Positions 1 through 64,000 of a DNA stretch of 64,000 bases are shown here, in pieces; within the stretch, counting starts at the first letter, position 1; each line of letters starts with the position of its first letter. Under the pieces are notes generated by a model. It worked only from the letters and a program-made list of their open reading frames with translations. It was not told where the DNA came from and did not search any database. The translations under genes and the position numbers were made by a program. The stretch covers positions 40,718 to 104,717 of the forward strand of contig NZ_JANCOC010000009.1 in assembly GCF_024294905.1 (NCBI RefSeq). The letters are read 5' to 3'. The DNA comes from Rothia gullae. GTDB lineage: Bacteria; Actinomycetota; Actinomycetes; Actinomycetales; Micrococcaceae.

Positions 1-262
1 ATGCGGGGCGTATACAGTTCGCGAGAAAGCGCGAGTACTTGTGCTGAGTAAGAGTAAAAGAAGAGTGAAAACAGGCTACCAGGCGGTAACCGAAGCTGAG
101 CAATATGCCGAGTGAGTTGGTGAATGAAAGAACCCAGGCGGGGCAGAACGCCCCATTATTCGAGAGAGATGTTGAGTGAAAGCCTGTATGCAAACCCAGA
201 GAAATGGCACCCTACCCCATGAGGAGGCGAGGCAGGGTGCCAACCCAAAGGAGGCTGTCGCC
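1..262. other. Left edge, no gene recognised
   Basis: No convincing coding frame is seen in this stretch. Its only clear structure is the hairpin at 206-241 that follows the small minus-strand gene. Confidence 0.5.
206..241 (-). terminator. Terminator-like hairpin after the 54-residue gene
   Basis: Arms GGCACCCT (206-213) and AGGGTGCC (234-241) form a perfect 8-bp stem with a 20-nt loop. On the minus strand the stem is followed by a moderately T-rich stretch. It lies about 20 bp beyond the stop of the small gene at 263-427. Confidence 0.5.
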
Positions 263-427
263 TTACTTACCGAACTTCTCAGTCAGCTTGGAGACGTTGT
301 CGGTCACGACCTCTTCAACCTTGGCAACGTGCTCGTCGGTGACGACCTCCTTGCCAGCCTTCTCGTTGATGACTTCCTGAGCCTTGTTGAGGCCCTGCTC
401 AACGGTGCCCTTGATATCGAAGCCCAC
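263..427 (-). CDS. 54-residue antitoxin-like small protein
   Basis: A short reading frame on the minus strand starts at GTG 427, six bases after a perfect AGGAGG, and ends with TAA at 263-265. The 54-residue product is acidic and lysine-rich (MGFDIKGTVEQGLNKAQEVI near the N-terminus, KLTEKFGK at the end) and looks wholly helical. The pattern of spaced Lys/Glu/Asp and a conserved-looking INEKAGKE stretch resembles the small actinobacterial proteins grouped as MT0933/Rv0909-like antitoxins; that match is by eye and not certain. No toxin gene lies next to it, so a toxin-antitoxin role is not supported by context. It could equally be a CsbD-like stress protein. The strong ribosome-binding site and following hairpin argue that it is truly expressed. 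Confidence 0.72.
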   Translation of the reverse strand: MGFDIKGTVEQGLNKAQEVINEKAGKEVVTDEHVAKVEEVVTDNVSKLTEKFGK

Positions 428-862
428 GGGGGCCTCCTTTCTGCGCTTTCGCGCTCTAAACCCTCACCTTGGGTGAGGTACCTGCCCGGGGCGGGCAGAA
501 AACTGGAGTGTGATGCATTGGCGGACCAAACCTGCAAGCTGGGCTTGTATATGACGGTCGAACCCGGTGTAGATGCTATCCATATGCCGGACTATGTGCG
601 TCGAAACTTTACAGCTCACGGATTGCGTCCGTCGATAAGTGTATATACCTGCGGGGGGAAGAAAAACCACTCTCGGAAAACGTGGCGCCACTTTTGACCA
701 ATGACCAAAAAATTATGGCTTATCAGTGTATTATTACGGGGGATAAGCGGAGGAAATTTGCAGAAACTCGCAGGAAACTTCCAGCTATGAATATTGTTCA
801 AACCCCCGAAAAAACGCCCCTATGACACCCCACCGACTAATGACAGACCTCAGTGCCCAACC
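428..862. other. Intergenic region, small gene to galK
   Basis: This 435-bp gap must carry the promoter of the 54-residue gene (reading left) and the 3' end of the galK transcript. No conserved promoter, RNA or further gene was recognised, and no strong terminator is visible after galK. Confidence 0.4.
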
Positions 863-2260
863 CTACAACACCGGAATATCCGTAGGAGCAGCGCCCACAG
901 CCCAATCATGAGACGCTGCAAAACCAGCAACCATCGGCAAAAAACGAGGCGCCGCATAGCTGCGCACAGCATACGCAGTCGCCACCGCATCCGCGGCAGC
1001 CTCCAGCTGAGAGGTCGGAATCAACGCCATCACCGCGCCACCAAAACCGCCACCCACAATACGGGCACCCAGTGCGCCCCGATCCAGGCACACCTGCACC
1101 GCAGCATCAATCTCAGGGCGAGAAACACGCAACTCATCACGCATCGACACAAACGACTCCGTGAAAATACGACCCGCCTCCTCAAACGCCGCGCAACCCA
1201 GCTCATCAGCATGCTGCAGCAAATAGCTCGCACGACCCACCAGAGTCATATCGTGGAACGCATGACGCACCCAACCACGCGGGAATGAACACGGACGACC
1301 CGCATCCTCCAGGGCATCCAAGGCACGATTCACCGAAGAATCCACCAAATCAGCACGCCACGCCTTCGCCGCACGCGCATCCATACCCGCACACGACAAA
1401 TCCTCCGGCAAAGCATCACGCAAAAAACGCAGACCCAAAGCATCAGCGCACGCCTCAGATGCCGCACGACGAGCCGCAAAACCGCCATCCGTTAGCTCAT
1501 GCGGAGTGTTCGTATCAATCACCAAAAAACTCAGGCCATGCTGGGCAATATCCACCGCAACCGGCTCAATCGAAAAATCACGGAAATCAACCACCAGAGC
1601 CTGCTCCGGATGCGAACGCAACGACGCCGTCTGATCCAGGCCACCCGTATGCGCGCCAGCCACCTTATTCTCAGCTGTAATACACACCTGAGCCAGACGC
1701 GCACGCAACGCATCACCATCAGCCGGGGTAGCATCCGCCTCCGGGCACTCCTCACGCACCGGACACGAGAGCTCCAACAGTGCCAACCCCGTCGAACACT
1801 CCAAAGCCGCCGAAGACGACAAACCGCCACCCACCGGAACACGAGAATTAATCAGCAGATCAGCACCAAACTCATCGGGCAGCATGATATCCCTGCCACC
1901 CTCCTGATTCATCGCCCACGCAACACCCGCCACATACGTGAACCAGCCCTTGAGATGCCCCGGCTGAATATCGCGAATCACAACCGTGCGCTCGTCCCCC
2001 GGCATCTGCAACGACGAAGCACGCAATACACCATCACGACGCAACGCACCCGCAATATACGTGCGATACGGCAACGGCATCGGCAGACACGAGCCACCCA
2101 AAAAATCAATGTACTCGCCCAAAAGATTCAGACGCCCAGGCGCAGACCACACACCATCAGGCTCATAACCATACGCAGTAATAAACTCCTCACGCACACG
2201 CGCAATCTCCGCGCTATGGTCCGGAAGAGCCGCCCACTGGGCGGTAGCGGTCATCGACAT
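863..2260 (-). CDS. galK: Galactokinase
   Basis: GHMP-family kinase of 465 residues that phosphorylates galactose to galactose-1-phosphate in the Leloir pathway (cytoplasm). The galactokinase N-terminal signature is at residues 42-53 (GRLNLLGEYIDF), the ATP-binding glycine/serine loop follows as VPVGGGLSSSAALE, the catalytic-Asp region reads GGLDQTASL, and the C-terminal GHMP motif is GARIVGGGFGGAVMAL. The start ATG at 2260 has an AGAGGTG site just upstream. The signature is unusual: the His that normally follows the Glu (GEH.D) is Tyr50 here, and the last Tyr is Phe. It is slightly longer than typical bacterial GalK (about 380-400). No galT or galE lies beside it; the only near neighbour is a TetR regulator upstream on the same strand. 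Family assignment is firm; exact sugar specificity is less so. Confidence 0.9.
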   Translation of the reverse strand: MSMTATAQWAALPDHSAEIARVREEFITAYGYEPDGVWSAPGRLNLLGEYIDFLGGSCLPMPLPYRTYIAGALRRDGVLRASSLQMPGDERTVVIRDIQPGHLKGWFTYVAGVAWAMNQEGGRDIMLPDEFGADLLINSRVPVGGGLSSSAALECSTGLALLELSCPVREECPEADATPADGDALRARLAQVCITAENKVAGAHTGGLDQTASLRSHPEQALVVDFRDFSIEPVAVDIAQHGLSFLVIDTNTPHELTDGGFAARRAASEACADALGLRFLRDALPEDLSCAGMDARAAKAWRADLVDSSVNRALDALEDAGRPCSFPRGWVRHAFHDMTLVGRASYLLQHADELGCAAFEEAGRIFTESFVSMRDELRVSRPEIDAAVQVCLDRGALGARIVGGGFGGAVMALIPTSQLEAAADAVATAYAVRSYAAPRFLPMVAGFAASHDWAVGAAPTDIPVL

Positions 2261-2411
2261 GGAACACCTCTGATAAAGCCCAACAGGGCACTAAGATATA
2301 AACAACACCCCACCCGCACCAGATACCCAACAGGCAACAGCGCAAGTACGTGTCACATCTAGACTAAAGCAGACAACCGGCGAACATCGACTCAATCGCC
2401 AAACTGCACCA

Positions 2412-2462
2412 GTACCAGGGCGCAGCAAGTACCAGGGTGCGGCAGGTACCAGGTGCGGCAGG
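2412..2462. repeat. Three tandem 17-bp repeats upstream of galK
   Basis: GTACCAGGG units start at 2412, 2429 and 2446, exactly 17 bp apart. Copies read GTACCAGGGCGCAGCAA, GTACCAGGGTGCGGCAG and GTACCAGGTGCGGCAGG. They lie about 150-200 bp upstream of the galK start and just downstream of the tetR-like gene, so they may be regulator sites or a simple tandem duplication. Confidence 0.8.
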
Positions 2463-2489
2463 GGAGAACTATACTCAACACACGGAAAA

Positions 2490-2524
2490 GCCCCGCACCC
2501 CCACAAGGGGGGGGGGCACGGGGC
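2490..2524 (-). terminator. Terminator after the TetR gene
   Basis: A GC-rich hairpin pairs GCCCCG with CGGGGC and an inner CCCCC with GGGGG. On the minus strand it is followed by TTTTCC, the usual form of an intrinsic terminator. It sits 40 bp past the stop of the TetR gene at 2564. Confidence 0.75.
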
Positions 2525-2563
2525 ACCATACACAACTAATAAACCAAAAGAGGAACAGGCGAC

Positions 2564-3166
2564 TTACGCATCCTGCGTATAAGGCTCCTGCACCACCATC
2601 ATCGAATCAATCGCAGAAAGCAGGTCCTGACGGTAACGGTTAAACGCATTCTCAATCAGAGGAACATCGCCACTCACCACAGCCTCCTGCGGAGAAATCA
2701 GCGGCAGAGTCTGATACTCCTCCACCAGGCTCAATGCAATATGGGTCAACAAACGAGCACGACGCAGCGCCTCCGCATGGCCCAAACCAAGAGCCTGGAA
2801 CTCATGAGCCATAGCCACCACAGGCTTCAACTCACGAGGATGCAGAGCTAAGCTCAAACGCACCACCTCAGGGCACTCACGAATCGGGTACAGCAAAGAG
2901 AACAGAAGATCACCGCGGCGAATCATCGAAGCGCGAATAGCCTCCGGATTCGGCTCAGCCTCCTCAGACATCGACTTCGGGGCACGAGCCAGAATGTAAT
3001 CCGCCAACAGAATGAGAAGCTGCTGCTTATTCTTCACGTGGTAGTACAGAGCGCCGGGAGCCACGTGAAGCTCCTGAGCGAGTCGGCGCATGGAAAGGTC
3101 CGCCAAACCGTAGGTCGCCAAGACCTCGTAGGCGGTATCTAGAATCTTTTCACGGGAAAGTACCAC
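2564..3166 (-). CDS. TetR-family transcriptional regulator
   Basis: 200-residue regulator starting at GTG 3166 behind a GAAAGG site. The N-terminal helix-turn-helix is clear: ILDTAYEVLATYGLADLSMR, then RRLAQELHVAPGALYYHVKN, with the recognition helix containing the typical G.LYYHV. The remaining helical domain resembles the TetR class ligand-binding domain (TetR_C_1). It lies immediately upstream of galK on the same strand but a strong terminator separates them, so it is probably transcribed alone. Its target is unknown; candidates are itself, galK through the 17-bp repeats, or the gene to the right, whose promoter shares the 290-bp divergent gap. Confidence 0.9.
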   Translation of the reverse strand: MVLSREKILDTAYEVLATYGLADLSMRRLAQELHVAPGALYYHVKNKQQLLILLADYILARAPKSMSEEAEPNPEAIRASMIRRGDLLFSLLYPIRECPEVVRLSLALHPRELKPVVAMAHEFQALGLGHAEALRRARLLTHIALSLVEEYQTLPLISPQEAVVSGDVPLIENAFNRYRQDLLSAIDSMMVVQEPYTQDA

Positions 3167-3457
3167 CCTTTCATTTTAGGGTGTTCAAATCTGTAACGTG
3201 AGCAAGATGCACCCCGCGGCAAACAAAAACTCCCCAAATACGCGGTACAAACCCAAAAATGAATGTTGATTCTCACCCACCCGGAGCGAACGGTTCGCGT
3301 TTCACGAGCACTTTTGCCACCAAAAACGCTCCAGCACACACGGAATAGGTAGCCGCCCACGCTCTCGGCATAAAATCACGTCTTAAACCACCCAAAATCG
3401 CCAAGACAGGTAAACCTCGCGGGCGCACGCCCCAAAATCAGGTGTTTAATATTCAGT

Positions 3458-4408
3458 ATGAGCAACGCATTTTCTGAACTAATCGAGCGCGCCACCGCAG
3501 GCGAAGGCCTCAATCGCGAAGAAATCCACACCCTCCTCGTGGACGGTGACGGACAGGACTTCGCCCTCATCGAGGCAGCCTCCGTAGTGCGCCGTAACGA
3601 ATTTCGTAACATGATTGCAATCCACACCGAAGATGAAGCACTCGCCGACGCCCTGGGCACTCGCTCTATCGCCGTGGACTCCTACGAAGTACTGGATATC
3701 TCCCGCGATATCGACTCCGAAGAACTCGCGGCAAGCATTGAACGTATTGCTGAATCCTCCGCAATCGGCGTGACCGTACTACTGCCCGAAAATGCAGTAC
3801 CCATGATGCTGATGCGCGTGCTGTCCATCCTGCGCCTGGCAGCGCCCGCCAAGGTTATTCATCTGCCCGAAGGCTACGAACAGTCCCTGCGCTCGCTGAC
3901 CTCACTCGCAATGCACGTGGTCAGCGCTATCACCATTACCGACGACATTGAGCAATGGCCGATGGTCAACGAGGTGCTCAAAGCACTGCGTCACGGCGGC
4001 ATCGTCATTTCCGGCACCGGTGGACGCGACGCCCTCGCAGGCTACCTGCGTTACCTCTCCGACCTGGGCGTGGACCTCATGGGTCACCGCGATGCACGCG
4101 GCTCCGCCTGCGGCTCGGTTGACGGTGGCGGCTGCGGCTGTGGCTCGGGTGGCTGCGGTAGCCACGAGGAGTCGGCACCTTCCGCCGGTGGTTGCGGTTG
4201 CGGCTCGGGCGGATGCGGTTCCTCCGCTGAAGCTCCGGCTGAGGCTCACGGCCACTCCCACGGTGGTGGTGGTTGCTGCGGCGGCCACGACGAACCGAAG
4301 GAAGAAAAGGGAGGCTGCTGTGGCGGCCACGACGAGCCCGAACCGGTCGTGGAGGAAGCTCCCGCTGGCGGTTGCGGCTGCGGTGCTGGTGGATGCGGCT
4401 CTAAATAA
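3458..4408 (+). CDS. Two-domain protein with a 14-cysteine Gly/His-rich tail
   Basis: 316 residues, function unknown. Residues 1-213 form a soluble domain. Its N-terminal helix pair (GLNREEIHTLL, then FALIEAASVVRRNEF) resembles the leader of BioB-type radical-SAM enzymes, and residues near 175-205 (VISGTGGRDALAGYLRYL) resemble the end of the BioB C-terminal domain, but the Cys-x3-Cys-x2-Cys cluster and most of the barrel are absent. Residues 214-316 are a low-complexity tail with 14 Cys and 6 His: three GGCGCG(S/A)GGCGS blocks, a HGHSH stretch and two GGCCGGHDEP blocks separated by acidic linkers. Such Cys/His density suggests binding of a soft metal (Cu, Zn, Ni) or iron-sulphur assembly. The tail DNA is strongly repetitive (about 4097-4405). 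It is transcribed alone and ends before a very long hairpin. The BioB link is a weak inference. Confidence 0.75.
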   Translation: MSNAFSELIERATAGEGLNREEIHTLLVDGDGQDFALIEAASVVRRNEFRNMIAIHTEDEALADALGTRSIAVDSYEVLDISRDIDSEELAASIERIAESSAIGVTVLLPENAVPMMLMRVLSILRLAAPAKVIHLPEGYEQSLRSLTSLAMHVVSAITITDDIEQWPMVNEVLKALRHGGIVISGTGGRDALAGYLRYLSDLGVDLMGHRDARGSACGSVDGGGCGCGSGGCGSHEESAPSAGGCGCGSGGCGSSAEAPAEAHGHSHGGGGCCGGHDEPKEEKGGCCGGHDEPEPVVEEAPAGGCGCGAGGCGSK

Positions 4409-4444
4409 TCCGCTAGAAGTAGCTACCCCAAGCAATATATTCCA

Positions 4445-4509
4445 AATATAGAGTTTTCCCCTGAATAACCTGCTGAAAAGTGAGGATATTCAGGGGAAAA
4501 CTCTATATT
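4445..4509 (+). terminator. 23-bp perfect hairpin
   Basis: Arms 4445-4467 and 4487-4509 are perfectly complementary over 23 bp with a 19-nt loop. The arm ends are A/T-rich, so the structure could terminate transcription of the Cys-tail gene. It is far longer than a usual intrinsic terminator stem. Confidence 0.8.
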
Positions 4510-4656
4510 CCACATAAAGCATTAGGCTTAGAGGTAAACAACGCCACAATAAACGCTACAGAACCCCCTATCCGAAAAACGGAATGAGCCCCTCCGGTAG
4601 AGTAGAAAGACGTAGCCGACTAACCCTAGCCGCGCGAAAGGAACAACACCGGACCA

Positions 4657-6399
4657 ATGCTTTACCTCTCCGTTATTGTCATCATCCTGATTGCGACCGT
4701 GTTCATGGTCAGCGTCGGTGACCGACTCAACCTCCCCTGGCCGGTCATGATGACCCTGCTCGGCACCGCCGCGCTCTTCATCCCCAACCGACCGGACCTT
4801 ACTATCGACAGCGACATCATCCTGCCGATCTTCCTTCCGCCGCTACTGTGGGCCATCGGCGTTAAATTCTCCTGGGGCACCCTGCGCCGCCGCTGGAAAT
4901 CCGTACTGCTCTACTCGGTCCTTCTCACCACCGTCTCCGCCCTGGCAATTGCCGGCGCAGCCATGTGGTGGGTCCCCGGCATGACCATCGCCGTCGCCCT
5001 TGCCGTCGGCGCAGCCGTATCCCCACCCGACCCCGTCGCCGTGGAAGCAGTCGCTGAGCCCGTCGGTATTCCCCGACGACTCATCGGCACCCTGCAGACC
5101 GAAGGTAGCTTCAACGACGCTATCGCAATCGTTCTCTTCCACGCCGCAATCCACTCCATGACCAGCAGCCACCACATCGAGCCGCTCTCCGTTGCCAAAG
5201 ACTTCGTGCTCGGCTCAATCCTCGCGGTCATTGTTGGTTACATCTTCGGCTGGCTCGGCGGCTACGTTCGCCAGCGCGCCCACGACGTGGTCACCAGCAA
5301 CGCCGTGACCCTCGTGATCCCCTTCGGTGCCTACCTCGCTGCTGAAAGCGTGCACGCCTCCGGCGTTATTGCCGTGGTCATCGGCGCTATCCAGTTCACC
5401 AGCACCAAATACATGGCGGCACTCGAAGCGGAAGAACGCCTCTCCTCCACCTCCTTCTGGCAGATTATTGAGCTGCTCATGACCGGTGTCGCCTTCGGCC
5501 TCATCGGCCTGCAGGCAAGTAGCATCATCACCACCGCCGACCCCTCCCGTACCGCAGGCCTCTTCGCTGACGGTGCCCTGGTCGCACTGGTCGCCATCCT
5601 GGTGCGCCTCATCTGGTTCACTATCGTCTGGCTGGCAGGACGCAAGAACCCCATCCACGAGGGCGCCCCCGAAAACTTCGCCGAAGTTATCGTCATGACC
5701 TGGTCCGGCATGCGAGGCCTCGTGACCCTGATTCTTGCCCTGTCCATCCCCGTGGTCAACGGCACCGAACAGGTCCGCCAGGACGCCATCGTCATGATGC
5801 TCTCCGTACTCTTCTTCACTCTCGTGCTACCCGGCCTGACCCTGCCCATGCTCGTAAAGGTCCTTGGCGTGCGGGCTAACCATGAAGAAGAAACCGCCGT
5901 ACCCGAACTGCTCAAGATCGCGCAGAACGCCGCCCTTGAAGCACTGCAGGCAGAAGCGAAAGCAAGCACCGACCCTGAGACCTATGCCCGCGTGAAGGAA
6001 ATGTGCTCCGCCATTACCCGCCGCGACGAAATCAGTGAGGCGTTACCCGAAGAATACAAACAGTACATGGAGAAACTTAAGGACAAGAGGAACGACTTCG
6101 TGCGCCTGCGCGATGCCGCCCTCGTCGCCGCGCAGAACGAGGTCATTGCCGCACAGGACCGCTACGACTCCCACGACGTGACCCGCGTGGTGCGTAAGCT
6201 GGACATCCTGGCGCAGGCTGAAAGCATCCGCGCCTCCGGCATGTTCATTCTGCCCGCCATGACCGCCGGCGCGGTCGCCATGGAACGCTACAACCTCTGG
6301 AAGAAGCACCAGGGCACCCTGAGCACCAGCGCAATCCCCGTGGTCGAGAACGCGCCCGCCTCGCCCCTGGTCACCAACGAGGTAACCCCCACATCCTAG
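4657..6399 (+). CDS. CPA1-family Na+/H+ antiporter
   Basis: 580-residue membrane protein of the NhaP/YjcE group exchanging cytoplasmic Na+ (or K+) for external protons. About twelve hydrophobic segments span residues 1-400. Family motifs are present: the ion-binding region SPPDPVAVEA (Asp125) and EGSFNDAIAIV (Asn153-Asp154), plus WSGMRGLVTLILAL near residue 350. Residues about 410-580 are a long hydrophilic helical tail, common in this family and probably regulatory. The start ATG at 4657 follows GAAAGGAAC. It stands alone, preceded by the long hairpin at 4445-4509, so it is likely monocistronic. Cation specificity cannot be read from sequence. Confidence 0.9.
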   Translation: MLYLSVIVIILIATVFMVSVGDRLNLPWPVMMTLLGTAALFIPNRPDLTIDSDIILPIFLPPLLWAIGVKFSWGTLRRRWKSVLLYSVLLTTVSALAIAGAAMWWVPGMTIAVALAVGAAVSPPDPVAVEAVAEPVGIPRRLIGTLQTEGSFNDAIAIVLFHAAIHSMTSSHHIEPLSVAKDFVLGSILAVIVGYIFGWLGGYVRQRAHDVVTSNAVTLVIPFGAYLAAESVHASGVIAVVIGAIQFTSTKYMAALEAEERLSSTSFWQIIELLMTGVAFGLIGLQASSIITTADPSRTAGLFADGALVALVAILVRLIWFTIVWLAGRKNPIHEGAPENFAEVIVMTWSGMRGLVTLILALSIPVVNGTEQVRQDAIVMMLSVLFFTLVLPGLTLPMLVKVLGVRANHEEETAVPELLKIAQNAALEALQAEAKASTDPETYARVKEMCSAITRRDEISEALPEEYKQYMEKLKDKRNDFVRLRDAALVAAQNEVIAAQDRYDSHDVTRVVRKLDILAQAESIRASGMFILPAMTAGAVAMERYNLWKKHQGTLSTSAIPVVENAPASPLVTNEVTPTS

Positions 6400-6583
6400 C
6401 GGGTACCTGCACCGCGTGCATGAACGTTACATTTCTGCCCCTGCCTACGCCACCGAGATAAGCCCGTTGGTCTTTAACTCACACGCGATAGGCAGAGGCA
6501 GAAGCAGATTAAGTCTCAACTATCACCTAAAATGAGAATCAAACGTTAGCTCTCTCAAACTCACGAACACTTTGAAAGTAGAC

Positions 6584-7087
6584 ATGGATTTCAAGACTCT
6601 CTCGCCTGCGTACCTGACCTCCCTCTGCGTAATTTTTTGCGGCGCGCTCTTGATAGGAACCTCCAGCCCCTGGCTCCTGTGGCTCGGCTGGATCCTTCTG
6701 GTTCTTGCGTTGGGCCTGAACGTCCTTGCCTTTGTGCTGTCCGTGGGTAAGGCGAAGGGCGATCCGACCCCCGCACTGGTGACCAACCTGGACAGTTTCG
6801 AATCCTCCGTTGAGAACCGCATCCGCGAGCGCTCGGAGCACCGCCGTGAAGAGCGTGAAGCTGCTAAGCATGGGGCAATTGAGTACGAAGTTGCGGCGCA
6901 GGCTAACCAGGAAGTAGCTCCCGCTGAGGCGACCGAGCCCGCTGAAGCTGCCGAGGCTGTTGAGGTTCGTGAGGAAGAGCCCACCGAATCTCAGCCGATT
7001 GTTGATCGTGCCCCCGGCCGTACGAGCGTTCTGCCCTCGCGTCCCCGTTCGGGTCGTGCCCCCAAGCCCCGCTCCAACGCACGCTAG
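6584..7087 (+). CDS. Small membrane protein with acidic Ala/Glu tail
   Basis: 167 residues if started at ATG 6584, which has GAAAG at optimal spacing; an in-frame TTG at 6572 would add four residues but lacks such a site. Residues 1-60 hold two hydrophobic segments (SPAYLTSLCVIFCGALLIG and WLLWLGWILLVLALGLNVLA). The rest is hydrophilic, first basic and coiled-coil-like (RIRERSEHRREEREAAK), then rich in Ala, Glu and Pro, ending in an Arg/Pro-rich stretch. No family recognised. Its N-terminal SPAYL(T/V)S motif and double membrane hairpin recur in the next gene, so the two are tandem paralogues. Confidence 0.7.
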   Translation: MDFKTLSPAYLTSLCVIFCGALLIGTSSPWLLWLGWILLVLALGLNVLAFVLSVGKAKGDPTPALVTNLDSFESSVENRIRERSEHRREEREAAKHGAIEYEVAAQANQEVAPAEATEPAEAAEAVEVREEEPTESQPIVDRAPGRTSVLPSRPRSGRAPKPRSNAR

Positions 7088-7098
7088 GTAGGTCGGTA

Positions 7099-7345
7099 GT
7101 GAATACGAAGTTTTTGCTTTCACCGGCATACCTGGTTTCTGTTGCCCTGATGCTTGCCGGCGCGGTGCTTTCCGGTGGTCGGTTCATGCTGATCGGCTGG
7201 ATTCTGTGCATTGTGGGTGTCTGCTTGAACGCTATGACCCTGGTGGTGCTGACGAATCGTGAGCAGCTGTACACCATAGACGCGAATGCTACCCAAGGAA
7301 GCCGCCGAAGAGCCCGTTGAAGCACCCGTGCCGAAGATTAACTAA
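7099..7345 (+). pseudogene. Frameshifted paralogue of the preceding small membrane protein
   Basis: Starts at GTG 7099, 11 bp after the previous stop. The first 66 residues repeat the layout of its neighbour: LLSPAYLVSVALMLAGAVLS, GWILCIVGVCLNAMTLVVL, then a hydrophilic region. The frame then reads GSRRRAR and stops at 7320. If one G of the GG at 7297-7298 is removed, the frame continues as TQEAAEEPVEAPVPKIN and stops at 7343-7345, an acidic Ala/Glu/Pro tail just like the neighbour's. This points to a one-base insertion, either a true mutation or a sequencing error. As written, the gene gives a 73-residue product with a basic end. Function unknown. Confidence 0.6.
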
Positions 7346-7400
7346 GGTTTAACCTCCTAAGACGTAAAGACCCCCGCAGAGATTATCTGACGTGAATAAA

Positions 7401-7446
7401 AGACCGTAACCGCCCCCGTACAGGGGAGTGGTTACGGTCTTTTGTT
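7401..7446. terminator. Bidirectional terminator
   Basis: Arms AGACCGTAACC (7401-7411) and GGTTACGGTCT (7430-7440) form a perfect 11-bp stem followed by TTTTGTTG on the plus strand and, on the minus strand, by TTTTATT. It separates the converging small membrane-protein pair and the gene at 7530-8033. Confidence 0.88.
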
Positions 7447-7529
7447 GTCCCTGAATGCTCACCTCGGCTAACGCTCGTCGAATACTTTTGTTTTTTGGGA
7501 GGGAGGGGTGAGCGAGCGCAGTGGGGTCT

Positions 7530-8033
7530 TTAGTGCTGAGTACCCAGCTTCTGCGCCGCGAAATCCGCGTACTCCTGCACGTGCGCGCGAGCCTGCTTGG
7601 TCAGCGCCTTATTCTCATCCAGGATGCGCGCCGACTGCGCCGCCATCAGCTCCAGGTACTGGCGGTCGCGGGTCTTCTTCCATGCGGTGCGTGCCGCCTC
7701 CAGCTCCGCGAAATCGTTGAGCGCCTGACGTTGCATCGTGTAGCGGACCCACATGAGCACCAGAATCAGCACCAGCGGAATGAGGCACGCCCAGCTCTGC
7801 CACAGCCCGTACAGTGCCGCCGCAATGGCACCCAAAACGATCAGCACCGGGGAGATTGAAACGATGGGGGAGTCTGGGCGGTTCTTCTGGTTCTTCACGA
7901 GTGATTCACGCGCCATAGCGCGGAAGGTGTCAGAGAAGCTGGACGGGTCGTACGACTGGGTAGAATCGGCCTGCGGGCTCTTCTGTGACTGATCCTTGCT
8001 GGACTGGTTCTTTGGGGGTTGAGCGGGGCACAT
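7530..8033 (-). CDS. Membrane protein of unknown function
   Basis: 167 residues when started at ATG 8033, which has a GTGAGG site six bases upstream; a longer frame to GTG 8084 begins inside the parS-like palindrome and is unlikely. The N-terminal 60 residues are Gln/Ser/Lys-rich and disordered-looking. Two adjacent hydrophobic segments follow (IVSISPVLIVLGAIAAALYG and WACLIPLVLILVLMWVRY). The C-terminal third is a charged, probably coiled-coil helix (LEAARTAWKKTRDRQYLEL). No family recognised. It shares the bidirectional terminator at 7401-7446 with the genes converging from the left. Confidence 0.72.
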   Translation of the reverse strand: MCPAQPPKNQSSKDQSQKSPQADSTQSYDPSSFSDTFRAMARESLVKNQKNRPDSPIVSISPVLIVLGAIAAALYGLWQSWACLIPLVLILVLMWVRYTMQRQALNDFAELEAARTAWKKTRDRQYLELMAAQSARILDENKALTKQARAHVQEYADFAAQKLGTQH

Positions 8034-8076
8034 AGAAACCTCACGGGGATACACGGGGAGTAACGGGAAAGCGGGG

Positions 8077-8092
8077 TGTTTCACGTGAAACG
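8077..8092. other. parS: parS-like ParB-binding site
   Basis: TGTTTCACGTGAAACG matches the bacterial consensus TGTTTCACGTGAAACA at 15 of 16 positions and contains the full 14-bp palindrome GTTTCACGTGAAAC (8078-8091). It lies upstream of the gene at 7530-8033, not inside a gene. ParB (Spo0J) binding is expected from known consensus; ParB itself is not in the window. Confidence 0.85.
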
Positions 8093-8192
8093 GGGGAGTA
8101 GGCGGCGAGTACGCGCGAGAGAAGCGGCGAGCATGAGGAAGCGGCTGGCGGCTCAGCGCTCGCCGCGCCTAAATGCCAGCCGGGGGGAGCTT

Positions 8193-8966
8193 TTACAGGG
8201 AAGCCTCAATAAACTCGTACGCCTTATCCACACAATCGGTGGTGACAGCCTTAACCTCATCGGGGGAGTAGCTGAACGACGCCGAACGGTCAGCGTAGCG
8301 GTGCATATTGATATCGTTCCACGAATCACCAATCGTATGCACCTCATAGGAGCTACCCGAATGCTCAGCCTGCAGGTACTCCACCAGATGCTGCAGGCCG
8401 GTGCCCTTCGTGCAGGCGGGCGGCACAATATCCAAGAAATCCTGATTCTTGTGGCAGTCCACCGAATCACCAAAACGCTCCAGAATCCAGGTGTGCGCCG
8501 CCTCGCGGACCTGGGCATCCGGAATCCACAGGGGTACACCCACGTACTCGTGGTTCTGCAGGTCATCAGCCGGTAGGGGAGTGAACTCCGGCAGAATATT
8601 TGTCGATGAACCCACCCGGTCGCAGAGGCTGTAATCGTTATCCAGGGTCGTAGCGAATAGTGCCACGCCGTCCACGGTGCTGAAATGCTCGTAGCACGCC
8701 TGCACAACACTCACCGGAAGAGGCTGATGGTAAATCACCCGGTACTCCCAGTTGGTAATCACTGCACCCGTGTACAGCACGTGGTAGTCAAAGCGGATGG
8801 CGGTTGGGCTCAACGCCAGCTGAGTGGCAAAAATGCTCTTGCCCGTGCACGAGACTGCCAGGTTACCCTCCGCCTGCCAGCGGGCAATCGCCTGCTCATT
8901 GGCAGGCTCTACGGCACGGTTAAATAGGATTGTGCCGTCCAGGTCGAAAGCCATCAACTTGGTCAT
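8193..8966 (-). CDS. HAD-superfamily (Cof-type) phosphatase
   Basis: 257 residues starting at ATG 8966 behind AAGGAG. The nucleophile motif is FDLDGTILF near the N-terminus (the first Asp is the phosphorylated residue), SCTGKS is motif II, a Lys sits in the middle (CTKGTGLQHL) and motif IV is TIGDSWNDINM. The large inserted cap between motifs II and III is typical of Cof/YidA sugar-phosphate phosphatases, here with an unusual Trp in GDSWND. It follows the PTS operon on the same strand but a hairpin at 9028-9069 lies between them. A role in dephosphorylating a sugar phosphate imported by that PTS is an inference. Confidence 0.85.
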   Translation of the reverse strand: MTKLMAFDLDGTILFNRAVEPANEQAIARWQAEGNLAVSCTGKSIFATQLALSPTAIRFDYHVLYTGAVITNWEYRVIYHQPLPVSVVQACYEHFSTVDGVALFATTLDNDYSLCDRVGSSTNILPEFTPLPADDLQNHEYVGVPLWIPDAQVREAAHTWILERFGDSVDCHKNQDFLDIVPPACTKGTGLQHLVEYLQAEHSGSSYEVHTIGDSWNDINMHRYADRSASFSYSPDEVKAVTTDCVDKAYEFIEASL

Positions 8967-9027
8967 AGAAACTCCTTCGCGGGAGGGCTGCATTGCCGCG
9001 AATTGTGCGCCGCAACCGATAGAAAAC

Positions 9028-9069
9028 GGGGGTGCTGCCGGTACTTTTAAGTGTACCGACTGCACCCCC
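9028..9069 (-). terminator. Terminator of the PTS operon
   Basis: Arms GGGGGTGC (9028-9035) and GCACCCCC (9062-9069) pair perfectly and enclose a second small stem (GGTAC/GTACC). On the minus strand the structure is followed by GTTTTCT. It lies about 70 bp beyond the IID stop and upstream of the HAD gene. Confidence 0.85.
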
Positions 9070-9137
9070 GCCGCTTGAGACAATCCCTTGAATCTCGCAC
9101 TTTCACTGAAGGGTGAAAGGGCTCATCCCTCATATTT

Positions 9138-9992
9138 TTAGAGAGCCAGGAAGCCCAGGTACGAACCGAGGATACCCACGGCAAACAGGGCGAAAATCAA
9201 CCAGATAGCGTTGACCTTCTTCTTCAACAACCACATGCACAGGAAGCACAGACCCAGCGACGCAAGGCCCGGCAGCAGATCGTTCAGCACCGACTGAACG
9301 GTCACATTCACCATATCGCCAGCCTGGTTCTTGTAGCTGGTCAGCGGCAACGGAATGTTTACGCTCGTCCAGCGGTACACCAGCGCACCCATCACGAACA
9401 GACCCATCACGGAAGCGCCCTGAGTGATCTTCTGCAGGGTGTTACCGCCCGCCTCAGTCACAATCTGGGTACCCTTCTCGTAACCGTACTTGAAGCCGTA
9501 CCAGCGGGTCGCCCAGCGAATCGCGGTCAGACCAAAGAAGAACAGTAGCGGGCCCAGAATATTACCGGTCACCGCCAGAGAAGCACCCAGAGCAGCCAGC
9601 ACAATACGTGCGGTACCCCAGTAAATCGGGTCGCCCACACCAGCCAGCGGGCCCATCAGACCCACCTTCACGTTGGTGATAGCGGCCTCGTCAATGTCCT
9701 TACCGGCTGCCTTCTCACGCTCCATCGCAGCTGTCACACCCATAATCGAGGATGCAACCCACGGCTGGGTGTTGAAGAACTCCAGGTGGCGGGTCAGCGC
9801 TTCCGCTTGGTCTTCCTTCTTGGTGTAGAAGCGCTTAATAGCCGGAATCATGGAAACCGCGAAACCGATGGATTGCATACGCTCAAAGTTGAACGAACCA
9901 AGCAGAAAAGTGGAGCGGATGTAGGTTTCGACCTTATCGCGCTGGGTGAGCTCGGGAACTTCAACGAGCTCGACGTTCTTGTTCTCAGTCAT
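9138..9992 (-). CDS. manZ: PTS mannose-family IID component
   Basis: 284-residue membrane component of a mannose/fructose/sorbose-family phosphotransferase system. With IIC it forms the transport channel. The family signature is visible from the N-terminus (YIRSTFLLGSFNFERMQSIG, then AIKRFYTKKEDQAEALTRHL.FFNT.P) and in KVGLMGPLAGVGDPIYWGT. The C-terminus carries membrane segments ending in LGSYLGFLAL. The start ATG 9992 follows AAGGAG. It is the last gene of a three-gene operon, 11 bp after IIC. The sugar cannot be told from sequence; mannose, glucose, fructosamines and N-acetylhexosamines are all known for the family. Confidence 0.93.
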   Translation of the reverse strand: MTENKNVELVEVPELTQRDKVETYIRSTFLLGSFNFERMQSIGFAVSMIPAIKRFYTKKEDQAEALTRHLEFFNTQPWVASSIMGVTAAMEREKAAGKDIDEAAITNVKVGLMGPLAGVGDPIYWGTARIVLAALGASLAVTGNILGPLLFFFGLTAIRWATRWYGFKYGYEKGTQIVTEAGGNTLQKITQGASVMGLFVMGALVYRWTSVNIPLPLTSYKNQAGDMVNVTVQSVLNDLLPGLASLGLCFLCMWLLKKKVNAIWLIFALFAVGILGSYLGFLAL

Positions 9993-10003
9993 GATGATGC
10001 TCC

Positions 10004-10873
10004 TTACTCGAGCTCGTTATCGAGATCGTTTGCTGCGGCTGCCGGTGCTGCGACGGGTGCCTCGCTCTTGTGGAAAAGCGGGTTCAGCTGGGTGTACAGC
10101 AGACCCAGGCAAGCACCCACAATACCGATAGCAACCAGGTTGAACTGTGCCTGACCGGACAGGGTTGCGACGAGATCCTTCGCACCCTCGGTGCCAGCAA
10201 TCGAAATCGACTGGGTTGCCGGGATAGCGGCGGCGGCAATGAAGCCAAGGAAGAAGAAGGGCATGAGAGCCTTCGAACGCATCATGTTGATGACCATTGC
10301 GAAACCGACCACGGTGATCATGCCACCTGCGATACGAAGACCAACGGTCACCTCGGCAGGAATCATGTTCAGCAGGCGGGTCAGCTCTTCGGAGCTAATC
10401 AGCGCCACAATAGCGGTCGGGATAGCCACACGCAGACCCTGCAGTGCCATACCGCTGATGTGCATCAACTCAATACCGCGGAAGTTCGCGGTCTTCGCGA
10501 AATTATCAGCCTGATGTTGGAAGAACACCGTAATGGTACGAACGAAAATGGTCAGAACCTGACCTGCTGCAGCCAGCGGCACAGCAATAGCAATACCGGT
10601 GGTGATGTCCTGGTGACCCTGAATCACAACAACAGCGGAGATGGTGGATGCCAGAGCCGAGTCGGGAGCCATTGCCGCACCGACGTTCATCCAGCCCAGG
10701 GCGATGAGCTCCAGTGCGCCACCGAGCATAATGCCGGTAGTCGGATCACCCAGCGCAAAACCCATCAGGGTGCAAGCGACCAGGGGGCGGTGGAACTGAC
10801 GCTCGTCCACCACGGATGCGACGCCCGCAATGAACGCCACGAGAACAACGAGAATAAACGTCAGGGCGCTCAT
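10004..10873 (-). CDS. manY: PTS mannose-family IIC component
   Basis: 289-residue polytopic permease subunit. Recognisable IIC features are FHRPLVACTLMGFALGDPTTGIMLGGALELIALGWMNVGAAM (in parts) near residues 25-70 and the IPATQSISI stretch in the second half. It overlaps the IIAB gene by four bases (10870-10873), a sign of translational coupling. A hydrophilic Ala-rich tail (APVAAPAAAANDLDNELE) ends the protein. Acts with IID in the cytoplasmic membrane to move sugar phosphorylated by IIB. Confidence 0.93.
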   Translation of the reverse strand: MSALTFILVVLVAFIAGVASVVDERQFHRPLVACTLMGFALGDPTTGIMLGGALELIALGWMNVGAAMAPDSALASTISAVVVIQGHQDITTGIAIAVPLAAAGQVLTIFVRTITVFFQHQADNFAKTANFRGIELMHISGMALQGLRVAIPTAIVALISSEELTRLLNMIPAEVTVGLRIAGGMITVVGFAMVINMMRSKALMPFFFLGFIAAAAIPATQSISIAGTEGAKDLVATLSGQAQFNLVAIGIVGACLGLLYTQLNPLFHKSEAPVAAPAAAANDLDNELE

Positions 10874-11850
10874 GCGTCCAGGCCTTTCTGCTTGAGAATC
10901 TTTTCCAAATCAACCGGGGAGTGGTTCGGCAGCTGCTGCACCGTCAGCTTCACACCGCGCTTAATGAGTTTGCGGTAGGCTTCCAGGTGTTCCTCGGAGG
11001 CGTACACTGCGTCCGAGAGCTGAACCATGCCGGTCTTGAAGGTGACGCCACCAACGTTCACTTCGTTGATCTTGACGCCTTCGTCGAGCAGTCGCACCAC
11101 GTCAACGGGGGATTCTACGACGAACATGGTCTTCATGCCGGTGTACTTGGGGTTGTTGTACACGCGACCAGCCTTAGCGATGTCCAGGACGTTGGTCTTC
11201 ACACTGGTCGGCGCGACCTGCAGCAGCAGGGACTTGCGCAGCTGATCGTGTGCCGCATTATCGGATGCCGCGATGAAGGTCTGCGGTGCGATATGCGGAA
11301 CCCAGGTGCCTGCCACCTGACCGTGAATCAGGCGGGAGTCGATGCGGGTGAAGATAGCGTCCATGGTGCCGCCGGGAACCTGCTGAGCAGCCGGAACCTC
11401 GACCGCCTTGGTCTCTGCGGGCTTCGCCTCGGCGGGCTTGGCGGCTGCGGGCTGGTTCGCCTCCTGGAAAGAGCGAATACCCTTAGTGCCAGCCTTGTGC
11501 GCCTTGGCGACCAGGGACTTGAGGGTTGCGTTCTTACGGCCTGCGCCGGAGATGACCTCAATAAGCATCGGTACGTTGACACCGGAGACGACGTCGACGC
11601 CCTCGCGGGTGGCTGCGAACTGCGCACCGGCGTTGTAGGGGCTACCGCCGAAGAGGTCGACCAGCAACAGGGTTTCTTCTGCTTCGGACGCCTCAACGAT
11701 GCGGGTGTACTCTTCGACGAGATCTTCGGGGCCCTGACCCGGCAGGAAGGTGACCGGGTGGACGTTTTCGAAGTTACCGAGGATCATGCCGGCGGTCTTC
11801 AGCAGAGCCGGAGCCGACTCGCCGTGTGCCGCCACAATGATAGTGACCAT
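10870..11850 (-). CDS. manX: PTS mannose-family IIAB fusion
   Basis: 326-residue cytoplasmic phosphotransfer protein. The IIA domain covers about residues 1-128, with the phosphorylated His9 in VAAHGE and DLFGGSPYN near residue 65. An Ala/Lys/Glu/Pro-rich linker spans about 130-162. The IIB domain follows, with its phosphorylated His176 in DSRLIHGQV. Phosphate passes from HPr to IIA to IIB to the sugar. It starts at ATG 11850 behind GAGAGGA and is the first gene of the operon. No RpoN-type activator is seen; the BglG-type antiterminator 730 bp upstream on the same strand is the likely local regulator. Confidence 0.93.
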   Translation of the reverse strand: MVTIIVAAHGESAPALLKTAGMILGNFENVHPVTFLPGQGPEDLVEEYTRIVEASEAEETLLLVDLFGGSPYNAGAQFAATREGVDVVSGVNVPMLIEVISGAGRKNATLKSLVAKAHKAGTKGIRSFQEANQPAAAKPAEAKPAETKAVEVPAAQQVPGGTMDAIFTRIDSRLIHGQVAGTWVPHIAPQTFIAASDNAAHDQLRKSLLLQVAPTSVKTNVLDIAKAGRVYNNPKYTGMKTMFVVESPVDVVRLLDEGVKINEVNVGGVTFKTGMVQLSDAVYASEEHLEAYRKLIKRGVKLTVQQLPNHSPVDLEKILKQKGLDA

Positions 11851-11984
11851 AGTGGTCCTCTCGTGTTCGTGACATGGTGTGTAGCGGCCCCGTGAAGGGC
11901 CTCATAATTCTCAGATAGTAACACGTTGTATTTGTGTTTTGTGGGTTTTTCTGACTTTGCACACTTTAGGTTCCTGTGATATTT

Positions 11985-11999
11985 TTCCAAGTGTTGGAA
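11985..11999. promoter_or_regulatory. Operator-like palindrome upstream of PTS genes
   Basis: TTCCAAGTGTTGGAA is a perfect 6-bp inverted repeat with a 3-bp centre, 135 bp upstream of the IIAB start. It may be a regulator site; the protein is unknown. Confidence 0.45.
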
Positions 12000-12538
12000 T
12001 GTGGGTTTTTGATGTCAAAACACGTATTTATTGCCAGGGTGTAAAAAATTTAAACAGAACACCGAAAAAGGTTGCCGAAGTGGAGGATAAAGCGTTAGTT
12101 TTGTGAAATTTCAGGAATGACGGCATATTGTAAGCGGACTGATGAGGTGCTTGTTGCGGGATATTTGGGTTGCGACGGTGCAAGAAAATGATTTACAAAG
12201 AAAATACCCAACAAAAATGGGTGCGTGAGTCAAAAGATGTGGGATTTATACAAAACCAACATTTTCCTGCGCTCTGTCCACAGAATGGTATTTCTGGAAT
12301 ACGCCGCTATAAACCGTCATTTCAAAATTTAAATCGACGCGCTAACGCGCGAAGGAAAACCCGGAAAAACGACATTTTAGTGACAGGTTGTATATATAAA
12401 TAGCAACCCACCTTTAATGGCCACGTTCCGCCCGGCAACACCCCTCTAGAATCCTCACTCCCAGATTCTTCACTCCCAAATTCCACCACCCGAGCCCCTC
12501 ACTGGGGTTCCGGGGCACAGAAAAGCTAAGGTATAGAA

Positions 12539-12569
12539 AAAGCGACCGAGAACCCTCCCCGCTCGCTTT
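12539..12569 (-). terminator. Terminator of the antiterminator gene
   Basis: AAAGCGA (12539-12545) pairs with TCGCTTT (12563-12569); on the minus strand the stem runs straight into CGCTTTTTCTATA. It follows the bglG-like stop by 15 bp. Confidence 0.75.
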
Positions 12570-12583
12570 CTATCGAACATGCG

Positions 12584-13453
12584 CTACGCGTTAATGCCCC
12601 ACATATCCCGCGCCAGACGCGCAATATGAATCGTCAAATACGTCAACTCATCACGAGTCAGGCTCTGCTTCAACTGCATCTGCAGCACCAGTAAAACCTT
12701 CTGCGCACACGCGTAGGCGCGCGGTGCATCCTCACGAAGAGCCGCCAACAAACTCGGCTGCGACACCTCATCAGCGTCCTCTGTACGATTCGCGGAGGCG
12801 CGGCTCGCACGCACAAATAGGTACCGCAGGTGCGTCACAAAACGTGCCGCACTCATCGAATCCAGGTCGATCTTCCGCTCGTAGCTTGCCTCAATAATTT
12901 CAAAAACCTGCGCGAAAACCTCGGTCATGCGGAATGCCTGAGACATATCCGCCGTCGCAAATTGCGCGTTGACCAGGTGCAACGCCAAAGGAATAGCCTC
13001 GTTCGGGTCCAACTCAACCTGCAGGCGCTCGCGAACCATTTCCAAAACTGCGCGGCCATACTCCACCTCGCGCGGGTAGAGAACGGTTACCTCCGGGGCG
13101 AGCGGATACTGCACCCGCACCCCGTCACGCGCACGAACCACCGCATAGTGCAGATGATCAGCCAGCGGAAGAATAAACGAGTTCGACAGCTCCAGTGCAC
13201 CCTCGGTGCGCACCTTCGACTCCAAAATCGTGGCAATCGACAGAATCTCCGCCGGAATCTCAGATAGGGTCATACTCAAACGCTCACCCGACATGCCCTG
13301 CTCCGGCACAAACGTCTGCTCCACCGCAGACGGGTCAATCAGCTGACCCTTACGCTTACCAAAAGCAATGCCGCGACCAATCATCACGGACTCCTTGCCG
13401 TAATGATCCACCGTGAGGACAACATTATTGTTATAAATACGGCTAATGCGCAT
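12584..13453 (-). CDS. BglG/LicT-family transcriptional antiterminator
   Basis: 289 residues. The RNA-binding CAT domain is at residues 1-55 (MRISRIYNNNVVLTVD then GRGIAFGKRKGQLI), followed by two PTS-regulation domains: PRD1 about 70-170 with LADHLHYAVVRARDGV and LHLVNAQF, PRD2 about 175-285 with RFVTHLRYLFVRAS and LTIHIARLARD. The conserved His residues that receive phosphate from HPr or enzyme II are present. Members bind a leader hairpin and prevent early termination when sugar is available. Start ATG 13453 follows GAAGGAGG. It lies upstream of, and on the same strand as, the PTS operon, but with its own terminator. Its target hairpin was not found with certainty. Confidence 0.9.
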   Translation of the reverse strand: MRISRIYNNNVVLTVDHYGKESVMIGRGIAFGKRKGQLIDPSAVEQTFVPEQGMSGERLSMTLSEIPAEILSIATILESKVRTEGALELSNSFILPLADHLHYAVVRARDGVRVQYPLAPEVTVLYPREVEYGRAVLEMVRERLQVELDPNEAIPLALHLVNAQFATADMSQAFRMTEVFAQVFEIIEASYERKIDLDSMSAARFVTHLRYLFVRASRASANRTEDADEVSQPSLLAALREDAPRAYACAQKVLLVLQMQLKQSLTRDELTYLTIHIARLARDMWGINA

Positions 13454-13618
13454 GCGTCGTCCTCCTTCACGGGTGTTGGTCGCCGGAACAGAAACGGCAA
13501 ATTCAAAAGATACGCAAAGGTGATTGAGCGTTACCTAAGCTAGTACAAATTCTACCGAAAGTTTGAAGCTGTCATGAAGGGTTGACGCGCAAATGCGGGT
13601 AAAGCTGTGCCCCAACTG

Positions 13619-13671
13619 TGAGGCGGGCAAGCATTCCATAAGTTTGCGGCTGAAAACCGGCTCCCGCCTCA
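13619..13671. promoter_or_regulatory. Inverted repeat upstream of the response regulator
   Basis: TGAGGCGGG (13619-13627) and CCCGCCTCA (13663-13671) are perfect 9-bp arms with a 35-nt loop in the divergent gap just before the two-component genes. It could be a leader hairpin or a binding site. Confidence 0.4.
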
Positions 13672-13704
13672 CCGCGAACCCTAAATCGCGATACCCTTAA
13701 TCAC

Positions 13705-14448
13705 ATGAGCAGCAAAGCAACCGAAATCGCAAAGAACCTTCCCGCACTAGAGCATCCGGACGGTAGCCCCATCCGCGCCCTCGTTGTTGACGATGAGGAG
13801 ATGCTCAAGGAACTCGTCAGCATGGGTCTGAAAATGATCGGCTGGGATGTGCAGTCCGCCGGCGACGGACCCTCCGCGCTCGCGATTGCCCGCGATTGGC
13901 GCCCCGATGTACTCGTGCTGGATATTATGATGCCCGGCTTCGACGGTCTGGAGCTGCTCTCCCGTATCCGCAAGTTCTACCCCGAGGTTCCCTGCCTCTT
14001 CCTGACCGCTAAAGATTCGGTTGATAACCGTATCGAGGGCCTTGCCGCAGGCGCGGATGACTACGTGACTAAGCCCTTCTCCATGGAAGAGGTCATGATC
14101 CGTTTGCACCGCCTGATGCAGCGCTCCGGCGTTGCTGCCATTGACGATGCTGAGTTGGTTGTTGGCGACCTGGTGCTGAACCAAGACACCCGCGAGGTCA
14201 CCCGCGGTGGCGAGCAGATTAACCTCACCGCAACCCAGTTCGACCTGCTGTGCTACCTCATGGAGAACGCGAAGCGCGTGGTCTCCAAGAGTCAGATTCT
14301 TGATAATGTCTGGAACTACGATTTTGGTGGTCAGGCAAATATTGTGGAGCTGTACATCTCGTACCTGCGCAAGAAGATTGATGTGGGTCGCGAACCGATG
14401 ATTCACACCGTGCGCGGTGCCGGTTACGTGCTACGTCCCGCTGTCTAA
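13705..14448 (+). CDS. OmpR/PhoB-family response regulator
   Basis: 247 residues. An N-terminal receiver domain (about 22-138) has the acidic pocket VVDDEE, the phosphorylated Asp73 in VLVLDIMMPG, the Thr in FLTAKD and the Lys in VTKPFS. The C-terminal winged-helix DNA-binding domain (about 150-245) has LTATQFDLLCYLMENAKRVV, then the recognition region ILDNVWNYDFGGQANIVEL and the closing IHTVRGAGYVLRP. It lies 93 bp before a histidine kinase gene on the same strand and is presumably its partner. Its closest style is the TcrA/TrcR/MprA group of actinobacteria; the signal is unknown. Confidence 0.93.
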   Translation: MSSKATEIAKNLPALEHPDGSPIRALVVDDEEMLKELVSMGLKMIGWDVQSAGDGPSALAIARDWRPDVLVLDIMMPGFDGLELLSRIRKFYPEVPCLFLTAKDSVDNRIEGLAAGADDYVTKPFSMEEVMIRLHRLMQRSGVAAIDDAELVVGDLVLNQDTREVTRGGEQINLTATQFDLLCYLMENAKRVVSKSQILDNVWNYDFGGQANIVELYISYLRKKIDVGREPMIHTVRGAGYVLRPAV

Positions 14449-14541
14449 GTTTATTCTCTGCTCTTCATATGGCGCGGTATAACACCCGGTTATACCGCAC
14501 CATATCATTTATATTCAGTATTTCGAATATAGAAAGAAAGG

Positions 14542-16197
14542 ATGCTCGTGGGATCCTACTCACCCGGTGGCCCCGCCTCCCCGGATAATGAAGCAACCCG
14601 CCCCCTGCGCGCGGGTACCCCCGCACGAGATGGTGCCGCACCCTCCTCGGGGAACTTCTTCGTGCGCCTACGCGCCGCCTGGAAGAGCATGAGGAACCCC
14701 GAGGCGTCCCCCGAAGAACTCGGGTATGTACCCCACCTGCGTTCACGCCTTATCGCCATCCTCGTGGCAGCCCTCGGCATCGCCTGCCTCATTATTGGCC
14801 TGTCCACCTACGTGACCCTGCAGAACTCCCTCTACCAGCAGGCGCAAAGCGACCTCAAAGAAACTAGTCACCGCGTAGGGCAGTCGACCTCTCGAGACGG
14901 CAAGCAAGAAGAAGTGGACTGCAGTGACCTGCAGAAGAGTAGCTTCCTTTTCGCACCCGGTCAGGCATCCGGAACCATCATTACCTGTGTTGAATCCGAA
15001 GGCGCTGTGGAAATCGCCAGCAAGCTCGGTAAGGACGGCACCATACAAACCCTCTCCGCCAACGATCAGGTAGCCCTCGGAACCATGGCACTGAACGCCA
15101 CCAAAGAAGAAGTCCGAGAGGTCAAATTGGAATCCGGCCTGTACCTCATCAAAATCACCCCGAAGGCTAATAGCAGCACTGATGCCCAGGTGGTTGGTAT
15201 TCCGCTCGCCAACGTACAGCAGACCCTCACCATCTTCGTGATTGTGGTAGCCCTCGGTTCCATCGCCGTGATGGTCGGTGCCGGCGTGGCGGGCTCCTAT
15301 ATTATTCGCGGTACCATGAAGCCCCTGGAGCGAGTCTCCGCGGTGGCAACCGATGTGGCGCACCTGGATCTGGAGGAGCACACCATCTCCTCGGCGGTGC
15401 GAGTGGAGTCGCGTGATTCCGACCCGCGCACCGAAGTGGGTGCCGTAGGCTACGCCCTCAATCAGCTGCTTGATAACGTGAACTCAGCCCTCGAGGTGCG
15501 CGAACGCACCGAACATCAGATTCGCGCCTTTATTGCGGACGCCTCCCATGAGCTGCGCACGCCTCTGGCTGCCATTAAGGGGTACTCCGATATGCTCCGT
15601 TGGACGGAGCCGCTCAGTGAATCCGGCCAATCCTCCCTGGCGCGTATCGACTCGCAGACTGAACGTATGTCCCGCCTCGTGGAGGATCTTTTGACCCTTG
15701 CCCGCCTGGACGAGGGGCGCGAACCCAAGATGGAGCAGGTTGACCTGACCGAGCTGGTACTTGAATGCACCTCCGACATGCAGGCGGCAGCGCGCACCCA
15801 CGAATGGCACCTGAACCTGCCCGACGAGCCGGTTGAGGTTGTTGCCGATCGCTCCCAGATTCAGCGCGTGATCTTGAACCTGCTCTCGAATGCTCGCAAG
15901 CACACCGATGAGGGTACTCGAGTGACCGCTGGCCTGTCGGTGGATGCTGCACGCCGTGAAGCTGTGGTGACCGTGACCGATAACGGTCCGGGTATTGCCC
16001 CGGACTTCTTGCCGAAGATTTTTGACCGCTTCACCCGTGCCGATAAGGCGCGTTCCGGTTCGGTTGGAACCACCGGTCTGGGCCTGGCGATTGTGCAGGC
16101 GATTGTGCAGGCGCACGGTGGTTCGATTCAGGTGCAGAGCCAACCTGGACATACGGTCTTTACGGTGCGTCTGCCTTTGGAGGCGGCGCGCGCCTAG
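14542..16197 (+). CDS. Sensor histidine kinase
   Basis: 551 residues from ATG 14542; GTG 14548 has better spacing from GAAAGG and may be the true start. A cytoplasmic N-terminus of about 68 residues leads to membrane segment 1 (LIAILVAALGIACLIIGLST), an extracytoplasmic sensor of about 140 residues, membrane segment 2 (LTIFVIVVALGSIAVMVGAG) and a HAMP linker. The dimerisation domain carries the phosphorylated His336 in DASHELRTPLAAIKG. The ATPase domain has the N box (NLLSNARKH), G1 (VTDNGPGIA), F box (IFDRFTRAD) and G2 (TGLGLAIVQ). Forms a two-component system with the preceding regulator. Confidence 0.93.
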   Translation: MLVGSYSPGGPASPDNEATRPLRAGTPARDGAAPSSGNFFVRLRAAWKSMRNPEASPEELGYVPHLRSRLIAILVAALGIACLIIGLSTYVTLQNSLYQQAQSDLKETSHRVGQSTSRDGKQEEVDCSDLQKSSFLFAPGQASGTIITCVESEGAVEIASKLGKDGTIQTLSANDQVALGTMALNATKEEVREVKLESGLYLIKITPKANSSTDAQVVGIPLANVQQTLTIFVIVVALGSIAVMVGAGVAGSYIIRGTMKPLERVSAVATDVAHLDLEEHTISSAVRVESRDSDPRTEVGAVGYALNQLLDNVNSALEVRERTEHQIRAFIADASHELRTPLAAIKGYSDMLRWTEPLSESGQSSLARIDSQTERMSRLVEDLLTLARLDEGREPKMEQVDLTELVLECTSDMQAAARTHEWHLNLPDEPVEVVADRSQIQRVILNLLSNARKHTDEGTRVTAGLSVDAARREAVVTVTDNGPGIAPDFLPKIFDRFTRADKARSGSVGTTGLGLAIVQAIVQAHGGSIQVQSQPGHTVFTVRLPLEAARA

Positions 16198-16371
16198 TGC
16201 GCTTGATTTGTGGTTCGCTGAGCGGCTTGCTTGACATGCCAAAACGCTAAATTGCTTATTGAGTGAACATTGAATCTACACTTCAAATTTATTACCTAGA
16301 GTGCAAATATGTGGTGAATCTAACCCTCCAGTAGTTGCTCCCGGTGAAACATTGCGCGTATTGTAAAAAGT

Positions 16372-17067
16372 ATGGCTAATCTTGTTGAATCCCCCGCAAA
16401 CATCACGGACAAGCGTTCCGCTCGCAAGGCAGAGAACCGCATCGCAATCGTTGAGGCAGCAGAATCCCTCATCCTCGAGGGTGGCTACGGTGCCCTCAAC
16501 GCAGAAGGACTCGCAGAACGCGCAGGCGTCTCCCGCCGCACCATCTTCAACCACTTCGCCTCCGTAGACGACGTGCTGGTCACCCGCATAAACCAGTACT
16601 TCAACCGCATCTTCGAGGAATCCGACTTCACCGTCTCCGGTGAAAACGCAAGCATGGAAGCCGAAATGCTATCCATCGCCCGCAAGGTCTTCATGAGTAA
16701 CACCCTCGAAGAGTACATCGCACCCTTCGTGCACCTGCTTTACGCCCTCGAAATGGACAGCCCTGCGAAGTTCGAAGAATACTCGCACGTCATCCTCGAG
16801 CGCACCTACGACATCTTCCTCGAACAGTACCTCGCGGCATACCCCGACCTGCCCTACCTACGCGTGGCAGTCTTCGCTTCCACCCTCTCCGAAACCATCG
16901 GTGAAGGTGTCTACTACTACCTCACCCACGCTGAAGAAATAACGGTCAAGGTTGCAGCAGAAGCCCCCGAAGCCCCCGAAGCACTCGCCATCGAAGCGAT
17001 GCGCCAGTGTGTCCTCGAAGCACTCGACTACCTGGGCCGTCTGGTTCAGGGCGAATTCGCAAACTAA
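16372..17067 (+). CDS. TetR-family transcriptional regulator
   Basis: 231 residues. The helix-turn-helix domain is near residues 20-75 (AIVEAAESLILEGGYGALNA, then GLAERAGVSRRTIFNHFASV). The remaining 150 residues are helical with a hydrophobic ligand-pocket-like composition. The gene directly precedes a decayed MmpL-family transporter, so it probably once controlled that exporter. A TTGACA-like element at 16231-16236 may mark its promoter. A good terminator follows. Whether it still controls anything is unknown. Confidence 0.88.
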   Translation: MANLVESPANITDKRSARKAENRIAIVEAAESLILEGGYGALNAEGLAERAGVSRRTIFNHFASVDDVLVTRINQYFNRIFEESDFTVSGENASMEAEMLSIARKVFMSNTLEEYIAPFVHLLYALEMDSPAKFEEYSHVILERTYDIFLEQYLAAYPDLPYLRVAVFASTLSETIGEGVYYYLTHAEEITVKVAAEAPEAPEALAIEAMRQCVLEALDYLGRLVQGEFAN

Positions 17068-17103
17068 GCCTCATAGCGTTTAACACTCAAACACTCTCGC
17101 TTC

Positions 17104-17142
17104 GGGCACCTCACCTGCAGGTGCCCGGGGCGGGTGTTTTTT
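17104..17142 (+). terminator. Terminator after the TetR gene
   Basis: GGGCACCT (17104-17111) pairs with AGGTGCCC (17119-17126); a GC-rich spacer and TTTTTT (17137-17142) follow. Typical actinobacterial intrinsic terminator. Confidence 0.8.
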
Positions 17143-17160
17143 GCCTAAAATTAGGACACA

Positions 17161-17969
17161 GTGTTCACCGTACAGGGCAAACCACACGCCGCATTCACAC
17201 GCACCCAGCAGCTCTCCAACGAGCTTGCCTAACGCTTCCCCCAGTGCCAACCGCGGCTCCGGCCAGATCATTCTCACGACCGGTGACGGCACCGCCCTCA
17301 CCGAAGAGTAGAAGCAGGTTGACGCGGGTCGCGCAGAAATCGCCTCCAAGAAGGATGAGCTGGCTGAAGGCAAGAAGAAGCTGGACAAGCAGCGCAACCA
17401 GCTGCAGAAGACTGAGAGTGAGTTGCCTGCACAGCGTGAGCATCTGGAGCGTCAGCAGAAGCTCTACGACTTCACCTCCGGTTACCGTATGGTCTCTAAA
17501 GATTAGTCCACGGCGATTGCGACTGTCTCGTTTAAGAAGAAGATTTACGAGGTTCTGTCCGCCGAATTGCAGAAGGTCATGTCCGACATTGAGTTGGCGA
17601 ACTTGCACGGGGCAACCGTCCAGTTCGACGCGAACCTGAGTGAATCCGCGCTTGGTGGTGGCTGCCGCGATCATTATGATTTCGGTGTTTGGCGGCTTCA
17701 TCTTTGCTGATTCGACGATGATCCGCCTGATGGGCTTTGGTTTGGCGTTCGGTGTGCTCGTGGATGCGTTCATTGTGCGCATGACGCTGACCCCGGCGAT
17801 TATGGCTCTGCTGGGCGATAAGGCGTGGTGGATGCCGAAGTGGGTGGACCGCCTCACTCCGAATATGGATGTTGAGGGAGCCGCGTTGAGTGAGAAGATG
17901 AGCGAGAATATTCAGCACGAGCGTGAGTCTGCTGTCGCCGACTCGGGTAGCAAGCTCGGGTCAGAGTAA
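17161..17969 (+). pseudogene. Decayed MmpL/RND-family transporter
   Basis: Pieces of an MmpL-type exporter are readable in sequence order but in several frames. A first piece begins with FTVQGKPHAAFTRTQQLSNE and stops. A second frame gives the periplasmic segment, with in-frame TAG codons at 17309-17311 and 17504-17506, including STAIATVSFKKKIYEVLSAE and GATVQFDANLSE. At about 17640-17655 the frame shifts again into RLVVAAAIIMISVFGGFI, then MIRLMGFGLAFGVLVDAFIV, the last membrane helices and tail, ending at 17969. The membrane block normally between the last two pieces is missing. The gene is therefore dead; a 109-residue C-terminal fragment (17640-17969) could still be translated. Confidence 0.82.
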
Positions 17970-17970
17970 A

Positions 17971-18017
17971 GTATTAGTGTGCGTTTGTGCGCTACGGCGC
18001 ACTTTGAAGACTAATAC
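17971..18017 (+). promoter_or_regulatory. Structured leader before the crcB pair
   Basis: An outer stem GTATTAGT (17971-17978) with ACTAATAC (18010-18017) encloses a hairpin GTGCGC-TACG-GCGCAC (17987-18002), the TACG loop being a very stable tetraloop. It starts one base after the MmpL remnant's stop and ends about 25 bp before the crcB start. It is either a terminator remnant or a 5' control element. It does not match the fluoride riboswitch. Confidence 0.5.
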
Positions 18018-18042
18018 GAGACGAAAGGGCAGGTGCAGGGCG

Positions 18043-18498
18043 ATGAGGAACCGCGCGAGTATCCGACAGTGGATAGGAGGCGTTCTGAACCGTGTGCCTG
18101 CCCCTTTTCTTGTCTTTTTGGGAGGCGGTACGGGGGCGCTGTGCCGCGTGTACACTCCCGGTGGCGTGCTGGTGGCGAACCTGCTGGGTTCGTTTACGCT
18201 GGGCCTGCTGACGATGGTGTGGAACGCCTACGCGCGCCGTGATGGTGAGGAGCGGATTCATTCGTTCCGCCTGCTCTTTGGTGCCGGCATGATGGGCGGC
18301 TATACGACATATTCGTCGATTGCGGCGGTTTTAGCGCAGACGATTTTTCTGCCGTACACGGTACATACTCAATATATGGTGCTGGCTGTGGCGGTGCTGC
18401 TGGTGGGTGGTTTGGTTGCCGCTGCGGCGGGCATGCTGACGGGTTGTTTTGTGGCGTCCCGCCTGGTGCCCGCTCGTGATGTTGAGGAGGGCCGCTAA
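18043..18498 (+). CDS. crcB: Fluoride exporter CrcB/Fluc, first subunit
   Basis: 151 residues from ATG 18043; GTG 18094 would give a protein starting right at the usual CrcB N-terminus (PAPFLVFLGGGTGALCR). CrcB proteins are small four-helix fluoride channels or exporters that work as dual-topology dimers. Family motifs are GGGTGALCR, then VLVANLLGSFTLGLLT, and GAGMMGGYTTYSS (the central Tyr/Thr/Ser region lining the pore). The next gene is a second crcB, overlapping by one base, so the two probably form a heterodimer, as is usual in Gram-positives with paired copies. Confidence 0.88.
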   Translation: MRNRASIRQWIGGVLNRVPAPFLVFLGGGTGALCRVYTPGGVLVANLLGSFTLGLLTMVWNAYARRDGEERIHSFRLLFGAGMMGGYTTYSSIAAVLAQTIFLPYTVHTQYMVLAVAVLLVGGLVAAAAGMLTGCFVASRLVPARDVEEGR

Positions 18499-18950
18499 TG
18501 TTTTTCGCTCTGATGGTTTTCCTATGCGGCGGTTTGGGTGCGATGACCCGCTTCTTCTTGGATAAGGCGATGTCGCCTCGCCTGCGCACGGAGTCGTCGA
18601 TTATTAGCCCGGTGTTCGTGATTAACCTGGTGGGCTCGTTCCTGTACGGCCTGCTGATTATGCCGGTGTCTAATCCTCGCGCGCTGGGGGTGCACTATAA
18701 CGCCACGGATCAGGTGGCGTTCTGGTGCACGGTGATTACGACCGGTCTGCTGGGTGGGTTTACGACGTTCTCAACCGCCATGGTGGAGGCGCTGACCGCC
18801 CGTTCTGAGGGCAAGATGGTGAAGTTCCTGATGCTGTGGCTGGTGCAGGTTGTGGGTGCGATGGTGGCAGCTCTGGCGGGTGCGTTGCTGTTTGTGTTGC
18901 TGTTTGGTCGGTATATTGCGCCGGTGTTCCCGCCGGATGTTCTGTACTGA
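18498..18950 (+). CDS. crcB: Fluoride exporter CrcB/Fluc, second subunit
   Basis: 150 residues; its ATG overlaps the preceding TAA stop (TAATG), implying coupled translation, with GAGGAGG upstream. Motifs: LCGGLGAMTRFFLD at the start, SPVFVINLVGSFLYGLL in helix 2 with the pore-lining Asn, and TGLLGGFTTFSTAMVE in helix 3 with the Phe-x-Thr-Phe-Ser signature. Works with the first CrcB to expel fluoride across the membrane. Confidence 0.92.
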   Translation: MFFALMVFLCGGLGAMTRFFLDKAMSPRLRTESSIISPVFVINLVGSFLYGLLIMPVSNPRALGVHYNATDQVAFWCTVITTGLLGGFTTFSTAMVEALTARSEGKMVKFLMLWLVQVVGAMVAALAGALLFVLLFGRYIAPVFPPDVLY

Positions 18951-19175
18951 CGGTGCCGGCTGTGGTGGTTCTCATAGTGTGTTTGGGTGCGTGTACAGCT
19001 TTTTCACAGTTTCGCCTAGGGTGAGCCATAGGGCGGTCTTTTACACTGGTGGTGAACGATATGCGGCGGGCATGAATGGTCACCCGCTATATACCACCAA
19101 GAATACATGTTAGAACAGGCATATATGCAGGTGGGGTGTGTATAACTCACTCTCACGACCTAAGGAACACACGGC
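18951..19175. other. Intergenic region before the VanZ-like gene
   Basis: A 225-bp gap with no gene; it must hold the promoter for the VanZ-like gene. AAGGA precedes the start at 19176. Confidence 0.4.
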
Positions 19176-19817
19176 ATGCAGGAACTGCTCAGTAAACACA
19201 TGATTGGCACCTTCGCCATCGAGATTGCGGCGCTTACTGTCGTACTCTCTATCATCGGATTTATTGGTATGCGCCTGCGCGCCAAGAAGACCGGTCGAGC
19301 GCACAGCATCCGCCAGTACCTACTGACCGCGTCCTTTGCGCTATTCCTTGCTTCTATTCTTTCTCTGACGCTGACCCCGATTGGCTCTTCCAATAGCGTC
19401 ACGAACCCCGAGCTGTACTATCCGCGTTTCTATGTGGGTTGGAGCTGGCAGCAGGCGTGGGATTTGACTGCCGGCATGGGTCTGCGCCGCTTCGCAACGA
19501 CCGTGTATGCGCAGCTCTTCTTCAATGTTGCCTTGTTCATCCCCTTGGGCTTCTTTACTGCGGGTTGCCTGCGCTGGGGTCTGCGCGCCACGGCGCTGAG
19601 TGGCTTCGCGCTGTCGAGCTTCATTGAGTTGAGCCAGTTGACCGGTAACTGGGGTCTGGCGGGCTTCACCTACCGCACTTTTGATGTGGATGACATTGTG
19701 AATAACACTGCCGGTGCGGTCTTGGGTGCGGTCTGCATCTGGGTGGTGCGCGCGATTCAGAAGCGCCGCGCGGCTAGGCATGACCGGGCGCTGACAAGGG
19801 CTACCGCCGCGGCCTAG
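19176..19817 (+). CDS. VanZ-like membrane protein
   Basis: 213 residues with about five membrane segments. The VanZ-family signature is readable in the C-terminal half: FNVALFIPLGFF, then SSFIELSQL, then YRTFDVDDIVNNTAGAVLGA. VanZ gives low-level teicoplanin resistance in enterococci, but most homologues, including those outside van clusters, have no proven role. No other van genes are near. The start has AAGGA upstream. Monocistronic, ended by a very strong terminator. Confidence 0.85.
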   Translation: MQELLSKHMIGTFAIEIAALTVVLSIIGFIGMRLRAKKTGRAHSIRQYLLTASFALFLASILSLTLTPIGSSNSVTNPELYYPRFYVGWSWQQAWDLTAGMGLRRFATTVYAQLFFNVALFIPLGFFTAGCLRWGLRATALSGFALSSFIELSQLTGNWGLAGFTYRTFDVDDIVNNTAGAVLGAVCIWVVRAIQKRRAARHDRALTRATAAA

Positions 19818-19858
19818 GAGCCCCTGAAAGTCCCCATGTCCCTTCCGCGAGGTAGACG

Positions 19859-19930
19859 CAACAAACCCCTCATTTTCATAACCTGACCGGTATTGTGCAG
19901 GTTATGAAAATGAGGGGTTTGTTGTTTTTT
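19859..19930. terminator. 27-bp perfect hairpin terminator
   Basis: Arms 19859-19885 and 19898-19924 are perfectly complementary over 27 bp, with a 12-nt loop, followed by TTTTTT (19925-19930). It lies between the converging VanZ-like and GlpF-like genes and can act in the plus direction and possibly both. Confidence 0.93.
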
Positions 19931-20012
19931 AGATGAAACCTCGCCGGATAAATCTATTCAGATAAACCCGGCTCGATGAAGCCCTAGACAGGGAAGTTCT
20001 CGGGCGGGAAGA

Positions 20013-21020
20013 CTAGTCGTCCTCGGTCAGCCGGTTCACGACGCGGGTGCTGCGGTTGCCCTTCACCTCTTCGGGGAGCAGAATCGGCATGGAACCGGTC
20101 GGCGTGTAGGTTGCCGCGCGTGCCGCCGCGGTAGCGTGGGTGTCCTCAAACTCGGGGATGACCTCGGAGCTGGGGGCACGGTACAGGTGGCTATTAGCCC
20201 ACCATGCGAAGAGCAGAACCACAATCGCTAGAGCGCTGGAGACGAACAGCCACGGGCTGACCTGACCCTCGTAGTAGAGCTTGAAGAACGCGCCACCCAT
20301 GAAACCGCCGGCAATCGGGCCGCAGATCGGAACCCACGCGTAGAACCAGCGCGAAGCGCCCTTATCGTGGAGGGGCAGCAGGGCGTGCATGAGGCGCGGA
20401 CCGAAGTCACGGGCGGGGTTCAGGGCGTAGCCGGTCTGACCGCCCAGGCCGATGACGAGCACTGCGACCATGAAGCCGAAGGCGAGGGGCTTGAGCACGT
20501 CGTTGAGGTTGAGAGAGAGCTCCACACCGCCGCTGATGGACGGCTTGAAGTTCACGCCGGTGTACAGTGCTGAGAAGACCAGCATGAACGTGCCAATCAT
20601 TTCGGAGAGTGCATTGGTGAAGTAGTTGTGAATAGCGGGGACGGTGCCGAAAACGCCGAGCTTAATCTTCTTATCGGCGGTTGCTTTCCAGTGCGGCAGG
20701 TAGTTGAGGTAAACCAGTCCGGCGCCGACCATTGCGCCGATGACCTGGGCGATGATGTAGCCGGGAACCTTCTCCCAGGGGAACTCTCCGTAGGCTGCCA
20801 GACCGATGGACACGGCGGGGTTGAGGTGGCCACCGGAGTAGGCGTGGGAGGCGTAGACGCCGAAGGTGACGGCGAAGCCCCAACCGAAGGCGATGGTGAA
20901 GAAGTTGTCGCCGTGGCCTTTGGATCGGCGAAGTTCGACGTTGGCGATGACGCCGCAGCCGATGGTGCACATGATGAGCGTGCCGAGGAATTCGGCGAGG
21001 TAGGGGCTGATGGTGTACAC
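20013..21020 (-). CDS. glpF: Aquaglyceroporin (GlpF/MIP family)
   Basis: 335-residue channel with six membrane segments and two half-helices. The two Asn-Pro-Ala motifs are GGHLNPAVSIGLA and YALNPARDFGPRL; Asp after NPAR marks the glycerol-conducting branch rather than strict aquaporins. The start is GTG 21020 behind GAAGGA. The final 70 residues form a longer hydrophilic tail than usual, rich in Ala, Thr and charged residues. Allows glycerol or small polyols across the membrane. No glycerol kinase is in the window. Confidence 0.92.
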   Translation of the reverse strand: MYTISPYLAEFLGTLIMCTIGCGVIANVELRRSKGHGDNFFTIAFGWGFAVTFGVYASHAYSGGHLNPAVSIGLAAYGEFPWEKVPGYIIAQVIGAMVGAGLVYLNYLPHWKATADKKIKLGVFGTVPAIHNYFTNALSEMIGTFMLVFSALYTGVNFKPSISGGVELSLNLNDVLKPLAFGFMVAVLVIGLGGQTGYALNPARDFGPRLMHALLPLHDKGASRWFYAWVPICGPIAGGFMGGAFFKLYYEGQVSPWLFVSSALAIVVLLFAWWANSHLYRAPSSEVIPEFEDTHATAAARAATYTPTGSMPILLPEEVKGNRSTRVVNRLTEDD

Positions 21021-21512
21021 GGGGTGTCCTTCAGGTAGTGAACTGCGGGTGCGCAGTGCCGAGCGTGAGGGAGGTGTGGTTTTGTGTGGGGTTGTGCCGC
21101 CCGAGTAGCGTGTTTAACCTTTGGCATCTATGGAACCCTGAATACCCTAGAAGGGCAATACTTTAGTGTTATTTCACCCTTAGACATAAGCGATTTTTCG
21201 GGTTTTTCATTTAAAAATAAATGTGGAAGATGAGGGGAAAACCGGTCATATTCCACACCTTGGACTCGCTCCTTCAAATCGCGGTTGAACCCATAGAGAA
21301 ACTTACGAATAAACCCGTAATCAAACCAACACTCGCCCCCGCCATCAGCGCCCCCCCGCACCACCTGCCATCAGCACAGAATGCCCGAGCACCTCACGGG
21401 GTACCCGGGCAGTTTCTGTAATTTTTATGCGGCTCTTACTGTGGTTCTTGCGAACCGCGGTGGGCTGGCTGTTACGCCGCTACTCGGTTGTTACACGGCA
21501 GCTACACGGCTA
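21021..21512. other. Intergenic region upstream of glpF
   Basis: 492 bp with no convincing gene. It carries the glpF promoter (minus strand) and the hairpin after argE at 21382-21411. The 21190-21260 part is AT-rich. Confidence 0.4.
21382..21411 (-). terminator. Hairpin after argE
   Basis: TGCCCG (21382-21387) pairs with CGGGCA (21406-21411), with inner ACC/GGT pairing. It lacks a strong T-run on the minus strand. Confidence 0.4.
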
Positions 21513-22742
21513 CTACTTGGCGCTCGCCCAGTCGAGAATCGCCTCGAAGAAGCGCTCGCATTCGCTCAGCTGCTCCAGCTCAATCCACTCGTTCGGAGTG
21601 TGCGCCTGGGCGATGTCGCCGGGGCCGCAAATGATGCTCTGCACGCCGGCACGCTGGAACTGGCCCGCCTCGGTGCCGTAGGTGACCTTCTGCGGTGCAC
21701 CGTCGGCGCCCAGCCACTCGTTCGCCAAATGAATGAGTGGCGCGTCATCGGCGGTGCCCAGGCCCGGCACGGCGGCGAGTAGCTCATGCTTCACACCCAC
21801 GCGGGAGGTGAGGCTACCGGGCTCCGCGCCAGCCAGCTTCTCGGCGCGTGCGGCGCGTGCCTGCAGATCGGGCAGGATTACCTCCGAAAGCTCGCGGTCA
21901 ATACGCTCCACAAAGGACTCAGTGGTCACCTGCGGCAGGGTGCGCACATCGTACTCTACGACCGCCTGCTCAGCGACGATGTTGTACTGCAGGCCGCCGG
22001 TTGCCAGGTTCACGCTACCGGTGGAGTGGGGAATGATGAACGACTCGTCGAACGGGCCTTCTTCCTCCCACTGGTCCGCCATATCGGTGAAGAAGGTGAT
22101 GAACTCGCCGGCTGCGGCGACCGCGTTCACGCCGTGGGTGGCAAGGGAACCGTGCTTGGCCACGCCGGTGAAGGTGACGCGACCGCGGTGCGCACCCTTG
22201 TGCGCGGAGATAATGCGCATGCTAGAAGGCTCACCAACAATCGCGTAGTCGGGGGCGAGGTCGCGCGCCACGAACTCCTCGATGAGGGAGGGGGCACCGA
22301 TGCAACCGATTTCCTCATCGTAGGAGAACGCGAAGTGCAGGGGAGTGCGCAGCGTCGCCTCGGCAACGCGCGGCAGTAACCAGAGCGCAACGGCGAGGAA
22401 CCCCTTCATATCGCAGACACCGCGGCCGTAGGCGCGGGTACCCTCCACGCGCAGGGTGAACGGGTCGGCGTCCCACGCCTGACCGGCGACGGGTACGACG
22501 TCCGTGTGACCGGAGAGGATAACGCCGCCGCGAGTGGTGCCGTCAGCGGCAGGGATGGTGACCAGCAGGTTGGCGCGGGTGCCGTCCTCGTTGTAGGTGC
22601 GCACGCCGCTGTAGCCGTAGCGAGCAAATTCGGCTTCGATGAGCTCAATAAGTTCCAGGTTGGAGGTTCCGGAGATGGTCGGGATCGCAATGAGCTTTTC
22701 GAGCCAGGGGAGGGATACGGGCTGGGTAGTTTGAGCCGTCAT
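21513..22742 (-). CDS. argE: Acetylornithine deacetylase
   Basis: 409-residue M20-family zinc amidohydrolase, probably removing acetate from N-acetylornithine in arginine synthesis. Metal ligands and motifs are in order: SGHTDVVPV (His, Asp), GRGVCDMKGF (bridging Asp), SYDEEIGCIG (catalytic Glu and ligand), AIVGEPSSM and a late His in QAHTPNEWIE. The dimerisation domain sits between, with AHKGAHRGRVTFTG. Length fits ArgE. Other M20 enzymes such as DapE or a succinyl-diaminopimelate homologue are less likely given the YGTEAGQFQ and GPGDIAQAHTPNE motifs typical of ArgE. Start ATG 22742 follows GAAGGA. It stands apart from other arg genes. Confidence 0.86.
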   Translation of the reverse strand: MTAQTTQPVSLPWLEKLIAIPTISGTSNLELIELIEAEFARYGYSGVRTYNEDGTRANLLVTIPAADGTTRGGVILSGHTDVVPVAGQAWDADPFTLRVEGTRAYGRGVCDMKGFLAVALWLLPRVAEATLRTPLHFAFSYDEEIGCIGAPSLIEEFVARDLAPDYAIVGEPSSMRIISAHKGAHRGRVTFTGVAKHGSLATHGVNAVAAAGEFITFFTDMADQWEEEGPFDESFIIPHSTGSVNLATGGLQYNIVAEQAVVEYDVRTLPQVTTESFVERIDRELSEVILPDLQARAARAEKLAGAEPGSLTSRVGVKHELLAAVPGLGTADDAPLIHLANEWLGADGAPQKVTYGTEAGQFQRAGVQSIICGPGDIAQAHTPNEWIELEQLSECERFFEAILDWASAK

Positions 22743-22827
22743 GACTGTTCCTTCTGTGCTGTGTTGGGTGCGCTGTGTTGCTGCGCGCTGTCGTGTGCCG
22801 CGTGCGCTTTATGTTCAGGGTACGCCG

Positions 22828-22870
22828 CGGGGCGGTATTCGTCGCCTCATGGTCGTCGAATACCGCCCCG
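22828..22870 (-). terminator. 14-bp perfect hairpin after the flavin reductase
   Basis: Arms CGGGGCGGTATTCG (22828-22841) and CGAATACCGCCCCG (22857-22870) are perfect with a 15-nt loop. No T-run follows on the minus strand, but strong stems without U-tracts are common at actinobacterial gene ends. Confidence 0.6.
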
Positions 22871-22886
22871 TGACCCCTGCGCGGGG

Positions 22887-23429
22887 TTAGATGCTGTAGT
22901 TATTCACGTTCGAGTGGTCGCCCAGTGCGTGGAAGTTGCGCGAGTGGTAGACCAGCGGGGTACCTTCGCAGTCGTTTCGGATGAACTCTTCAACCTGCGC
23001 GGTGAAGACGATTGCGGGGCCAGCCTCAACGCGGCTGAGCGGGGTTGCGCGCAGTACGCGGCCTACACCGTGGACGAGGGGTTCGCCGGTGGAGACGAAT
23101 TCCCAGGTGCTGGTGTCTGCGAAGCGGGGGTAGTCGTGGGTTGCGAAGTTCTTCGCGATGGTGACATTCTCAGCGTCGAGCATATGCACGAGGAAGGATG
23201 AAGCTGCAGCGATCTTTGCTGCGGAGCCGCTATTTGCCTTCAGTGAGAAGGCAATGATGGCGGGGTCTGCGGACACGGAGGTCAGCGAGGAGGCGGTGAA
23301 ACCTGCGGGTGCGCCGTTTTCATCGGTTGCGGTGATGATGGCGACGCCTGCGGGCTGGTGGCCGAAGGCGAGCTTGAACTGCTCGGAGGTGTCGGCGAGG
23401 GGTGCCTGTGCTGCAATGGTTTCGGTCAT
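22887..23429 (-). CDS. Flavin reductase-like (FMN-binding) protein
   Basis: 180 residues of the flavin reductase-like split-barrel family. Seen: GHQPAGVAIITATDENGAPAGFTASS (the FMN-phosphate region, read in parts), SLTSVSADPAIIAFSL and a C-terminal YHSRNFHALG. Such proteins reduce FMN or FAD with NAD(P)H, often supplying reduced flavin to a two-component monooxygenase. No monooxygenase is adjacent. Start ATG 23429 behind GAAAGGG. Confidence 0.85.
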   Translation of the reverse strand: MTETIAAQAPLADTSEQFKLAFGHQPAGVAIITATDENGAPAGFTASSLTSVSADPAIIAFSLKANSGSAAKIAAASSFLVHMLDAENVTIAKNFATHDYPRFADTSTWEFVSTGEPLVHGVGRVLRATPLSRVEAGPAIVFTAQVEEFIRNDCEGTPLVYHSRNFHALGDHSNVNNYSI

Positions 23430-23821
23430 GATCGACCCTTTCTTCTGCGGCTGCGTTTGAGGGTTCGTCCTGTGGTGTTTGCTCTGGGCGACCCTTTGTT
23501 AAGGGGAGATATGTTCAGAGTAAAGCTAATGGGTGGTGAACACCTTATTTATTGCCCTATGTTTCTTAGGCGAACCTTTCGTGACATTGAGCGTGAAATA
23601 TTACGTCATAATCTTCGTCTTATGGGAGCTTCGAAGATGCACTCCGCTGATTATCTCGTTTCGGGGTCTGAGTAGCGGGTTGTGGGTACTGTCCCTCTCT
23701 TCTGCGGGGTTTCGCCGGGGTAAAGAAGCCTCTGGGGTATCCTTGATAGGTACTCGAAAGCGCGCCGCACCCCGTATTTGAGGGGTTTTTCGGTGCGTGA
23801 ACTGTGGGGAGAAGAGGGTTA
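23430..23821. other. Intergenic region with an orphan terminator
   Basis: 392 bp between divergent genes with no convincing gene. A plus-strand terminator-like hairpin (ACCCC/GGGGT then TTTTT, 23769-23790) lies 30 bp before the next gene although no plus-strand gene precedes it, so an unrecognised short transcript or a leader attenuator is possible. Confidence 0.4.
23769..23790 (+). terminator. Terminator-like hairpin in a leader region
   Basis: ACCCC-GTATTTGA-GGGGT followed by TTTTC just upstream of the glycan cluster's first gene. May attenuate transcription into that cluster. Confidence 0.5.
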
Positions 23822-25825
23822 ATGAGCTGGTTGGCAACTATTCCGCTGCTACTTTTTGCGGTTGTGTTGGCTTTCGGCCCAGGCTATGCGATGGGCTGGG
23901 CGTTGCGTGTTCCTGCACGTTTGCGCGTTTTTTATGCGCCGCTGCTGACGTTTGCCCTGGTGTCTGTCTCCGCGATTGTGCTGGGTAAAACCGGTATTCC
24001 GTGGAGTCTGATTTCTTTTGTGTCGGTCGCTGCCGTGTTGGTGGCTGCGGCTGCTGGTCTTATGTGGCTGGTGGGTCGCCGCTGGCCTGCGCTGACCTCC
24101 GCGGCCTGGTCGGGTAACGATATCCCGGTGGCCTGGCCCGTGATGGGTGCGGTGCTGGGCGGGTTCCTAGTGACGCATATGACCGAGGACATGGTGTATG
24201 GCCCGGAGGCTTTTTCGCAGAGCCTGGATAATTCCTTCCATATGAATGCGATTCGCTGGATTCAGGAGCACGGGGATGCCTCAAGCCTGACCCTTGGAGC
24301 AGTCGCTGCAGCGAACCAGGAGCCGACGTTCTACCCGGCGGGTTGGCACGATTTTGTGTCCCTGATTTATAGCACCACGGGTACGAGTATTGCGACCGCC
24401 ACCATTGTGACCGTGCTACTGGCTGCCGGCATTTTGTGGCCCTGCTCGCTGGTGGCGCTGAGCCTGAGCATCCCGAAGCTGCGCCGCCTGCAGGCCCTAG
24501 CTATTCCGGCGATGATTTGCGGTTTTGCGGCTTTTCCGGGCCTGCTACTGCGCTGGGGTGTGCTCTTCCCGAACCTGCTGGGCTATGCCCTGCTACCTTC
24601 ATTTGTGGCGCTCATGGTGTACCTGGTACAGGTGATGGTACGCCGCGAGTATTCGGCATCCCTATCGCTCGGTTTAGTCTCCCTGGTTGGTCTTGCGGGT
24701 CTGGCGCTGGTGCATCCGAATGCGGTGGTCTCTGCCGCAGCCTTTGCTGTACCCCTGCTACTGGCCGGGGTGACGTGGGTAGTGCGCTCGCGCGAGCTGA
24801 CCTCTCGCCAGAAGTGGGTGGGTTCCATCCTGCTACTGGCTGTCCTGGTTGGTTGTGTAGGGGCCTGGCGTGTATTACGTCCCGCTGAGTTTGCAAGTAA
24901 TACTTGGTCGCCGATTCTGACCGAGGGTGAGGCCCTCTATCAGTTCCTCTTCCTAGGCTTGGAGAACGCCAACCAGCTGGGTGATACTTTCAATCCTTCT
25001 CATGTAGTGGGTTTCCTGGCGTTATGGGGTGTCGGGTATCTGCTATACAAGCGTCGTAACCTGTGGCTGATTGCTAGCTGGGCACTGATTGGTTACCTGT
25101 GGATTATTGCGGCTACTGTGCCGCGCGGTGACTTTCGTTTGCTGATGGTGGGCCCCTGGTACACTGACCACTTCCGCTTGGCGGCGCTAATCGTATTCCC
25201 CTCAGCAGTTCTGGCTGGTATTGGATTGGGTGGTTTCGTGGAGGGGCTGCTCACCTGGATAGTCCGTCGCGTTCCACGTACGGCGCGTCTGAATGTGGCG
25301 ACGACCGGAATGGGTGCTGCCGCGGTGTTGGTTTTGGTTCTTGCCGGTCTGACTTCGCGTGTTCCTTCGGTGCAGGAGACAACGTTGGCTGTGTCGAAGG
25401 AATATCAGGTAACGCCGTCTTCTGTGGTTGTGACCCAGGATGAGTTGAACGTCATTAATGAGATTCCGAAGATTGTCCCCAAGAGTGACACTATTGTGAA
25501 TAATCCCTGGGACGGAAGCCCCTTTATATACGCATTGGCTGATCGTCACTTGACCAGTTACCACTTTGAGTTCCAGACCTCTCCGAAGTACGCGGCAATC
25601 ATCAATAATTTGAAGGATGCCGCCACGAACCCCGAGGTGTGTCGTGAGGTAAAGCAATACCGTGCTTATTGGTACGTACATATGGAGAACCAGCTGAACT
25701 TCGGCCCTGGTGCCCAGAAGAATTACGATGCTCTGGTGGAGGCTAGCGCCACTGATTTGATGACACCGGTATATTCTTCGGGCTCTATTGTTCTGTACCG
25801 TATCACCGCGTGTGATAACTCTTAG
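23822..25825 (+). CDS. DUF6541-type polytopic membrane protein
   Basis: 667 residues from ATG 23822, with GAGAAGAGGG upstream. Around a dozen hydrophobic helices fill residues 1-510; a soluble C-terminal domain of about 150 residues (from PSVQETTLAVSKEYQ) follows. The layout matches the actinobacterial DUF6541 family found in cell-wall and surface-glycan clusters and resembling GT-C glycosyltransferases or O-antigen-type membrane enzymes. The first extracellular loop contains acidic residues (HMTEDMVYGPE and LDNSFHM) as in GT-C folds. It begins a same-strand run of five glycan genes. Exact reaction unknown. Confidence 0.75.
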   Translation: MSWLATIPLLLFAVVLAFGPGYAMGWALRVPARLRVFYAPLLTFALVSVSAIVLGKTGIPWSLISFVSVAAVLVAAAAGLMWLVGRRWPALTSAAWSGNDIPVAWPVMGAVLGGFLVTHMTEDMVYGPEAFSQSLDNSFHMNAIRWIQEHGDASSLTLGAVAAANQEPTFYPAGWHDFVSLIYSTTGTSIATATIVTVLLAAGILWPCSLVALSLSIPKLRRLQALAIPAMICGFAAFPGLLLRWGVLFPNLLGYALLPSFVALMVYLVQVMVRREYSASLSLGLVSLVGLAGLALVHPNAVVSAAAFAVPLLLAGVTWVVRSRELTSRQKWVGSILLLAVLVGCVGAWRVLRPAEFASNTWSPILTEGEALYQFLFLGLENANQLGDTFNPSHVVGFLALWGVGYLLYKRRNLWLIASWALIGYLWIIAATVPRGDFRLLMVGPWYTDHFRLAALIVFPSAVLAGIGLGGFVEGLLTWIVRRVPRTARLNVATTGMGAAAVLVLVLAGLTSRVPSVQETTLAVSKEYQVTPSSVVVTQDELNVINEIPKIVPKSDTIVNNPWDGSPFIYALADRHLTSYHFEFQTSPKYAAIINNLKDAATNPEVCREVKQYRAYWYVHMENQLNFGPGAQKNYDALVEASATDLMTPVYSSGSIVLYRITACDNS

Positions 25826-25844
25826 CATGGGATTTCTATCTTCG

Positions 25845-25882
25845 CGGGTGTAGGTTTAAATAACGGGTGTAGGTTTAAATAA
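25845..25882. repeat. Two perfect 19-bp tandem repeats
   Basis: CGGGTGTAGGTTTAAATAA occurs twice back to back (25845-25863 and 25864-25882), just after the DUF6541 gene and before the hairpin at 25886. Confidence 0.9.
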
Positions 25883-25885
25883 TTG

Positions 25886-25910
25886 GGGGCGGCGTGTATA
25901 GCGTCGCCCC
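25886..25910 (+). terminator. Terminator-like hairpin between glycan genes
   Basis: GGGGCG pairs with CGCCCC around a short loop, followed by TTCGTTATCC. May partly separate the DUF6541 gene from the downstream glycosyltransferase unit. Confidence 0.5.
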
Positions 25911-26020
25911 TTCGTTATCCTTTAAATCCTGTACCGTCTCTACTGATAAGATGGAATTTGGTATGCCCGCAGTGTATGCCGACATACACATACACGAAAG
26001 CAGGAAGGTATAAGCACTGC

Positions 26021-26758
26021 ATGAACTCTGAGGTACTTTCGCAGACTCCTCGAACACTCATTATCATGCCAGCATGGAACGAGGAGGAGGTGATTGGCGG
26101 GACGATTGAGGAACTTTTCCGCATGATGCCTGAGGTCGACCTGGTGGTCGTCAATGATGGGTCCACCGACCGCACCTCTGAGATTGCGCGCGCTGCCGGC
26201 GCTTTCGTGATTGATCTTCCCTACAACATGGGTATCGGTGGCGCTTTGCGGACCGGCTACAAGTATGCTCGCCAGGCCGGTTATGATCGCGCAATTCAGG
26301 TTGATGCTGATGGCCAGCATGACCCGAAGGGTATCCGCACTGTGCTTTCTGGCCTGGAGGATGTCAACATCTCGATCGGTTCCCGCTTTGCTGAGGCGAC
26401 GAACTATAAGGTTTCTGGTCCGCGTAAGTGGGCGATGGTGGTTCTGGCCCGTATGTTTACGATGATTTCAGGCGAGAAGTTCACCGACGCCACTTCCGGC
26501 TTCCGTGCGGCAGACCGCAAGGCGATTGAGCAGTATTGCGAGCATCTACCTGCTGAGTATCTGGGTGACTGTATTGATGCCTGCGTGATGGCGATTCGTT
26601 CTGGCTTGACTGTTAAGCAGGTGCCGGTTGAGATGCGTGAGCGTCAGGGTGGTACTCCTTCTTCAAGTCCGTGGAAGTCTGCGGTGTACCTGGTTCGTTC
26701 TTTCTTCTCGTTTGGCATGTCGATGACTCGCCAGAAAACGAATGTGGGGTCTAAGTAA
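26021..26758 (+). CDS. Polyprenol-phosphate-type glycosyltransferase (GT2)
   Basis: 245 residues from ATG 26021. GT-A fold of family 2, similar to dolichyl-phosphate mannose/glucose synthases: IIMPAWNEEEVIGGTI at the start, VVNDGSTDRT (UDP/GDP-binding Asp), IQVDADGQHDP (the DxD-like metal site), then GSRF and SGFRAADR. No C-terminal membrane domain. Likely transfers a sugar from a nucleotide donor to polyprenol phosphate, making the lipid-linked sugar that GT-C enzymes such as the DUF6541 protein may use. The next gene (DUF2304) starts within a base of its stop, as is typical for this pair. Confidence 0.88.
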   Translation: MNSEVLSQTPRTLIIMPAWNEEEVIGGTIEELFRMMPEVDLVVVNDGSTDRTSEIARAAGAFVIDLPYNMGIGGALRTGYKYARQAGYDRAIQVDADGQHDPKGIRTVLSGLEDVNISIGSRFAEATNYKVSGPRKWAMVVLARMFTMISGEKFTDATSGFRAADRKAIEQYCEHLPAEYLGDCIDACVMAIRSGLTVKQVPVEMRERQGGTPSSSPWKSAVYLVRSFFSFGMSMTRQKTNVGSK

Positions 26759-27136
26759 ATGAGTGCAAATATTTTCTTCCTTCTCATCGTGGTGGTGATG
26801 GAGGTTCTCGTTCTGGCACAGGTACGCAACCAGAAGATGAAGGAAAAGTATGCCGCACTGTGGCTTATTGTTGGCGTCATCATGATTGTGCTAGCGCTTT
26901 TCCCGAAGCTTTTGGATGCCCTCTCGCGTCTGGCGGGTATTGAGACCCCGGTCAACCTGCTGTTCCTACTGGCGATTATTATGCTGATGGGTATTAGCTT
27001 GCACTTGACCCTGGCTATCTCGAAGATTACGGATGATATGCGTACCCTCGCTGAAGAAGTTGCGATTATGAAAGCTCTTCAGCGTCAGCCGCAGGGCGCT
27101 TCCCGCGCTACGGAGCGAGAGCAGAAGAAGCCCTAA
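26759..27136 (+). CDS. DUF2304 membrane protein
   Basis: 125 residues with three hydrophobic helices (IFFLLIVVVMEVLVLAQVR, ALWLIVGVIMIVLALFP, NLLFLLAIIMLMGISLHL) and the family's mixed motif QKMKEKYAALWL. Ends in a charged helix. It directly follows the GT2 gene. DUF2304 proteins regularly accompany GT2 polyprenol-phosphate glycosyltransferases and are thought to assist them in the membrane. No catalytic residues are evident. Confidence 0.85.
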   Translation: MSANIFFLLIVVVMEVLVLAQVRNQKMKEKYAALWLIVGVIMIVLALFPKLLDALSRLAGIETPVNLLFLLAIIMLMGISLHLTLAISKITDDMRTLAEEVAIMKALQRQPQGASRATEREQKKP

Positions 27137-27187
27137 AGCCCCTGATTTTTATACGTTTCTACACGCTTGAGCTTGGAGTAATACCTC

Positions 27188-28063
27188 ATGACCGTTGATA
27201 TTCTGTTCCCCTACTACGGCGACGTCGCCATGATGAAGCAGGCTGTGCTGTCTGTGGTCGGTCAGACCAACCCGGACTGGCGCATGATTGTTATCGATGA
27301 CGGCTACCCGGATGATTCGATTCCCGGCTGGTTCGAGTCGCTGAAGGATGAGCGCATCACTTACATGCGTAACGAGAAGAACTTGGGCGCGAACGGTAAT
27401 TACCGTAAGTGCTTGACCTTCGTCGAGAATGACCTGGTCACCGTCATGGGTGCTGATGACGTTATGCTCCCCAACTATGTGCAGTGGCTGGTGGATTCGG
27501 CGGCGAAGCACCCTGAGGCATCCATTTTCCAGCCCGGCGTGGTCGTGATTGATGAGAACAACGGCCTGTCGAACACTCTGGTGGAGCAGACTAAGGCGTT
27601 CTACCGTCCCAAGGGTGAGGCTGTTCTGCAGGGTGAGGAGCTGGCTACCTCCCTGCTGCGCGGCGCGTGGTTCTACTTCCCGTCCTTGGGTTGGCGTAAG
27701 GACGCTATCGTGGGCACCGGCTTCCGTGAGGGCCTGAACGTTGTGCAGGATATGGCGCTGATTCTGGACATTACGATGCGTGGCGGCTCCCTGTACTACG
27801 ACCCGCAGGTTGCGTTCATGTACCGTCGTCACGGTGGTTCTGACTCGTCTTGGCGTGCCCTGGAAGGTACCCGCTTTGATGAGGAGCGCCGTTACATGAA
27901 CACCATTGCTGATGAGATGACTGCCCTGGGTTGGACGAAGGCTGCCCGCGTGGCCCGTATTCGTTTCTCTTCGCGTGCTCACGCGCTGACTCTGCTGCCG
28001 AAGGCGGCCCTGGCGAAGAAGTGGCAGGGTGTTAAGAACCTTGCCGAGCATGTGGTGAAGTAA
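27188..28063 (+). CDS. Family-2 glycosyltransferase
   Basis: 291 residues; GT-A fold. DILFPYYGDVAMMKQAVLSV and VIDDGYPDDSIPGWFES form the nucleotide-binding N-terminus; VMGADDVMLPNYVQW supplies the metal-binding acidic motif (ADD in place of DxD). The C-terminus has YRRHGGSDSS typical of rhamnosyl- or galactofuranosyl-like transferases acting on surface glycans. Start ATG 27188 follows CTTGGAG. Third gene in the plus-strand glycan run. Sugar unknown. Confidence 0.87.
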   Translation: MTVDILFPYYGDVAMMKQAVLSVVGQTNPDWRMIVIDDGYPDDSIPGWFESLKDERITYMRNEKNLGANGNYRKCLTFVENDLVTVMGADDVMLPNYVQWLVDSAAKHPEASIFQPGVVVIDENNGLSNTLVEQTKAFYRPKGEAVLQGEELATSLLRGAWFYFPSLGWRKDAIVGTGFREGLNVVQDMALILDITMRGGSLYYDPQVAFMYRRHGGSDSSWRALEGTRFDEERRYMNTIADEMTALGWTKAARVARIRFSSRAHALTLLPKAALAKKWQGVKNLAEHVVK

Positions 28064-28179
28064 ACCTATATTTGTGTGCGGTGCGTCGTACATCCTGCGG
28101 TGGATGTGCGGCGCATCTGCGTATGTAATGATGGTTTGTGTTGGCGGCTATATTGGCGGCTAGGAATGAGGAGGACGCG

Positions 28180-29565
28180 GTGAGCGAGTCGGTACAGCAC
28201 CCCGATAAGAGCGGGGTGGAGGAACACCCCTCTCGGGAGACCCAGTCTTCGGGTACGGTCACCCGCTACCAGTCCCTGGCGCTTTTGGGTTCGTCCCTGT
28301 TGGCGGCGGTCTCCACGCTGGTGGTGACCATGATTGCTCAGCGTGCCCTGAACGGTTCGGAGCTGACGGAGTTCCTGCTGTTCTGGGCGGCGCTTTTCAC
28401 GGTGACGGGTATTATCACGGGTATTCAGCCGGAGATTACGCGCGCGGTGGGTACGGCGCGCACTCATGCTGTAGCTGACGGGGCTGCATCCGGCGGGGCT
28501 GCATCTGCTGAGGGTTCCGCGCCGCAGGGCGCTCGCGTGGTTACGGTGACCGCGGCTTTAGGTGCTATCGCTGGTGCGTTGGTGTTGGTGGGCTCCCCTC
28601 TGTGGGCGGGCCAGCAGATTCCGCATTCGGCGGCGGTGGGCGTGACCGTTATGGCGGTGGGCGTGTTCCTCTACGCCCTGCAGGCGACTATGAGCGGCGT
28701 GACCGCTGGTGAGGACCGCTGGTACCTTTTCGCGGCGGTGGGCGGTCTGGAATCTGCCGGGCGCCTCATCCTCATGCTTGCGGCGGCCCTACTCATTCCT
28801 TCCCTTGCCGGCCTTGAGGTGGCAACCGTTGTGCCGATGGGTCTGTGGCTCATCCTGGGGTTCGTGACCGTTTCGGGTCGCCGCCTGTGGGTTGCCCGCG
28901 CCGATGTGCCCGCGCGCCGCCTGAGCGCAAATATCCTCTGGTCGTTCCTGTCCTCTGCCGCCGCGGCGGTGCTGATGATGGGATTCCCGAACGTGTTGAA
29001 AGCGAGTGGCGCCGCGGAGAGCGAACCGGTCGTACTGGGCACCCTGATCCTGGCGATTTCCATTACCCGTTCACCGATTATGATTCCCCTGCAGGCGTTT
29101 CAGGGCGTGGCGGTTTCTGCTTTCTTGAAGCAGCGCCACCGCCCCGTAGCGGCGTTCATTAAGCCTGCCGCCGCAGTGGTGGCTGTGGGTGCTGTGGGCG
29201 CGTTGGCGGCGTACCTGATGGGTCCGTTGCTGTTCCGCCTGATTTACCCGCCTGCCGCAGGTGCAGAGTCCGCGTACGAGGCGGCAGCCTCCGGCACCAC
29301 CCTGGGTGCGCTGGTCTTCGCCTCGGCACTGCTGGCGCTCATGACTCTCTCGGGCAATATGGCGCTCGCGGTGAACCAGCACCGCATCTACCTTGCCGGT
29401 TGGGTGGTTGCCGCGGCGGTGACCTTGAGCTTGGCGTTCATAATCCCCGCGCCGCTGGTGCCGCGCGCTATGGTGGCGTTGGCGGTCGGCCCGGTCTGCG
29501 GCTTCGTGGTGCATATGGTGGGTGTGTCTTTGGCATCCCGCGCGGAAGAAGCTCGCGCCAAATAA
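28180..29565 (+). CDS. Polysaccharide flippase-like membrane protein
   Basis: 461 residues from GTG 28180, placed six bases after AGGAGG; a longer frame to 28138 lacks a site. About twelve to fourteen hydrophobic helices, Ala/Val/Leu-rich, with the general layout of Wzx/MATE-like exporters of lipid-linked oligosaccharides. No strong motif was identified, so the assignment rests on topology and position in the glycan run. An Ala/Gly-rich loop is seen near residue 100. Probably moves glycan-lipid intermediates across the membrane. Confidence 0.65.
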   Translation: MSESVQHPDKSGVEEHPSRETQSSGTVTRYQSLALLGSSLLAAVSTLVVTMIAQRALNGSELTEFLLFWAALFTVTGIITGIQPEITRAVGTARTHAVADGAASGGAASAEGSAPQGARVVTVTAALGAIAGALVLVGSPLWAGQQIPHSAAVGVTVMAVGVFLYALQATMSGVTAGEDRWYLFAAVGGLESAGRLILMLAAALLIPSLAGLEVATVVPMGLWLILGFVTVSGRRLWVARADVPARRLSANILWSFLSSAAAAVLMMGFPNVLKASGAAESEPVVLGTLILAISITRSPIMIPLQAFQGVAVSAFLKQRHRPVAAFIKPAAAVVAVGAVGALAAYLMGPLLFRLIYPPAAGAESAYEAAASGTTLGALVFASALLALMTLSGNMALAVNQHRIYLAGWVVAAAVTLSLAFIIPAPLVPRAMVALAVGPVCGFVVHMVGVSLASRAEEARAK

Positions 29566-29599
29566 ACTCACGCCGAGTAGCTTAAAAACCTCTGCTTAA

Positions 29600-29650
29600 A
29601 AACCTATGGGAGGGGCACGTATATCATGTACGTGCCCCTCCCATAGGTTT
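29600..29650. terminator. 22-bp perfect hairpin between convergent genes
   Basis: Arms 29600-29621 and 29629-29650 pair perfectly over 22 bp with a 7-nt loop. The arm ends supply A/T runs so the structure can act in both directions, between the flippase-like and acyltransferase genes. Confidence 0.9.
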
Positions 29651-29670
29651 ACCCGGTAGGCGGCTCACCG

Positions 29671-30786
29671 CTAGGGAATCAGCCACTTACGGACCGGCGG
29701 AATCCAGCGCAGTAGCCACACCAGAATCAGCGAAGAAGCCCACACCAGCAGCGCGTAGGGTGCCTCCAGGCGGTAATCCACCAGCGGCCAACCGTAGGCG
29801 GCGAGGCCCTGAATAATCAGCAGGTGAATCAGGTACACACCAAAAGTCAGAGCTGACAGCTTACGCAGACCCGTCTGAACCGCCTCCGGCAGGCGATTCA
29901 GCGGCAGAGACTTGAAGAATACAAAAACCGCCGAAGCCCAGAAAATCGTCGGAATAGACAGGTACTCGGTGGCCAAACCGCCCAGGCCCTGGTGGTTCAG
30001 TACCAGGTACGGGCCCACCAGAATATGTGTCAGGGAACCGGCAATACCCAGCACATAGATGACCAGACTCCACGGCAGGCTGAACTCCGTATTCGCCAGC
30101 GCATAACCTAAGAAGCAGAAGCCCACATACCCCACAATGGGTGCAGAGAACTCCGGCATAAACTGCGGATTAATCTTCTGCAGAGAAGCAGTCGCAATGG
30201 GCATCAGAAGCCCTAGAGCCGCCATCAGCCACGCCAGCTGCACCTTCTTCTCACCGGCACCGCGCAGGGCGTACGAGAAGATCGGCAACACCAGGTACAC
30301 GCCGATGAGCGCCTCCAAATACCAGAGGGTCACACCCACCTTGTTCGGCGCCAACAGCACCGCCAGAATCTCCTCACCCGTAGGCAGGGGAGTGTGCTTA
30401 AACCAGCTGCGTGCAAAGAGATACACCTGACCCCACACCAGCAGCGGAATCAGAATCTTCGTGAAACGCTTCTTATAGAACGTACCGACACTCTCACGGT
30501 TCGTGAAATTCAGCAGGGTAATACCCGAGGCCATGAAGAAAAGCGGCACTGCGGCAACCGCGGTACCCGAAAGAATATTCTCGAGAACCCAGCCGGGCGA
30601 ATCGTAATCCACCCGGTAGTTGAACCGCACATGCAACGCCACCACGAAGATAATGGCAAGAACATTAATAAGATCCAGGTACACCTTTCGCGCGGGCTTA
30701 GGGCGCGCGGCAGGCACCTGAGACTCAGGCTGAGCATCCGCAGGTTGAGAGGACACCACCTGCGCCGATGCAGGTTTGGAGGACAT
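29671..30786 (-). CDS. Membrane acyltransferase (acyltransferase-3/OafA type)
   Basis: 371 residues from ATG 30786 with GGAG upstream. A disordered Ala/Pro/Gln-rich N-terminus of about 30 residues precedes roughly ten membrane helices. Family motifs: RKVYLDLINVLAIIFVVALH with the conserved His, then FFMASGITL and KKRFTKILIPLLVW. Members transfer acetyl or similar acyl groups to surface sugars. It lies in the glycan region, so O-acetylation of the same polymer is plausible. Confidence 0.87.
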   Translation of the reverse strand: MSSKPASAQVVSSQPADAQPESQVPAARPKPARKVYLDLINVLAIIFVVALHVRFNYRVDYDSPGWVLENILSGTAVAAVPLFFMASGITLLNFTNRESVGTFYKKRFTKILIPLLVWGQVYLFARSWFKHTPLPTGEEILAVLLAPNKVGVTLWYLEALIGVYLVLPIFSYALRGAGEKKVQLAWLMAALGLLMPIATASLQKINPQFMPEFSAPIVGYVGFCFLGYALANTEFSLPWSLVIYVLGIAGSLTHILVGPYLVLNHQGLGGLATEYLSIPTIFWASAVFVFFKSLPLNRLPEAVQTGLRKLSALTFGVYLIHLLIIQGLAAYGWPLVDYRLEAPYALLVWASSLILVWLLRWIPPVRKWLIP

Positions 30787-30840
30787 AAAAATCCGCTCCA
30801 ATCAATGTGTGTGAGTGTGATGGGTACAAGCACCCGAATT

Positions 30841-31833
30841 CTAAAGGTTATAGACCCGCTTAACGTACGCACCGTACAGCAGACGGTACAGTGGCGTGCT
30901 GGTCTTCAACAGCAGACCGGCGGCACCAAACACCGGGCGGATGCGCAACGCAAGCAGCGCATCACGCACCGTAAAACCACGACGGCAACCCGCCAGCACA
31001 GCCGGTGCGCTCCCGCCGCCCACAATCAGCGCCTGCTGCGCGTTATTCAGGTACGCAAGAACCCGGGCAACGGTCAGCGCCTCCTGACCTGCGGGCAGAT
31101 GATACGTGCTCGTACGCTGCAGAGACTTCTCAAAATACTCCAGCAGGCGGCGCGTCTCATCCAGGGGAGTAATACGGCTCCACGTCAGGCTTCCCGCGCT
31201 CACCGCGTAGGCGTACAGCGGCTCATCAATGACGGTCACGCTCTGCGCTCGCAGGTAGCAGTCCAACAGTGCGCACTCATCTTCAGCACGTTCAATCTGC
31301 GGGTATCGAACACCTTCAAATAGTTCACGGCGAATTATCTTATCCCAGGCGTAAGGAGACAGCTGGTCCTTGAGCAGGGCGAACGCCGCTTCCTGACCGG
31401 TCAGCATGCCGGGGGTGCCCTTGAGGCGCTGTGTGGTTGAACCGTTGGTTGCCACCATGTTGTGGGCGCAATTGACCACCTGCGCACCAGTACGCTCGGC
31501 GTGGTAGTGCAGGCGCTCCAGGAAGGTCGGGTAGAGAGCATCGTCAGAATCGGGGAAAGTCACCCACTCGCCCCGCGCCTCTTCCAGGCCCTGGTTACGC
31601 ATCGCGGACAGGCCCTGATTCTTGGGGTTATTGAACACGCGCACGCGTTCATCCTGGTTCTGCTGCAGGTACTCGGCAATCAGCTGCGCCGAATTATCCG
31701 GGGAGCCGTCAATCATGACCAGAAGCTCAAAATTGGGGTCGGTCTGCGCCAGCACCGACTTAATCGCCGCAATGACGGTGGAGGCGGTGTTGTAGACCGG
31801 CATAATGATGCTCGTGCGAGGGGTGGCAGACAT
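30841..31833 (-). CDS. Family-2 glycosyltransferase, paralogue 1
   Basis: 330 residues; GT-A fold with SIIMPVYNTASTVIAAIKSV, VMIDGSPDNSAQLI and the metal motif PDSDDALYP. The C-terminal 80 residues (LAYLNNAQQALIVGG to LLYGAYVKRVYNL) are shared with the next gene. It is a tandem paralogue of 31894-32880; the two probably arose by duplication and now add sugars at different steps or positions. Start ATG 31833 follows AAAGG. Confidence 0.9.
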   Translation of the reverse strand: MSATPRTSIIMPVYNTASTVIAAIKSVLAQTDPNFELLVMIDGSPDNSAQLIAEYLQQNQDERVRVFNNPKNQGLSAMRNQGLEEARGEWVTFPDSDDALYPTFLERLHYHAERTGAQVVNCAHNMVATNGSTTQRLKGTPGMLTGQEAAFALLKDQLSPYAWDKIIRRELFEGVRYPQIERAEDECALLDCYLRAQSVTVIDEPLYAYAVSAGSLTWSRITPLDETRRLLEYFEKSLQRTSTYHLPAGQEALTVARVLAYLNNAQQALIVGGGSAPAVLAGCRRGFTVRDALLALRIRPVFGAAGLLLKTSTPLYRLLYGAYVKRVYNL

Positions 31834-31893
31834 AGGGTGGGAACCTTTGAGAACGGGGCTAATAAGAACTGTGATGATAAAAACGCTGAGGTG

Positions 31894-32880
31894 TTACATG
31901 CCGTAGGCGCGGCGAACGTACGCGCCGTACAGGGTGCGGTACAGGGCGGGGGAGAGCTTCAACAGCAGGCTCGCCGCACCCACCACCGGGCTAGAACGTA
32001 GCGCCGGTATAACCCAACCCCACTCGATTTGGCGGCGGCATTCGCGGATTACCGCGTCCGAGTCGGCGCTATCGCTCATGAGCGCCTGCTGCGCATTATT
32101 CAGGTAGGTCACCGCAGAAGAAATCGCCATCGCTTGCTGACCCTCCTTCGAGGAGAGCAGGGGTGCACCCGCTTCACGCATGTAGCGGGTGTGACGGATG
32201 CTTTCCTCCACCGGGGTCACGCGGCCCCAGGTCAGGCCCTCAGAGCCCATGTGGTACAGGTACAGACAGTCCGGGATAACCTCAAGCTTCTGCGCCTGCA
32301 TGAGGCACTCAAAGACCGCGAGGGCATCCTCGGCGCGGTGAATATCGGTTGCGAAACGTACCGAAGAGAAGAGCGAAGCACGGAAAATCTTATCGTGCAC
32401 AAAACCCGTAAAACGGTTCAGCAGATAGTTGATGGCAATATCGCGACCCGTGTACGTGCCGGGTGCACCCTGCGGGCGGTCCATCGTGGAGCCGTCGGCG
32501 CGGGCAATGGTGTGACCGCAGGTTGCCACATCCGCGCCGTTACGCGCCGCCGCGGCGTGTAGGCGCTCCAGGAACTCGGGGCGGTACGTGTCATCAGAAT
32601 CGATGAACGTAATCCACTCGCCGCGCGCCTCATCCAGACCCTGGTTACGTGCCGCAGACACGCCGGCGTTCTGCTCATTGTCGAACAGGCGGATGCGGGG
32701 ATCGGGGGTGTTCTGTAGGAACTCGTGAATCACTTTCGAGGAGTGATCCGGGGAGCCGTCAACCACTACCAGCAGCTCAAAGTCGGGGTCGGTTTGCGCC
32801 AGAACGGACTCCATCGCGGCGACGACAGTGTCAGCCGTGTTGTAGACCGGCATGATGATGCTGGTGCGGGGTGACGGCAT
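31894..32880 (-). CDS. Family-2 glycosyltransferase, paralogue 2
   Basis: 328 residues from ATG 32880, behind GAAGAGGT; an upstream in-frame start at 32928 lacks a site. Same architecture as its neighbour: SIIMPVYNTADTVVAAMESV, VVVDGSPDHSSKVI, metal motif IDSDDTYRP, and the shared C-terminus VTYLNNAQQALMSD to YGAYVRRAYGM. First gene of a minus-strand unit of two glycosyltransferases and the acyltransferase. Confidence 0.9.
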   Translation of the reverse strand: MPSPRTSIIMPVYNTADTVVAAMESVLAQTDPDFELLVVVDGSPDHSSKVIHEFLQNTPDPRIRLFDNEQNAGVSAARNQGLDEARGEWITFIDSDDTYRPEFLERLHAAAARNGADVATCGHTIARADGSTMDRPQGAPGTYTGRDIAINYLLNRFTGFVHDKIFRASLFSSVRFATDIHRAEDALAVFECLMQAQKLEVIPDCLYLYHMGSEGLTWGRVTPVEESIRHTRYMREAGAPLLSSKEGQQAMAISSAVTYLNNAQQALMSDSADSDAVIRECRRQIEWGWVIPALRSSPVVGAASLLLKLSPALYRTLYGAYVRRAYGM

Positions 32881-33191
32881 AGTACCTCTTCGAAATGCGG
32901 CGGATGGAACTACATACAGGTACATCATACGGTGGGGGTGGTGGGGAATCGAAATATTCCCCGCTGCCCTTTTATCTATATGACAAAACCTACCGATGAG
33001 ATAATCTAGCGCATGCTACACTGCGCATTTTTGGTGACCAAGTGGAAGCGCCACAAAATGGGAACTTAGGTAACCCTATGGAAAACAGGCGGTGCGCTCC
33101 CTACACTGGAAGGGCACATTGACAAACCGCACGGACCGCCCACACCGCGGCCCCGCCCCTCCCAACGGGTATAGCACCGAAGGAGCCACCC
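32881..33191. other. Divergent intergenic region
   Basis: 311 bp between divergently read glycosyltransferase and MHS transporter genes. It must hold promoters for both. TTGACA is seen near 33119 on the plus strand but no well-placed partner box. No gene seen. Confidence 0.4.
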
Positions 33192-34484
33192 ATGAGCCGA
33201 CGCACCGACGCGCCCGCCCGATCACCACGACGAGCCGCCCTCGCCAGCTGGATAGGCTCCGCCCTCGAATACTACGACTTTGCCGTCTACGGCACCGCCG
33301 CGGCAATCGTGCTCAACCGCATCTTCTTCCCCGAAGACACCGCCGCCATCGGCATCCTCAAGTCCATGGTGGTTGTGGGTGTCGCCTACGTTGTACGTCC
33401 TTTCGGTGCCATGATCGTTGGACCCCTCGGTGACCGCTACGGCCGCCGATTCGTCCTGATGCTCACGCTCTTCCTGATGGGCTTTGCCACCTTCGCAATC
33501 GGTTGCCTGCCGACCTACAGCGAGGCTGGTATCCTCGCCCCCACCCTGCTGGTCATCTGCCGCATGATTCAGGGCCTCTCCGCCGCCGGTGAGCAGGCAA
33601 GCTCCATCTCCATCTCCCTGGAGCACGCCAATGAGCATCAGCGCGCCTTTACGACCAGCTGGACCCTGCAAGGCACCCAGTTCGGCTCGCTACTGGCAAC
33701 CGCCGTATTCATCCCCTTCGCCGCCCTGCCGGATGAGCACCTGCTCAGCTGGGGCTGGCGCGTGCCCTTCTGGCTCTCCGCCTTCGTGGTGGTGACCGCC
33801 TGGCTGATTCGGCGCACCCTCTCCGAGCCGCCCGCCTACCTGCAGCGCGAAAAGCTCAGCGAATCCCCGCTCATGCTGGTCTTCAAGCACCACAAGCGCG
33901 CCGTGCTCACCATCGCCGTGTGCGCCATGGTCAACACTGTGAACATGGTCTTCACGACCTTCGCGCTTTCCTTCGCCACCAAGGGTTACGGCCTTGACCG
34001 CAGCACGATGCTGCTGGTGCCGGTCGCCTCCAACACCCTCGGCCTGATTGCGATTCCGCTTGCTGCCATGCTTGCCGACCGGATCGGTCGTAAGCCTGTG
34101 TTCATTACCGGTGCGGTTGCTTCGTCCCTGGTGATGTTCCCGTACCTCGGGGCGATTACCGAGGGTAACTGGGTGGGTATCTTCGCCTATGGCGTGCTCA
34201 TGCACGGTGCGCTGTACTCCATGGCGAACGGTGTGTGGCCCGCCTTCTATGCGGAGATGTTCCCGACCCGCGTGCGCGTGACCGGCCTGGCGCTGGGTAC
34301 CCAGATTGGCTTCGCAATTTCTGGAGGCGTGGCACCCGCCGTGGCGACGAGCCTCGCCGGTGCCGACCTGCATAACGCGGTGTTGCCCGCCGTGTTCACG
34401 GTCGCCATGTGTGTGCTCGTGGCGTTGGGTGCGCTGACGGCTCGTGAGGGGTACAAGAAGTCCCTTGTGGAACTGGATGCATAA
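33192..34484 (+). CDS. MFS transporter, metabolite:H+ symporter (MHS) family
   Basis: 430 residues with twelve membrane helices. MHS hallmarks: ASWIGSALEYYDFAVYGTAAA in helix 1 and GDRYGRRFVLMLTLF after helix 2, then MIQGLSAAGEQASS in helix 4 and DRIGRKPVF between helices 8 and 9. MHS proteins import organic acids such as citrate, proline betaine, shikimate or alpha-ketoglutarate with protons. The shikimate dehydrogenase gene facing it suggests shikimate or quinate (ShiA-like) as substrate; this is an inference. SD AAGGAG precedes the start. Confidence 0.88.
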   Translation: MSRRTDAPARSPRRAALASWIGSALEYYDFAVYGTAAAIVLNRIFFPEDTAAIGILKSMVVVGVAYVVRPFGAMIVGPLGDRYGRRFVLMLTLFLMGFATFAIGCLPTYSEAGILAPTLLVICRMIQGLSAAGEQASSISISLEHANEHQRAFTTSWTLQGTQFGSLLATAVFIPFAALPDEHLLSWGWRVPFWLSAFVVVTAWLIRRTLSEPPAYLQREKLSESPLMLVFKHHKRAVLTIAVCAMVNTVNMVFTTFALSFATKGYGLDRSTMLLVPVASNTLGLIAIPLAAMLADRIGRKPVFITGAVASSLVMFPYLGAITEGNWVGIFAYGVLMHGALYSMANGVWPAFYAEMFPTRVRVTGLALGTQIGFAISGGVAPAVATSLAGADLHNAVLPAVFTVAMCVLVALGALTAREGYKKSLVELDA

Positions 34485-34511
34485 CCCAAACAATATATTC
34501 TGTATATAGAA

Positions 34512-34561
34512 TAAACACAGGTGGGGTTGGATAGATACCTATCCAACCCCACCTGTGTTTA
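34512..34561. terminator. 22-bp perfect hairpin between convergent genes
   Basis: Arms 34512-34533 and 34540-34561 are perfectly complementary with a 6-nt loop; A/T-rich ends let it act in both directions, between the MHS transporter and the shikimate dehydrogenase. Confidence 0.92.
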
Positions 34562-34566
34562 ACTTT

Positions 34567-35481
34567 CTAAGCCCCCTGCTGAGCCGCAATCAGCGCCTCA
34601 AAATGCGCCGCCATACGCTCAGCGTTTGGTTCCAGCCCGGTGAAGAGGCGGAACGCATCCACCGCCTGACCCACCGCCATGTAGCCACCCGTCAGTACCT
34701 CGCACCCGGCGGCACGCGCTGCGCGCACCAGCTGCGTCTGTTGCGGCAGGTAGATGACATCCGCAACCCACAGGCCCTTACGCAACACCCCGGCGCTCAG
34801 CACCGACTCGCTCAACGGCATACCCGGATGCACGTGCATACCCACCGGGGTTGCGTTCACCAAACCCTGAGCTTGTAGTAGAGCTTCAATGAGGCGCTCA
34901 TCGTCGCTCAGCACCTCGATCCGGGTCTGCGGGAAGAGCCCACCCAGCTGCTCCGCAAGCCCCTGCGCCTTCGCCGCGTCACGCTCAAAGAGACTCAGGC
35001 GGCGCACCCCCAGGCGGCACAGCGCGTACGCCGTGGCGCTACCGGCACCACCAGCACCCAGCTGCACCACGTGCTCCAGGCGCGCCGGATCCTCCGCCAC
35101 CTGCGGCAGGCCGCGCGTCAATCCCGCAATGAACCCGGAGTAGTCCGTGTTATCGCCGTAGAAGCTACCATCCTCACCAATTACCACGCAATTGACCGCG
35201 CCCAGGGCGCGTGCCGCATCCGAAAGTTCGTGCAGGTGCTCCATGACCGACTGCTTGCACGGGTGCGTGATATTGAAAGCGTTAAAGCCGAGCAGTGCCG
35301 CCGCATCCAGAAGCGCCGGGGCGGAGGCGCCATCGAGGTTCATGGCGTCCAGGTCGACGGGGCGGTACAGGTAGCGCACCCCGTGCGCGTCCGCTTCCGC
35401 CTCATGCATGGGAGGGGTCAGGGAGGAGGTGATGCCGTCACCAATGAGACCCACCAGGAAAGATTCAGTACGCAAACTCAT
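34567..35481 (-). CDS. aroE: Shikimate/quinate 5-dehydrogenase
   Basis: 304 residues from ATG 35481 (an in-frame GTG at 35502 is an alternative). Substrate domain: GLIGDGITSSLTPPMHEAEA and the catalytic Lys in FNITHPCKQSV; Asp in GDNTDYSG. Rossmann domain: VQLGAGGAGSATAYALCRLG, then NATPVGM. The SLTPPMHEAEA and NITHPCK pattern fits the YdiB/AroE-like branch able to use shikimate or quinate with NAD or NADP, rather than the core biosynthetic AroE. With the facing MHS transporter, uptake and use of environmental shikimate or quinate is plausible. Confidence 0.87.
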   Translation of the reverse strand: MSLRTESFLVGLIGDGITSSLTPPMHEAEADAHGVRYLYRPVDLDAMNLDGASAPALLDAAALLGFNAFNITHPCKQSVMEHLHELSDAARALGAVNCVVIGEDGSFYGDNTDYSGFIAGLTRGLPQVAEDPARLEHVVQLGAGGAGSATAYALCRLGVRRLSLFERDAAKAQGLAEQLGGLFPQTRIEVLSDDERLIEALLQAQGLVNATPVGMHVHPGMPLSESVLSAGVLRKGLWVADVIYLPQQTQLVRAARAAGCEVLTGGYMAVGQAVDAFRLFTGLEPNAERMAAHFEALIAAQQGA

Positions 35482-35715
35482 AGTTTCACTGTACGTGTCC
35501 ACCCCTCAAGATGCACCTACTTTCTTGAACCCGTACCAAATGCGTGCTGGATTTGGGAAGAAGATAAAAATAATTTCTACCCCTACAAGAGCGATATGTC
35601 TGACAGAAACACCTCGAAGGTATAAGCTTGGTATGAGTACTTGCGCGCTGGAGCGCGCACGTGAGACTACACAGACACCGTCACAGTGAAGTGATACCGA
35701 TATTCGGAGGATAGA

Positions 35716-38700
35716 TTGTCAATGACTGACAAGGCTATGGCACACTTCGCTGGCGCCGATGAATGGGTCGAGCAGTATTTCCTGAACAGCCCCGAAGACG
35801 AGCGTGAAGAATTCACCCCGGCAGAGTTAGAGGATTTGGCTCGCACCCACCGTGCGCTAGCTCGAATTCGCATGCCTAAGACCCCCCTTGTTGCCGCCCG
35901 CAACGACGAATACAACACCACCCTGTACGTCGCAACCGACGACATGCCGCATATTGTCAGCTCCCTGACCGCATGCCTGGCAGCGCACTTCGGTGGTTTC
36001 GTTACCATTTTTCACCCGACCTTCCTCGTAGAACGTGACCCGGAAGGCGCCATCCTGAGCATGCGCGGCACCGGCATGCGCGGCAACCTCGCCAGTGGTG
36101 ATACCGCTACCCTCGGCGTGCCCTCCCTGAAGCTCAGTGAGAACGCCCCGGCGGGCACCACGGTCGCTATTGAATCCTGGATTGCAGTCCGCCTGACCCG
36201 CTACCTTACCGTGGAAGATCAGCGCCGCTGCGAGAAGGAAATCGAGCGCGTCCTCGCTGACGTGCGTGCCTGCCACACCGATCTGGATGCCATGGTCACC
36301 CGTGTTTTCGACATGGCTCAGGCAATGTACGATTTGCGCGGTGCCACCCTGGGTCACGGCGAGGAATCCTACGCCGCCAACCCGCGCGGTGTGGAGCCTG
36401 CCTCCCGTGTGGAGGTGGCACAGGACTTCCTGCGCTGGCTGACCCGCGGCAACTTCGTGTTCATGGGCGTCAAGGAGCGCATCCTGGATGGCACGTCGGG
36501 TGCTATCTCCCTAGTGGACCGCCCCGGCTCGGCGCTCGGTATTCTGCGTACTACCGAGGGCCGTAACCGTATCCAGCTTTCTGGCGAGACTCTGGAACGT
36601 GCACTGTTCCCCCGCCCCGTGTACATCACGAAGGCGAACTCCCGCTCCACGGTCGCCCGTAACGACTACCTGGACTACATTGGTGTGCGCCGCTTCGACC
36701 TGAACGGCCGCGTTATCGGTGAGTACGTCATTCTGGGTCTGTTTACCCGCCATGCGTACTCGCTGCCCGCTATTGAGACTCCGCTGGTGCGTGAGCGTAT
36801 CGCCATGGTGCGCCGCCGCCTCGGCTACCACCCCGGTTCTTACTCTGACAAGGCGCTTCTGGGTGCCCTGGAAGACTACCCGCGCCTGGAACTGCTCCAT
36901 GCCTCCGCTAATGACCTGACCGAAACTTTCGGCGGCATTATGGGCCTGGAGGAGCGTCGCAAGACCCGCCTGTTCCTGCGCGCAGACCAGTTCAACCGGT
37001 TTATTTCCGCTGTGGTGTACCTGCCGCGGGACCGCTACAACACGAACGTGTGTGCGCGAATCCAGCAGGTATTCCAACAGGAATTTGATCTTAGTGCTAT
37101 CGACCATGAGGTGTACCTGTCCTCCTCATCGTTGGCGCGTCTATTTTTCCGCATTCGGCTCACCAACCCCAATGATGTGCCGAAGACGGATCATCAAGCT
37201 CTCGAAAAGCGACTGCAAGAAGCCGCCCGCTCCTGGGTGGAAGCAACCGCAGCTGCTATTGAGGCATGGAAACCCGGAGCGGAAGGCCGCCGACTCGCAT
37301 CAGCCTGGGCAGATGCGACTAGTGCAGCCTACCGAGCCGATTACACAGTAGAACAAGCAATCGAGGATATCGTGATTCTTGAATCTCTCTCGGGCCAGAA
37401 GCCCGCCGCAATCAAGGTTGAAGCCGGCGAAGCCAACACCACCCGACTGAAGACCTACCTGTCCGCACCTCACACCCTCACCGAGCTTCTGCCGGTTATG
37501 CAGAATATGGGTCTGGTCGTTGTTGATCAGAAGCCCTACGAGTTCAAGCCTGAGGACGGCGAAGACTACGGCTACCTCTACGACTTTGGGGTTCAGTTCC
37601 CCGAGGGCGTGGATGCAAACGTTGTGGCTTCCCTTTACGAGGACGCCCTGAACGCCTACCTGCTCGGTGAGCGCGAGTCCGATACCCTGGACCGCCTGAT
37701 CCTGGCTGAGGGCCTGACCTGGCAGGAAGTACGTCTGTTCCGTGCCCTGAACCACTACCTGATTCAGCTGGGCCTGGGCTACACTCCGTCCTTCATGTCG
37801 AACACCCTGCTCGCTAACCCGGCCATCACCAAGCACCTGGTCGAGTTCTTCGAGGTCAGCTTCGACCCGAACAACGGCCTGAACGACGAGCAGCGCAACG
37901 CACGCCGCGAGGAAATCGAAGCAGCACTGGCTGAGGAACTGAACCAGATTCCCACCCTGGACGCTGACCGCTACCTGCGCTCCCTCGGCAAGGTTATTCG
38001 CGCTATCCTGCGCACCAACGCATACCTTGCTGACCGCCCCGCACTCGCGTTCAAGGTCGCACCGCAGGAAATCGACTTCGCACCCCTGCCCCGCCCCAAG
38101 TTCGAGATCTTCGTCTACTCACCGCGCGTTGAGGGTGTTCACCTGCGCTTCGGTAGCGTTGCACGTGGTGGCCTGCGCTGGTCGGACCGACGCGACGACT
38201 TCCGTACCGAGGTTCTGGGTCTGGTCAAGGCACAGATGGTGAAGAACTCCGTCATTATCCCCACCGGTGCGAAGGGCGGCTTCTTCCCCAAGCAGCTGCC
38301 CGACCCCGCAGTGGATCGCGACGCATGGATCACCGAGGGTCGCGAGTCCTACAAGGTCTTCATCGGCTCCCTGCTGGACGTCACCGACAACCTCGCAGTT
38401 GGCAATGACGGCTCCGAGACTGTTGTCCGCCCTGAGGGTGTTGTAGCACGCGACGCTGACGACTACTACCTGGTGGTTGCAGCGGATAAGGGCACCGCAG
38501 CATTCTCCGACACCGCAAACGCAATCAGCCTCGAGCGCGGCTTCTGGCTGGGCGACGCCTTCGCATCCGGCGGCTCCGTCGGCTACGACCACAAGGCAAT
38601 GGGCATCACCGCACGCGGTGCATGGGAGTCCGTCAAGCGTCACTTCGCTGAGCTCGGCCACGACGCTCAGACCGAGGAGTTCACCGCAGTCGGCATTGGC

Positions 38701-40611
38701 GACATGTCCGGTGACGTGTTCGGTAACGGTCTGCTCCGCTCCAAAGCAACCCGCCTGGTCGCAGCATTCGACCACCGCGATATCTTCCTGGACCCGAACC
38801 CGAACGCGGTAGTGTCCTTCAACGAGCGTCAGCGCCTGTACAACCTGCCCCGTTCCTCCTGGCAGGACTACAACCGCGACCTGATTTCCGCCGGTGGTGG
38901 CGTGTACTCTCGCGGCCTGAAGTCCATCGAGATTACCCCCGAGGTGCGCGAGGTACTGGACCTGGACGAGTCCGTCACCAAGCTGGCACCGGCCGAGCTG
39001 ATTTCTGCCATCCTCAAGGCACCGGTCGACCTGATCTACAACGGCGGTATCGGCACCTACGTGAAGGCATCCACCGAGACCAATGCACAGGTAGGCGACA
39101 AGGCTAACGACGCACTGCGCGTAAACGGCAAGGACCTGCGCGCCAAGATTGTTGGCGAGGGCGGTAACCTCGGCTTCACCCAGCTGGGTCGTATTGAGGC
39201 TGCGCTCAACGGCGTCATCCTCAACACCGACGCAATCGACAACTCCGCAGGTGTGGAAACCAGTGACCGCGAGGTCAACATCAAGATTCTGGTAGACCGC
39301 CTCGTTGCACACGGCGAACTGCCCGTTGAAGAGCGTGCTTCCTTCATCGAGTCCCTGCAGGACGAGGTGGGCGGCAAGGTGCTCGGCACCAACGTTGAGC
39401 AGAACGTGCTGCTGCAGGGTGAGTTCCACGGTTCCTTCCTGGGCCTCAACCTGTACAAGCGCCTCATGCAAGACCTGGAAGAGCACGCCGGTCTGAACCG
39501 CGCCGTCGAGTTCCTGCCCACCGACGAGGAGCTGGATGCACGCCTGGAGAACACCGGTGAGCGTCTGACCCGCCCCGAGCTGTCCGTCTTGGCTGCGTAC
39601 GTGAAGATTTACCTCACCCACGCACTGGAGCAGACCGACTTCGCGGACGACCCCTACCTGGAAGGCGTTCTGCGCAGCTACTTCCCGGCAGCACTGGTTG
39701 AGCGTTTTGGTCAGCACCTGGACTCGCACCCGCTGCGTAAGGAAATCATCTGCACCCGCGTCGCTAACGAGCTGGTCAACATCGGCGGTATCACCTTCGC
39801 ATACCGCGTAATGGAGGAGTTCAACGTCGGTATCGATTCCGTCGCACGCGCCTTTATCGTCGCTCGCGAGCTCTTCGAGCTGGGCACCGCAGCTAAGCTG
39901 CACCGCGAACTGCCCCCGAAGACCCCGCTGGATGCATGGTTCACCGTTCTGCGCGACAACCAGCGTGTTCTGGACCGTGCAGTCCGCTGGTTCATCACCG
40001 AGCGTGGCGTGGTTGCTGGCAGCAGTATCTCTGAGCTGCTGGAGACCTTCGGGTCCGTCGTCGAGATGCGCCGTAACCTGCCCGCGTACCTCTCCGGCAC
40101 CTCCCGTGAGCGTGTTCGTGCAAAGCGTGATGCAGGCGAGGCATGGGGCCTGCCCGAGGAACTCATCGTCATCTGGATTCGCGGCTTCGAGGGCTACGCC
40201 CTGCTGGACGTCATCCGTTCGGCACGCGACCACGACTTCGAGGCAACCTCGCTGGCACCGGTCTACTTCGCAACCTACAACCGCTTCACCGTGGACGAGC
40301 TGCTCGGCCTCATCTCCGACCTGCCCCGCAACGACCGCTGGGAGATCTTGGCACGTCAGGCACTGCGCGGCAGCCTCTACGAGACCGCAGCAGAGCTGGC
40401 ACTGTCCGTGGCAGAGGGCGCCAAGGGCGACTTCTCCACTGTGGAAGGTGCACAGCAGGCTCTGGACACCTGGGTTGAGGAGCACCCGACCCGCGTCGGC
40501 AACATCGACCGCGTCCTGCAGGAGATTCGCGAAGCTGCTCCCGACGCATCCGGTCACCCGCGCCTGGCTGTAGTGTCTGTGGCACTGCGTACTCTCTCGA
40601 GCGCATCCTAA
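35716..40611 (+). CDS. gdh: NAD-specific glutamate dehydrogenase, 180-kDa class
   Basis: 1631 residues, the expected size for the large L-GDH180 class that oxidises glutamate to 2-oxoglutarate with NAD. The catalytic GDH core lies near residues 780-1250: HLRFGSVARGGLRWSDRRDD with the conserved Arg/Ser/Asp, TGAKGGFF with the reactive Lys, GIGDMSGDVFGNG of the nucleotide fold, and VGEGGNLGFTQLGR. The flanking 700-residue N-terminal region holds ACT-like regulatory domains, and the 370-residue C-terminus is helical. Start TTG 35716 lies five bases after GGAGG; ATG 35722 is 11 bases away. Likely catabolic, supplying carbon from amino acids. Strong terminator follows. Confidence 0.95.
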   Translation: MSMTDKAMAHFAGADEWVEQYFLNSPEDEREEFTPAELEDLARTHRALARIRMPKTPLVAARNDEYNTTLYVATDDMPHIVSSLTACLAAHFGGFVTIFHPTFLVERDPEGAILSMRGTGMRGNLASGDTATLGVPSLKLSENAPAGTTVAIESWIAVRLTRYLTVEDQRRCEKEIERVLADVRACHTDLDAMVTRVFDMAQAMYDLRGATLGHGEESYAANPRGVEPASRVEVAQDFLRWLTRGNFVFMGVKERILDGTSGAISLVDRPGSALGILRTTEGRNRIQLSGETLERALFPRPVYITKANSRSTVARNDYLDYIGVRRFDLNGRVIGEYVILGLFTRHAYSLPAIETPLVRERIAMVRRRLGYHPGSYSDKALLGALEDYPRLELLHASANDLTETFGGIMGLEERRKTRLFLRADQFNRFISAVVYLPRDRYNTNVCARIQQVFQQEFDLSAIDHEVYLSSSSLARLFFRIRLTNPNDVPKTDHQALEKRLQEAARSWVEATAAAIEAWKPGAEGRRLASAWADATSAAYRADYTVEQAIEDIVILESLSGQKPAAIKVEAGEANTTRLKTYLSAPHTLTELLPVMQNMGLVVVDQKPYEFKPEDGEDYGYLYDFGVQFPEGVDANVVASLYEDALNAYLLGERESDTLDRLILAEGLTWQEVRLFRALNHYLIQLGLGYTPSFMSNTLLANPAITKHLVEFFEVSFDPNNGLNDEQRNARREEIEAALAEELNQIPTLDADRYLRSLGKVIRAILRTNAYLADRPALAFKVAPQEIDFAPLPRPKFEIFVYSPRVEGVHLRFGSVARGGLRWSDRRDDFRTEVLGLVKAQMVKNSVIIPTGAKGGFFPKQLPDPAVDRDAWITEGRESYKVFIGSLLDVTDNLAVGNDGSETVVRPEGVVARDADDYYLVVAADKGTAAFSDTANAISLERGFWLGDAFASGGSVGYDHKAMGITARGAWESVKRHFAELGHDAQTEEFTAVGIGDMSGDVFGNGLLRSKATRLVAAFDHRDIFLDPNPNAVVSFNERQRLYNLPRSSWQDYNRDLISAGGGVYSRGLKSIEITPEVREVLDLDESVTKLAPAELISAILKAPVDLIYNGGIGTYVKASTETNAQVGDKANDALRVNGKDLRAKIVGEGGNLGFTQLGRIEAALNGVILNTDAIDNSAGVETSDREVNIKILVDRLVAHGELPVEERASFIESLQDEVGGKVLGTNVEQNVLLQGEFHGSFLGLNLYKRLMQDLEEHAGLNRAVEFLPTDEELDARLENTGERLTRPELSVLAAYVKIYLTHALEQTDFADDPYLEGVLRSYFPAALVERFGQHLDSHPLRKEIICTRVANELVNIGGITFAYRVMEEFNVGIDSVARAFIVARELFELGTAAKLHRELPPKTPLDAWFTVLRDNQRVLDRAVRWFITERGVVAGSSISELLETFGSVVEMRRNLPAYLSGTSRERVRAKRDAGEAWGLPEELIVIWIRGFEGYALLDVIRSARDHDFEATSLAPVYFATYNRFTVDELLGLISDLPRNDRWEILARQALRGSLYETAAELALSVAEGAKGDFSTVEGAQQALDTWVEEHPTRVGNIDRVLQEIREAAPDASGHPRLAVVSVALRTLSSAS

Positions 40612-40644
40612 TCAGCTAAGACCCTTACGAGTCGCCGCTTAAAG

Positions 40645-40684
40645 CATCCCGGTTCTCTCCAATCGGAGGGGCCGGGATGTTTTG
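40645..40684 (+). terminator. Terminator of the glutamate dehydrogenase gene
   Basis: CATCCCGG (40645-40652) pairs with CCGGGATG (40672-40679), with an inner CTCC/GGAG stem, followed by TTTTG. Confidence 0.88.
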
Positions 40685-40835
40685 TGCAGGGGGGAGGGCG
40701 CCGCAAACTCTGTGCAGAAAACCCTATCTGACAAAGATCGATATATTTTTACACTAAATGCAATGTAGGAATGTATTCTAAATCCCTACAAATATCAAGT
40801 AGAGGGGTAAGGAGACCAAAGGTTTTAGTTGATAT

Positions 40836-41127
40836 ATGCCGTATGTTGATTCACGGCGGCATCAGGCAACCCACCACGACGCCTACGACGAGATTCCGCA
40901 CGCCTCGGAGCTTTCCTACAACCTGGGGGATCCGGTCGGCGGTATTATCGCTCAGTCTACCGCTCAGACTCGTGCCTTCACGCGCGGTTGGGCTGCCCTG
41001 AACACCGGCTCGAAGGATGTGACCGTGAAGGGTCCCGTCCGGTCTGGTGGATGCGGCAAACCGCCCGGTGCCCTCGAGCTTCACGCTGCGGGCGCATCAG
41101 GGTGTGGTGTACCGCCGTAAGGCGTAA
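40836..41127 (+). pseudogene. C-terminal remnant of a glycoside-hydrolase-like gene, frameshifted
   Basis: A readable fragment with no good ribosome-binding site. Residues ELSYNLGDPVGGIIAQS then TRAFTRGWAALNTGSKDVTV look like the end of a TIM-barrel glycoside hydrolase. The frame then shifts in GGG at 41030-41032: removing one G continues as PSGLVDAANRPVPSSFTLRA and RAHQGVVYRRKA, stopping at 41125-41127, the usual beta-domain end of such enzymes. As written, the frame runs into a Gly/Ala-rich end at 41120. The upstream 100 bp is AT-rich and non-coding, so the rest of the gene is gone. Exact family uncertain (perhaps GHL/endo-galactosaminidase-like). Confidence 0.55.
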
Positions 41128-41196
41128 TTTACCGCTCGCGTAGCTCTTCTGAGCTCCGTGCGACACCGCTTATTTGCGCATATAACCTCATAAACA

Positions 41197-41241
41197 AACC
41201 CACCGGCAATATAGCCAAATGGCTATATGTACCGGTGGGTT
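41197..41241. terminator. Terminator after the GapDH gene
   Basis: AACCCACCGG (41197-41206) pairs with CCGGTGGGTT (41232-41241); an inner stem ATATAGCC/GGCTATAT with an AAAT loop extends it. Can act for the minus-strand GapDH and from the left. Confidence 0.88.
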
Positions 41242-41271
41242 AGTTATATGTGCTAGATGAGCTGGGGCAGC

Positions 41272-42708
41272 TTACTTAGCGGGGTAGGAGGGTACGTCGT
41301 AGCCGCCCATGCGCTCCAGAACGCGAATCACCTGGCAGGAGTAACCAAACTCGTTGTCGTACCAGACGTAGACAATTGCGGAGTCATCGGTCACCACGGT
41401 AGCCAGCGAGTCCACAACACCTGCGGTGCGGGAACCCACAAAGTCGGTGGAAACAGCCTCGGGGGAATCCGAGTAGCCCACCTGGCGGCGCAGCTCGCCG
41501 TCGATGGACTCGCGGCGGAACAGCTCGTTCAGTTCCTCAGCGGAACCTGCGGGCTTGGTCAGCTTCACGTTCAGGATTGCCATGGAGACGTCCGGGGTGG
41601 GAACGCGGATAGCGTTACCGGTCAGCTTGCCTTCCAGCTGCGGCAGAGCCTTAGAAACAGCCTTTGCCGCACCGGTCTCGGTGATGACCATGTTCAGCAC
41701 AGCGGAGCGACCGCGGCGGTCACCCTTGTGGAAGTTATCGATCAGGTTCTGATCGTTGGTGAATGCGTGAACGGTCTCAACGTGGCCGCGCTCAACACCG
41801 TATGCGTCATCCAGAACCTTCAGTGCCGGAGTAATCGCGTTGGTGGTGCAGGATGCTGCGGAAACAATCTTGTCCTCAGCGGTGATGACGTTGTCGTTCA
41901 CACCGAACACGATGTTCTTCATGTCGCCCTTACCGGGAGCGGTCAGCAGAACACGAGAAATGCCGGGGCAGTTCAGGTGCTGCTCAAGACCCGGAACGTC
42001 GCGCCAGCGGCCGGTGTTGTCCACCAGCAGAGCGTCCTTGATGCCGTACTCGGTGTAGTCGACAGTGGTCGGGTCAGAGGAGTAAATGAAGCGAACCGGA
42101 ACACCGTTAGCGATGATGGTGCTGTTCTCTTCGTCCACCTCAATAACGCCCTTGAAGGGGCCGTGAACAGAGTCGCGCTCCAGCAGGGATGCACGCTTGA
42201 CCAGGTCCTGGTCGCCGTTCTTACGCACCACAACAGCGCGCAGGTTCAGGCCAGAACCCAGCGGCGAGGAGGAGCGCTCCAGCAGAATACGAGCCAGCAG
42301 GCGACCAATACGACCGAAGCCGTACAGCACAACATCCTGCTCCTTGGGCTGGTCGCCCTGGCGGTTCACGGAGGAACCCAGCTGCTCGGGCAGCCACATG
42401 GACAGCTCGGGGGAGCCAGCCTGGTGGTGTGCCTTGTGCAGGGTAGCAATGTTGATCGAGCACGCGCCCAGGTTCAGTTCAACCAGAGCACGAACGAGCT
42501 CCAGGGAGTGCGCGGGGTTCAGGGGTGCACCATCAATCTGGGATACAAAATCGTGCAGCTTCAGCAGCTCAATGACAGACTTGTTGACCAGGCTGCGGCC
42601 GTGAATGCTCAGCACCACACCGTTCTCGCGGTGCAGCTTACCGATGAGGGGGATCAGCTCCTCTGCGGTAGCCTCACGGTTAACCCAGGTAGCGGTTGCA
42701 GTCGTCAC
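41272..42708 (-). CDS. gap: Glyceraldehyde-3-phosphate dehydrogenase, long form
   Basis: 478 residues from GTG 42708, six bases after AAGAAGG. The catalytic GapDH fold begins near residue 125 (VVLYGFGRIGRLLARILLE, NAD-binding). The catalytic Cys287 is in SAASCTTNAITP, the His partner in HGHVETVHAFTNDQ, and the substrate Arg/Thr region is GRSAVLNMVITETGAAKAV; WYDNEFGYS ends the fold. A 120-residue N-terminal extension is typical of the ~480-residue actinobacterial GapDH class, distinct from the 335-residue glycolytic form. It catalyses G3P to 1,3-bisphosphoglycerate, in either direction. Its role versus a second copy cannot be judged here. Confidence 0.93.
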   Translation of the reverse strand: MTTATATWVNREATAEELIPLIGKLHRENGVVLSIHGRSLVNKSVIELLKLHDFVSQIDGAPLNPAHSLELVRALVELNLGACSINIATLHKAHHQAGSPELSMWLPEQLGSSVNRQGDQPKEQDVVLYGFGRIGRLLARILLERSSSPLGSGLNLRAVVVRKNGDQDLVKRASLLERDSVHGPFKGVIEVDEENSTIIANGVPVRFIYSSDPTTVDYTEYGIKDALLVDNTGRWRDVPGLEQHLNCPGISRVLLTAPGKGDMKNIVFGVNDNVITAEDKIVSAASCTTNAITPALKVLDDAYGVERGHVETVHAFTNDQNLIDNFHKGDRRGRSAVLNMVITETGAAKAVSKALPQLEGKLTGNAIRVPTPDVSMAILNVKLTKPAGSAEELNELFRRESIDGELRRQVGYSDSPEAVSTDFVGSRTAGVVDSLATVVTDDSAIVYVWYDNEFGYSCQVIRVLERMGGYDVPSYPAK

Positions 42709-42996
42709 GTATGACCTTCTTCCTAACTTCGTCGTTGGAGGGTAGGCGCGACGGTGCTGTCGCGTCAATACCATGCCGGGCGTTAAAGACCCGGCTTCGG
42801 TTTAAGTCTAACCTGTGTGAACCCCTCCGAAGCCTCAAAATTAGTGATATTGGGGCTAAAAGTCAGAAGAGGTAGAAGTCGGTTCCTGCACCCGCCCGGC
42901 AAGCCAACATAAGCCCTCAAAAGGAAAAGTAAAACCACTTTAAATACCCACAAAAACACACTTCATGCCCCGGAAAACATAGGTAGAATTGAAACC

Positions 42997-43932
42997 ATGT
43001 TGACTGTAATCGGTGAAGCACTCGTAGACGTCGTCCACCAGCACGATGGAGAAACCCGCGCCTACCCCGGCGGATCGCCCATGAATGTAGCCGTCGGCGC
43101 ACGCCGTCTCGGCCACCCCACCAACTTCGTCGGCCACTACGGCCCCGACGCCTACGGCAAGAGCATTGACGCGCACCTGGAAGCATCCCAGGTGACCCTG
43201 CCCTTCGAGCACAGTGCTGAACGCACCTCCGTCGCCCAGGCAACCATCGGTGCCGACGGCGCGGCAGAGTACGAATTCGACATCACCTGGTCCCTCGACT
43301 CCGTCGCCGAGAAGCTCACCGAACTGGCACGCACCTCCGATGCAGTGCACACCGGCTCCATCGCCGCCATGCTCGAACCCGGCGCGCACGTGGTCGCAGC
43401 AGCCTTCGAAGCCGCTCGCGACAGCGCCCTGCTCAGCTACGACCCGAACTGCCGCCCCACCCTCATTCACAACGTTGATGAGGGCCGCGCCTGGGCTGAA
43501 AAGTTCGTGTCCCTCTCCGCCGTCGTGAAGGCATCCGACGAGGATCTGCAGTGGCTCTACCCCGACCGCTCCCTCGACAACACCGCACGCGCATGGCTTG
43601 ACCTCGGCGCCGAGCTGATGGTCATCACCCGCGGCGAGGACGGCCCCATCGCCTTCACCAAGAAGTACCCCGAGGGCATCAGCCAGCCCGCACACCGCGT
43701 TGAGGTTGCAGACACCGTCGGTGCCGGTGACTCCCTCATGGCGGCACTCATTGCGGGCCTGCTCGACCGCGGTATCGCCGGTGCTGAGGCACGCGCCAAG
43801 GTCGCTGCACTGACCGCCGAAGACATCGCTGACCTGCTGCGTTTCTCCGCAACCGCAGCTGGCATCACCGTCTCCCGCGCGGGCGCTAACCCGCCCACCC
43901 GCGAAGAACTTGACGCCGTGCTTAACGGCTAA
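42997..43932 (+). CDS. PfkB-family sugar kinase, fructokinase-like
   Basis: 311 residues. Ribokinase fold: TVIGEALVDVV at the N-terminus, YPGGSPMNVAVGARRLG (first PfkB signature with the sugar-binding Gly-Gly), DPNCRPTLI in the middle, and the catalytic second signature VADTVGAGDSLMAAL with the base Asp. The ALVD and DPN.R patterns fit fructokinases. Phosphorylates fructose or a related sugar with ATP. Divergent from gap; the two share a 288-bp gap. Confidence 0.88.
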   Translation: MLTVIGEALVDVVHQHDGETRAYPGGSPMNVAVGARRLGHPTNFVGHYGPDAYGKSIDAHLEASQVTLPFEHSAERTSVAQATIGADGAAEYEFDITWSLDSVAEKLTELARTSDAVHTGSIAAMLEPGAHVVAAAFEAARDSALLSYDPNCRPTLIHNVDEGRAWAEKFVSLSAVVKASDEDLQWLYPDRSLDNTARAWLDLGAELMVITRGEDGPIAFTKKYPEGISQPAHRVEVADTVGAGDSLMAALIAGLLDRGIAGAEARAKVAALTAEDIADLLRFSATAAGITVSRAGANPPTREELDAVLNG

Positions 43933-43948
43933 ATGATCTACGCCTCGC

Positions 43949-43978
43949 CGGCGGATAGCTCACTCTGTCCGCCGGCGT
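43949..43978 (+). terminator. Hairpin after the sugar kinase gene
   Basis: GCCGGCGGA pairs with TCCGCCGGC around a 12-nt loop, 17 bp past the stop. No T-run follows, so it may only slow transcription into the next gene. Confidence 0.5.
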
Positions 43979-44015
43979 CGCCATATCCACCCGCACCCCA
44001 ACGCTGAGGAACATC

Positions 44016-44561
44016 ATGACCAACATCGGCACCGCACCCCTGCCCCGCGAACCCTACGAGGGCCTGCCCGAACTGCCCGAATTCACCCTGACCTCCACCG
44101 ACATTCAGGACGGCGGCACCGCCCCCGAATGGATGCGCTCCGCCCTCTTCGGCGTGGCGGGCGGTCAGGACCGCTCCCCACAGGTGTCCTGGAGCGGATT
44201 CCCCGAGGGCACCAAGTCTTTCGTTCTGACCTGCTTCGACCCGGATGCGCCGGTCCCCAGCGGCTTCTGGCACTGGACTGTCTCCAATATTCCCGCGAAC
44301 GTGACTAGCATTGACACTGGTGCGGAGGCACCCGCCGGCGCCCTGACGCACCGCAACGACGCCGGCGTGGCGGGCTTCCTGGGTGCTGCCCCTCCGGCGG
44401 GTCACGGCCCGCACCGCTACATCTTCTGCGTCACCGCCGTGGATGTGGAGAAGCTCGACATTGACGAGAACGCCAGCCCCGCCGTCGTGAACTTTAACCT
44501 GCTCGGCCACGGCCTGGGTCGTGCGTTCCTGACCGTCACCTACGCGGAACCGGCGGCTTAG
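44016..44561 (+). CDS. YbhB/YbcL-family PEBP protein
   Basis: 181 residues. Phosphatidylethanolamine-binding-like fold: SPQVSWSGFPEGTKSFVLTC, then the anion-pocket CFDPDAPVPSGFWHW and later GPHRYIFCVTAVD. Bacterial members (YbhB, YbcL) bind small anions; function is poorly known, though some affect kinase signalling or host response. SD GAGGA precedes the start at 44016. Same strand as the kinase before it and the HAD gene after it (94 bp), so an operon is possible. Confidence 0.88.
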   Translation: MTNIGTAPLPREPYEGLPELPEFTLTSTDIQDGGTAPEWMRSALFGVAGGQDRSPQVSWSGFPEGTKSFVLTCFDPDAPVPSGFWHWTVSNIPANVTSIDTGAEAPAGALTHRNDAGVAGFLGAAPPAGHGPHRYIFCVTAVDVEKLDIDENASPAVVNFNLLGHGLGRAFLTVTYAEPAA

Positions 44562-44654
44562 CGGCACGCCGGCACAGTCTCACCAGCCCCGCACCCTGAC
44601 CAGTACCGTACAATAACCAGCACCGATACACCCCACCACTGAAGGCATATCTGC

Positions 44655-45467
44655 ATGATTAAACTCATCGCCAGCGACCTGGACGGCACCCTCATCGGGC
44701 ACGATTTCCGGTTCCGTCCGCGTACCTTGCGCGCCCTTGAGGCCGCCCGCGCCGCCGGGATTGATATCGTCTTCGTCACCGGCCGCCCGAGCCGCTGGCT
44801 CACACCCCTGCGCGAGCAGACCGACTTCGACTCCTACGCCATCTGCTCCAACGGTGCCGTGGTGTACCACCTGGGCGCGAACGAGGTGGAAGAAATTAAC
44901 GGTGCTGATCCCGCGGTGATTGCCCGTACTCACGAGCTGCTGGAGCCTATTTTCCCCGACGCCACCTACACCCTCGAAACGGTGGCCACCGTCTACGTTC
45001 AGGGCCCGCATGAGGGGGGTGAGGTGCTTGAGGGCGCCCGTGTGGTGGAGGTGAAAATCGCCGAGGCGCTCGAACGCATTGGTTCAACCCCGGTCATTAA
45101 GTACCTGATTCGTGTGCCCGGCATGGACCCGGATATTCTGCAGGCGCGCGTGCATCAGGCGGTCGGTTCGCTGGTGTCGGTGACCCGCGGCGTGGTCGGT
45201 GAGCCGCTCATCGAGATGGGCTCTAAGACCGTGAATAAGGGGCGGATTTTGGAGAAGTTCGCGGCACGCCACGGCATTGAGGCGCACGAGGTGATGGCGT
45301 TTGGTGACATGCCGAATGACGCGGAGATGCTCTGCTGGGCGGGGGAGGGCTTCGCCATGGCGTCGGGTCAGCCGGCGCTCATTGCGAAGGTGGGGCGCAC
45401 CTGCCCGGCCTTCCAAGAGGACGGTGTGGCGCAGACGATTGAGGCGATGCTCGCCGAACGGTCCTAG
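44655..45467 (+). CDS. HAD-superfamily (Cof-type) phosphatase
   Basis: 270 residues. Nucleophile motif IASDLDGTLIGHD at the start, motif II FVTGRP, Lys in SKTVNKGRIL and motif IV MAFGDMPNDAEML, with the capping domain between motifs II and III. Members dephosphorylate sugar phosphates or FMN/PLP. Preceded by AAGG. A second Cof-type gene of similar length lies at 8193-8966. Confidence 0.9.
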   Translation: MIKLIASDLDGTLIGHDFRFRPRTLRALEAARAAGIDIVFVTGRPSRWLTPLREQTDFDSYAICSNGAVVYHLGANEVEEINGADPAVIARTHELLEPIFPDATYTLETVATVYVQGPHEGGEVLEGARVVEVKIAEALERIGSTPVIKYLIRVPGMDPDILQARVHQAVGSLVSVTRGVVGEPLIEMGSKTVNKGRILEKFAARHGIEAHEVMAFGDMPNDAEMLCWAGEGFAMASGQPALIAKVGRTCPAFQEDGVAQTIEAMLAERS

Positions 45468-45477
45468 CCGCCTAGCA

Positions 45478-45518
45478 CTAGCTATCCAGCACGAGCCATC
45501 CGGTGCTAGCTATCCAGC
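45478..45518. repeat. Direct repeat CTAGCTATCCAGC
   Basis: Two perfect 13-bp copies, 45478-45490 and 45506-45518, 28 bp apart, with a partial third (GAGCCATCCGG) between them. Confidence 0.7.
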
Positions 45519-45542
45519 GCTAGCGGCTGGGTGAGCCTCCGC

Positions 45543-45625
45543 AGACATAACGTAGACATAACTCAGACATAAACTTTTATGTCTACACATAAAAAATTTG
45601 AGTCTAGGCATAAAAATTTATGTCT
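45543..45625. repeat. Phased AGACATAA octamer array
   Basis: AGACATAA begins at 45543, 45554 and 45565, exactly 11 bp apart (one helical turn), and its reverse TTATGTCT occurs at 45577 and 45618. The inverted copies overlap the adjoining hairpin. Confidence 0.75.
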
Positions 45626-45639
45626 AGACTCAAATTTTT
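45592..45639. terminator. 23-bp hairpin
   Basis: Arms 45592-45614 and 45617-45639 pair over 23 bp with one G-T wobble. The outer ends are AAAAA and TTTTT, so it can act in both directions, after the HAD gene. Confidence 0.85.
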
Positions 45640-45694
45640 GTGTCTGATTTGTGTCTAAGTAGGGTGGCAGTTGTGTGTAACGTCCAGAAGACGC

Positions 45695-45736
45695 AAAAGC
45701 GGCCCGGATGGAAACCAATCCATCCGGGCCGCTTTT
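45695..45736. terminator. 17-bp hairpin terminator
   Basis: AAAAGCGGCCCGGATGG (45695-45711) pairs perfectly with 45720-45736, followed by TTTTT on the plus strand and, on the minus strand, TTTTGCG. It serves the uracil permease (minus) and the HAD gene. Confidence 0.92.
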
Positions 45737-45788
45737 TACATCCTACGCCTCAGGAGCACTATTCCCAACGGCGCAAGCGTAAGGAGCT

Positions 45789-47123
45789 CTAGTGTCCCTC
45801 AGTGCTCTTCTCGGGGTCGAAGGGCTCCAGCGGGTCGCCAGCAGCCTTCGTGTACTTCGCGATGAAGGTCATCAAGTGGAAAACGATCAGGGTCGTAGCG
45901 GTGCCCAGAGCAATACCTGCGAAGGACAGTTCCTCAAAGACCCAGGTGTAGTCCGCAATACCCACAATCAGCGCCACAGCGGCGGTGGTCAGGTTGATCT
46001 GGTTCGAGAAATCAACACGGTTCTCGCTCCAAATACGAACACCGAGCATACCGATCATGCCGTACAGCACGGTTGCGGCACCACCCAGAACACCCGCCGG
46101 GACGGTCGCAATAGCGGCACCGAATGCGGGGAACATGGACAGGCCGATCGCGAAGATAGCCGCCACCCAGTACGCCGCGGTGGAGTACACCTTAGTCGCA
46201 GCCATCACGCCGATGTTCTCAGCGTAGGTGGTGGTACCCGAACCGCCACCGAAACCGGCAATGGTGGTTGCCAGGCCGTCCGCCATGAGGGCGCGGCCGG
46301 AGTAGTCGTCCAGGTTGGTGTCAGTCATCAACGCAACGGACTTCACGTGGCCGATATTCTCAGCCACAAGCACCAGAATCACGGGGATGAACAGGCCGGC
46401 GAGCTCCCAGTGGAACTCGGGGGTCTGGAAGCGCGGCAGACCAATGATGCCCTGAGTCTCAACAGTCTTGTGGATGGTGGAGAAGTCCACCTCGCCGCGA
46501 ATTACCGCGGTAATGTATCCGATAATGACGCCCAGCAGGATGGACAGACGACCAATGATGCCCTTGAACAGCACCGAAATCAGCACGATAGAGCACAGGG
46601 TCACCAGTGCGGTAATCGGTGCCTTCATGAAGTTGTCCTTAGCGCTGGGTGCCAGGTTGAAGCCAATCAGCGCCACGATTGAACCGGTCACAACCGGGGG
46701 CATGAGCTTGGTCAGCCAGCCGGTGCCAGCGAACTGAACAATCAGACCGACCAGGAACAGGGCGATACCTGCCATGACAATGCCGCCGAGCGAACCCGCC
46801 GGGCCGTGCGAGGAGCCCGCAGCGGCGAGGGGTGCAATGAACGCGAAGGAAGAACCCAGGTAGGAGGGGACGCGCCCGCGAGTAATGAGCAGGAACAGGA
46901 CCGTGCCGATACCCGAGAAGAACAGGGTGGTTGCCGGCGGGAAACCGGTCAGTAGCGGCACGAGGAAGGTCGCGCCGAACATAGCAACCACGTGCTGCGC
47001 GCCGATACCGATGGTGATCGGCCATGCGAGGCGTTCGCTCGGTGCCACAACAGAACCGGGCTTGACGGTGCGGCCATCACCGTGAATCGACCAGTCAAAG
47101 CCGAGAAGTTTAGAGATGCTCAA
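45789..47123 (-). CDS. uraA: Uracil/xanthine permease (NCS2 family)
   Basis: 444 residues from TTG 47123, five bases after a perfect AGGAG; an upstream GTG at 47165 has no site. Fourteen membrane helices. NCS2 features: FGATFLVPLLTGFPPATTLF near the N-terminus, the substrate-site stretch VLVAENIGHVKSVA (Glu), and FGGGSGTTTYAENIGVMAATK, the family signature with the conserved Glu/Asn. Likely proton-coupled uracil or xanthine uptake. Serves pyrimidine salvage; pyrE lies 7 kb away. It is alone, flanked by strong hairpins. Confidence 0.9.
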   Translation of the reverse strand: MSISKLLGFDWSIHGDGRTVKPGSVVAPSERLAWPITIGIGAQHVVAMFGATFLVPLLTGFPPATTLFFSGIGTVLFLLITRGRVPSYLGSSFAFIAPLAAAGSSHGPAGSLGGIVMAGIALFLVGLIVQFAGTGWLTKLMPPVVTGSIVALIGFNLAPSAKDNFMKAPITALVTLCSIVLISVLFKGIIGRLSILLGVIIGYITAVIRGEVDFSTIHKTVETQGIIGLPRFQTPEFHWELAGLFIPVILVLVAENIGHVKSVALMTDTNLDDYSGRALMADGLATTIAGFGGGSGTTTYAENIGVMAATKVYSTAAYWVAAIFAIGLSMFPAFGAAIATVPAGVLGGAATVLYGMIGMLGVRIWSENRVDFSNQINLTTAAVALIVGIADYTWVFEELSFAGIALGTATTLIVFHLMTFIAKYTKAAGDPLEPFDPEKSTEGH

Positions 47124-47288
47124 AGGGAGCTCCTGAGGTGAATGTGGTGGTGTATAAAATTCCACATAATTCTACGCGTATGCGGGTGTGGGTCACAGCT
47201 AAACGGCTATAAATATGAGCAGGGATACGTTGAGTGGGGCATATATTCTCTTATAATGAGCCCCAAACCCCTAATATATAGCCCAGAA

Positions 47289-47340
47289 TGCATCAATACC
47301 CCGTATATGTAGTTCTAGGCATATACGGGGTATTGATGCA
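47289..47340. terminator. 21-bp perfect hairpin
   Basis: Arms 47289-47309 and 47320-47340 pair perfectly over 21 bp with a 10-nt loop, 40 bp past the stop of the acyl-CoA dehydrogenase-like gene (minus strand). Confidence 0.85.
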
Positions 47341-47380
47341 AAGAGCGAATAAAAACACTCGCTACACACAGCTCAATGGC

Positions 47381-48466
47381 TTAGAGAGCGTCACGCAGGT
47401 TCTCCAGGTGATCGTAACGTGCCAGCTCATAACGCAGGTGACCCTCAGTCGGGGACTGAACCGGCAGGAACGTCGCCTCACGCAGGCGGCGAGCCGTCGG
47501 GGACTCAGCCACGTAACCTGCGCCTCCAACAACCTGCAGCTCAAAGTGAGTAGCAATGGTCGCAAAGTGAGACACACCCAGACGCAAGCTCAGCAGGTCA
47601 CGACGCTCAGCACGCTCCGGCTCAGACGCCAGGCGAACCAGTTCCTCACGCAGGCTCTGGTACTCCGCCAGAATCAGCGGGAACTCAGGACGGAACACGC
47701 CCTGCGAGACGTCCAGGTGCTTAGCAGCCTCCTGCAGAGCACCAGCGGCAAGCCCCAGGCAGAACGACGACTGAACCAGCAGGAACGGCGCGGTCACATC
47801 GTGCAGGAATGCCTCAATATTGTCGCTGAGAACATCCTCGCTTGGAACGAAAACGTCCTCGAACTTTAGGGTGCCGGACTCGGTGCCGTTCAGCGCCAGC
47901 AGGTTGCGGTGGTAATCAATGCTCAAGCCCTCGACGTCCTGGCGGACCGTCACGATGTAGCGGTTCGGGTGGCTTTCCGGGGCGTTCTGCACAGCCACCG
48001 GAAGCACAATCACGCCGCCCGGGTACAGGTTCGACGCCCACGACACGGAACCGTTCAGCTTCAGACCGCCCTCAACGAGGGTACCCTCCACCTTGATCGG
48101 TGCCAGGCCCGAAGCCTCCTTGTACGCCGCCGCCATGGCGGTGGTGCCGCTGACGGTCGCATCCGCTAGGCCGGCGGGCAGTTCGCGGCCCACAGCGTCA
48201 AAGAACGCGATGGTGGAGCGGTGAGCCCACAGGGAGAACGCCGTGGAGGCGTCCTCGGTAGCAAGGTCGAAAGCCACCGAAACCTGGGGGACCAGGGAAC
48301 CGCCATCGCGGCCCAGGGTAATCAGGCCGTCCTGAGCGATTTCGCGCAGGTTTTCGAAAGGGGAACGCTCGCCGCGGTCAACAGCATCTGCGTGGGTTCG
48401 GGCGAGTGCGAGCACCTGCTCGCGCTGGGGGTAATCGTAGAGGGGTTCGAGAGTGAACTCGGACAT
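47381..48466 (-). CDS. Acyl-CoA dehydrogenase-like flavoprotein
   Basis: 361 residues from ATG 48466, behind TTAGGAGAAA. Acyl-CoA dehydrogenase fold: N-terminal helices, the beta-barrel core (TLVEGGLKLNGSVSWASNLY; GTLKFEDVFVPSEDVL) and a C-terminal helix bundle with FELQVVGGAGYVAES. The Gly-Gly-x-Gly-Tyr stretch marks the FAD site. The usual catalytic Glu is not obvious, as in the DszC/NcnH-type monooxygenase branch. Forms an operon with the DUF4242 gene 30 bp upstream. Substrate unknown. Confidence 0.8.
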   Translation of the reverse strand: MSEFTLEPLYDYPQREQVLALARTHADAVDRGERSPFENLREIAQDGLITLGRDGGSLVPQVSVAFDLATEDASTAFSLWAHRSTIAFFDAVGRELPAGLADATVSGTTAMAAAYKEASGLAPIKVEGTLVEGGLKLNGSVSWASNLYPGGVIVLPVAVQNAPESHPNRYIVTVRQDVEGLSIDYHRNLLALNGTESGTLKFEDVFVPSEDVLSDNIEAFLHDVTAPFLLVQSSFCLGLAAGALQEAAKHLDVSQGVFRPEFPLILAEYQSLREELVRLASEPERAERRDLLSLRLGVSHFATIATHFELQVVGGAGYVAESPTARRLREATFLPVQSPTEGHLRYELARYDHLENLRDAL

Positions 48467-48496
48467 GGGGTTTCTCCTAAGCGGTGAGCATCGCGT

Positions 48497-49021
48497 CTAT
48501 GCGTGCAGCTTGAACAGTCGGTCAATGGGGGTGCTGACGGCCTTGCGGGCGCGAATAACAGCTTCTTCGTCGGGTGCGTCGTAGAAGCAGAGGCACTTTG
48601 CGGTGTCTTCGCGAACGTAGGTGCGCAGGAAGGAAACTTCGGGAACTTCCGCGTACTTGGGGGAGTTCGCCTTCTTGCGGGTCAGGTACTGTTCCATAGT
48701 AATCTCTGCGGGGATGTCCCACTCAACCAGGTAGTCTGCGTCCTTCTTGAGCTTCTTGATGTCTTCGAGCTCTGCGCCGACCAGGCGGACTGCGTCGGGG
48801 CCTGCGACGGATGCGCGCTCACCGATTGCTGCGGCAAGGTCGGGGCCGAATGCGGTGTTCTCGGATTCGACGATGACGAAGACGATCTTGTGATCTGCGG
48901 AGACCTGGGTTTCGATGAGCTCGGCGCCGTTGGTCAGGGACGAGTTGACGGTCTCGATGAGTGCGGTTGCTTCGTCCTTGGACGGCTGTGCGGGGGTCAG
49001 TTCCACCAGGTAAAGTGCCAT
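48497..49021 (-). CDS. DUF4242 protein
   Basis: 174 residues from ATG 49021, behind GAGGAGAAAA. Two related halves are visible: residues 1-85 (ferredoxin-like, ending GAELEDIKKLKKD) and a C-terminal half with CLCFYDAPDEEAVIRARKAV and PIDRLFKL, the DUF4242 signature. Family members such as the nickel-binding SCO4226 of Streptomyces are small metal-linked proteins. First gene of a two-gene operon with the flavoprotein. Confidence 0.78.
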   Translation of the reverse strand: MALYLVELTPAQPSKDEATALIETVNSSLTNGAELIETQVSADHKIVFVIVESENTAFGPDLAAAIGERASVAGPDAVRLVGAELEDIKKLKKDADYLVEWDIPAEITMEQYLTRKKANSPKYAEVPEVSFLRTYVREDTAKCLCFYDAPDEEAVIRARKAVSTPIDRLFKLHA

Positions 49022-49241
49022 GATTTTCTCCTCGGCTAAGGGTTGAAAGGTTGTGCCGGAAGGTTTTCCGGCTCGTTCTGGATTCACCTTAGACCTGTGG
49101 TTGAGGGCTGTCTAGTAGATTTCTGTTCGTGGCTTAATGCGTCCTTTTTGACTCTATTTTCTGTCATGCGCGTTCATGCGGAGACATAAATCGTCACAGT
49201 TCCGCGCGCGGGAACCTGCCTACGGCCGCAGAATTTTCGCG

Positions 49242-49257
49242 CGGGTTATCGAACCCG
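49242..49257 (-). terminator. Hairpin after the Fic gene
   Basis: CGGGTT and AACCCG pair around ATCG, 10 bp past the Fic stop; no T-run. Weak. Confidence 0.35.
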
Positions 49258-49266
49258 ATGGCGCAT

Positions 49267-50457
49267 CTATCCGCGTCGTCCTGCTCGTGCCGCGAAGTCG
49301 TCGAGGGCGTGGTTGAGGGCGGGAACAGTCCACACTTTTTGCCCCTGAATTTTGACGCGTTCTTCACGCAGAATCTGTAGCTCCACCATGCGGTTGAGGA
49401 GGCGGTACACGCTGGCACGGGACCCCTGCGTGTGCTCCTCCATCATGTGTGCAGTGAAGGCGGGCTCGGTGCAGCACAGGTTGGCGAGGGAGTGCAGGAG
49501 AGAGGTTTTACGCTGGGCAATGGACAGCACCTCATCGCGCAGGGTTTCAATATCTTGCGCCAGGATTTCTGCGTTGGTGATTGCCTTCTGCGCGGCGTCG
49601 ATGAAGAGCTCGATGATGGGCTCAGCATCGCCTGCACGGTAGTCGGTGAGCGCCTGAATGTATCCTTTGGTGTCGTGCAACAGACCTGAGGATATAGGAA
49701 GAATGATATGCGGGGTAACTCCTCGGGCTCGCAGGAGTGAGGAAACGAGTGCGCGACCGGTTCTGCCGTTGCCGTCAGTGAAGGGGTGGATTGTCTCAAA
49801 TTGGGCGTGCGCAATCGCCGCCTGTGCGATGGGATTGATATCGCTGCGGTTCATGAAGTCTACGAGGTCTTCGAGGTCGGCGGGAACCCTCTCGTGGTGC
49901 GGTGCCACATAGTCTGCGGCCACGGGTGAATCACCCTTAATCCACACCCACTGGGTACGGATTACACCGGAGTCCTGCTGCAGGCCGCGAGTCAGTTCGC
50001 GGTGCATCGCCAGGATGTTGTCGATGCTAATGTTTTCTGCGGTGTCCAAAGCTGTGCGCATCGCGTAAACATTGCGTGCCACCAGCTGGGCGTTAATGCC
50101 CACTTTCGACCCGCTTGCACCCAGGACAGCCAGTGAGAGCCTGCGTGCGCTAACGGTGAGGTTTTCAATCTGTGAGCTGGAGGCGGATTCGCCGCGCAGA
50201 AGAACCGCGGAGAAGGGGATGCCGCCGATGTGGTGGAGCCGCTCATCGAAGCGGGTTATTGCGGTGGCGTTCTCTTGGAGGCGCGCTCGCAGTGCGGGGC
50301 TGAGTTCGACGTTGAGTGCGGCAATGGAGGCGGGTACGGCGCTGGAGAAGGTGCCGGAGTTGCGGCGCGTTGCGCGTCGGGAGGCGAGGGCATCGCGGTG
50401 AACCCAGGGGGTTTGCGGCTCCCATGTGAGAGCGGGCCAGGTGATGGCTGAGGGCAT
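49267..50457 (-). CDS. Fic-family protein (probable AMP transferase)
   Basis: 396 residues; start ATG 50457 follows a rich GGAGGAGG site. The Fic active site HPFTDGNGRTGR is intact (catalytic His, Asp/Glu, Gly-rich anion hole). The inhibitory helix motif S/T-x3-E-G/N is present upstream as SSQIEN, placing it in class II with the inhibitory helix N-terminal to the Fic core. A C-terminal winged-helix-like region follows (SRASVYRLLNRMVELQILRE). Probably transfers AMP to a protein target, kept off by the inhibitory helix. It sits just after a cluster of AT-rich palindromes that may control it. Confidence 0.9.
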   Translation of the reverse strand: MPSAITWPALTWEPQTPWVHRDALASRRATRRNSGTFSSAVPASIAALNVELSPALRARLQENATAITRFDERLHHIGGIPFSAVLLRGESASSSQIENLTVSARRLSLAVLGASGSKVGINAQLVARNVYAMRTALDTAENISIDNILAMHRELTRGLQQDSGVIRTQWVWIKGDSPVAADYVAPHHERVPADLEDLVDFMNRSDINPIAQAAIAHAQFETIHPFTDGNGRTGRALVSSLLRARGVTPHIILPISSGLLHDTKGYIQALTDYRAGDAEPIIELFIDAAQKAITNAEILAQDIETLRDEVLSIAQRKTSLLHSLANLCCTEPAFTAHMMEEHTQGSRASVYRLLNRMVELQILREERVKIQGQKVWTVPALNHALDDFAARAGRRG

Positions 50458-50511
50458 GGTTCCTCCTCCCTCCTCCTCTTCATCGGTGTCGTCTTGCTGG
50501 TCGTATGGGGG

Positions 50512-50590
50512 GTCTTAATAAGACAATACACTTCGATTTTCTTATTAAGGCGCTTAATAAGAAAATCCGCGCGGATTTTCTCATTAAGGA
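50512..50590. promoter_or_regulatory. CTTAATAAG-type palindrome cluster
   Basis: CTTAATAAG-like units occur at 50514, 50541 (as CTTATTAAG) and 50553, with CTCATTAAG at 50579. Units 2 and 3 form a 15-bp perfect inverted repeat (50535-50549 with 50553-50567). A separate 20-bp palindrome centred on CCGCGCGG spans 50561-50580. Together they lie 55-130 bp upstream of the Fic start. Confidence 0.65.
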
Positions 50591-50685
50591 AAACGCCCCG
50601 AATACCCCTAAACCCGCCCCTCCTGAACCTCCCTTCAATATTCCGGCGCTCCGGCTGCCGGGGGCATACACCAGTGCGTACAGCA

Positions 50686-50725
50686 AGGGCCCCGAACCCT
50701 TGGTAATTCAAGGATTCGGGGCCCT
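50686..50725 (-). terminator. Terminator of the peptide transporter gene
   Basis: AGGGCCCCGAA (50686-50696) pairs with TTCGGGGCCCT (50715-50725), extended inward by CCTTG/CAAGG. It follows the POT gene (minus). Confidence 0.85.
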
Positions 50726-50802
50726 AACCTATATACGCTCGCCTATACACGCTCACGCCGCCTGAAACAGCGAGTCAGCAGCGCAGGCAAGTAACTTTGT
50801 GG

Positions 50803-52263
50803 CTACTTCACGCCGCGCATCATCTTCTGAACCGGCTTGTGCACCAGGAACAGCAGCACACCGGTCGCGATGGTGATAATGCCCATCCAGGTGAAGTAGG
50901 GAACTTCAGTTTCCATGCTGTAGAACTGGGCCAGCCAGCCGGAAAGCACGGTACCCATTGCCACGGAGGTGAAGTACAGCGCCATCATGTTCACGCGGTG
51001 CGCCTTCGGTGCGAGCTTGGTCGCCAGCGAAATACCCACCGGGGAAATAATCAGCTCGGCGATAGTGCAGACGAACAGGATCAGCACAATCCAGCCGACG
51101 TTTACGCTCTGAACGCCCGCCTGAGCAAGGAAGATCCAGAACGCCAGGCCAATAATAATCAGCGCTGCGGAGAACTTCACGGTGGTCACCGGCTGACGCT
51201 CACCCCACTTGGTCCACAGGGCGGAGAACAGCATGCCGAAGATAATGATGAAGATCGGGTTGATGGAGTTGACCAGGTTCGGGCTCAGCTCCATGCCCAG
51301 AATGTTCCAGTTCAGGCGCTCATCCGAGTACACCGCCATGACGGTGAACTGCTGCTGGTACAGTGCCCAGAACACGGAGTTTGCAATCCACAGGGGGATG
51401 AATGCGGTGACGCGGGAACGCTCATCAGCGGTGACGTCCTTGGCGCTCAGCAGCTGAGCAAACAGGGCGATAGCGCCGATGAAGATAAAGCCCATGACCC
51501 AGTTCTTGAGGTTGTCTGCGGTCATCAGGCCGGTCGCCAGCAGGATACCGAGAACGACCACGATGCCGACCAGTGCCAGGTAGAAGTTACGCTTCTGGGT
51601 GCTGGTGAAGGGGGTTGCCACATGGTGTACGGAGGCGGGCAGGTTCTTGCGGGTCAGCGAGTACTGAATCAGGCCTGCAGCCATACCGACAGCGGCCAGT
51701 GCGAAGCCGAGGTGGAAACCGCCGACGCTCCAACCCCAACCGGTCAGGATAGGGCCAATCAGTGCACCGGTGTTCACGCCGATGTAGAAGATGGTGAAGC
51801 CTGCGTCACGGCGGTGGTCGTTATCTGCGTAGAGGGAGCCGACCAGCACGGAGGCGTTACTCTTCAAACCACCGGAGCCGATAGCGACCAGCAGCAGACC
51901 AAGCACCACGCCCGGCACGCCGGGGATGAGGGAGAGGGAGATGTGACCCGCCATGATGCCGATAGCGGAGTAGAAGAGGGTACGCTCGGGGCCGAGGAGG
52001 CGGTCACCGAGGATGCCGCCAAGAATTGCCATGAGGTACACGATTGCACCGTACGCACCGATAACACCGGTGGCGAGGGTCTGGTCGAGACCCAGGCCGC
52101 CCTTGTCGGCGGTGTAGTACAGGTAGTAGATCATGATGCCCTGCATGCCGTAGAAGGAGAAGCGCTCCCACATTTCTACGGTGAACAGGTTCGCGAGCAT
52201 GCGCGGGTGGCCGAAGAAGGTCTTGGTTTCCTTGGGTTCGGCACCTGTGATGGTGTGAGACAT
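50803..52263 (-). CDS. dtpT: POT-family oligopeptide:H+ symporter
   Basis: 486 residues, about fourteen membrane helices. POT hallmarks: EMWERFSFYGMQGIMIYYL with the ExxERFxYYG-type motif in helix 1, GGILGDRLLGPERT after helix 2, FTIFYIGVNTGALIGP in helix 5, and WALYQQQFTVMAVY with helix-7 Gln/Tyr residues. Imports di- and tripeptides with protons. It stands alone; start ATG 52263 has only a weak Shine-Dalgarno. Confidence 0.93.
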   Translation of the reverse strand: MSHTITGAEPKETKTFFGHPRMLANLFTVEMWERFSFYGMQGIMIYYLYYTADKGGLGLDQTLATGVIGAYGAIVYLMAILGGILGDRLLGPERTLFYSAIGIMAGHISLSLIPGVPGVVLGLLLVAIGSGGLKSNASVLVGSLYADNDHRRDAGFTIFYIGVNTGALIGPILTGWGWSVGGFHLGFALAAVGMAAGLIQYSLTRKNLPASVHHVATPFTSTQKRNFYLALVGIVVVLGILLATGLMTADNLKNWVMGFIFIGAIALFAQLLSAKDVTADERSRVTAFIPLWIANSVFWALYQQQFTVMAVYSDERLNWNILGMELSPNLVNSINPIFIIIFGMLFSALWTKWGERQPVTTVKFSAALIIIGLAFWIFLAQAGVQSVNVGWIVLILFVCTIAELIISPVGISLATKLAPKAHRVNMMALYFTSVAMGTVLSGWLAQFYSMETEVPYFTWMGIITIATGVLLFLVHKPVQKMMRGVK

Positions 52264-52573
52264 GGTGGTAATTCTTTTCTGTGCAAGCCCGGGGTTCTGT
52301 GTGACCCGGGCAATATGTGTTTAAGTCTATACCCTTATGGGTGCATATGTATACATGTGATGTTCATATATTTCAAAGATTGAACTATCAACCAGTGCAT
52401 GAAAAACCATTTCGATTTTTTCGTATGCACCATTTTCGAATCTCACAAACCCCCAAATACCGGGCTAGATGCGCCCCACACCCCCAAAGCGATAGAGTGG
52501 AACCACAACTATGCCCACCCGGCACCCCACCGTGCCGACCGGCTCGTCCTCATTCAATTCAAAGGAGAACCCC
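52264..52573. other. Divergent gap before the rhodanese gene
   Basis: 310 bp between divergent dtpT and rhodanese genes; AT-rich between 52310 and 52440, presumably with both promoters. No gene seen. Confidence 0.4.
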
Positions 52574-52906
52574 ATGACTGCTGTACCCCAGGTCGACCCC
52601 CGCGACGTTCCCGCAGGCGCAACCATCATCGACGTGCGTGAAGACTACGAGTGGGAGGGCGGCCACGCCACCGGCGCCAAGCACATCACCCTCGGCACCA
52701 TCGCTGAGCGTCTGGCAGAACTGCCCGCACCCGGCGAAGACTTCTACGTCATCTGTCACGGCGGCGGCCGTTCGAACCGCGCGGCAACCTTCCTGCGCGA
52801 GCACGGCTACGCCGCACACAACATTGCGGGCGGCACCAGCGCGTGGTTCGCTGCCGGTCTGCCGATGACCAGCGAAAACGGCGAAGCACCCGCAGTCGTT
52901 CACTAA
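52574..52906 (+). CDS. Single-domain rhodanese
   Basis: 110 residues from ATG 52574, behind AAAGGAG. Rhodanese fold with TIIDVREDYEWEGGHATGA at the start and the active loop VICHGGGRSNRAATFL, whose Cys is followed by a six-residue loop as in single-domain sulfurtransferases such as GlpE. Moves sulfur from thiosulfate or persulfide to an acceptor. Precedes pabB by 28 bp. Confidence 0.9.
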   Translation: MTAVPQVDPRDVPAGATIIDVREDYEWEGGHATGAKHITLGTIAERLAELPAPGEDFYVICHGGGRSNRAATFLREHGYAAHNIAGGTSAWFAAGLPMTSENGEAPAVVH

Positions 52907-52933
52907 ACCAACGGTTCGCCTGCACGCCATACA

Positions 52934-54535
52934 ATGGAGTCCGTGACTGAAACTTCCGCGGACCGTATTTTTACCCCGAACGCTCCCGCTTCTGCGTCCC
53001 CTCATGCCCTGCAGAGTATTCTGCAGAGCATCCCGTGGGATGCGCAGACGCGGGAGCTTGCCGTGCGCCCGCTGCCTTTCGCGGTGAACTGCGAGGAGGC
53101 ATACCCGCTGCTGACCGGTGGCGCCGAGTATTCCTTCTGGCTGGATTCGGCGCGCGAGGAGTCGCCCATGTCGGTCGCCTCGTATGTGGGTGTGGTCCCG
53201 GTGCAACTGTCGCCCCTGCGCGTGGATTCGGTGCGTACGGCGGCTGAGTCTGGCGGGGAAGACCCCTTCGTCCAGCTGGAGGCGGCGCTCGCCTGCGCCC
53301 CGCGCGTGCACCCGGATACCGCGGCGGCAACCGGGCTGCCCGCGGGTTTGCGTGGCGGTTACGTGGGCTATTTCGGCTATGAGGCGCGTGCCGCTATGGG
53401 CATGGAGCACGACCACCCGGTGCCGGGCTATCTGCCGGCGCATGAGGCGCCGACCCCGGATTCTCTGTGGTTGCCGGCGGTCCGCTACCTGGTGCATGAG
53501 CATGCCCGCCCGGGGGCTGCGGCGTGTAGCTGGCTGGTGGGCGATGAGTTGTGGTGTGAGGCGGCGGAGCGGTTGCTGAGCGAGGCCCTGACTCCGGTGC
53601 TGAGCGTGGCGCTGACTCCGGCGGGGGAGCGCGCCTCCGAAAATACTCCTGACAACGCCCCTGATAGTGCCCCTGAGCTCGCCGAGCTGCTGCTCTTCCC
53701 GGCACCCGCCGCAGAAGCCTACATGGACGCCGTTCGTGCTAGTCAGCACGAAATTTACGAGGGTAACAGCTACGAGGTGTGCCTGACCGCGCAGACGAAC
53801 GCACGCATCCAGAATCCGAGCCCGGAGCTTTTCTTTGAGCTGTACCGCCGCCAGCGCACCCACAATGCGGCACCCTATGCGGCGTATCTGCGGTGCGGTG
53901 ATTTTTCGGTGCTTTCTTCTTCGCCGGAGCGTTTTTTGAGCGTGGATACGCACCGCAACGCCCAGACGAAGCCGATTAAGGGTACGGTGCCGCGCGGCGC
54001 CACCCCGGAAGAAGATGCCGCAGCGGCGGCATGGTTGCGTACCGATGAGAAGACCCGCGCCGAAAACCTCATGATCGTGGATTTGCTGCGTAATGACCTG
54101 TCCACGGTGTCTGACCCGGCGTCTGTGCGCGTGCCCGTGCTTATGGGCGTGGAGAGCTATTCGACGGTGCATCAGCTGGTGTCTACGGTCAGTTCGCGTC
54201 TGCGTGAGGGTGTGAGCGCGGTGGCTGCCGCGCGGGCGTGCTTCCCGGGTGGTTCGATGACGGGTGCGCCGAAGCCTTCGACCATGCAGATTATTGAGCG
54301 CCTGGAGGGTCGCGCTCGCGGCGTGTATTCGGGTGCTCTGGGCTTTGTGTCGGCGGATGGTTCGGCGAACCTGTCGATTGTAATTCGTACGCTCGTGGCG
54401 CACGATGAGGGCACGGTGACTCTTGCCGCCGGTGGCGCGGTGGTTGCTGATTCGGATCCTGCCGCCGAGTATGAGGAGATGCTGACGAAGTTGCGTGCTG
54501 CGTTGCCGCCGTCGGTGGGTCGCGTGGTGGAATAA
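52934..54535 (+). CDS. pabB: Aminodeoxychorismate synthase component I
   Basis: 533 residues. Chorismate-binding enzyme: LRGGYVGYFGYEARA in the N-terminal domain; ISVYEGNSYEVCLTAQ-like entry read as HEIYEGNSYEVCLT; SSSPERFLSVD; TKPIKGTVPRGA, where the Lys of PIKGT marks ADC synthase rather than anthranilate synthase (PIAGT); FPGGSMTGAPKPSTM; and SGALGFVSADGSANLSIVIRT. Makes 4-amino-4-deoxychorismate for folate with an amidotransferase subunit (PabA) not seen here. An Ala/Ser/Pro-rich N-terminus of about 25 residues is unusual. GTG 52943 is an alternative start. Confidence 0.93.
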   Translation: MESVTETSADRIFTPNAPASASPHALQSILQSIPWDAQTRELAVRPLPFAVNCEEAYPLLTGGAEYSFWLDSAREESPMSVASYVGVVPVQLSPLRVDSVRTAAESGGEDPFVQLEAALACAPRVHPDTAAATGLPAGLRGGYVGYFGYEARAAMGMEHDHPVPGYLPAHEAPTPDSLWLPAVRYLVHEHARPGAAACSWLVGDELWCEAAERLLSEALTPVLSVALTPAGERASENTPDNAPDSAPELAELLLFPAPAAEAYMDAVRASQHEIYEGNSYEVCLTAQTNARIQNPSPELFFELYRRQRTHNAAPYAAYLRCGDFSVLSSSPERFLSVDTHRNAQTKPIKGTVPRGATPEEDAAAAAWLRTDEKTRAENLMIVDLLRNDLSTVSDPASVRVPVLMGVESYSTVHQLVSTVSSRLREGVSAVAAARACFPGGSMTGAPKPSTMQIIERLEGRARGVYSGALGFVSADGSANLSIVIRTLVAHDEGTVTLAAGGAVVADSDPAAEYEEMLTKLRAALPPSVGRVVE

Positions 54536-54600
54536 CCTAGCGCTGGAATAGTGCAGGGAATAGCCTGCGCCGCCTGCACGTGAGCCGCTACACTTGAACT

Positions 54601-55182
54601 ATGACTAAGCTTTCTGAAAACCTCCCCATTGAAGAAGCCCGTGAACGCCTGCGCCAGCTGATTATGGAGCTGGCTGTGGTGCGCGGGCACGTGGTCCTCG
54701 CCTCCGGCAAGGAAGCCGACTACTATGTTGACCTGCGCCGCATCACCCTGCACCACGAGGCTTCTCGCCTGGTCGGTCAGGTCATGCTGGACCTGCTGGA
54801 TAAGAACGGCATCGAGTTTGAGGCTGCTGGCGGTCTGACCATGGGTGCTGACCCGGTGGGTACCGCGATTATGCGTGCCGCTGGCGATCAGGACCGTGCG
54901 ATTGACGCGTTTGTGGTGCGTAAGGCTCAGAAGTCTTACGGCATGGGCCGTCAGGTGGAGGGCCCGAGCGTTGAGGGTCGCCGCGTGGTTGCTGTTGAGG
55001 ACACCTCCACGACCGGTGGTTCTGCGCTGACTGCTGTTGAGGCGCTGCGTAAGGCTGGCGCTGAGGTTGTGGCGGTTGCTGTGATTGTTGACCGTGCGAC
55101 CGGCGCTAAGGAGCATGTGGAAGAGGTTGCGGGCGTTCCGTGCCTGTACGCGTACTCGAAGGATGAGCTGGGCCTGGACTAG
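54601..55182 (+). CDS. pyrE: Orotate phosphoribosyltransferase
   Basis: 193 residues. Type I PRTase: the PRPP-binding motif is VVAVEDTSTTGGSAL near residue 130, with ASGKEADYYVDLRRITLHHE as the N-terminal substrate region and VRKAQKSYGMG as the flexible catalytic loop. Converts orotate and PRPP to OMP in pyrimidine synthesis. It starts 65 bp after pabB and is followed by a methyltransferase gene, apart from other pyr genes. Confidence 0.94.
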   Translation: MTKLSENLPIEEARERLRQLIMELAVVRGHVVLASGKEADYYVDLRRITLHHEASRLVGQVMLDLLDKNGIEFEAAGGLTMGADPVGTAIMRAAGDQDRAIDAFVVRKAQKSYGMGRQVEGPSVEGRRVVAVEDTSTTGGSALTAVEALRKAGAEVVAVAVIVDRATGAKEHVEEVAGVPCLYAYSKDELGLD

Positions 55183-55350
55183 TCTCTACTGGCTTGGACT
55201 AGGATTTCGTGAATTTTTAAGACGTTCCGCTGCGGCGGGTGAACCCGTGTCGCTGGCTACTGTGTGTGGCTGGTGGCGCGGGTTTTTGTCTGTAAGATGG
55301 CTCTGTGGGCGCCGGTCGTGGCGCTGGTTGTTGGCGTGAAGGTGGTTGTG

Positions 55351-56067
55351 ATGGTTGAGAATCGTGAGGCGGCTGAGGCTGTACCTGCGGAGGCTGTGCC
55401 TGCGGAGGCGGCTGTAGCTGAGGCTGTTGAGGGCACTGAGCAGGGTACTGCTCGTTTTGAGGTGGGTGTGGGTCCGTGGGAGGGTCCGTGGCCTGAGGGG
55501 GACCATTGGGATGAGGAGCTGCTGCGTGAGGGTGACCGCCGTAACGTGGTGGATAAGTACCGTTACTGGTCGATGGACGCGATTATTGCTGACCTGGATA
55601 CGCGCCGCCATGATTTTCATGTGGCGATTGAGAATTGGCAGCATGATTTGAATATTGGCACGGTGGTGCGTACTGCGAATGCGATGTTGGCGAAGGAGGT
55701 CCATATTATTGGGCGTCGCCGTTGGAATCGTCGTGGTGCGATGGTGACGGATCGTTATCAGCATGTGCGTCATCATCCGACGATTGAGGATTTTGTGGCG
55801 TGGGCGCAGGGTGAGGGTCTGGAGGTTATTGGTATTGATATTTTTCCGGATTCGGTGCCCCTGGAGACGTATGATCTGCCGAAGAAGTGTGTGCTGGTTT
55901 TTGGGCAGGAGGGCCCGGGTTTGTCGGAGGAGCTGCATGCGGCGGCTAGGGATACTCTGTCGATTGAGCAGTTTGGGTCGACGCGTTCGATGAATGCGGC
56001 GACGGCTGCGGGTATTGCGATGCATGCGTGGGTTCGCCGCCATGTGTTTGGCCAGATTCCGTCGTAG
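55351..56067 (+). CDS. SpoU-family RNA 2'-O-methyltransferase
   Basis: 238 residues from ATG 55351, with AAGG eight bases upstream; earlier in-frame starts (55264, 55297) lack sites. A repetitive Ala/Glu/Val/Pro-rich N-terminus of about 30 residues (AVPAEAVPAEAAVAEAVEG) is followed by the SPOUT fold: motif 1 LNIGTVVRTANAM, motif 2 LVFGQEGPGLS, motif 3 STRSMNAATAAGIAM. Methylates ribose in tRNA or rRNA using SAM. Such genes often follow pyrE in actinobacteria. Confidence 0.9.
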   Translation: MVENREAAEAVPAEAVPAEAAVAEAVEGTEQGTARFEVGVGPWEGPWPEGDHWDEELLREGDRRNVVDKYRYWSMDAIIADLDTRRHDFHVAIENWQHDLNIGTVVRTANAMLAKEVHIIGRRRWNRRGAMVTDRYQHVRHHPTIEDFVAWAQGEGLEVIGIDIFPDSVPLETYDLPKKCVLVFGQEGPGLSEELHAAARDTLSIEQFGSTRSMNAATAAGIAMHAWVRRHVFGQIPS

Positions 56068-56092
56068 TTTGGCGGCTGTTTGTTAGGTGTTT

Positions 56093-56132
56093 AAAGGTTC
56101 CGGTGCGTTGCGTGTGCGTCGGAACCTTTTTT
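56093..56132 (+). terminator. Terminator of the pabB-pyrE-methyltransferase run
   Basis: AAAGGTTCCG (56093-56102) pairs with CGGAACCTTT (56120-56129), then TTT. Confidence 0.9.
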
Positions 56133-56515
56133 GTTGGGGGTTTTTATTGGGGATTGGGTGATTTTTTGTTTGGGTGGGGTGTTGAGTTTTTCACATGAAT
56201 GTGGATACCCATGGGGTTTGGTTCGTTGTTTGTGGTGGGGTTGTGTGATGTTATCTGGATTTTTTGTCTTGTAAATGTAGTAAATAATATTTGAATATAT
56301 CTAAAGTGGGTAAATCACATATTATCACATAAGTGATTTAGGTCACCAAATAAATAGTCTAGGTGTGCTAGTGTTAATTCAAGTCACAGGGAATATGAGA
56401 ATCGCACTCTCAATTTCAGTTTGGGGCATGCGAGATTTCCTGGCTTCGGCTCGCTAATGGTTGCGGGTTGTGGGTATGAATGACCGCGGCGTCATTCTTT
56501 TGAAAGGAGATTCTG
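56133..56515. other. AT-rich upstream region of the secreted-protein island
   Basis: 383 bp, clearly AT-richer than its surroundings and without a gene. It presumably holds the promoter of the I36-like protein. The strand composition is strongly T/G-biased at 56133-56270. Confidence 0.5.
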
Positions 56516-56866
56516 ATGAGGATCTTTAATAAGTCTCTTGCTGTTGCGGCCTGTGTGGCTGCGGTGACTTTCGGGGCGGTAGCACCTCCGGCACATGCGG
56601 GTGTTACTTTCTATTCGGACGCAAATTTCCTTGGGTCCCGCATGTACACCTGGACTAACCCTCATCTGGGATGGATGAGCGACCGTGCATCTTCATTGCA
56701 TTCTGATGGGTGCCGGTGGCGCTATTACGAAGACAGCTACTATGCGGGTCGCAGGTTTGAATCTTCTTCCGACCTCAACTATCTTCGCGGTCTAAGCCAT
56801 GCGGGTCTCCATTGGGGTGAGACCTGGGATGACCGAATTAGCTCCGTTATGTATGTGTATTGCTAA
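56516..56866 (+). CDS. Secreted beta/gamma-crystallin-like protein (peptidase inhibitor I36 type)
   Basis: 116 residues from ATG 56516 behind AAAGGAG. A signal peptide (MRIFNKSLAVAACVAAV to PPAHA) is cut after AHA near residue 28. The 88-residue mature part is a Greek-key domain: VTFYSDANFLGSRMYTW, then RASSLHSDGCRWRYYEDSYY and RRFESSSDLNYL, ending DDRISSVMYVYC. The pattern matches the SMPI/I36 peptidase-inhibitor and beta/gamma-crystallin-like families. Two Cys (DGC and the last residue) may form a disulfide. It opens a run with two lipoproteins. Could inhibit a protease or be a structural or bacteriocin-like protein. Confidence 0.72.
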   Translation: MRIFNKSLAVAACVAAVTFGAVAPPAHAGVTFYSDANFLGSRMYTWTNPHLGWMSDRASSLHSDGCRWRYYEDSYYAGRRFESSSDLNYLRGLSHAGLHWGETWDDRISSVMYVYC

Positions 56867-56939
56867 GTGAATGGTGCTAGAGAGACAAGATGCTTTCCAG
56901 CTTTAAGTTTCTCGTCCACTCTGAAAGGAGGGTGTGATC

Positions 56940-57767
56940 TTGCATAAAAGTAGTGCATTCACAATCACTGCCCTAGTAGGCGCGCTTTTGCTATCTTCAT
57001 GTGCTCAGGGAGGTGCCTCAAATTCTGAATATAAAGCCAAGCTCGATTACCCGAATAATTTGATTACTCTTCCCCTGGATGAGTATGACTATGACGATGC
57101 GTCAAGGGCTGTAATTAGTGAGGCGACCGCCCGTATCCTGCAAATATGTTACGTAGCTAAGGGATACTCTGATGCTGTCCCTGCGTTCTCTGGTGATCAG
57201 AACAGCAATATATATGGTGCCTGGAATGTTGAATATGCCAAGAAGTATGGATATTTCAATGAAGAAAAGGCTCGAGAGGGCGCGCAGACAGCAGAGAAAA
57301 TACCGGCAGATATTAGGCAGCAATGTCGTAAAGAAAATGCCAATCAGCTGAAAGAAATTGAATACGAGAATGACAATGACTCTTTCGCTTACCGGCTTAG
57401 ACAGGAAGCCTACGCGAGTGCGAAAAGTAATCCGGAATGGAATAAAGTTCGCTCTGAATGGTGGAGCTGCCTAGAGAGCAATGGGCTAACACCACGCAAG
57501 GGTGACCATGAGTGGACTAGTCAAGAGACGCTCAATATTGACCTAAGTTCTAAGAGTGAGGAGGAAAAAACTCAAGAAGCGATTCGCCTCGCAACGGTTG
57601 AAGCGGAATGTAACCAGAAGGTGGGTATGGCTCAGCGTTTGGGTGATATTGAAGCGTCCTATCAGGGGCCTCTCATTGAGAAGAATCAGGCGCAGCTCAA
57701 CCAATTGAAAGAAGAGAAAGAAAAGCATGTGGCGAAGGCGCGTGAAATTATCGCAACTAGTCAATAA
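56940..57767 (+). CDS. Lipoprotein, paralogue A
   Basis: 275 residues from TTG 56940, eight bases after AGGAGG; an in-frame GTG at 56934 is too close to that site. The signal peptide ends in a lipobox (ALLLSSCAQ), so the mature protein is lipid-anchored on the cell surface. The body is acidic and helical with paired Cys: QICYVAKGYSDAV, IRQQCRKENANQL, EWWSCLESNGLTPRKGDHEW, VEAECNQKVG. The C-terminal 50 residues (AQRLGDIEASYQGPLIEKNQ onward, then LNQLKEEKEKHVAKAREIIA) are a coiled coil nearly identical to paralogue B. Conserved WW.C and GL.PR.GD.EW motifs are shared. Family unnamed to me; function unknown. Confidence 0.78.
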   Translation: MHKSSAFTITALVGALLLSSCAQGGASNSEYKAKLDYPNNLITLPLDEYDYDDASRAVISEATARILQICYVAKGYSDAVPAFSGDQNSNIYGAWNVEYAKKYGYFNEEKAREGAQTAEKIPADIRQQCRKENANQLKEIEYENDNDSFAYRLRQEAYASAKSNPEWNKVRSEWWSCLESNGLTPRKGDHEWTSQETLNIDLSSKSEEEKTQEAIRLATVEAECNQKVGMAQRLGDIEASYQGPLIEKNQAQLNQLKEEKEKHVAKAREIIATSQ

Positions 57768-57809
57768 CACATTCTGTTTGAACTGAACAGTACAACTAAT
57801 AATTGTGAT

Positions 57810-57838
57810 GGAGGAGCCCAATGTTTGTGGGCTCCTCC
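57810..57838 (+). terminator. Hairpin between the lipoprotein genes
   Basis: GGAGGAGCCCA (57810-57820) pairs perfectly with TGGGCTCCTCC (57828-57838) with a 7-nt loop; a TTTCC stretch follows. May partly end transcription of paralogue A. Confidence 0.65.
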
Positions 57839-57869
57839 TGACTTTCCCGATTGAAAGGAGTCGGTAACA

Positions 57870-58676
57870 ATGAAGAAATCTGCTGCTCTGTTCGCCTGCT
57901 TTGCTTTAGCTTTAAGTTCCTGCGCCGCTACGCCTAAAGATACTAGCCTCAAAGCCCAACTGGATTTTGAAAATAACTATATTACTCTTCCGCTCGACGA
58001 ATACGACATGAGTGACCAGGCCGAAGATATAACGGTTAGGGCGTCATTGTTGATTCTTAAAGAGTGCTATGCGAAAAAAGGATACAATTTTGAAATCCTA
58101 GAAAACGGCTGGGTTTCTGGCAACGCCTCCCAGTACGGCTCCTGGAACGTGAAGCATGCGGCGAATCATTATACGTCCAGCAAAGTCAGAGAAGAGCAGT
58201 CTAGGATTTATGAGAGCATCCCTGAAGATGTCAAGGCCAGCTGCCGCGAAGAGCATCGGGAAGAACTGGATGCGCTCAAGTTTGATGAGGAAAAGTACCG
58301 CCCTGTCGGTCGTATCAGTGGCGAAGCGTACCAGCGTGCGCAGGGTGACCCTGAATGGAAGAAAGCCCGCTCAGATTGGTGGGACTGTCAGCGTGAGAAA
58401 GGGTTGACGCCTCGCACCGGGGACGGTGAATGGACGAGCAAAGAATCGGCCAATCTGAATGCTGATGATCCCAAAATGTTGGAGGAGAAGATCCGCCTGG
58501 CGATCATTGAAGCTCAATGTAGTGAGAAGGTGAGGCTGGCTCAGCGTTTGGGTGATCTTGAGGCGTCCTATCAGGGTCCTTTGATTGAGAAGAATCAGGC
58601 GTTGCTCAACCAGCTGAAAGAAGAGAAAGAAAAGCATGTGGCGAGGGCGCGTGAAATTATCGCCACCCACCAGTAG
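57870..58676 (+). CDS. Lipoprotein, paralogue B
   Basis: 268 residues from ATG 57870 behind GAAAGGAG. Lipobox ALSSCAA near residue 18. Shares with paralogue A the order of motifs: ITLPLDEYD near the mature N-terminus, YGSWNVKHA, SDWWDCQREKGLTPRTGDGEW, IEAQCSEKV, and the coiled-coil end AQRLGDLEASYQGPLIEKNQ. The Cys spacing is preserved. Its DNA is less AT-rich than that of A. The two probably form a duplicated secreted pair acting with the I36-like protein; this is an inference from adjacency. Confidence 0.78.
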   Translation: MKKSAALFACFALALSSCAATPKDTSLKAQLDFENNYITLPLDEYDMSDQAEDITVRASLLILKECYAKKGYNFEILENGWVSGNASQYGSWNVKHAANHYTSSKVREEQSRIYESIPEDVKASCREEHREELDALKFDEEKYRPVGRISGEAYQRAQGDPEWKKARSDWWDCQREKGLTPRTGDGEWTSKESANLNADDPKMLEEKIRLAIIEAQCSEKVRLAQRLGDLEASYQGPLIEKNQALLNQLKEEKEKHVARAREIIATHQ

Positions 58677-58906
58677 CCGCACCCGCTGAAGGGTAGAACG
58701 GGTGAACCAGCCGCAGAATGCTCACAAGTTACCCATAAGAAAATCCGCGCACAAGAATCCGTGCATACGAAAATTTCACAAGAAGGAGCCGGGGAGTGTC
58801 ACCACTCCCCGGCCCTCACTTTATTCACTCTCAACCTCGCAGCCCATGCTGGCGCACCTACAGGCCCGCCAGCTCAAGGCCACTCAGCGTCAGGTTACTT
58901 AGCCCT
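58677..58906. other. Intergenic region after the lipoproteins
   Basis: 230 bp with the hairpin at 58788-58813 between convergent genes; no gene seen. Confidence 0.4.
58788..58813. terminator. Hairpin between convergent genes
   Basis: GCCGGGGAGTG (58788-58798) pairs perfectly with CACTCCCCGGC (58803-58813) around TCAC, between paralogue B and ornithine cyclodeaminase; TTCTTGTG lies on the minus-strand exit. Confidence 0.75.
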
Positions 58907-59959
58907 TTAGCCCACCGGAACGTTAACGTTCACCAGCGAGTACAGATCCTTCGGATCATCCGGGCTAGCAACCAGGTCAATGAACTGCTGCAGGTCGGTG
59001 TCCTGCGTAGCCGCACGGGCATAACGCAGACCCGAGAAGTCAGCAATCGCGAAGCCCACCGAATCAAACAGGGTAATCTGCTCGTCCGACACGCGGCCCG
59101 GCTCCTCACCGGTCAGAACCTTCCAGAACTCCACCACGGGGAAGTCCGGGTCCTTCTGCTGAATCTCGCCCTCAATGCGGGTCTGCGGCGGGAACTCAAC
59201 GAACACGGTGGAGCGGTCCAGAATTTCGCTTTCCAGCTCAGTCTTGCCGGGGCAGTCGCCACCAATAGCGTTCAGGTGCACGCCGGGCTTCACCTGGCGG
59301 TCCAGCAGAACCTTCGCCTGCTGCTTATCGGCGGTGCAGGTGGTAATAATGTCTGCACCCTCAACAGCCTCGTCCACGTCCTTAGCCAGGTGGATGCGGA
59401 AGCCCAGCGGCTCCAGGTTACGGCGGAACTTCTCCATCGCGTGCGGATCAACGTCGTAGACGGACAGGTCCTCAATGCCGAGCACCGCGCGCATACCCAG
59501 CGCCTGGAACTCAGACTGCGAGCCGGTACCAATCATCGCCATCTTCTTCGAATCCTTGCGTGCCAGGTGCTTAGCAACCATGGCGGACACGCCAGCGGTA
59601 CGCAGCGCGGTCAGCAGGGTCATCTCAGCCAGGAACACCGGGTAGCCGTTGTCCACGTCAGCGAGCAGACCGAACGCGGTCACAGTCTGGAAGCCGCGTG
59701 CCGGGTTGGAGGGGTGGCCGTTCACGTACTTGAAGGAGTAGGTGATGTTGTCGGAGGTGGGCATCAGCTCAATCACACCGAAGGGGGTGTGGGAAGCGAC
59801 GCGCGGGATCTTGTCGAAGCTCTGCCACTTCTTGAAGTCTTCTTCGAGGAAGTCGACCATGCCGGCAATGATGTTGCCTACGCCGTCCTTCTGAATCCAC
59901 TTCGCCATCGAGGCGACATCAACAAATTCCACCGCGTGTGCGCTAGGACGTTCAGTCAT
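58907..59959 (-). CDS. ocd: Ornithine cyclodeaminase
   Basis: 350 residues from ATG 59959, behind AAGGAGAAAA; the length equals typical bacterial OCD. It converts ornithine to proline plus ammonia with bound NAD. Rossmann motif MIGTGSQSEFQALGMRAVLG, substrate residues in SFKYVNGHP and AEMTLLTALRTAG, and the catalytic Asp region LFDSVGFAIADFSGLRYA. The mu-crystallin/alanine-dehydrogenase branch is less likely given length and the DSVGFAI motif. Near an AnsP-like permease; together they suggest amino-acid catabolism. A 7-bp inverted repeat upstream may be its operator. Confidence 0.92.
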   Translation of the reverse strand: MTERPSAHAVEFVDVASMAKWIQKDGVGNIIAGMVDFLEEDFKKWQSFDKIPRVASHTPFGVIELMPTSDNITYSFKYVNGHPSNPARGFQTVTAFGLLADVDNGYPVFLAEMTLLTALRTAGVSAMVAKHLARKDSKKMAMIGTGSQSEFQALGMRAVLGIEDLSVYDVDPHAMEKFRRNLEPLGFRIHLAKDVDEAVEGADIITTCTADKQQAKVLLDRQVKPGVHLNAIGGDCPGKTELESEILDRSTVFVEFPPQTRIEGEIQQKDPDFPVVEFWKVLTGEEPGRVSDEQITLFDSVGFAIADFSGLRYARAATQDTDLQQFIDLVASPDDPKDLYSLVNVNVPVG

Positions 59960-60089
59960 GATTTTCTCCTTTGAATATCTGCACAAAACTTCTTTGTGCA
60001 TCTGGTGGTCACTGCGGATATCTATTATCTCAAAATATATTGCAGGACACGCCGTATTAGAAATGCTGTAGATATGTACTTTGTTTTAT

Positions 60090-60109
60090 GTATTACACGG
60101 ATGTAATAC
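60090..60109. promoter_or_regulatory. Operator-like inverted repeat upstream of ocd
   Basis: GTATTAC-ACGGAT-GTAATAC: perfect 7-bp arms, 6-bp spacer, 131 bp upstream of the ocd start. Shape fits a dimeric regulator; none is adjacent. Confidence 0.55.
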
Positions 60110-60138
60110 GGAAGCGAACACGAAAAGACGTGCAGGGA

Positions 60139-60186
60139 GGGGGATCTAGAACTCCTGGAACCTACGGGCTAGGGTCTAGAACCCCC
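60139..60186 (-). terminator. Hairpin after the permease gene
   Basis: GGGGGATCTAGA (60139-60150) pairs with TCTAGAACCCCC (60175-60186), one mismatch, about 60 bp past the permease stop. No strong T-run. Confidence 0.4.
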
Positions 60187-60244
60187 CTCATCGCCTTCAC
60201 CGGGATTTCACTGGGATATCACGGAATCGGAGGCTACCGTCGGG

Positions 60245-61846
60245 TTAGTTGCCCTTCGGCTTGTCCTCGTCCTCAAGGTCCAGTTCACCCAGGTCAATGT
60301 GGGTACGAGGCTCCGAAATGAGCTTCTTCACCACAGGACGGGCAGCAATCACAGGCACGGAACCGGTGTAGCCTTCACGGACGCGAGCAATCTCGTTGAC
60401 GCGCTCACGAACCGTGTACCAGCCGATAATCAGCAGCGGGATAACCACCAGCAGCGATGCCAGGGTGTAAGTACCCACCGGGTAATCCAGAGCCATCAGC
60501 ACCAGCACAACAGCGAGGAACACCATCACAGCCCAGTCGCTGAAGCGACCGCCGGGTGCGCGGTAGTTGGGGCGCTTGTACTTGCCCTCACCGACCAACT
60601 TCAGGTACTTCTGGTGCGACATTGCGATAGCTGCCCAGCTAGCCATGGTGCCCACGGATGCGATGTTCAGCACGACCTCGAACGCCTGCTCGGGAACGAA
60701 GAAGTTCAGCACAACGCCGAAGAGGCCAACCACACCGGTCAGCAGAATACCTGCCACCGGAACGCCGGAGCGGGACACCTTGGTGGTGAACTTCGGTGCC
60801 GAACCTGCAACACCCATCGAGTGGAGGATACGGCCGGTGGAGTACAGGCCAGCGTTCAGTGAGGAAGCAGCCGCAGTAATAACGACCAGCTGCATAATCG
60901 GTGCGGTACCGTCAATGCCGATAGCGTCGAAGAAGGTCACGAACGGCGACTCTGCATCCTTGTATGCGGTGTAGGGCATGAGCAGGCAGAGCAGAACCAC
61001 GGAACCAACGTAGAAGATCGCGATACGCCAGATCACGGTGTTGATAGCGCGGGGGATAACCTTCTCAACGTTCTTGGTTTCACCACTGGTGGTGCCGACC
61101 AGCTCAATACCGGCGTAGGCGAACACAACACCCTGAACCACGATAAGAGCGGGAAGAATACCGTTGGGGAAGAAGCCGTCATTGGCTGCAATAAGGCTCA
61201 GGCCGGGGGTGACGCCGTTGATGGGTTCACCGAAGATCAGGTACCAGATACCTACCGCCATGAAGGACAGCAGGGCAAGAATCTTAATGAGTGCGAACCA
61301 GAATTCCAGCTCACCGAAGAGCTTCACGGAGATGAGGTTCAAAGCAACGGTGACAACAACAACGATGAATGCGCTGAGCCACTGGGGAATATCTGCGAAG
61401 AACTGGTTGTATCGACCGAACCAGCTGATGTAGATAGCGATAGCGGTGGCGTCTGCAACGGCGGTCATTGCCCAGTTCAGCCAGTACAGCCATCCGGATA
61501 CGAATGCGGCCTTTTCGCCGTAGAATTCGCGGGTGTAGGAGACGAAGGAACCCGAGGAGGGGCGGTGAAGGATCAGCTCGCCGAGGGCTCGAAGGATCAG
61601 GTAGCCGAAGAAGCCGATGACGGCGTAGATGACGGCGAGCATGGGGCCAGCGTCCTGCAGGCGGCTACCGGTGCCCAGGAATAGGCCGGTACCAATAGCG
61701 GAACCGATGGCAATCATCTGGAGCTGACGTGCGCCAAGCCCCTTGTGGAAGCCTTCCTGCTCGTGTGCGAACGGGTCGTCTGTGGGGGGCTTAGTGTACT
61801 GATCCGCTGCAGAAGTCTGCGGGTTCTTGTTCGGTAAGGTGCTCAC
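60245..61846 (-). CDS. ansP: Amino-acid permease, L-asparagine type
   Basis: 533 residues from GTG 61846, six bases after AAGGAGG. APC/AAT-family transporter with twelve helices. Family region: LQMIAIGSAIGTGLFLGTGS in helix 1, then RALGELILHRPSSGSFVSYT, GEKAAFVSGWLYWLNWAMTA and the Glu-rich loop VFAYAGIELVGTTSGETKN. The HRPSSGSFVSY block matches AnsP of actinobacteria, suggesting asparagine, though GABA or other amino acids cannot be excluded. A hydrophilic N-terminus and C-terminus are cytoplasmic. Confidence 0.87.
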   Translation of the reverse strand: MSTLPNKNPQTSAADQYTKPPTDDPFAHEQEGFHKGLGARQLQMIAIGSAIGTGLFLGTGSRLQDAGPMLAVIYAVIGFFGYLILRALGELILHRPSSGSFVSYTREFYGEKAAFVSGWLYWLNWAMTAVADATAIAIYISWFGRYNQFFADIPQWLSAFIVVVVTVALNLISVKLFGELEFWFALIKILALLSFMAVGIWYLIFGEPINGVTPGLSLIAANDGFFPNGILPALIVVQGVVFAYAGIELVGTTSGETKNVEKVIPRAINTVIWRIAIFYVGSVVLLCLLMPYTAYKDAESPFVTFFDAIGIDGTAPIMQLVVITAAASSLNAGLYSTGRILHSMGVAGSAPKFTTKVSRSGVPVAGILLTGVVGLFGVVLNFFVPEQAFEVVLNIASVGTMASWAAIAMSHQKYLKLVGEGKYKRPNYRAPGGRFSDWAVMVFLAVVLVLMALDYPVGTYTLASLLVVIPLLIIGWYTVRERVNEIARVREGYTGSVPVIAARPVVKKLISEPRTHIDLGELDLEDEDKPKGN

Positions 61847-62152
61847 GCTATACCTCCTTGGATAGTTATGTCTGAAGCACGTGCTGCACGAAATGTGGTT
61901 AGGAACACGTCTGCGGTTTGTAACGACTATAGCACGGCAATTTAGGTAAATATAACTCACATCACGTAATAATTTATATACATATAATGCATATCTTATG
62001 AATATATTTGGTTCATGTTGTATCGTGTGTTTTTCATTGTTTTGTGAAATAGATTAATTGAACCTCGAGTCCAAAAAATCAATTACCCCACCACCGTGCA
62101 GCACAAGAGCACCCACAACGGGGTGCTCTCACAACCTATTCAAAACGGGGAC
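61847..62152. other. AT-rich gap upstream of the permease
   Basis: 306 bp, strongly AT-rich between 61920 and 62060, with the permease promoter (minus strand) and the hairpin at 62106-62129. No gene seen. Confidence 0.5.
62106..62129 (-). terminator. Hairpin after the small basic protein gene
   Basis: AGAGCACCC (62106-62114) pairs perfectly with GGGTGCTCT (62121-62129), 6-nt loop, 24 bp past the stop. Confidence 0.55.
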
Positions 62153-62539
62153 TTAGCCCTCCATCAGGTAATCAATCTTCGCCCGCAACGCGCGCTCACG
62201 ACGATTCAACCACCACCAGCTCGGCCAACGCATCAACGACTTACGGCCCACCTGCACGACCGAGGGGAGCTTCGCCTCCGCAAGCGCCACATCAATCTCG
62301 TGGTCACTCGCGCCCTCATCACGCATTTTCTCCATCATCTCAAGGGATTTCGCCATATCGCCATGCCCCAAAACATGCCGACTCTTACGCTCCAGAACCT
62401 CATCCAACTGCGCGCGCACCGGTGCAATAGCCGCCGCATTCCGATGCTCACGCTCAGCACGACGCTGCTCCTGGCGGGCACGCTTCTCACGCTTCGCATC
62501 GAGCTGTTTCGGATTATTTTTAGCGCTCGCCTTGCTCAT
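62153..62539 (-). CDS. Small basic protein of unknown function
   Basis: 128 residues from ATG 62539, behind AAAGGACC. Very basic N-terminus (KREKRARQEQRRAEREHRN), probably an extended charged helix, then an alpha-helical middle (LEMMEKMRDEGASDHEIDVALAE) and a C-terminal WWWLNRRERALR. No family recognised. The charge suggests nucleic-acid or ribosome binding. Stands alone. Confidence 0.68.
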   Translation of the reverse strand: MSKASAKNNPKQLDAKREKRARQEQRRAEREHRNAAAIAPVRAQLDEVLERKSRHVLGHGDMAKSLEMMEKMRDEGASDHEIDVALAEAKLPSVVQVGRKSLMRWPSWWWLNRRERALRAKIDYLMEG

Positions 62540-62702
62540 GGGAGGGTCCTTTCGTCGCGTCTGGGTGATGTGTACGCTGGCCTGCACGCACAGAAGACAT
62601 CAAGTCATTAACACCTCTACTTTACCGCGGTATTTCGCGGAAATTTCGCTGCTGTAAACCCAAAAAAACCCACAAAAAATTAACGATAAATAAGTTGTAT
62701 CT

Positions 62703-62711
62703 TGGTAAAAT
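62703..62711 (+). promoter_or_regulatory. Extended -10 promoter element
   Basis: TGG-TAAAAT fits an extended -10 box (TGn before a TATAAT-like hexamer) about 90 bp upstream of fba. No good -35 hexamer at the usual distance. Confidence 0.4.
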
Positions 62712-62802
62712 AGTGTGAGTAGGAGGCGTCTCGCGCGCCAACAAAATATGGTGAACCGGCCCAACATCGGTAACCGGTCGCATCTATCCAAGGAGTCAGC
62801 AT

Positions 62803-63828
<1,026 letters not shown>

Positions 63829-63893
63829 GGTACTGTTCGCCCGCCGCAGCTCCCGTAGGTGCTGCCGGGTGTGAACCTAAGCTTCATTAAACG

Positions 63894-63940
63894 AAAGCGG
63901 TGCCCGCTTCCTCATCAAGAGGAGGCGGGGAACGCGCTTT
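63894..63940 (+). terminator. Terminator of fba
   Basis: AAAGCG (63894-63899) pairs with CGCTTT (63935-63940), with an inner CCCGCTTCCTC/GAGGAGGCGGG stem (one wobble). The window ends 60 bp later. Confidence 0.75.
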
Positions 63941-64000
63941 GGGATGTTGTTTATGACCCGGCGGGCCGGGCGCGCAATTCCGGCCGGGGGGGGGTTAAAT

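Follow-up and report, generated by a model that had tools for sequence, protein, structure and literature searches.

The 64,000-nucleotide stretch of Rothia gullae DNA analyzed in this work, the window, includes a 316-amino-acid ORF (3458..4408, forward strand, from an ATG start to a TAA stop) that is a real gene derived from bioB, here named the stump. Sequence, fold and synteny support its origin by tandem duplication of bioB, with the radical-SAM barrel part, every cluster cysteine and the terminal RRRG motif lost, and with the N-terminal cap, the BATS end and a tail rich in Cys retained. What is new here is a paralogue of a radical-SAM enzyme that deletion of the barrel has left without catalysis; a search of open-licence papers turned up no description of such a protein. 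The dN/dS values and the presence of the gene in 13 bioB-less genomes support that purifying selection keeps the stump as a protein with no need of BioB. As this selection is strong also in species that have given up making biotin, the predicted role of the stump is probably the non-catalytic handling of metal or iron-sulphur.

The stump body (residues 1 to 213; 3458..4096, forward strand) had been described in a preliminary description as resembling the ends of BioB-type enzymes without the SAM-cluster cysteines. Sequence and fold bear out that it is a shortened BioB: the predicted structure shows a confidently folded body with a BioB/HydE-like fold, rather than an unrelated one, and stump and BioB share both descent and this fold outside the deleted part. 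The Pfam scan of the window protein (E up to 10) listed only the BATS domain, as a weak match of residues 115 to 181 (3800..4000, forward strand; PF06968, 13.8 bits, cut-off 22.2). The same domain scores 37, 27.3 and 17.5 bits in the stumps of loci L022, L034 and L028, respectively, and the TIGR00433 score of the window protein is 14.6 bits versus a curated cut-off of 225. Residues 1 to 213 include no cysteine, and consequently no CxxxCxxC motif of the SAM cluster. The terminal R[RKLHQ]RG[AVT]GT motif of actinobacterial BioB is also absent, the window protein ending in GGCGCGAGGCGSK. Since the radical-SAM part and both motifs are missing, biotin synthase activity is not expected and, judging from the sequence, SAM cleavage and sulphur insertion by the stump cannot occur.

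The stump is considered a real gene because its body shows dN/dS values of 0.039 to 0.229 and because orthologs are found in 25 of 35 Rothia genomes. These values come from 15 of 18 ortholog pairs, the remaining three being saturated, and the pseudogene reading was rejected on this basis. It is very improbable that the stump is a functionless bioB remnant in decay. Decay of bioB itself is indeed seen in some Rothia, as the gene is split in genome G019 (locus L018) and only the operator is left in G029 (L080) and G031 (L079), with a 5' remnant that resembles bioB, the adjoining stump being intact in all three, and the tail end is altered in a few metagenomic relatives; however, every one of the 15 computable pairs falls within the range given above, and the ORF has no internal stop in any of the 25 stump genomes.

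The sequence TAATAT (3447..3452, forward strand), which may be the -10 box of a transcript without leader, lies 5 nt 5' of the ATG and would fit a leaderless start at 3458, and GGTGTTTAATA is found upstream of the stump start in all eight members of the clade of the window. An inverted repeat seen in the sequence 3' of the stump (4447..4507, no strand assigned) is a possible terminator; Rfam gave no match in window positions 1 to 9000. The closest named loci to the stump are those of Rothia sp. RSM386 and R. mucilaginosa 141_RMUC, and the genome nearest to the window is G001, with 25% of sampled words in common. In G028 a 217-aa ORF without Pfam match (positions 2121-2774 of L034), membrane-like by eye, overlaps the end of the stump.

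The stump tail (residues 214 to 316; 4097..4405, forward strand) is disordered, with pLDDT below 50 for residues 216-279 and 281-316, and ends in a CxCx4C block. The 14 Cys and 6 His counted earlier were reproduced, together with 35 Gly, and the three GGCGCGxGGCGS and two GGCCGGHDEP blocks are present. This Cys richness is not a matter of chance composition, since the six frames of the window give 196 stop-to-stop segments of 103 aa or more, and the stump alone among them has a 103-aa stretch with at least 14 Cys. A PDB search with the tail alone produced no hits, and a tandem-repeat finder detected two short, low-scoring arrays in the tail DNA. Alignment across Rothia, the check that had been proposed, showed a tail that is kept in kind with a varying number of cysteines. 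Far from being absent in related genomes, the tail closes with a C-terminal CxCx4C motif in each of the 25 orthologs read, as it does in the window protein. Outside the clade of the window the tail is short, e.g., GGCGGNCACGSGGCGA, with about four Cys; inside it the tail is lengthened. Tail cysteines were counted in the query and in the best 120 of 129 protein-search hits, a set of 121 in total. The last block was intact and the tail countable in 103 of them, with 7 to 19 Cys, and the same range is spanned by the 30 of those 103 whose bodies are at least 97% identical to that of the window protein. Since tail length differs strongly between near-identical bodies, much of the tail may be loosely constrained. 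In four metagenomic proteins of the 120 listed relatives (P0068, P0103, P0105 and P0109) the last Cys block is replaced by TPSNIFQ(I/K), which is how the overlapping frame 3948-4451 ends; this could reflect a frame shift in the repeats or an assembly error.

The variable number of repeats and cysteines on near-identical bodies, as well as the CCGGH and HxH repeats, would fit a metallothionein-like tail that stores Zn or Cu with no specific client, the body being a mere carrier. We regard this as quite unlikely, because the body is under at least as much constraint as the tail and folds confidently, while a bare carrier would need less, and because the tail has only about four Cys outside the clade of the window.

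The stump had been described as a cysteine-armed protein, possibly a former enzyme. The Cys tail is real and probably no new arm, since Cys-rich linkers occupy the equivalent position, after the BATS end and ahead of the terminal RRRG motif, in the full-length BioBs of stump-bearing Rothia and in some BioBs from other actinobacteria. A linker with at least three Cys was found in 9 of the 16 Rothia BioBs read, i.e., in 9 of 10 from stump-bearing genomes and in none of six from stump-less genomes (the BioBs of G008 and G019 are not part of this count), in 5 of 19 BioBs from other Micrococcaceae, and in neither of two Mycobacterium plasmid copies. The linkers of Micrococcaceae BioBs (L040-L059 and the Rothia loci) are 1 to 83 residues long and hold between 0 and 5 Cys. 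The terminal R[RKLHQ]RG[AVT]GT motif was found in 45 of 45 BioBs, with a variant, RRRGAGS, in L110. Seven Streptomyces BioBs (L003-L009) also have Cys-rich linkers, all including GGCGSHEE, in a sample that is biased because it was fetched with six peptide patterns of which one was GGCGSHEE from the window tail; among Streptomycetaceae copies picked by BioB similarity (L106, L108-L110) one of four has at least three linker Cys. The GGCGSHEE shared by Streptomyces BioBs and the stump tail may be convergent and, as far as sequences can tell, the tail was probably inherited from the parent BioB of the Rothia lineage.

The genus search gave a match in 30 of 35 Rothia genomes, which could be sorted by their ORFs into 25 with the stump and 5 with true BioB only. 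In the bioB family search 18 of the 35 scored over the cut-off. Both genes are present in 12 genomes, the stump only in 13, bioB only in 6, and neither in 4, two of which are 65% and 72% complete. In a family-wide search of 295 genomes, 18 of the matches listed start at model positions 1-3 and are nearly full length, and all of these are from Rothia; the other matches listed either begin no earlier than position 68 or cover N-terminal pieces of long Rothia ORFs, a pattern that BioB would give. When the less divergent L022 stump was used as query, 37 proteins were found, first 31 that match the stump in size and have no radical-SAM domain and then 6 that have one. The UniRef name of one of these 37, from Rothia aerolata, already cites a biotin and thiamin synthesis-associated domain.

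All 35 Rothia genomes have bioY, bioA is over the cut-off in 7 and bioD in 5, with weaker matches to the latter in 4 more; bioB, bioA and bioD are all below their cut-offs in the seven genomes of the clade of the window (G001, G002, G007, G014, G015, G016 and G034). At least seven lines have lost bioB (the clade of the window, G028, G003, G033, G009, G029 and G031), or six without G033, which is 87% complete, and the stump was retained in each; the losses were counted by eye from the stump tree and the presence of bioB rather than by computed reconstruction. The tree included 26 stumps and 31 BioBs, with L051, L048, L054, G008, G012 and the split gene of G019 left out, and in it long branches meet. 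Some of the losses are recent, as the operator and remnant kept in G029 and G031 show, so that stump retention in those genomes says little.

The chromosomal place of the stump supports a bioB duplicate. A divergent TetR-type regulator gene (2564..3166, reverse strand; PF00440) precedes it in the window; the best PDB hits of its product, 5yek, 5xs9 and 5yej (E about 5e-13), are labelled TetR family, and we take them to be BioQ. The TetR gene, followed by a galactokinase gene, lies on one side of the stump in the window and in the 25 stump genomes; it is divergent and adjoins the stump in 25 of these 26 loci, the order in G035 being TetR, bioB, stump. Of six genomes without the stump, five also have a TetR gene near bioB, and in the sixth the stretch is short. 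On the other side, bioB directly follows the stump in 10 genomes and is on another contig in G008. A Na+/H+ exchanger gene comes after bioB in G017-G021; in the window the exchanger gene (4657..6399, forward strand; PF00999, E 8.5e-41) comes directly after the stump and bioB is missing between them.

According to PMC9302846, the biotin genes of M. smegmatis are regulated by BioQ, a protein of TetR type, and PMC3398298 gives the palindrome TGAAC-N3-GTTCA as the predicted BioQ site. This palindrome is found before bioB in the 10 adjacent stump-bioB pairs and in G035. A slightly longer version was looked for before bioY in 13 genomes (L091-L103); it is exact in 7, has one or two mismatches in 5, and was not found in G007. 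The presence of a BioQ-type palindrome before bioB and bioY makes it probable that the divergent regulator is BioQ. Four of the five genomes with a mismatched bioY site, as well as G007, belong to the clade of the window plus G034; this concentration of imperfect or missing sites suggests that, where the pathway was lost, biotin control is eroding. Upstream of the stump, no BioQ-type site with up to two mismatches was found within 320 nt in any of the 26 loci, and its expression thus looks independent. Sites with three mismatches occur upstream of the stump in five of the 26 loci; the 64-kb window alone has nine such sites, and direct control of the stump through a BioQ-type site was rejected.

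These features bear on the main rival explanation, a possible though doubtful one, in which the stump is an auxiliary subunit that pairs with BioB or feeds its sacrificed auxiliary cluster, in a role comparable to that of BsaP, the biotin synthase auxiliary protein of mycobacteria, and in bioB-less species is a relic or aids another enzyme such as lipoyl synthase. The position of the stump directly upstream of bioB in 10 genomes, the adjoining regulator that is probably BioQ, and the Rothia BioB linkers that track the stump (9/10 versus 0/6) speak for it, as does the precedent, given in PMC11099021, that mycobacterial BioB needs BsaP, a small Cys-containing helper. This explanation suits the ancestral locus but not the species that lack bioB. 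Against it stand the 13 of 25 stump genomes with no bioB over the cut-off, the selection that continues in the clade of the window, and the BioQ-type site that precedes bioB and not the stump.

We give about an even chance to the whole reading in which the stump is a barrel-less bioB duplicate, selected without BioB, whose body docks a client and whose tail holds and passes on a metal or an Fe-S cluster. The folded BioB remnant would be the docking platform, and the flexible tail would hold soft metal ions or an Fe-S cluster at sites made of the CxCx4C core and the added CCGGH and HxH repeats, to hand them to the client, with expression presumably independent of biotin. Counting against this reading are the empty PDB search with the tail, the strong length differences of the tail on near-identical bodies, the A-type carriers found in nearly all the genomes, and the recent date of some bioB losses. 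Within the clade of the window the tail has grown and the arginine of the GRE motif, which in E. coli BioB ligates the [2Fe-2S] cluster, is replaced by Tyr or Phe (5 of 5 stumps in the alignment, the arginine being kept in 11 of 11 outside the clade), which suggests a shift away from BioB-type cluster chemistry. BioB consumes its own auxiliary cluster as sulphur donor, and the stump could be a cluster- or metal-delivery module cut from BioB that reveals what the Cys-rich linkers of some actinobacterial BioBs do, namely feed or rebuild this cluster in cis, a task for which mycobacteria have BsaP, and that has been re-aimed at clients such as lipoyl synthase in bioB-less Rothia; this extension is unlikely.

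Three other roles were considered and rejected. The A-type Fe-S carrier domain PF01521, which is not among the Pfam matches of the window protein, is present in 34 of 35 Rothia genomes, so that there is no gap for the stump to fill as a stand-in for such a carrier. E. coli lipoyl synthase is said to need NfuA; the Nfu-type domain PF01106 is found in two of the 35 genomes (G017 and G030) and is missing both with and without the stump, and replacement of Nfu was rejected. Nickel delivery to urease in the clade of the window was discarded as well, since urease is found in 9 of 35 genomes and in none of the seven of the clade.

Comparison with known systems sets the stump apart from each of them. 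In the part of PMC6909392 available, an inactive form of biotin synthase from Heterodera glycines is a precedent for an inactive BioB; it is a nematode gene, and that part mentions neither a deleted barrel nor a Cys tail. SlyD from E. coli K-12 has GCCGGH and GCGC motifs in a Cys/His/Gly-rich end like that of the window protein; its body, however, is annotated as an FKBP-type isomerase, a domain not found in the stump in the Pfam scan with E up to 10. BsaP, one described helper for BioB in actinobacteria, is presented in PMC11099021 as a small protein whose predicted structure resembles no known one and whose cysteines are at positions 44, 47 and 64. Like BsaP, the stump is small, non-catalytic and Cys-containing and has its gene beside bioB in part of its range, but it is BioB-derived and persists without bioB, and it is set apart from BsaP by this description only. 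No annotated BsaP was seen at plasmid bioB loci in the regions viewed, and when 20 loci were coarsely scanned around bioB for CxxC in ORFs of 45-160 aa, two ORFs came up, judged spurious, which is no proof that BsaP is absent. The closest system is BioB itself (TIGR00433; PF04055 and PF06968), with which the stump shares the N-terminal cap, the BATS end, the predicted fold, the chromosomal place and, in stump-bearing Rothia, the Cys-rich C-terminal linker, differing in the absence of the radical-SAM part, of CxxxCxxC and of the terminal RRRG motif. A natural protein with the ends and tail of BioB that has outlived bioB without a catalytic barrel separates those parts from catalysis and, if its tail binds a cluster or metal, would suggest for the Cys-rich linkers of ordinary BioBs a role that can be tested.
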